Virus record (IMG/VR): IMGVR_UViG_3300020446_000079
Coordinates: 1-23,803 of that record
DNA from: a virus
Length of the DNA: 23,803 nt
Direction: 5' to 3' (one strand)
In this document: piece by piece, positions 1 to 23,803 of the stretch
How the letters are laid out: each line of letters begins with the position of its first letter
How positions within the stretch are numbered: the first letter of the stretch is position 1
Made by a program: the position numbers and the translations under genes
Notes under the pieces: model-generated
Database searches by the model: none
What the model was told of the DNA's origin: nothing
The model's input: the letters and a program-made list of their open reading frames with translations, nothing else

Positions 1-113
1 ATCAAGAAGAGTTTAATGTCATATGGGGCAGAATATACAAGTCTTATCATACAGATTCCTTGTCTTATTCTGTCATTGATGGCGATGTTGTACAAGAGGA
101 GCAGAGTTATTAA
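1..113 (+). CDS. C-terminal end of an unrecognised protein (5' truncated)
   Basis: An open frame enters from the window edge (first full codon at base 3) and gives 36 residues, ending ...DGDVVQEEQSY before TAA at 111-113. Its stop overlaps the next gene's start in a TAATG arrangement, so the two are probably translationally coupled. That junction and the unbroken frame are the only support for it being coding. The visible tail is tyrosine-, serine- and acid-rich with no motif I recognise. The real start lies outside the window. Confidence 0.6.
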   Translation, partial: QEEFNVIWGRIYKSYHTDSLSYSVIDGDVVQEEQSY

Positions 114-646
114 TGCACCCGCTTGATCATCTGGAAGATTTTACTGACGATTGGATCTCACATCTACAGGAACCTGATCCGATTAGTCCTGACTACAGTG
201 GACCTCGTTGTCCCTTTGCAAAGAAAGCAAGAGATGAGAAGCGTCTCAGTTTTAGAAAGGTATATGACTATTTCTCTGCATATGATTTCTGGGAAGTAGT
301 GTCGGAAGAGTGTGATAAGTTTGATGGCAGTAAGGATGTAGTGATAGTTGCAGCACATAGTAATGCGAATCATATTAATCCAGAGACAATGGGTGGAGGA
401 GTTGACGCTCTGAATACTCTCTTGAACTGTCAGGGGAAAGACTTATGGTTATTAACGAAGGTTGACCATTTGTTTACCATTGTGATGATTCAAAAAATAA
501 CCGTTTTAGACGACTCTGCCAAACTCTTGGCAAGTAAGGGATATTATACGACTAGATATAGTGAAAAGCAAATGGATAAGGTGGTTACAGGGCGGAGAAA
601 GTATCGTGATAAACTGACAAAAAAAATCGAACGTACACCACTCTAA
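113..646 (+). CDS. Conserved-looking hypothetical protein, 177 aa
   Basis: I do not recognise this protein. It has a cysteine-centred segment near residues 30-40 (GPRCPFAKKAR). A tyrosine/aromatic stretch follows (VYDYFSAYDFWEVV), then a hydrophobic strand-like segment DVVIVAAHS around residue 75, a glycine turn (MGGGVDALNTLL), and a strongly basic C-terminus (RRKYRDKLTKKIER). There is no signal peptide or membrane segment. Cysteines occur near residues 33, 67 and 105, too scattered to suggest a zinc ribbon. The ATG overlaps the previous stop (TAATG), and an AGAGGAG Shine-Dalgarno-like run at 95-101 lies 11 bases upstream, which supports this start. Its place just upstream of a baseplate cluster does not show its role. 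It is not T4 gp53, which has different signature sequences. Confidence 0.75.
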   Translation: MHPLDHLEDFTDDWISHLQEPDPISPDYSGPRCPFAKKARDEKRLSFRKVYDYFSAYDFWEVVSEECDKFDGSKDVVIVAAHSNANHINPETMGGGVDALNTLLNCQGKDLWLLTKVDHLFTIVMIQKITVLDDSAKLLASKGYYTTRYSEKQMDKVVTGRRKYRDKLTKKIERTPL

Positions 647-674
647 GAAACCAAAATGTATAGATAGAAACAGA

Positions 675-842
675 ATGAAATTAACAGATACAATGCAGCT
701 CGATCTCGACGCTGGAACAATGGAATTACTATACGAATCAATCCAGTTCCGTCTCGAAAATGATAATCACTTAATGTACCATCCCGACATTCGCAAAGAC
801 CTCGAAGATTTACTTGCTGAATGGGAAGATGAGTACGTTTAA
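675..842 (+). CDS. Small acidic hypothetical protein, 55 aa
   Basis: An open frame runs from ATG at 675 to TAA at 840-842. The product begins MKLTDTMQLDLDAGTMELLY and ends in a very acidic tail (KDLEDLLAEWEDEYV). It is probably helical and soluble, with no cysteine and no membrane segment. The only ribosome-binding hint is a weak purine run (AGAAACAG) before the ATG. The reading frame, the 29-base gap after the previous gene and the short overlap or gap to the next one fit compact phage gene packing. No family is recognised. Small acidic phage proteins are often host-interaction factors, but nothing here shows that. Confidence 0.55.
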   Translation: MKLTDTMQLDLDAGTMELLYESIQFRLENDNHLMYHPDIRKDLEDLLAEWEDEYV

Positions 843-855
843 CGTTTACATAGGC

Positions 856-860
856 GAGGA
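856..860 (+). promoter_or_regulatory. Shine-Dalgarno GAGGA that decides the start at 868
   Basis: GAGGA sits seven bases before the ATG at 868. It favours the 38-residue form over the 51-residue form starting at 829. Confidence 0.5.
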
Positions 861-867
861 ACTAATT

Positions 868-984
868 ATGGAAAAAGTTCCGCACCACGATATTAAACAT
901 AAGCTAGAATATATAAGGGAATATTTCAAACATTATCCAAGTGATGATCTCCGTACTCAGGAGATAAAAGTTGTTAAGAATTGA
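868..984 (+). CDS. Very small charged hypothetical protein, 38 aa
   Basis: The start at 868 is chosen because GAGGA at 856-860 lies seven bases upstream, one of the better Shine-Dalgarno sites in the window. The product begins MEKVPHHDIKHKLEYIREYF and is rich in His, Lys, Glu and Tyr, probably forming a single helix. The same frame is open from an ATG at 829, which would give 51 residues and overlap the preceding gene by 14 bases. That longer form lacks a comparable ribosome-binding site but cannot be excluded. No family is recognised. Confidence 0.5.
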   Translation: MEKVPHHDIKHKLEYIREYFKHYPSDDLRTQEIKVVKN

Positions 985-1003
985 CGACTATATAATACGG
1001 CAC

Positions 1004-1032
1004 TGGACAAATTGATTGATCGGTGTTATACT
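1004..1032 (+). promoter_or_regulatory. Predicted sigma70-type promoter with extended -10
   Basis: TGGACA at 1004-1009 (five of six matches to TTGACA) is separated by exactly 17 bases from TATACT at 1027-1032 (five of six matches to TATAAT). TG at 1024-1025, one base ahead of the -10, makes it an extended -10. It lies in the only intergenic gap of notable size here (about 70 bases) and would give a leader of roughly 15 bases before the glycosyltransferase ATG at 1055. This looks like an early or host-polymerase promoter, unlike the T4-late-type boxes elsewhere in the window. It is a prediction from sequence only. Confidence 0.5.
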
Positions 1033-1054
1033 TACTATGTACTGATAACATGTT

Positions 1055-1813
1055 ATGGCAAAAGGATTTACGGTAAAAGCAAACGCTCCTAAAACAAAGA
1101 AGGTTGAGGACGACTTTAATTTAGAGGAAGCGAAAGCATTAGCGAAAGGAAAAGCAATAGTATTCTGTCTGCCAGGACGCGGAGTATCATATATCTTCCT
1201 CAAGAACTTCGTTCAACTCTGTTTTGACCTTGTTCAAAATGGCTCTTCGATTCAGATTAGTCAAGACTATAGTTCAATGGTTAACTTCGCACGTTGTAAG
1301 TGCTTAGGAGCGAATGTACTCCGTGGTCCTGATCAGATTCCTTGGGATGGAAAACTTAAGTACGATTATCAATTATGGATTGACTCCGATATTGTATTCG
1401 ATACTGAGAAGTTCTACCGTCTTGTATGGATGCAAAAGGATATTGCTGGTGGTTGGTATTGCACAGAGGATGGAAAGACTACATCTGTGGCACATTGGTT
1501 AGAAGAAGAGGACTTTGCAAAGAACGGCGGAGTCATGAATCATGAAACCATTGAATCTATCTCTCGTAGACGCAAACCATTCACAGTTGACTACACTGGT
1601 TTTGGTTGGTTACTTATCAAAAATGGTGTATTCGAGCATAAGGATATGAAATACCCTTGGTTCGCACCAAAGATGCAAGTCTTTGACTCAGGAGAAGTCC
1701 AAGATATGTGCGGAGAAGACGTTTCTTTCTGCTTAGATGCAAAAGAAGCGGGTATGGAGATCTGGATTGATCCTAAGATTAGAGTAGGACACGAGAAAAC
1801 GAGGATTATCTAA
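1055..1813 (+). CDS. Glycosyltransferase-like protein (GT-A fold type), 252 aa
   Basis: Probably transfers a sugar from a nucleotide-sugar donor; the acceptor is unknown. The layout fits a GT-A (GT2/Anp1-like) enzyme. An N-terminal strand (AIVFCLPGRGVSY, about residues 30-42) starts the fold. A segment with Asn/Ala/Arg (SSMVNFARCKCL) follows, then an acidic DxD-type metal and nucleotide site in LWIDSDIVF (Asp110, Asp112). Later come a GEDVSFC motif (Glu221-Asp222), the usual place of a catalytic acidic pair, and a late histidine in VGHEK (His246). There is no membrane segment, so it is probably cytosolic. A predicted promoter lies just upstream, and its stop overlaps the next gene's start. 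Likely roles include modifying virion proteins, phage DNA or host surface glycans; the sequence does not choose between them. No Shine-Dalgarno sequence is evident. Confidence 0.75.
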   Translation: MAKGFTVKANAPKTKKVEDDFNLEEAKALAKGKAIVFCLPGRGVSYIFLKNFVQLCFDLVQNGSSIQISQDYSSMVNFARCKCLGANVLRGPDQIPWDGKLKYDYQLWIDSDIVFDTEKFYRLVWMQKDIAGGWYCTEDGKTTSVAHWLEEEDFAKNGGVMNHETIESISRRRKPFTVDYTGFGWLLIKNGVFEHKDMKYPWFAPKMQVFDSGEVQDMCGEDVSFCLDAKEAGMEIWIDPKIRVGHEKTRII

Positions 1814-1989
1814 TGGATTTTAATGGTGGACACGCATGGCGAATAGAGGAATTGACCACTTCTGGGTGGTCAGTTCAAGATCCGAAGAGAGATGTGAAGC
1901 TTTCGAGGGAAAATGCAACCGCAAGATTGAATTTTTACCTTGGTGAAGGTGTTTCTCCTGACAGAATAAGAGCTGTTCCTGATAAATAA
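1813..1989 (+). CDS. Small hypothetical protein, 58 aa
   Basis: ATG at 1813 overlaps the glycosyltransferase stop (TAATG), and GAGGA at 1801-1805 sits seven bases upstream, so both coupling and its own ribosome-binding site support the start. The product begins MDFNGGHAWRIEELTTSGWS and has a helical, charged middle (LSRENATARLNFYLGEGVS) ending PDRIRAVPDK. No catalytic motif or membrane segment is seen, and I do not recognise the family. A late-promoter-like GATAAATA box overlaps its last codons. Confidence 0.65.
   Translation: MDFNGGHAWRIEELTTSGWSVQDPKRDVKLSRENATARLNFYLGEGVSPDRIRAVPDK
1981..1988 (+). promoter_or_regulatory. Late-promoter-like box GATAAATA
   Basis: Seven of eight bases match the T4 gp55-type late-promoter consensus TATAAATA. 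It overlaps the 3' end of the 58-residue gene and lies 21 bases before the ATG at 2010, in the same relation as the other late-type boxes here. It is followed by an A-rich leader. Confidence 0.45.
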
Positions 1990-2009
1990 AAAGAAAACAG
2001 GTAAAAACT

Positions 2010-2162
2010 ATGGATTCAGATCCAACTAAGTCGCCTCTTAATGTAGAAAGTGCTGGTTTTAAGAGTGGAAGTGTAAAAGGACAGTATGATGTGAGCGCTC
2101 AAGCACGAAAAAAGGCTGCTGCAAACAGTAATTCTGGACAATCTCCCCTCGCTGCTGGTTAG
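2010..2162 (+). CDS. Small Ala/Ser/Lys-rich hypothetical protein, 50 aa
   Basis: An open frame from ATG 2010 to TAG 2160-2162 lies between a late-type box and an intrinsic terminator, so it may be a late single-gene unit or the last gene of one. The product begins MDSDPTKSPLNVESAGFKSG and continues with a low-complexity half rich in Ala, Lys, Asn and Ser (AQARKKAAANSNSG). It is probably disordered or helical. I do not recognise its function. Its GFKSG segment loosely resembles the GFKDG segment of the 45-residue protein downstream, which also follows a late-type box. Confidence 0.6.
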   Translation: MDSDPTKSPLNVESAGFKSGSVKGQYDVSAQARKKAAANSNSGQSPLAAG

Positions 2163-2182
2163 AATTAAGAAAAAAACTTTTC

Positions 2183-2207
2183 AAGACCCCCAAAAGGGTC
2201 TTTTTTT
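2183..2207 (+). terminator. Rho-independent terminator
   Basis: A seven-base-pair stem is formed by AAGACCC (2183-2189) and GGGTCTT (2196-2202) around a CCAAAA loop, and runs into seven T residues (2201-2207). An A-rich run at about 2168-2176 on the other side means it could also terminate minus-strand transcription. It closes the upstream unit immediately before the late-type box that serves the baseplate genes. Confidence 0.9.
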
Positions 2208-2210
2208 GTG

Positions 2211-2218
2211 TCTAAATA
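2211..2218 (+). promoter_or_regulatory. Late-promoter-like box TCTAAATA for the gp25-gp6 operon
   Basis: Seven of eight bases match TATAAATA. It begins only a few bases after the terminator's T tract and lies 26 bases before the ATG at 2245. The terminator-then-promoter order makes it the likely start of the baseplate wedge transcript. Confidence 0.6.
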
Positions 2219-2244
2219 CATAATGATAATATTTTTGTCGATAT

Positions 2245-2382
2245 ATGAAACTCAAGAATACGCCATTTGGTGGTTTTAAAGACGGTTTTATCGAAAAACC
2301 AGAAGAAGACGATACAATTTTGCGTGAAGTTGTGGGTGATGACTCTAATGATAAGAAAAGAAAACAAAATTTGAGTGAATAA
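2245..2382 (+). CDS. Small hypothetical protein upstream of gp25, 45 aa
   Basis: The frame runs from ATG 2245 to a TAA whose last base is the A of the gp25 start (TAATG), so it is likely coupled to gp25. The product begins MKLKNTPFGGFKDGFIEKPE, then is acidic (EEDDTILREVVGDD) with a short basic stretch (KKRKQ) near the end. It is probably largely unstructured. It is the first gene after the late-type box. No function is recognised; a small assembly or accessory role in the tail is a guess from position only. Confidence 0.6.
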   Translation: MKLKNTPFGGFKDGFIEKPEEDDTILREVVGDDSNDKKRKQNLSE

Positions 2383-2798
2383 TGCCTAGTATTGACAGAG
2401 AACTAAACACAAGTCGAGATTTTAGAGACATAAGCCTTACTTTTGCAAGGCATCCTGTCACTAATGACATTGGCGTGTTCGTAAATGAGAACGCCATTAA
2501 GAGATCTGTGCAGAATCTCTGTAGAACAAAACTAGGAGAGCGCTTTTACAACCCTATTTTGGGAAGTAATCTTGATAATTCCATGTTTGAACCAGCAGAT
2601 GCTGATATAGCCTTAGAATTAGAGGACGATATTGAACTTTTATTGGAAAACTTTGAACCTAGAGTTAGACAAGTTAAGGTAAGAGTGTCATATCCTGTCG
2701 ATACTAACGAATTAGTAGTAGAAGTTAGTTATGATATCGTGGGAATAGTAGCCCCAAGACAAAATGTTGACTTTATTCTCCAATCAACTAGAATATAA
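2382..2798 (+). CDS. 25: Baseplate wedge subunit gp25 (GPW/gp25 family)
   Basis: A structural protein of the contractile-tail baseplate wedge. In T4 and related injection machines gp25 contacts gp6 and the sheath and helps nucleate sheath assembly. At 138 residues it matches the family's usual length (T4 gp25 is about 132). The diagnostic segments are present: NLCRTKLGERFYNP at about residues 45-58, then GSNLDNSMFEP, and the conserved EPR motif at residues 91-93 in NFEPRVRQVKVRV. The family was once called lysozyme-like, but no lytic role is implied. Its start overlaps the preceding stop and its own stop overlaps the gp6 start, so the 45-residue protein, gp25 and gp6 should be translated in a coupled series. 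Confidence 0.95.
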   Translation: MPSIDRELNTSRDFRDISLTFARHPVTNDIGVFVNENAIKRSVQNLCRTKLGERFYNPILGSNLDNSMFEPADADIALELEDDIELLLENFEPRVRQVKVRVSYPVDTNELVVEVSYDIVGIVAPRQNVDFILQSTRI

Positions 2799-4672
2799 TG
2801 TCTTTTAACCAGTTTACAAACTTAGATTTCGCTGATCTAAGAGCACAAATTAAAGATTACCTTCGTGTAAACAGTGATTTCGCTGATTTTGACTTTGAAG
2901 GATCGAACTTTTCGACCTTAATTGACCTTTTAGCGTACAACACTTACATAACTGCTTACAATACGAACATGGCAGTTAACGAATGTTTCCTTGACAGTGC
3001 AACTTTGCGTGAAAACGTCGTTTCACTCGCTAGAAATATTGGTTATGTGCCTAGATCTAGTAGATCTGCGATGGCAACCATCAATTTTAGTGTTGATATG
3101 TTCGATAATGACACTAGACTCGTAACTTTGAAGGCTGGACAGGTTGCATTGGGTAATCAAGTTGGTGGATCTTACATTTTTTCAATTCCAGACGACTTTG
3201 TTGCTACAACTGACGACAACAATATCGCATTTTTTGAAAATTTGAACATTTACGAAGGAGTTTACCTTCAAAAAGTTTTTCAGATTGATTATTCTCAACC
3301 AAATCAGCGTTTTATTCTTCCAAACTCGAATATTGACACAACTTCTATCCGTGTTACAGTCGAATCTACGACAAAAGAGATTTATACGCTGTATGATAAC
3401 ATTTTAAGAGTTGATGCTACCTCAAAACTCTTCCTAATTCAAGAAATTGAAGATGAACATTACGAAATTTTGTTCGGAGACGGCATTTTAGGTAAAAGAC
3501 CGCCTTCTGGAGCAATCGTAACTGTTTCTTACATCGTTACAAACGGAAGACTCGGAAATAATGCTAAAAATTTCTCATTTGTTGGAATTTTAGAAGACGA
3601 TCAATCATTGCCAGTCACAACTGGTATTTCAATTATCTCAACTTCCAATAAAGCATCAATGGGAGACGATATTGAAGATATCAGTTCAATCAAATACCTA
3701 GCACCTCGTATATACTCCTCACAATACCGTGCAGTAACGGCAAGTGACTATTCTGGTATCATTCCATTCGTATATCCTAACGTCGAGTCTGTGACCGCCT
3801 ACGGTGGAGAGGAGTTAGATCCTCCTGAGTTTGGAAAAGTGTTTATTTCCATCAAACCAAGAAACGGTTCGTTCCTTTCACAGATTACGAAAGACGATAT
3901 CTCTAGGCAACTCAAACAATATTCAATCGCTGGTATCAAACCAGAAATTATTGACCTTAAGTATCTTTATGTCGAAGTTGACACTTCTGTTTACTATAAC
4001 AGTAACGCAGTTTCAGATACTACTGAATTAATCACATCTGTAACCAAGGCCTTAACTTCATATTCAAGATCATCTGACATTAACGACTTTGGTGGTAGAT
4101 TTAAGTACTCTAAAGTTGTTGGATTGATTGATGACTCGGCTAGAGGTGTTACTTCTAACATTACAAGAGTTAAAATGAGAAGGGATCTGAACCCTGAGTT
4201 CAATACTTTCGCAACTTATGAACTTTGCTACGGAAATGCCTTTTACGACCAACCAAACGGATATGGCATACGTTCTACAGGGTTTACAGTTAATGACATA
4301 GACGGAACTCTGTATCTTGGTGATATTCCTACAGCTGGAACATCTTTTGGTAAACTTGTTTTCTTTAAACTTGTAAATAACCTTCCTTTGATCGTAAAGA
4401 ACGATGCTGGGACTGTAGATTACGTTCACGGAGAGATTAATTTAGATGTGGTAAATATAACAGGATCTATGCTTCCAAGTGGATTGATTCAAGTTGAAGC
4501 AATACCCGATTCTAATGATGTAATTGCATTGAAAGATCTGTACTTACAGTTAGACGTAACTAACAGTACAGTTAACGCACTTCCTGACGTTGTATCCTCT
4601 GGTGAGAATACATCTGCTACTTCTTACGTCACAACATCTAGTTACGCTAGCGAAACAATCTACACAAGGTAA
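2798..4672 (+). CDS. 6: Baseplate wedge subunit gp6 (baseplate J-like)
   Basis: The central scaffold of the baseplate wedge. In T4, gp6 dimers join neighbouring wedges into the inner ring and hold gp25 and gp53. The 624 residues compare with about 660 in T4. The N-terminal region carries the family pattern, with FADFDFEGSNFSTLIDLLAY near residues 28-47, then NMAVNECFLDSATLRENV and ARNIGYVPRS. The middle has the baseplate-J-like features YEILFGDGILGKRPPSGAIV and YVPF/YPNVESVTAYGGEE, typical of J proteins. The last 200 residues are beta-rich with short Ser/Thr-rich ends. The start lacks a Shine-Dalgarno sequence and overlaps the gp25 stop. The next gene begins one base after its stop, with AAGG at 4666-4669 as a weak ribosome site. 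Confidence 0.95.
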   Translation: MSFNQFTNLDFADLRAQIKDYLRVNSDFADFDFEGSNFSTLIDLLAYNTYITAYNTNMAVNECFLDSATLRENVVSLARNIGYVPRSSRSAMATINFSVDMFDNDTRLVTLKAGQVALGNQVGGSYIFSIPDDFVATTDDNNIAFFENLNIYEGVYLQKVFQIDYSQPNQRFILPNSNIDTTSIRVTVESTTKEIYTLYDNILRVDATSKLFLIQEIEDEHYEILFGDGILGKRPPSGAIVTVSYIVTNGRLGNNAKNFSFVGILEDDQSLPVTTGISIISTSNKASMGDDIEDISSIKYLAPRIYSSQYRAVTASDYSGIIPFVYPNVESVTAYGGEELDPPEFGKVFISIKPRNGSFLSQITKDDISRQLKQYSIAGIKPEIIDLKYLYVEVDTSVYYNSNAVSDTTELITSVTKALTSYSRSSDINDFGGRFKYSKVVGLIDDSARGVTSNITRVKMRRDLNPEFNTFATYELCYGNAFYDQPNGYGIRSTGFTVNDIDGTLYLGDIPTAGTSFGKLVFFKLVNNLPLIVKNDAGTVDYVHGEINLDVVNITGSMLPSGLIQVEAIPDSNDVIALKDLYLQLDVTNSTVNALPDVVSSGENTSATSYVTTSSYASETIYTR

Positions 4673-7600
4673 ATGACAGATATTAAAAGAGTAAAAGTCT
4701 CTCATGTCATACAATCACAGATTCCAGAATTCCTAAATGAGGAGTCACCTCTTTTTGCGAGCTTTTTAAATCAATATTACGCATCTCAGGAACACAGTTC
4801 TGGTGTAACTGACCTTGCCAACAATCTTCCTGAGTATAGAAAGATTGGTGCTTTCAATAATGAGACTTTAGTAACCACTACAACTCTTACTTCCAATTTG
4901 TTTGCTGGTTCTACCACTATCAACGTAGAATCGACTGTTGGATGGCCAGATACCTATGGATTGTTGAAAATTGATAATGAGATCATTACATACACAGCTA
5001 AGACTGCTACATCCTTTACTGGGTGTGCTAGAGGATTCAGTGGTATTGATCAAATATCAAAAGAAGACGATGCTGAGTTTCTAAGCTTCACATCAACAAC
5101 TGCTAATCAGCATTTGACTGGTGCAACAGTTACTAACTTAAGTAATCTATTCTTACAAACCTTCTTTACCAAGTTTAAAGAAGAATTCTTGCCTGGATTT
5201 GAAAACAGGAACTTTATAACAGGAACATCTGTTACAAATATCCTGACTAGGGCAAAAGACTTCTACATGTCGAAGGGAACAGACTCTTCATATCAGATTC
5301 TCTTCAAACTTCTCTATGGAGAAGACATCGAGCTTTTAAAACCGATTGAACAGACACTTGTACCGTCTGCAAACGTATATTTCAAAACTAAACACGTTCT
5401 TCTTGAGAACTTGACTCCAGGCGCACAACCATTGGAGTCTATTGGTAACTTCTTATATCAAGATGTATCTGGAATCGGTACAGTCAGTGCATCTATCTAC
5501 AATGTAGAGTATAGACCAATCAATCAGACAGACTTCTATGAGATGTCTCTCGACTCTACATCTTTTGATGGTATATTCCAAGTGCCTGGTAAAACAAAGG
5601 CGTTAGAGGAGACTGTGGAGGCTGCAGAGAGTCTTGTAGTTGACTCTACTGTTGGATTTGGACAAAGTGGTACACTACTCGTAAGACCTAGAGCTGGATC
5701 TAACTTTATCACTCTTAGATACACTGACAAGACTGTAAACCAGTTCTTGAACGTTACTGGTGTTACTACTTCGCTAGTTTTTGGTGCAGATGTTCTAGAA
5801 AACAAACTTGCATATGCTTATGCTGGTTTTGGTCAAACATCATTGATGGAATTTAGACTTGTTAATGTTATTGATCAGGTAGACACCACACAATCTACTA
5901 ATATGCAGATTGGTGACAATCTTAAGTTACTTTCTTTCGGTAGAGACTTAGGCAACCTACCTCAGTTCAATAACTGGATCTACAACATACCATCAAGTCA
6001 TAGTATTGCTTCTATCAATCAGGTAAACGTCAATACATACAGACTTAAGTTATTTGATGCTATAGTTTTCTATGTTGATGAAGTATTACGCCTCAGAAAT
6101 GATGCTGGCGATGAAATTAACGTAACAGTCAAAGATATTGAGTATGATGCAACTAACCTTTCTAAGGTTTACTCAAATACGATTGTTATACAAACAACTG
6201 GTGCTGTCCCAACTGATGTAACTATAATTACAAAGACTGTTACTAAAGCAGAGCATAATTCTAATTACTTCACTGGTGTAGATCAATTCCCAGTTGGTAT
6301 TCAAAACAGTTACCTAGACAAACAAGAAGAATTCTTCTATGTCACCTCATCAGGACTACCAAACTATCCAGTCTTTGCAACTGACAATAAAGTATTCGTA
6401 AAAAGTAGCACCATAGAGGTCACAGACGGATTTGGAACCCCTTTAAACGGCGGTGGGTTTACTTATACCATTAGATCGTTTGACCCCACCAACGTCACTC
6501 TGGCAACACCTCCTCCCTTAAATCACAACTATGTAACTGGTGATAAAATCTATTGGGACAACACAACTAACAGTGGCATCAATACTGGTGTTTATTTTGT
6601 AACTGCAATCAACCAAACTGAATTTTATCTGTCATTCAGTGGCGCTGACGTATTTTCTAAAAAATATATTGCAGTAAGAACAGGAACTAGTGGTCAGTTT
6701 ATCTACAAGTCAGGCTGGGAAAATAAAACACTTAGAAATCAAAAGATTCTTAGAAAGTATCCATTCTATAAACAAAAAAATCTTTTTGATGATCCTAATA
6801 AGAGACAAGTAAATAACAGAGCCGTTGGTTTGATGGCAAACGGTGTGGAGATATTCCCACCGACTGTTTTTGATGAACAGATCTTCCACGGTAACATCAC
6901 AGAGATAAAAGTAACAAATTCAGGCCAAGATTATGATGTCATCACAGGACCTCCACTCGTCATTAACGATCCGCAGGGATTTGGTGCTAGTGCTCATGCT
7001 AATGTGTCTGGATCATTCAGAGAAGTTAAATTGGTTACTCCTGGCATCGGATATCAGGAAAAACCCAAGATTACTGTTAGTGGTGGTAACGGAACTGGTG
7101 CCGTCCTTGAATCTAACTTAGTTAGAGGTTCTATTGTTGTAAACTTTAAGGCTGATGGTACATCAGTTGATACTTTTGATGAAAGTGTACTCTTTCCAGA
7201 GAGACATAACTTTGAAGAGGGTGAAGCGATAGTATATGACTCTAGAGGCAACCCACCTATCGTTAATATCGTTGATGGATCAACTTACTACGCTGGTATC
7301 GTCAATGAAAAGAGAATTAAGTTATACAAGACATCGGAAGATGCAAAAGTAGGTATCAACACTGTAGACATTGGAAACATCAGCTTTGGTTTCCATAAAT
7401 TTACTTCACTTCAAGCTAAAAATACGATAACTAGGATTTATGTCAAGAATCCTGGCTCTGGTTACTCAAACAAGAAGATTATTGTACAAGGTAGATCTGT
7501 AGATGGTGATACTCAGTCAGGTATCAGCACATCGGACGATTATATTCTTGCATACAACCATAATTTCAATAATGGTGAAATTGTAGAGTATTCTACTGAT

Positions 7601-10600
7601 GGAACGATTGCAAATGGTCTTTCTACAACCACACAGTATGCAGTTAGAGTTATAGACAGCAATAGATTTAGATTATGTGATGTAGGTGTCTCATCACAGA
7701 GAGATTTGACCAATTACAACAAAAACAAGCCTGTTGTGATTCGTGGATTTGGTTCTGGTAAGCATACTATCAAATATCCACCTATTGTTATCAATGTAGA
7801 GAGTTTATCTGCTATCGGTAGCACAACTATCATCAAACCAGAGATAGAACCTATAGTTCTTGGTGAAATCGAAAGTGTTTTCCTAGAAGAAGGTGGTGTT
7901 GGTTATGGTTGTACTAATATCATGGATTTCCATAGAAGACCCGATGTTGGTATCTCAACTGTTGTATTCAAAGCACTATTAAAACCAATTATCATTGATG
8001 GATCGATTGTAGACGTTCAAATCCTTGCTTCTGGTAAAGGATACCGTGAAGATTCCGATATTAACATCTTCAGTCCAACTGGTAGCTTTGCAGACATCAA
8101 ACCTCTTGTCTCTGGCGGTAAAATCACTGGTGTAAGTATTCTTGACGGTGGTATTGGTTATGGATCAAGCGATACGACTTTAGATTTACAAAACAGAGGT
8201 AAATCTGCTAAATTCATTGCAGACGTTCGTGAATGGAAGATAAACCAAGTTCAAAAGAACACTGCCATCATTAGTGACGAAGATTCGCTACTTACTAAAC
8301 CAAGTACTAACCCTGCCTTCCAATTACAGACAATTGGTATCTATCCTCCACAAAAACTTAGATTCCAACTTGGAGATAACATTGATGCTGGTAACTTAGA
8401 GACACCTAACGCTTTCCACTCTCCTATTCTTGGATTTGCCTATGATGGCAACCCAATTTACGGTCCTTATGGATATCAGACTCCAACAGGAGGAGCAATC
8501 AAAAGATTACAGTCTGGTTTCATTCTTGACACCACTCTAAGATCGGGTATAAGACCTCCTGGCTTTGCTTTTGGATATTTCACCAATGATTACATCTTCG
8601 ACAACTCAGGAGACCTAGACGTACACGGTGGACGCTATTGTGTGACTCCACAGTACCCAGATGGAGTATATGCTTACTTCTACAGTGTAGATGTTGATTC
8701 CAGTGGTGTTGCTAAACCAAAATTCCCATATCTGGTTGGAAACTCATTTAAAGACACTCCAATCGAAGAAAACTTCGTAACTTTCTTCAATCAGGACATT
8801 GATATCTCATCTAGAGATCTTACAAGAAACGTAGCTCCATATTACCTCTCATTTGGTAATTCTGACTATGAATTGATTGATGATGTAAAGGATGCTCTAA
8901 AACAAGAGTTTGAAGTCTTAAAAACAAAGAGTTCTGGTATTTCTTCCGTAACAATCTTCTCTAGAGGTGATGGATACAAAGTAGACGATGTTTTAGAGTT
9001 AGACAACTTTGGAACTAATGGAACTGGCGCTAATATCGTAGTTGGGTCTGTTTTAGGTAAACCAATCACTACAGTACAGATAGGAGTTACTACTTTTACT
9101 AATGTAGAGCTTGTAAAAGATAAAAACAGCATTGTTGGTATTACAAGTGTTCCACATGAAATTACAGACGGTGAAACAGTTGTATTAAGTGGTATTAGCA
9201 CTGCCTCCTTTGCAGAGTTCAATGGACCTAAGAAAATTAGTGTATTTAACAAAACTTCTGGTCTTGCTGTTGAATTAGGTGACTTATCTGCTACAGGGCC
9301 TAGTACATCTATTTTTGTAACTGATGTAAGTGGTTTTGAAGTAAATGACACCATAGGAATTGGAACTGAGTCATTTACTATCACTGCCATTGATGAACAG
9401 TTCTCTAGGTTCTTTGTAAACAGAGAAAGCTTTGTTGGTGCTGCCTTTACTCATGGTGTAGGTACAGATAACATTATTCTTAAACCTAAGAAGTTTACAT
9501 TCCCAGTAGGAGTCTCTACAGTGATGAGATTCACTTTTGAGAATACTATCACCTATTTCAATCCACAACAGACAGTTGGTGTTGGATCTACTGGTACACA
9601 CTACACTTTACCTCTTACTGGTTTAAGCACAGTACAAACAATAGAAAATAGGTTTGTTCCTCAACAAAGAATCTTTATCAAAGATCATACGTTCTTTACT
9701 GGCCAGAAACTAACCTATAATATGGGTATTGGTGGAACTTCCCTTGTGTGGGCTAAAGTATCTGCTGGTGCCACATCTGGTGTCGGTACAGAAGTCCTTC
9801 CGAACAATGGTGATGTATATGCCATCAATTTTGAACCCGACTATATTGGATTGTCTACAATCGGTATTCCAACCACAGGTGATGCCGTATGGTTCTATAA
9901 TCTAGCATCAAACTCTGGATTCGCACATTCCTTCACAACTAACTTCCCTAAAGTTACAAGTAGAGTAGAAAGGTTCTTTGGTGAAGTTGGAGTTACATCT
10001 GCTCATGGATTACTTACTGGAGATGTAATTACTTTAGATGCACTTCCAAAATCTAGTGAAACTGTTGCAGTCAGGTATGATCCAGTAATTGCTAAAATTA
10101 CAACTGAAAAAATTGGTTTTGCTGTATCAGCCTTCTCTGCTGACTTAACTGAGATTACAATATTAGATGAGTCACTACAGAGTGGCGATAAAGTCGTTTA
10201 TTATGACAATGGTAACACTATTGATGGTTTGATCAATAATGAGACCTATTTTGTTCTTAGAGAAAGTGTTGATGCAATTCAACTCTGTAAGTACAAGTCA
10301 GATGTTGTTGATGCAAACCCTGTTGGAATTACATCAGTAACAGAAGCGTCTGCCAACAACAAGAGTTTTATTGCCAAGATAAATCCACCTCTAGAGTTTA
10401 CTACTGGTAATACAATTACATTTGATGTATCTGATCCAAGTTTGTTGGATATGAAACTAGACTTCTTTGATGATATTAATTTCAAAGAAAGACTTGATGT
10501 AACTGGTACAAACGCTACTGGATTTAACATCACAAGAAGTGATGTATCAGGAAATGCAAATGCCACTGTAACTATCAACACAACAAATAGTTGGCCAGAG

Positions 10601-13600
10601 AAAACATTCTATGCTTTAACTCCTGTCGTTCCTTCAGATAATAGAAAACTATACGGATCTTCCGATACTGATGTTACTGGCAGAAACAACATAACATTCA
10701 AGAACACTGTTCTTAAGACTCAACACTCCATTATCGAAAAAGACGATAAGACTTTTACTTTCAACTTAGTAGAGAAACCACCAGAAACACAGAAGTTAAT
10801 ATCAAGAATAGGTGTAAGCACAATCACATACAGCACCGAATCTAAAAATGCAAGAGGACCTATTGATTCAACCAAGATCAATTTCCCAGGCAAAGGATAC
10901 ACTGTGTTACCTAGAGTTATTGGTTTTGCTAGTACACAAGGTCAAGATGGCATTGTAAAAGTTTCATCTCCTGAGATTGGTCAGATTGATACCATTGAAA
11001 GAATCAAAGATGGATTTGATTATCCTACTGATCCTACTCTGTTACCATTCTTATCTGTACCAGCCATTGTTGATATCAGTGGCATTGCTAGAATGGATGA
11101 GATTCAAGTTGTAGACGGTGGTGTTAGATATAACCAACCTCCTACACTTGCAGTTCGTGGTAACGATAAGGTAGAAATAGAGGCAACGATATCTGGTGGA
11201 TCTGTAGATAAGGTTCTTATCCTCAAAAATGCTTTTGAGTTCAGTGAACCACTAAGTATCATCACAACTAACAACTCTAATGGTTACGACATTGATGCTA
11301 TCAGTCACAGTGGAACTACTGTCACTGCTGAATTGTTATTAGATGCACAGTTCAATCAGCCTGTTACCACTGGATTTGGATCTACAGATACTAAGTTACC
11401 ATTTGCTATTGGTGATAAAGTATTTGTTGAAAACTGTAGATTAAAACCAAATTCTTTACTTCTTGGAGAAGGTAACTTCAACTCCTCTGATTACGACTTC
11501 TCATTCTATACAGTTACAGGTGTCAACACCGTAAATGCGACTGTTACTTTTGACATGTCTAGTGCTCCTGGCATTTCTACTGTAACACTTGGTTCTTATG
11601 ATGATGACTTTACTCTAGGTTCTCTTGTCAACTTCAATGACATGGCGAAGTTCAATATGACAATTATTGACGATGCCAAATTTAGTTCTGGTGAAAAAGT
11701 AACATCAAGAGCGTTTGAAGGTTTTGTTGTTGAGAATGGTTGGAATGGTAAGATAAGTCAGTTAAGATTAAGAGACACTATCGGAACTCTCATACCAGGC
11801 GATACTTTGTATGGTGAGGTATCACAACTATTAGGTAGAGTAAGAGATGTAAACAGATTCAGTGTTAGAACAACTCTAGGCGTTACAAGAGATAAAGTTT
11901 CAAAGAATGACATGAACGTTGGTATTCTCAACGATTTCAGTCAAAGAATATCTGACAACTTCTACTTCCAGAAGTTCTCTTATTCAATCAAGAGTAAGCT
12001 TCCATATGACACATGGAAAGAACCTGTAAAATCTATCGTTCACCCATCTGGATTCTTAGAGTTCTCTGATCTTATCGTAGAGAGTGATTCTAAGAAAGAT
12101 GCAGAAGAGCTCGTAAATGTTGGTATTGCTAAGTCTATCAACATGAAGGTTCAGGCAGTGGATACTAAGGTTGATCTTGTTATCAATATTGACAATGAGA
12201 TATACATGGGCAAGAGAGATAACTTTGCCATGGTTACTGAAGATGATCAGTTACCTAATGGTTCTGTACAGAGAATCTTCTTCCCAGAAGGTAGACCCAT
12301 CAAGAGTTTCATTATGAACAAGACCAATAAGGTCTTGAATTTAGATGACATATCCTCTGGTTTCAATGGAACACATGATAGAACAGGAACACTAGTTGGT
12401 AGTAAACAATTTGGATTATCTGTTGGTGGAGTGCCATGTTTCAAAAAGTCATTCAATGCTGCAGCATCAGCCGACGTTGATCTTGCACTAAACATCATCA
12501 GTATTCAGAATCATAACTTCCAAACTGGTCAAGCTGTTATTCTCGATACTCAAGGTGGTGATAAGATTGGTATTGGAACTACATCTCATACTACAGGAAC
12601 AAGAGATATTATCATGGCTGTCAAGACATCTGGTGTCGGTGGCAGTGCAATGTATGAAAATGGATACAATATACAGATTCCAGGCCCTGTAACAGGAACT
12701 GCTGTGACAGAGAATCCTCCTGGCCCACTGTTTAGATTATATGGATTTGGAATGGCAGAAGGTGGTGTGCCAGGCATATCCACTAGAGGATCTGGTGCTA
12801 CATTCCAAGTCAGATTTGATTTTGACGGCGGTACTGGACAATGTATAGGAACAGCTGTTGTTCTAACAAATGGTGGAACTGGATATTTTGTTACTGACAA
12901 TGTAAGTATTGCTGGAACATACTTAGGTGGTGCGACTCCAGCTAACAACCTAACTTTCCCTGTCACTAAAACAACAGGATCTGCTGCTGGTATTTCAACT
13001 GTATACACTGATGTCCCATCAACTGTGCCAGAATTTGGTGGAACAGGTGCAACATTTAACATCACTAGAGATAGTAATTTAGATGTTACTAATGTTGAGG
13101 TTGTAAATGGTGGAACTGGATATGCTGCTACTAATATTATTTCAATTGCTGGTACATACATTGGAGGAACAACACCAACTAACAACATCTTACTATCTCC
13201 TGTGGAGTTAGGAACAGACATCATGCCTGAGCGTTTGTTCATACAAAAAGTTGATGATGTTAAATTTAGAATCGCTGGTCTCTCAACTTCACTTCCTTTC
13301 CAATTTACTGGTCTAGGAACTGGAACTCAAATACTTAAAGTTGCAGAACCAAATAAACAAGCACTCATCTTGATTGATAATATTATTCAGACACCTCTTT
13401 CAAATAAGAGACTATCTGTTGAAGTTGCTGATGCTGTGGGTCCTGGCGATCAAGGTATCAGTATTACAACTGGTATTTCATCAATTTCAAAAGGAGATGT
13501 AATCAAATTAGATGATGAATTGTTGAAAGTAATTCAAGTAGGTGACTCAACATTTGCTCAAGCCAGAAACGCACTAGCGAATAGTACAGTTGCAACTGAT

Positions 13601-13687
13601 TTCTATTATGATACTAACAGAGTTAACTCAAGTGTTACCTCAGTTGACAGTCAATTGGTGACTATGGATGATAACCCTCCATATTAA
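4673..13687 (+). CDS. Giant baseplate wedge protein, gp7-like with a huge repeat-rich insertion, 3004 aa
   Basis: A virion structural protein. Two short segments resemble neighbouring parts of the T4 gp7 C-terminal region. One is AKDFYMSKGTDSSYQILFK at residues 194 onward (T4: SYDFYSTKGIEASYKFLFK). The other is SIKSKLPYDTWK...VHPSGF at 2438-2461 (T4: KIKSNLPSSRWK...VHPVGF). Between them lie about 2,200 residues of beta modules. An ITYTAKT/FTGCARG module is at about 67-125, inside the gp7-like N-terminus. Around ten GxGY repeats are present (for example PGIGYQEKP near 793). A YHYH-type domain at about 1240-1360 contains GFAYDGNPIYGPYGY and RYCVTPQYPDG. Near the C-terminus a module is duplicated (about 2706-2870), followed by LIDNIIQTP at 2898. 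T4 gp7 has about 1,030 residues. It directly follows gp6, as gp7 does in T4. The virion assignment is firm; the gp7 label is inference. Confidence 0.9.
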   Translation: MTDIKRVKVSHVIQSQIPEFLNEESPLFASFLNQYYASQEHSSGVTDLANNLPEYRKIGAFNNETLVTTTTLTSNLFAGSTTINVESTVGWPDTYGLLKIDNEIITYTAKTATSFTGCARGFSGIDQISKEDDAEFLSFTSTTANQHLTGATVTNLSNLFLQTFFTKFKEEFLPGFENRNFITGTSVTNILTRAKDFYMSKGTDSSYQILFKLLYGEDIELLKPIEQTLVPSANVYFKTKHVLLENLTPGAQPLESIGNFLYQDVSGIGTVSASIYNVEYRPINQTDFYEMSLDSTSFDGIFQVPGKTKALEETVEAAESLVVDSTVGFGQSGTLLVRPRAGSNFITLRYTDKTVNQFLNVTGVTTSLVFGADVLENKLAYAYAGFGQTSLMEFRLVNVIDQVDTTQSTNMQIGDNLKLLSFGRDLGNLPQFNNWIYNIPSSHSIASINQVNVNTYRLKLFDAIVFYVDEVLRLRNDAGDEINVTVKDIEYDATNLSKVYSNTIVIQTTGAVPTDVTIITKTVTKAEHNSNYFTGVDQFPVGIQNSYLDKQEEFFYVTSSGLPNYPVFATDNKVFVKSSTIEVTDGFGTPLNGGGFTYTIRSFDPTNVTLATPPPLNHNYVTGDKIYWDNTTNSGINTGVYFVTAINQTEFYLSFSGADVFSKKYIAVRTGTSGQFIYKSGWENKTLRNQKILRKYPFYKQKNLFDDPNKRQVNNRAVGLMANGVEIFPPTVFDEQIFHGNITEIKVTNSGQDYDVITGPPLVINDPQGFGASAHANVSGSFREVKLVTPGIGYQEKPKITVSGGNGTGAVLESNLVRGSIVVNFKADGTSVDTFDESVLFPERHNFEEGEAIVYDSRGNPPIVNIVDGSTYYAGIVNEKRIKLYKTSEDAKVGINTVDIGNISFGFHKFTSLQAKNTITRIYVKNPGSGYSNKKIIVQGRSVDGDTQSGISTSDDYILAYNHNFNNGEIVEYSTDGTIANGLSTTTQYAVRVIDSNRFRLCDVGVSSQRDLTNYNKNKPVVIRGFGSGKHTIKYPPIVINVESLSAIGSTTIIKPEIEPIVLGEIESVFLEEGGVGYGCTNIMDFHRRPDVGISTVVFKALLKPIIIDGSIVDVQILASGKGYREDSDINIFSPTGSFADIKPLVSGGKITGVSILDGGIGYGSSDTTLDLQNRGKSAKFIADVREWKINQVQKNTAIISDEDSLLTKPSTNPAFQLQTIGIYPPQKLRFQLGDNIDAGNLETPNAFHSPILGFAYDGNPIYGPYGYQTPTGGAIKRLQSGFILDTTLRSGIRPPGFAFGYFTNDYIFDNSGDLDVHGGRYCVTPQYPDGVYAYFYSVDVDSSGVAKPKFPYLVGNSFKDTPIEENFVTFFNQDIDISSRDLTRNVAPYYLSFGNSDYELIDDVKDALKQEFEVLKTKSSGISSVTIFSRGDGYKVDDVLELDNFGTNGTGANIVVGSVLGKPITTVQIGVTTFTNVELVKDKNSIVGITSVPHEITDGETVVLSGISTASFAEFNGPKKISVFNKTSGLAVELGDLSATGPSTSIFVTDVSGFEVNDTIGIGTESFTITAIDEQFSRFFVNRESFVGAAFTHGVGTDNIILKPKKFTFPVGVSTVMRFTFENTITYFNPQQTVGVGSTGTHYTLPLTGLSTVQTIENRFVPQQRIFIKDHTFFTGQKLTYNMGIGGTSLVWAKVSAGATSGVGTEVLPNNGDVYAINFEPDYIGLSTIGIPTTGDAVWFYNLASNSGFAHSFTTNFPKVTSRVERFFGEVGVTSAHGLLTGDVITLDALPKSSETVAVRYDPVIAKITTEKIGFAVSAFSADLTEITILDESLQSGDKVVYYDNGNTIDGLINNETYFVLRESVDAIQLCKYKSDVVDANPVGITSVTEASANNKSFIAKINPPLEFTTGNTITFDVSDPSLLDMKLDFFDDINFKERLDVTGTNATGFNITRSDVSGNANATVTINTTNSWPEKTFYALTPVVPSDNRKLYGSSDTDVTGRNNITFKNTVLKTQHSIIEKDDKTFTFNLVEKPPETQKLISRIGVSTITYSTESKNARGPIDSTKINFPGKGYTVLPRVIGFASTQGQDGIVKVSSPEIGQIDTIERIKDGFDYPTDPTLLPFLSVPAIVDISGIARMDEIQVVDGGVRYNQPPTLAVRGNDKVEIEATISGGSVDKVLILKNAFEFSEPLSIITTNNSNGYDIDAISHSGTTVTAELLLDAQFNQPVTTGFGSTDTKLPFAIGDKVFVENCRLKPNSLLLGEGNFNSSDYDFSFYTVTGVNTVNATVTFDMSSAPGISTVTLGSYDDDFTLGSLVNFNDMAKFNMTIIDDAKFSSGEKVTSRAFEGFVVENGWNGKISQLRLRDTIGTLIPGDTLYGEVSQLLGRVRDVNRFSVRTTLGVTRDKVSKNDMNVGILNDFSQRISDNFYFQKFSYSIKSKLPYDTWKEPVKSIVHPSGFLEFSDLIVESDSKKDAEELVNVGIAKSINMKVQAVDTKVDLVINIDNEIYMGKRDNFAMVTEDDQLPNGSVQRIFFPEGRPIKSFIMNKTNKVLNLDDISSGFNGTHDRTGTLVGSKQFGLSVGGVPCFKKSFNAAASADVDLALNIISIQNHNFQTGQAVILDTQGGDKIGIGTTSHTTGTRDIIMAVKTSGVGGSAMYENGYNIQIPGPVTGTAVTENPPGPLFRLYGFGMAEGGVPGISTRGSGATFQVRFDFDGGTGQCIGTAVVLTNGGTGYFVTDNVSIAGTYLGGATPANNLTFPVTKTTGSAAGISTVYTDVPSTVPEFGGTGATFNITRDSNLDVTNVEVVNGGTGYAATNIISIAGTYIGGTTPTNNILLSPVELGTDIMPERLFIQKVDDVKFRIAGLSTSLPFQFTGLGTGTQILKVAEPNKQALILIDNIIQTPLSNKRLSVEVADAVGPGDQGISITTGISSISKGDVIKLDDELLKVIQVGDSTFAQARNALANSTVATDFYYDTNRVNSSVTSVDSQLVTMDDNPPY
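12788..13206 (+). repeat. Diverged tandem duplication of a Gly-rich beta module inside the 3004-aa protein
   Basis: Two copies share the order G(S/T)GATF, NGGTGY, (S/I)IAGTY(L/I)GG, TP(A/T)NN. They begin at residues 2706 and 2790, and the NGGTGY elements lie 237 bases apart (12869 and 13106). The copies differ at many codons, so the duplication is old or under diversifying pressure. Confidence 0.7.
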
Positions 13688-13688
13688 C

Positions 13689-13696
13689 TATAAATA
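13689..13696 (+). promoter_or_regulatory. Exact late-promoter box TATAAATA
   Basis: All eight bases match the T4-type late consensus. It lies right after the stop of the 3004-residue gene and 20 bases before the ATG of the gp9-like gene. Its leader contains the 12-base palindrome AAAAACGTTTTT (13700-13711). It probably starts a separate late transcript for the gp9-like protein and the second giant. Confidence 0.7.
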
Positions 13697-13716
13697 AAGA
13701 AAAACGTTTTTAAGTA

Positions 13717-14739
13717 ATGTCTAAACAAGGGATTAGTACAGGTTCGGCTCCGAATGATGGGACGGGCGATACCCTATTGGCAGGGACTATTAAGATTAAT
13801 AATAACTTCAATGAGATATATGATGTTTTTGGAGATGGATCTAACCTTGTAAGTTTTGTTTCTTTTGCTAGTACTGCTGGGTATTCTACAAACTGCGGTA
13901 TTGCATCAACTTCCGTTCTTGCTGGTCTTGCAGCAAGTGTTACAGATAATATCGATATCAATACATCTGGTGTTGTAACATCAAGTTATGCTGACATTGG
14001 TAAGATTACAATTCAACAGCCTGGTGCGATTACAGATGGTCCAATAGAAGTTGGATTTGCTGCAACAATGTTCCGTATCAAAGCTGATGGTATGGTCGGC
14101 ATTGGAACTTCTCTACCTACATCACAGTTAGAAGTCGCATCATTCTCAAACGAAAGACCTACTATTTGGGCAGTCGCTAAAGGTAATGCACACGGATTGC
14201 GAGTATCCGATGCAGCAGTATCAGATAATAAGTCGTTTGTTGTTACTAATGAAGCCTACACTGGTATTGGTTCTACTGCTCCCACATGTAGATTAGACGT
14301 TCAAGGTGATGTTCTGGTCAGTGGTGCAAGTACTTTAATGGATCAGGTCAACTTTAACTCTGACATTACAGAGAAAGTTGTAGGAAACTTTAGTGATACA
14401 TTAGCTGTCAGTGCAGGCGGTACGTTTACCTTTGATGTTTCACAAGGATCGGTTGTTCTTGGTGGAATAACAACAACTGTTACCAGCTGGGATTTTACAA
14501 ATGTCAATGGACAAAATGGTAAGGCAACCACAGTCACACTTATCAACAATGCTGGAACTGGTTACACATACGGAGACGCATGTAGAGTAAACGGTGCTGC
14601 TATTGCAAACGGTGTTAAGTGGGTTGGTGGTAATCCTCCTCCATCCACGAATAATGATGATATTTTGACGTTCAGTATTGTTCGTGATAACACTGGTGTT
14701 ACCAGAGTATATTGCAGTAGTTCTATCAACATCATATAG
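13717..14739 (+). CDS. Baseplate wedge / tail-fibre connector, gp9/gp10-like, 340 aa
   Basis: Probably sits on the outer baseplate and connects it to fibres or spikes. Residues 5-44 read GISTGSAPNDGTGD...KINNNFNEIYDVFGDGSN. This matches the N-terminal attachment motif found in both T4 gp9 and gp10 (STGD/DGTGD, KINxxF, Y, GDG). The rest is unlike T4 gp9 (288 residues). It contains two fibre-like signatures, VGIGTSLPTSQLEV at 127-140 and GIGSTAPTCRLDV at about 183-195, typical of trimeric phage fibre shafts. The C-terminal domain has NNAGTGYTYGD and GGNPPPSTNND, ending in ILTFSIVRDNTGVTRVY. The gene lies between a gp7-like giant and a second giant, in the place of gp9 in the T4 order. Whether it is the gp9 or gp10 equivalent cannot be decided here. 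A late-type box is just upstream. Confidence 0.85.
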   Translation: MSKQGISTGSAPNDGTGDTLLAGTIKINNNFNEIYDVFGDGSNLVSFVSFASTAGYSTNCGIASTSVLAGLAASVTDNIDINTSGVVTSSYADIGKITIQQPGAITDGPIEVGFAATMFRIKADGMVGIGTSLPTSQLEVASFSNERPTIWAVAKGNAHGLRVSDAAVSDNKSFVVTNEAYTGIGSTAPTCRLDVQGDVLVSGASTLMDQVNFNSDITEKVVGNFSDTLAVSAGGTFTFDVSQGSVVLGGITTTVTSWDFTNVNGQNGKATTVTLINNAGTGYTYGDACRVNGAAIANGVKWVGGNPPPSTNNDDILTFSIVRDNTGVTRVYCSSSINII

Positions 14740-14743
14740 AGGA
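14738..14743 (+). promoter_or_regulatory. Strong Shine-Dalgarno AGAGGA for the second giant
   Basis: AGAGGA overlaps the stop codon of the gp9-like gene and precedes the ATG at 14748 by four bases. It fixes that start and suggests a high, coupled translation rate, unlike many starts in this window that have no evident ribosome site. Confidence 0.65.
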
Positions 14744-14747
14744 ATAA

Positions 14748-17700
14748 ATGTCAACAAGAGTTACGCCAGGATCAGGAGCTCTATTCAGACCGTCATTTAA
14801 CTCAGTATATGGTGTGTCTGGAATTGAAGTTTTAGATGGAGGTGCAGGGTATGCTAAAACCGATCCTCCAAAGATCATCATACAGGGAACAACTAGTCCT
14901 ATACAGGAGGGTGTATTCTATCCTGTAATTAGTGGTGTTGGAACTATATCCGAAGTTATTATATTCAAGGCTGGTGTTGGATATTATCCTGTTTTCAGTA
15001 CAAGTAGCACTTCACAAGTTGTTGTAGAAAGAGGTGCTTTTGGATCAGTATCTACAAGTCATGGCACTGGTTTATCATCTGTATTCTCAGGTGATTACAA
15101 TATCGTAGATGATTCAATATTTTTCAGTGATGCACCATACGGTAAAGCAGGCCCTATTGGATTAGAAACTAGTTCTTCTTTCTCTGGTAGATTATTCTCT
15201 AGAAAGTTAGATCCGTTTGATGCAAAAGATACTAACGTAATTCTTGACGATATATCTTTAGAATTTACAGGTATTGCAGGGACACAGTTTACTGTTACTG
15301 AGAATAATGGTATTACCACTGCTTTGTACAACAATGTTAATACTGGCGTAGATATCAATAATAATCCATTCATATTAATCAACAATATTGTTCAAACTCC
15401 TGGCTTAGATTTTGAAGTTGTAAATGATAGTGCTAACGCAATAAACTTTTTAAGTGGAGTTCCCAGAGCTGGTAGAATTAACAAGGTAGGATTACAAACA
15501 GGTGCTGGTTATTACCTACCACTCAAAGCAGCTGCAAGAGTTGGTGTAGGAACAACTGGTAGTGTAGAATTTTTACAATTAGAAGGGAAAGGACAAGGAT
15601 ATAGAGAAATACCAGAAATAAGCGTAAGATCATCTCAAGGTATTGGTGCAAGTATCAGAGCTGTATTAGGAACATCATCAGGAAGTTCTGTTGCTATTTC
15701 CACCGCAGACTATAACCATCTTACTGGTATTTGTACATTCAATACTGGTGCTTCATCACATGGTTTTGTGCAAGATGATAGAGTAAGGATTACAGGTGCT
15801 GGATTTACATTCACTCCAGTATCGGCGCTAAGAAATATTAATACTTTTGGTTACGATTACATAACTGGTATCACAACTATTGGTGTAACAGGTGGACATT
15901 ATCTTGGAACTTCTACTAACCAAAGTAGAAGTGTCTTAGTAAAAGAAGTACAGGTTACAAACGGTATAAGCACATTTTTGTTTAGAGAAGACGCATATCC
16001 TATTGTAGAAATAATTGACAGTCTAAACGTATTGGTAGATTGCGGTGTTAGTACGCAAGCACTAGCATATGTTAGCGGTGGTCTAGTGCAGGCAGGCGTG
16101 GACACTGCAATCTTAGAAGGTAAAAATGAAATTGGTTTTGATGTATTAAGTGGACATACTACAAATACATTCAGAGCATTTGTTGGTGTCTCTACATTTG
16201 CACATAATTATGTGAGTGGTGGTGTAGTAAACAGAGCAGAAGCGGGTATCATTACAAGTTTCCAAATCGTAGAAGGTGGAACTGGATATTACATTCCAAG
16301 ATCGATATCACATGTTGACGGAACATTCTCAAATGGTATTACAACTATCACTGCTTATGGTGCTCAGAGTGGAAGTAGTATTGACATATCACAAGTAGAT
16401 TATGAGCCATTCGCTGGTATTGCAACTATTCATGCTTCATCAGCTCATGGATTGTCAACCGCAAGTGTTGTCAAGATAACTGGTATTAAATTTGATACAG
16501 GCATTGGTGAGATTACATTCCCATCAGATACACAACAATATTTTGGTGTCACTGGTATCCTAAGTGCAAAGAACTTCACTGTGAATATTGGTATGGCAGT
16601 GACCACAACAGGTATCCATACTGCAACTGCTGGAGTAGGTTCATTCATACCTTTTGAGGGTCATGGTTTAGAAACTGATGACTTTGTAAATGTAACTGGT
16701 GTTGCTGCAACATTTACCAGTGCTCCTGCCGTCCAAGTTGGTCATGTTGAGTATGATGAGACATCTGGAATTGCAACTGTTGTAACTAGGAAAAATCACA
16801 ATCTTGAAATAGATGATTGTGTTATACTTTCTGGTATTGCCTTTACTTGTGATTACGACCCTGCTCTAGGAGTTTCTAGTGCATTGTATGACAACATAAC
16901 TGGTGTTCTTACAGTCACCACTGCAGCACCTCATGGATACAAGGTGGGTAAGGATGTTATCATGTCTGGTCTTGCATTTACATGTGCTTTAGACGGTGGT
17001 GCATACCAACACTACTATCCAAGAAGTAGATCAACTGCATATGATACTTCTATTCCAATTACAGGATATGCTGGAACTGGACTTTCAATAGATGTAGGCA
17101 TATCCCGTGTCAAGAATCAATATGTTCATAGATTTGAAGAAGCAGTCTCTGGTGCAATCATATATGGTGGAGATTATCCTCACCAATTTATCCGTGCTGA
17201 AGAGGGTGCATTACTAACTGGAGGACCTTTCTTACATGAGTTCCACAGTGCAACCGCAACATCTACATTTGCTGGTGGTGACTACCCACACACATATGTA
17301 AGTTCTGATGAAAAAACAATCAAGATTGGTGGTGATTATGCACACACATTTGTAAGTGCAGATACTAATGCAGTTCAGATAGTTGGCGGATCACAGATTA
17401 CACCAACTGACGCTGATTATACTCCTAGCACTGGTTCATTGATATTGACCCTTAATGGTCACGGTTTAACAGGACCTAGTCAACACTCACTCACAACCGC
17501 TAACTATAACCCAATCGTAGGTATCTTAACTCTTACAGTTCCTAGTCATGGATTTGCAAATGGCGACATGGTTAGGATTGCAGATGGTTCTATCGGTTGG
17601 AAGTGTTCATTGGATCAATATACATCAACAAAATATTATCCAAGAACCACTGATCCTTTAAGTAATAATTGGGTTCCTATCAGTAACGTTCAGACCAACA

Positions 17701-20700
17701 CATTCGAGGTCTTTGCTGGTATTACTACTAGAGTTGATTACACCGTGTCTGGGGCGGATTATACACCGTCTGTAGGTATCATGACAATGAGTATCGGAGT
17801 TCATGACCTAGAAGTAGGACAAAGTATTAAGATGAGAGATAGTTCACTCGGATTTACTTGTACTGCTGACCAAAACACTGCAATCAAATACTATCCAAGA
17901 TCCAAAGACCCAATCTACAACACTGCTGTTCCAATTACAGGTGTGGCTGGAACAACTATTACAGTATTTGCTGGTATCTCAACCATAGTTCCATATAACA
18001 TTAGGTTTGCAGATTATACACCAGCAGTGGGTATCATGACTGTCTCTCTTGACAGACTACATGGTTTCCAAGTTGGAGAGAGTATCAAGTTCAAACCTGG
18101 CGCACTTGGATTTAGATGTGAACAGGATGGTTTCCAAACCAGTCACTTCTATCCAAGACCACAAGACCCTTACTATGATAAACCAGTAAGTATTGTTAGT
18201 TGTGCTGGTACAATATTCACAGTTGACGTTGGAGCTACTGGTGGAGCAAACATATATCAATTCATACCAAACCAAGGTGTGGCAGTTGGTGGTGTTCTTG
18301 CTGGTGGTGATTATCCATACACTCTAGTTGGTGTTGGAACTGATGCAGTTATTACTGGTGGTGGAGACTACGGCCCATACTGGTATCAAAATTCTACAAC
18401 TGGTGCAATCGAAAGACCAACTCAACAGGTTCAGATTGCAGAAGGTTCTTTGAACTTCAAGTGTGCTAAAGATAACTATGCAACTGTTCATGCTTATCCT
18501 CGTAAGACAGACCCAGCATACAACGTTAATCTAGGTATAGTTTCTGCAACTACAAATAACTTTGAGGTAAGAGTAGGTCCTTCCACAATACAGGAACGTT
18601 CTATATCAACATCCACATACAATGCTGCTACAGGTGAACTTGTATTGAATGTTGGTGCTGGACACTCTTATTACGATCACTCATCTCACACAATTTCGAC
18701 GGCAACGTATAATGCTAGTACTGGTGTACTAGAACCAACCATTGCAAATCATGGTTTCGTTGCTGGTGAGTATGTCAAGTTTGATTTAGAATCAATTTCA
18801 TTCAAATGCGATCTAGATGGATATACTGCAACTAAGGCATATCCAAGATACTCTGATCCATTCTTGAATGAGTGGCTACCAATCTATCATGTTGGTGTCA
18901 ATACATTCTCTGTAAATGTTGGTGTATCTACTATTGTAAATGCACACTGGTTCCAGAGTGCAACTACTGGTGGTCTTAAGAAAGCCAGAGACACTGTTGG
19001 TATCAATACTGCATCTATAAGGTTCACATGTGCTAGAGATAATCATGCGACAGAACATGCCTATCCTCGTCCTGATGACCCAATCGGTGGCAATGCTTCT
19101 GTTGGTATTGGTTCTACATCTGCCGATACCATAACAATCAACGTTGGTGTATCTACAATAGTCAATTACGGTATCACTACTGCAGCCTATACTGCAAGTA
19201 CAGGTATCATGACCGTGTTCTCTAATGTTCACGGATTTAATGGTGCTTTACCCAAGAGTGTAGAATTTGCAACTTATGATGCTGGATCTGGTATTATGAC
19301 TTGTACTGTTTCTAATCACGGAATGGTAACTGGTAATAGAGTTCAGTTTGCAAGAGGTTCCATCAGATTCAGATGTATGATGGATCAAAGAAAGACTATC
19401 AAGGATTACCCAAGAAGAAAAGATCCAGCAGATCAACAGTGGTTATCAATTACTACTGTAGACTTAGATAACTTTAGTGTGAATGTAGGAACATCACCTC
19501 TTGTTTATCACAGTCCTACAAGCGGATCATATGATCCTTTCACTGGATTGATGACTATAGACATTGGTTCCCACACACTACAAAAAGGAACTGGTGTAAA
19601 ATTAAAAACAAGAGGATTCAAATTTACCTGTGCCTTAGATAACCATGCGACAAATCACTTCTACCCAAGGGCAAGCGGCATATCTGGCCCAGATCCTGCT
19701 TATAATACTTCTGTTAAGATTACTGCTACTACAGATACCACCATTACTCTGGACGTAGGTAAGTCATCTAACCAATCTGAACATATCTTTGTTTCTGCTG
19801 TTGCAAACTCAGTCATCAGTGGTGGAGATTACAAGCATACATTTGAGAACGCAGACCTCGATGGAATGTTGATTGCTAGAGATACTGTTGGACTTGCAAC
19901 AAACTCATACACATGGAGATGTAGTCAGGACAACTATGCCACAGACCACACATATCCTAGAACAACTGATCCAATACACGACATAGAAGTTGGTATTGTT
20001 ACCTCAACAATAGACACATTCACAATCAACGTTGGTATTACGTCTAGAGTTAAGTTCAATGTAACTAATGCAACCTATGACGCAAACAGTGGATTGGCAA
20101 CAATTACCACAGATACAGCTCATGGACAAACAACTTTAACATCAGTTGGTTTAGTAACAGGTGGATTGGTTTACTCTTGTTCTATGGATCAGTATGCAAC
20201 AGAGCATCCATATCCTAGAACAACTGACCCTGCACATGATACTGCATTATATCCTACTGCTGTTACATCTAACAATATCACTTTGAACGTTGGTGTTTCT
20301 ACTAGAGTGGAGTATGACGTTAACCATGCAGACTACAATGAGTCTATTGGTATCATGACTGCATATCTACCTACGGTTCATGGTATTACAACTGCTGCTG
20401 GTGTTGGTAGAAATGTCAAGTTGAAAACTGAATCTATATTATTCTCCTGTTCTCAGGATAACTACACCACAAAACAATTCTATCCAAAAGGCGGAGATCC
20501 TTACTACAATGGATCTATAATTACTAGGGTTATTAATAACACTCAAATTGAAACTCAGGTAGGCCCATCTACTACACCTAGTTTCTACAACTCAGGTGGT
20601 AAGATTCAAGGTGTTATACTTGCTCCTAGATTGAGAAATAACTCTCCAAGTGGTGAAGACTTTGCATCTGGCGGTACGTTTGTAGATAAAATTATTGACA

Positions 20701-23700
20701 GTAAAACTTACGTTGTAAACGTAGGTATTTCTACAGTGGATCACAACTATGCTAGGGGTGGTATTTCACAACAAGGTAAGAGAATCTCATCTTCTATAGA
20801 AAAAGGATTCTCTGGATTTGATGTTATTGAAAAAATAGATGCTGCGAAATTCAGAGTCGATGCTGGTCTTACAACCGAAAGATCTATCTTCAAGAGAGGC
20901 GGTAGAGTTGACAAACCAGTGTTTGTTGACATTGCAGAACCAAACGGATACTTCAACAGAGATCTTGAATACATCTCAGGAACAACTGGCATTGGAACAA
21001 ATGCAGTTGTCAACCTCCGTGTGAATGTAGATGGTAACATTGCAGAATTTGATCTTATCGAAGAGGGAGTTGCATACAAGAACGAGGATAAACTAACTGT
21101 ATCTGGTATTGCGACTGACCCAAGAGTAGGCGTTCTAACTGAGTTCCAACTAACAGTTACAGAACTTGAGAATGATACATTCTCTGGATTCTATCCAGGC
21201 CAGTTCATTCTGTTTGATGATATCTCCTCATTCTTCAACGGTGTTCGTACTAAGTTTACTTTATCTGTAACAACTGCTGGTGTCACAGAGATCTTAAGTC
21301 TTAAGACTCTGCCTGGTAGTGACATGGATATTACAAACAACATATTCATTTACATTAATGATATCTTACAGACTCCACAATCATCTTACACATTCAAAGG
21401 TAGTAGAGTCATCTTCACTGAAGCTCCAAAACCAAACTCTAAGTGTTCTGTATTCTACTTCAGAGGATCTAAGAGAGATGTTGAGACTGTTGATCCAGTT
21501 GCATCATTGAAGCCTGGTGATGTTGTTAGAATTAAGGAAAACAGAAATGATCCTCTAGACAGAGATCAGTTTGAAAGAACATCTAAGAGAATAGTCGCTT
21601 CTGATGTTCTAGAAACATTCTCTTACAACAGTGTCGGTATTGATACTGCTGCTGATGCAGAGAGACCATTATCATGGGAAAAACAAAGACAAGATCAGAT
21701 TCTCTCTGGTGTTCTAATATCAAAAGCTAGACCAGCCTTGAAGGGTAGAGTTCTACCTACAACTAGACTTATTAGGAATGTTGGTCAATTAGATGATAGT
21801 TTCTATGTCAACAACGCTTTCCCTGTATTCACTGCAATTGATAAGTTGATACAGTCAGAAAGAAACATTGAAATATTTGAAGATGTAACTGTAGAGCCTG
21901 GAATTGTTACATCTCTAGTTTCTACATCATCTAGTATCTCATCTTTGACAATCGCAGATGCTGGATCAGGATATGTAAATATATCCAATCCAACTGTTGC
22001 AATATCCAGTTCGTTGATCAAACGTAAAGATCCTATCTCTGCATGGGAGTTCGATGCTATCACTGGTATAACATCTGCTATTGAATTTAACGCAATATCT
22101 AAACAAGACCCATACGTCGCTGTTGGATCAAGTAGTTTCTACATGAATACTAAGAGTGGTACGTTCTGGGAGAGAGGTAGAATTGGATTTGGTGGAACTG
22201 TCACATTCAATGGTGTTGGTGTAGGTAATACCGTCTTTAGTCCCGATGTATATGTTGTGGCGGTTGGTGATTATGGATCTATAGCGAGAGCAGTTGCGAT
22301 TGGTAACAGTATCAGTTCATGGACTCCTTTAACACTACTAGAACAAAGACAAATACCCGCTATCGCACAAATTAGTACATTCCCAAGTACATACGAGGGC
22401 AATTTCCAAGATGTAATTTGGGAAGGAACTAGAAATACATGGGTTGCAGTTGGTGCTGCTGGATCTATATTTACTGCTGTGGGTATGACAACTGATGCTG
22501 CATACAGTCAGTTCTCAGGAACACTACAACAACTTAATGCAGTGTGTTACGGTCAATCAGAATACATTGCAGTTGGTAATGGTGGTGCTATCATTGCTTC
22601 TAATGACGGAACAGGTTGGTCTGACAAAGTAAGTAATACTGTCAACGATCTAAATGATATCATCTATGATGGTAATAGATTTATTGTTGTGGGTGACAGT
22701 GGAACTATTGGTATTTCTACTAATAAAAACTTCTGGCAACCTTGGAGTCAACAACTACCAGCTGGAACACAACACCCTGCCACATTTGACTTTGCTAAGA
22801 TTAAGTTCTTTGACAACATCTACGTTGGTATCAGCACAGTTGGTCAACTATATTACTCATTTGACCTTGCTAACTGGAACTTAAGAACTATTTCTCATCC
22901 TAATGAGATCCGTGACCTTGTACAAACACCTTATGGTGACTTTGCAAGTAATAGAGTTATCACAGTTGGATCTGGAACCACAACATTCTATGCAGATCCA
23001 GTTCTCAATAGAGCAACAGCTGAAGCATCTGCAACTGCTGGAATTATCACATCAGTCACAGTTACTAATGGTGGATTTGGATATGATGTTGGTAGTTCAC
23101 CTCCAGTTATTGTGGAATCAGATAAGACTAAGAGTGAAAAAATATTCTCGGTTGATTCAAAAGGAGACTTTGGTGACATTGTAGGAATAAATACATGGCT
23201 ACCAGGCTCAGGTGCAAGACTCCCACAGTTGGAGTTTACACTCAAGTCTCAGTTTAATGATAACTCAAACTTGGGTTATGGTTACTCCTCACTAAATCAA
23301 CTCGGAGTTGAATACAGTGGTCTGCAAAAAGGCGACTTCTTTACAATCTACGATAGTTCATTAGTTGTTGGTCACGCACTAACAGGTATTACTACCGCTA
23401 GTGGTTCACAAGAAGTTGTCGGTATGGTTACTGCTGGTGATTATCTTGGTGGTGTATTCAGAGTTGAAGTAGTAACAACAGGAGACTCTGTTTCTGGTTT
23501 AGTCACAGTCAGATGTGCTTTTGAACCAGGCCCTGTAACTCTAGGTAACAATACAATTCACGTTGGTATTGCTGGAACCTCTAATGTTGATACATTCTGG
23601 GGTAAATATAGTTGGGGACAATTCTTTGGTTATCAGAATCGTGGTGCTGGTAATCCAACAGATTTCGTTGTCAATCCAATGAACGGTAATACTGGATTAT

Positions 23701-23741
23701 CCACAGCTGCTGTAGTATCCAGATTAAAACCATTAACTTAA
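14748..23741 (+). CDS. Giant repeat-rich virion structural / probable host-facing tail protein, 2997 aa
   Basis: Probably a fibrous or rim component of the baseplate or tail; no enzymatic motif is visible. Residues 1-700 hold GxGY-type beta repeats, a LINNIVQTP module at about 209, and repeats of the type (A/D)YxxxTGxxT...HG. Residues about 701-1918 form an array of units with the core (F/W/Y)xC..D....YPR..DP followed by a VGxST strand. Within it, at 792-881, are five 18-residue units built on (Y/F)xHxF...GGD. A linker at about 2140-2450 contains YINDILQTP, VIFTEAPKPNS and WEKQRQDQILSG. Residues about 2454-2745 show some seven units of the form VxVGxxGxIxxSxDGxxW, predicted to be a beta-propeller. 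A glycine-rich C-terminus ends VSRLKPLT. There is no signal peptide or membrane segment. It shares modules with the 3004-residue protein and follows the gp9-like gene with a strong ribosome site. Confidence 0.85.
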   Translation: MSTRVTPGSGALFRPSFNSVYGVSGIEVLDGGAGYAKTDPPKIIIQGTTSPIQEGVFYPVISGVGTISEVIIFKAGVGYYPVFSTSSTSQVVVERGAFGSVSTSHGTGLSSVFSGDYNIVDDSIFFSDAPYGKAGPIGLETSSSFSGRLFSRKLDPFDAKDTNVILDDISLEFTGIAGTQFTVTENNGITTALYNNVNTGVDINNNPFILINNIVQTPGLDFEVVNDSANAINFLSGVPRAGRINKVGLQTGAGYYLPLKAAARVGVGTTGSVEFLQLEGKGQGYREIPEISVRSSQGIGASIRAVLGTSSGSSVAISTADYNHLTGICTFNTGASSHGFVQDDRVRITGAGFTFTPVSALRNINTFGYDYITGITTIGVTGGHYLGTSTNQSRSVLVKEVQVTNGISTFLFREDAYPIVEIIDSLNVLVDCGVSTQALAYVSGGLVQAGVDTAILEGKNEIGFDVLSGHTTNTFRAFVGVSTFAHNYVSGGVVNRAEAGIITSFQIVEGGTGYYIPRSISHVDGTFSNGITTITAYGAQSGSSIDISQVDYEPFAGIATIHASSAHGLSTASVVKITGIKFDTGIGEITFPSDTQQYFGVTGILSAKNFTVNIGMAVTTTGIHTATAGVGSFIPFEGHGLETDDFVNVTGVAATFTSAPAVQVGHVEYDETSGIATVVTRKNHNLEIDDCVILSGIAFTCDYDPALGVSSALYDNITGVLTVTTAAPHGYKVGKDVIMSGLAFTCALDGGAYQHYYPRSRSTAYDTSIPITGYAGTGLSIDVGISRVKNQYVHRFEEAVSGAIIYGGDYPHQFIRAEEGALLTGGPFLHEFHSATATSTFAGGDYPHTYVSSDEKTIKIGGDYAHTFVSADTNAVQIVGGSQITPTDADYTPSTGSLILTLNGHGLTGPSQHSLTTANYNPIVGILTLTVPSHGFANGDMVRIADGSIGWKCSLDQYTSTKYYPRTTDPLSNNWVPISNVQTNTFEVFAGITTRVDYTVSGADYTPSVGIMTMSIGVHDLEVGQSIKMRDSSLGFTCTADQNTAIKYYPRSKDPIYNTAVPITGVAGTTITVFAGISTIVPYNIRFADYTPAVGIMTVSLDRLHGFQVGESIKFKPGALGFRCEQDGFQTSHFYPRPQDPYYDKPVSIVSCAGTIFTVDVGATGGANIYQFIPNQGVAVGGVLAGGDYPYTLVGVGTDAVITGGGDYGPYWYQNSTTGAIERPTQQVQIAEGSLNFKCAKDNYATVHAYPRKTDPAYNVNLGIVSATTNNFEVRVGPSTIQERSISTSTYNAATGELVLNVGAGHSYYDHSSHTISTATYNASTGVLEPTIANHGFVAGEYVKFDLESISFKCDLDGYTATKAYPRYSDPFLNEWLPIYHVGVNTFSVNVGVSTIVNAHWFQSATTGGLKKARDTVGINTASIRFTCARDNHATEHAYPRPDDPIGGNASVGIGSTSADTITINVGVSTIVNYGITTAAYTASTGIMTVFSNVHGFNGALPKSVEFATYDAGSGIMTCTVSNHGMVTGNRVQFARGSIRFRCMMDQRKTIKDYPRRKDPADQQWLSITTVDLDNFSVNVGTSPLVYHSPTSGSYDPFTGLMTIDIGSHTLQKGTGVKLKTRGFKFTCALDNHATNHFYPRASGISGPDPAYNTSVKITATTDTTITLDVGKSSNQSEHIFVSAVANSVISGGDYKHTFENADLDGMLIARDTVGLATNSYTWRCSQDNYATDHTYPRTTDPIHDIEVGIVTSTIDTFTINVGITSRVKFNVTNATYDANSGLATITTDTAHGQTTLTSVGLVTGGLVYSCSMDQYATEHPYPRTTDPAHDTALYPTAVTSNNITLNVGVSTRVEYDVNHADYNESIGIMTAYLPTVHGITTAAGVGRNVKLKTESILFSCSQDNYTTKQFYPKGGDPYYNGSIITRVINNTQIETQVGPSTTPSFYNSGGKIQGVILAPRLRNNSPSGEDFASGGTFVDKIIDSKTYVVNVGISTVDHNYARGGISQQGKRISSSIEKGFSGFDVIEKIDAAKFRVDAGLTTERSIFKRGGRVDKPVFVDIAEPNGYFNRDLEYISGTTGIGTNAVVNLRVNVDGNIAEFDLIEEGVAYKNEDKLTVSGIATDPRVGVLTEFQLTVTELENDTFSGFYPGQFILFDDISSFFNGVRTKFTLSVTTAGVTEILSLKTLPGSDMDITNNIFIYINDILQTPQSSYTFKGSRVIFTEAPKPNSKCSVFYFRGSKRDVETVDPVASLKPGDVVRIKENRNDPLDRDQFERTSKRIVASDVLETFSYNSVGIDTAADAERPLSWEKQRQDQILSGVLISKARPALKGRVLPTTRLIRNVGQLDDSFYVNNAFPVFTAIDKLIQSERNIEIFEDVTVEPGIVTSLVSTSSSISSLTIADAGSGYVNISNPTVAISSSLIKRKDPISAWEFDAITGITSAIEFNAISKQDPYVAVGSSSFYMNTKSGTFWERGRIGFGGTVTFNGVGVGNTVFSPDVYVVAVGDYGSIARAVAIGNSISSWTPLTLLEQRQIPAIAQISTFPSTYEGNFQDVIWEGTRNTWVAVGAAGSIFTAVGMTTDAAYSQFSGTLQQLNAVCYGQSEYIAVGNGGAIIASNDGTGWSDKVSNTVNDLNDIIYDGNRFIVVGDSGTIGISTNKNFWQPWSQQLPAGTQHPATFDFAKIKFFDNIYVGISTVGQLYYSFDLANWNLRTISHPNEIRDLVQTPYGDFASNRVITVGSGTTTFYADPVLNRATAEASATAGIITSVTVTNGGFGYDVGSSPPVIVESDKTKSEKIFSVDSKGDFGDIVGINTWLPGSGARLPQLEFTLKSQFNDNSNLGYGYSSLNQLGVEYSGLQKGDFFTIYDSSLVVGHALTGITTASGSQEVVGMVTAGDYLGGVFRVEVVTTGDSVSGLVTVRCAFEPGPVTLGNNTIHVGIAGTSNVDTFWGKYSWGQFFGYQNRGAGNPTDFVVNPMNGNTGLSTAAVVSRLKPLT
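16848..20501 (+). repeat. Array of Cys/YPR/DP protein repeats
   Basis: Thirteen copies of an FxC-type core occur, with the cysteine at residues 701, 746, 953, 1038, 1124, 1239, 1354, 1428, 1543, 1628, 1725, 1811 and 1901. Twelve of them have the following YPR (or YPK) and most have DP. Examples are FTCTADQNTAIKYYPRSKDP and FKCDLDGYTATKAYPRYSDP. Copies are strongly diverged at the DNA level, so this is a protein repeat and not a recent DNA duplication. Confidence 0.9.
17121..17390 (+). repeat. Five tandem copies of an 18-residue repeat
   Basis: Exactly 270 bases encode five 18-residue units (residues 792-881): YVHRFEEAVSGAIIYGGD, YPHQFIRAEEGALLTGGP, FLHEFHSATATSTFAGGD, YPHTYVSSDEKTIKIGGD and a final YAHTFVSADTNAVQIVGG. 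Each has an aromatic, then His, another aromatic and a closing GG. The unit recurs singly or in degenerate form elsewhere in the same protein, for example near residue 1700 (HIFVSAVANSVISGGD). Confidence 0.9.
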
Positions 23742-23743
23742 CC

Positions 23744-23751
23744 ACTAAATA
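23744..23751 (+). promoter_or_regulatory. Late-promoter-like box ACTAAATA
   Basis: The CTAAATA core matches the downstream seven bases of the T4-type late box at six positions. It sits three bases after the stop of the 2997-residue gene and 25 bases before the ATG at 23777. The same A-rich then T-rich leader layout is seen at 13689. It probably drives the next, incomplete gene. Confidence 0.55.
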
Positions 23752-23776
23752 AAACAAAAAGACTAGTTTTTTTAAA

Positions 23777-23803
23777 ATGCCTGCCATAATATCCGAACAG
23801 TTT
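23777..23803 (+). CDS. N-terminal start of the next late gene (3' truncated)
   Basis: The last 27 bases encode MPAIISEQF and then leave the window. The start is supported by the late-type box 25 bases upstream and by following the previous stop by 35 bases; no Shine-Dalgarno sequence is present. The N-terminus is reminiscent of virion structural proteins in marine T4-like phages, but nine residues cannot establish that. Confidence 0.5.

Follow-up and report, generated by a model that had tools for sequence, protein, structure and literature searches.

The window, a 23,803-nt stretch (positions 1 to 23,803) of IMG/VR record IMGVR_UViG_3300020446_000079, carries on its plus strand a 2997-residue ORF (14748..23741) that is a baseplate-cluster protein of a T4-like marine cyanophage. 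PHROG matches identify gp25 and gp6 upstream of this ORF; gp8 comes next in S-SSM7 and Sf-FS3, and the window would have its gp8 past its end. The protein shares 79.5% identity across all 2997 residues with S-SSM7 SSSM7_103, which is annotated as gp7, the baseplate wedge initiator, and on this sequence comparison the two are orthologs. The best PHROG match is phrog_2885, 'baseplate wedge subunit' (E 1.5e-146 for this protein, P0001; P0002 gives E 0). phrog_5342, which is named tail fiber, also matches (E 8.7e-119), and P0001 is likewise matched by PHROGs called virion structural protein. Gene context and annotation together point to a baseplate location. The gp7 label is contested: T4 Gp7 is reported absent from cyano- and pelagimyophages in a passage of PMC7029224. 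The section on S-SM1 virion proteomics in PMC3037559 does not mention the protein.

The protein contains twelve cores of ~56 residues with the form FxCxxD...H/K.YPRxxDP...TFTVNVG, all encoded on the plus strand. Profile matches place unit 1 (C746) at 16965..17132, unit 2 (C953) at 17586..17753, unit 3 (C1038) at 17841..18008, unit 4 (C1124) at 18099..18263, unit 5 (C1239) at 18444..18611, unit 6 (C1354) at 18789..18956, unit 7 (C1428) at 19011..19181, unit 8 (C1543) at 19356..19523, unit 9 (C1628) at 19611..19790, unit 10 (C1725) at 19902..20069, unit 11 (C1811) at 20160..20327 and unit 12 (C1901) at 20430..20597. Unit 7 is not preceded by a Y....G hairpin, unit 9 has a five-residue insertion in its YPR..DP stretch, and unit 12 reads YPK. 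Repeat detection, a check suggested by the initial annotation, returned these 12 copies with the unit profile, and 201 null sequences (the protein reversed and 200 shuffled versions of it) gave no match at E 1e-3; the motif C..D.{7}YP[RK] occurs 12 times, compared with a mean of 0.0005 across 2000 shuffles. The cysteine array described in that annotation is therefore real, and its spacing series (45, 207, 85, 86, 115, 115, 74, 115, 85, 97, 86 and 90 residues, between cysteines 701, 746, 953, 1038, 1124, 1239, 1354, 1428, 1543, 1628, 1725, 1811 and 1901) is reproduced exactly, but the units number 12 rather than 13. C701 has no YPR; it closes an 'AFTC' strand that is followed by another hairpin, outside any YPR unit. 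Two cysteines within the range, C1152 and C1519, had been skipped. The units were compared one by one instead of via self-BLAST, which gave no off-diagonal alignment for the whole protein, probably due to culling inside the full-length self-match. TRF found no tandem array in the array stretch, and the DNA repeats listed are short and diverged. PHROG 1276 (325 positions, no named function) apparently contains the repeat, given its 11 matches along the protein (E 3.9e-91), the best of them at aa 906–976. The repeat is not named in the titles or abstract openings of the top-ranked open-licence literature, and these repeats have no described function.

Between the cores lie several kinds of linker. 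A stretch with GGDYPH/GGDYAH-type repeats (17133..17408, found by pattern search) is followed by a doubled Y....G...HG hairpin before unit 2 (Y891 and Y920; 17409..17585), and further doubled hairpins precede unit 6 (Y1291 and Y1321; 18609..18788) and unit 8 (Y1481 and Y1510; 19179..19355). The initial annotation had placed a doubled (T/S)xxYxxxTGxxxxxxxxHG submodule in the intervals 1239–1354 and 1428–1543. Both intervals contain it, but by eye only two of the four copies (1321 and 1481) fit the pattern literally and the other two fit loosely; the copy pair at Y891/Y920, within the 207-residue interval, is a third instance, and a looser pattern finds 14 sites in the protein. The third 115-residue interval (1124–1239) is without the doubled submodule and has a GGDYPYT/GGDYGPY linker (18264..18443) in its place; intervals of 115 residues therefore do not all represent the same kind of unit. 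A linker with a GGDYKHTF element occupies 19791..19901 (pattern search). Among 266 intervals between non-redundant units, the clusters noted earlier extend family-wide (84–91 residues, n=79; 113–119, n=27), and they are accompanied by a third cluster (72–79, n=33) that had not been called. For the 115/74/115 pattern, a duplication of two-unit blocks (units 5-6 and 7-8) is no more than a hint: the unit tree groups units 2, 6 and 8 (86/87) and units 5, 7 and 10 (98/92), but by identity these pairs do not stand out from the others. These data support a modular array of cores joined by interchangeable hairpin linkers, in which the stepped spacing would arise because extra hairpins and GGDYPHT elements sit between units.

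Prediction of three consecutive units, as the initial annotation had suggested, gave an AlphaFold model with a mean pLDDT of 89.1 whose best matches are barrel-like; with a pTM of 0.57, the arrangement of the units is not readable from this model. A second AlphaFold model, of other units, has modest confidence (pLDDT 69.5). The endosialidase β-barrel (phi92 4hiz, K1F 3ju4/1v0e; PF12195) tops the PDB lists of both models with 69–80 aligned residues: 4hiz matches the three-unit model with Z 7.2 (69 residues, rmsd 1.8) and the second model with Z 8.2 (78 residues, rmsd 2.2). In both, the next-ranked fold is the ubiquitin-E1 FCCH domain (PF16190), a eukaryotic enzyme domain (6dc6, Z 6.5, for the three-unit model; Z 7.7 for the second), and EF-Tu and riboflavin synthase barrels match as well. 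Z values of 7–8 are common among small barrels. The endosialidase barrel differs from the array in being part of a tailspike enzyme and not an array, and has no significant sequence match to the window units. Foldseek alone finds no PDB match at E ≤ 0.001, and sequence searches of the PDB find no relative.

Two alignments were built: A2 (the piece from the window and 50 of 422 candidate windows) and A3 (the same piece and 31 of 1415 matches). At E ≤ 1, 43 mutually discordant Pfam families match some of 51 members, including Fn1_2 (20 of 51, best E 0.0013), DUF7243 (six members, 0.00079) and HYR (one member, 1.4e-05). End_beta_barrel matches three of the 51 (best E 0.017), the window's member not among them. 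E1_FCCH matches two of the 51; on the HG...G..V hairpin of the three-unit piece from the window it reaches E 0.044 (14.3 bits, where the cut-off is 29.5), and on the whole protein 10.9 bits, under the gathering cut-off. Nine window units scanned singly match neither family. The weight given to these two families, since the fold searches named both, is a choice among families. NCBIfam returns zero matches. A match to iota-carbonic anhydrase (E 4.6e-05), attributed to chance, consists of three local alignments, all weak. Taken from the models, and with weak support from sequence, the unit is probably a β-barrel, and the Cys/YPR stretch is likely an insertion into it.

Orthologs were picked by six peptide patterns, which kept 80 of 142 relatives; three of the patterns lie within the array, so loci retaining those peptides are favoured. 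ORFs with ambiguous bases (L014 and the L085 giant) do not enter the profile counts. The 77 loci returned for the array protein include 75 with an ORF that carries units: 69 keep the window order within 11 residues per interval, three show one unit only, and three deviate only in the interval after the first unit, which is itself cut by the contig start. No unit is gained or lost in the 72 multi-unit loci. With the window units as reference and near-duplicates included, the unit at the corresponding position scores best in 418 of 420 comparisons; both exceptions, a diverged unit 2 (0.49 identity) and a one-residue offset, fall in L057. SSSM7_103 also has 12 units, with every interval at most two residues off that of the window and no substantial difference. 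At a threshold of 97% identity, 23 of the 36 full-length orthologs are non-redundant. The dN/dS of the array is 0.06–0.16 in the twelve closest pairs, lower than that of the C-terminal flank in ten of them, and mean pairwise identity is 0.83 for the array versus 0.81 overall; the most variable of five segments (aa 328–639) lies ahead of the array. The order of the array is fixed in close relatives and under purifying selection, and the array looks like a structural component that changes slowly, not like a surface array that reshuffles its units.

Between lineages, by comparison, the number of units differs. The copy-number comparison proposed at the outset gives a range from 0 to at least 28: ORFs clear of locus edges have 0 (DSL-LC03), 1, 5, 7, 9, 11, 12 or 16 units, and at least 18 to 28 units are counted where a locus edge truncates the ORF. 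For Sf-FS3 the count is seven or eight, depending on the threshold. The unit profile has no match in the plus frames of the stretch 20000–60000 of the S-PM2d record; SNPs in S-PM2d structural genes are described in part of a coevolution paper (PMC9910659). The giant gp7-type proteins of P-SSM2, S-SCSM2R and DSL-LC03 are collinear homologs of the two giants of the window, but each is a single ORF, with 9, 1 and 0 units, respectively. The N-terminal flank (aa 62–327; 14931..15728) is collinear with DSL-LC03 (aa 87–327 with aa 2982–3222) and S-SCSM2R (aa 62–315 with aa 3427–3686), and the C-terminal flank (aa 2057–2997; 20916..23738) with aa 3231–4107 of DSL-LC03. In DSL-LC03 the two conserved flanks adjoin without the array, which is thus inserted between them. 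Of the length-tuned fibre suggested initially, the difference in length between lineages is borne out; a fibre is not supported, the gene context being the baseplate cluster, though one matching PHROG is named tail fiber.

We favour, by a modest margin over even odds, a string of twelve barrels in the C-terminal half of a baseplate giant that serves as an expandable arm or spacer at the periphery of the baseplate, set by lineage and now fixed. In each unit, F.C..D...[HK].YPR..DP would come after a Y....G...HG...G hairpin or its substitute, and a V.I...TFTVNVG strand pair would close the unit. The array most likely forms an extended arm or spacer, whose reach may have been set in each lineage through unit duplication or loss and whose length purifying selection would now hold fixed. 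A recombination-prone surface array with drifting copy number, as first suggested, could draw on the spread of unit numbers between lineages and on unit 2 of L057, possibly a replacement; the constant copy number of the multi-unit loci, the positional best matches, the low dN/dS and the short, diverged DNA repeats make it very improbable, and for the window's clade it is largely refuted. Rather unlikely, although the strongest of the alternatives, is a multivalent carbohydrate-binding surface of glycan-binding barrels that aids adsorption to the host envelope. The top structural match favours it, as a section of a preprint (PMC12632334) counts the endosialidase β-barrel among the three sites where K1F binds polysialic acid, and PMC7029224 describes unassigned structural proteins from the same operon that have domains for carbohydrate binding and host recognition. 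Binding is not implied by likeness of fold, however, given that E1, EF-Tu and riboflavin synthase barrels match too; nor is the array hypervariable, and variability peaks before it.

The near-invariant cysteine bears on the remaining alternatives. With its column masked, the count there is 1853 Cys, 4 Ser and 78 gaps, and among 307 units that share less than 80% identity every residue in this column is Cys. Such conservation would suit inter-chain disulfides or another covalent link that locks the extended baseplate after release, as would the report, in a portion of PMC10811340, that the tail components of phage Milano are all disulfide-crosslinked and that contraction needs some of the bonds reduced. 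Yet the unit has no second conserved cysteine, and odd unit counts (1, 5, 7, 9 and 11) in uncut ORFs make pairing within the chain unlikely as a rule; a buried structural cysteine accounts for the conservation equally well, and we regard covalent locking as improbable. Similarly doubtful is the broader idea of an unnamed barrel repeat whose thiols form a redox-sensitive or covalent contact, with one to more than two dozen units acting as a tunable baseplate lock or spring. The recurrence of C, D and H in the loop could also indicate a metal site or a Cys-His-Asp catalytic site, but the His position is H in 61% and K in 33% of units; a Lys this frequent is at odds with a catalytic His and with a usual metal ligand alike, which leaves such a site very unlikely. 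Units that carry Lys16 mostly have a hairpin directly before them (75 of 81; with His, 69 of 110; p 1e-6 by Fisher's test, which is overstated as the rows are related by descent); the expected K16-W29 coupling is absent among units. Most simply, the cysteine would be a structural residue of the loop.

For the giants of cyanophage baseplate clusters, which run from 3000 to over 5000 residues, the recurrent unit, its probable fold and its insertion site amount to a parts list. The definition of the unit provides constructs for structural work, and the length of the giants becomes testable, as unit number can be compared with reach, host or tail geometry.

The repeat array lies entirely within a single ORF (14748–23741; 2997 aa), and its unit is a core of about 56 residues (FxCxxD...H/K.YPRxxDP...TFTVNVG). 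The pattern C..D.{7}YP[RK] matches the protein 12 times, compared with 0.0005 on average over 2000 shuffled sequences, and an iterated 56-position profile recovers 12 copies of 54–76 bits apiece; at E 1e-3, the unit profile finds no match in the reversed protein or in 200 shuffles. The twelve cysteine spacings listed in the initial annotation agree exactly with the cysteine positions if C1152 and C1519 are omitted, but the first cysteine of that series (C701) is not followed by a YPR, which indicates that the array comprises twelve units.

Three kinds of linker, with one, two or no hairpin, separate the cores. A single Y....G...HG...G..V hairpin forms the linker of the 85-, 86- and 90-residue intervals. 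Two-hairpin linkers are located in the 115-residue intervals preceding units 6 and 8, and also within the 207-residue interval preceding unit 2. Hairpin-free linkers, which carry GGDYPHT-like or other sequence as a replacement, precede units 5 (115 residues), 7 (74) and 10 (97). The two block sizes noted earlier are therefore numerically correct, but the 115-residue intervals are not one kind, having two different origins. Among 266 intervals of non-redundant units, 79 fall at 84–91, 33 at 72–79 and 27 at 113–119 residues; these classes recur across related units, so the stepped spacing is a family property.

Among 50,697 phage records searched by tblastn with three units, 239 match, and every one of these carries the name Synechococcus, Prochlorococcus, Cyanophage or Marine virus; the repeat is apparently contained in PHROG 1276 (unknown function). 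The unit also matches genes with a short tail fibre annotation in ACG-2014e and S-CAM4 (KJ019054.1 and NC_031900.1). Across 307 units less than 80% alike, the cysteine column is 100% Cys among the residues present and column 19 is likewise Pro, followed by D10 (91%), D23 (90%), Y18 (90%) and R20 (89%). When that column is masked and the search relaxed, it holds Cys in 1853 units, Ser in 4 and a gap in 78, counted without de-replication. Position 16, which is His in 61% of the 307 units and Lys in 33%, argues against a catalytic or metal-binding role for this loop, and the odd unit numbers in uncut ORFs argue against cysteine pairing within one chain; the conserved cysteine most likely plays a structural role.

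Structure prediction of three consecutive units, as the initial annotation proposed, was performed with AlphaFold2 on aa 884–1172 (51 alignment rows; mean pLDDT 89.1, pTM 0.57). The model is almost all β, with a three-residue helical turn at every cysteine. Foldseek finds no match to it in the PDB at E ≤ 0.001, and 38 viral predicted structures, including cyanophage structural proteins, at the same threshold. In VIA-align, phage endosialidases rank first (phi92, 4hiz; Z 7.2, 69 aligned, rmsd 1.8), followed by E1 enzymes (6dc6; Z 6.5). A second, less confident model (aa 1165–1640; pLDDT 69.5) gives the same two groups with another unit (4hiz, Z 8.2, 78 aligned; 6dc6, Z 7.7). Each match leaves about 22–30 residues of the spanned range unaligned, a stretch that probably corresponds to the Cys/YPR loop together with a linker. 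The two barrel families have little backing from sequence: E1_FCCH, which hits the HG hairpin at E 0.044, matches 2 and End_beta_barrel (best E 0.017) 3 of the 51 alignment members, which other Pfam families match equally often or more, and neither matches any of nine single units scanned.

Copy number, the further comparison proposed initially, is constant among close loci and differs between lineages. In 77 related loci (68–100% identical in the best segment), the motif search finds unit number and spacings constant wherever covered, with the strict motif skipping one unit in a few. The unit profile finds a unit-bearing ORF in 75: the canonical order is kept in 69 (≤11 residues per interval), 3 have one unit only, and 3 deviate solely after the first unit, which the contig start cuts. 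The locus L014, left out of the profile count for its ambiguous bases, has 12 units by motif search; the locus L076 has none by profile. In the 36 full-length 12-unit ORFs (2995–3005 aa), the best match of a window unit is the same-position unit in 418 of 420 cases, and both exceptions come from one locus, L057 (a diverged unit 2; a one-residue offset). Mean pairwise identity is 0.83 for the array, 0.81 for the whole protein and 0.73 for aa 328–639. In the twelve closest pairs, dN/dS is 0.06–0.16 for the array and 0.12–0.17 for the C-terminal flank, with the array lower in 10. The segment aa 328–639 (15729–16664) is the most variable of five among orthologs (dN/dS 0.19–0.27) and is a better candidate than the array for host-facing variation.

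Between lineages, S-SCSM2R has 1 unit, S-RIM44 5, P-SSM2 9 and Sf-FS3 7 or 8 depending on the threshold; cut ORFs give at least 3 in P-RSM1 and ACG-2014d, at least 18 in P-RSM6 and at least 28 in each of two viral contigs. A single DSL-LC03 ORF contains no unit at E 1e-3, and the window flanks aa 87–327 and 2057–2997 align to its residues 2982–3222 and 3231–4107, only 8 residues apart. These adjoining flanks indicate that the array is an insert between conserved domains, or that it was lost in DSL-LC03. Within the C-terminal flank, repeated AVG..G elements (22215–22910, aa ~2490–2720), which are part of the DNA repeat family D2, may form a small β-propeller.

The window gene order is gp25, gp6, a 3004-aa giant, a 340-aa gp9/10-N protein and the array protein. 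The upstream giant carries a YHYH domain (8417–8695, aa 1249–1341; PF14240, E 5.6e-19), proposed in passages of PMC7824862 to be a metal-dependent hydrolase. The two giants form one ORF in DSL-LC03, S-SCSM2R and P-SSM2. At 13640–14950 the gene is split in the window's lineage, with the gp9/10-N protein between the halves; the downstream half opens with ~117 aa similar to the N-terminal ends of proteins encoded after gp9 in ACG-2014d, P-RSM6 and P-RSM1. In S-SSM7, both giants are annotated gp7 and gp8 comes next. Since a passage of PMC7029224 reports T4 Gp7 as absent from these phages, gp7 is only a label here, not a demonstrated homology; the same source places unassigned structural proteins with recognition domains in this operon.

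Context, size, fold and slow evolution together suggest that the array would be an extended arm or spacer of the baseplate. The main rival, a glycan-binding role, would follow by analogy from the K1F endosialidase barrel, described in passages of PMC12632334 as a polysialic acid binding site, although fold likeness to that barrel alone does not establish glycan binding by the array. The repeat itself is real and widespread, without a described function. The array is ordinary as a string of small β domains inside a phage structural giant, and is unusual in its near-invariant lone cysteine, clean insertion and lineage-fixed number.
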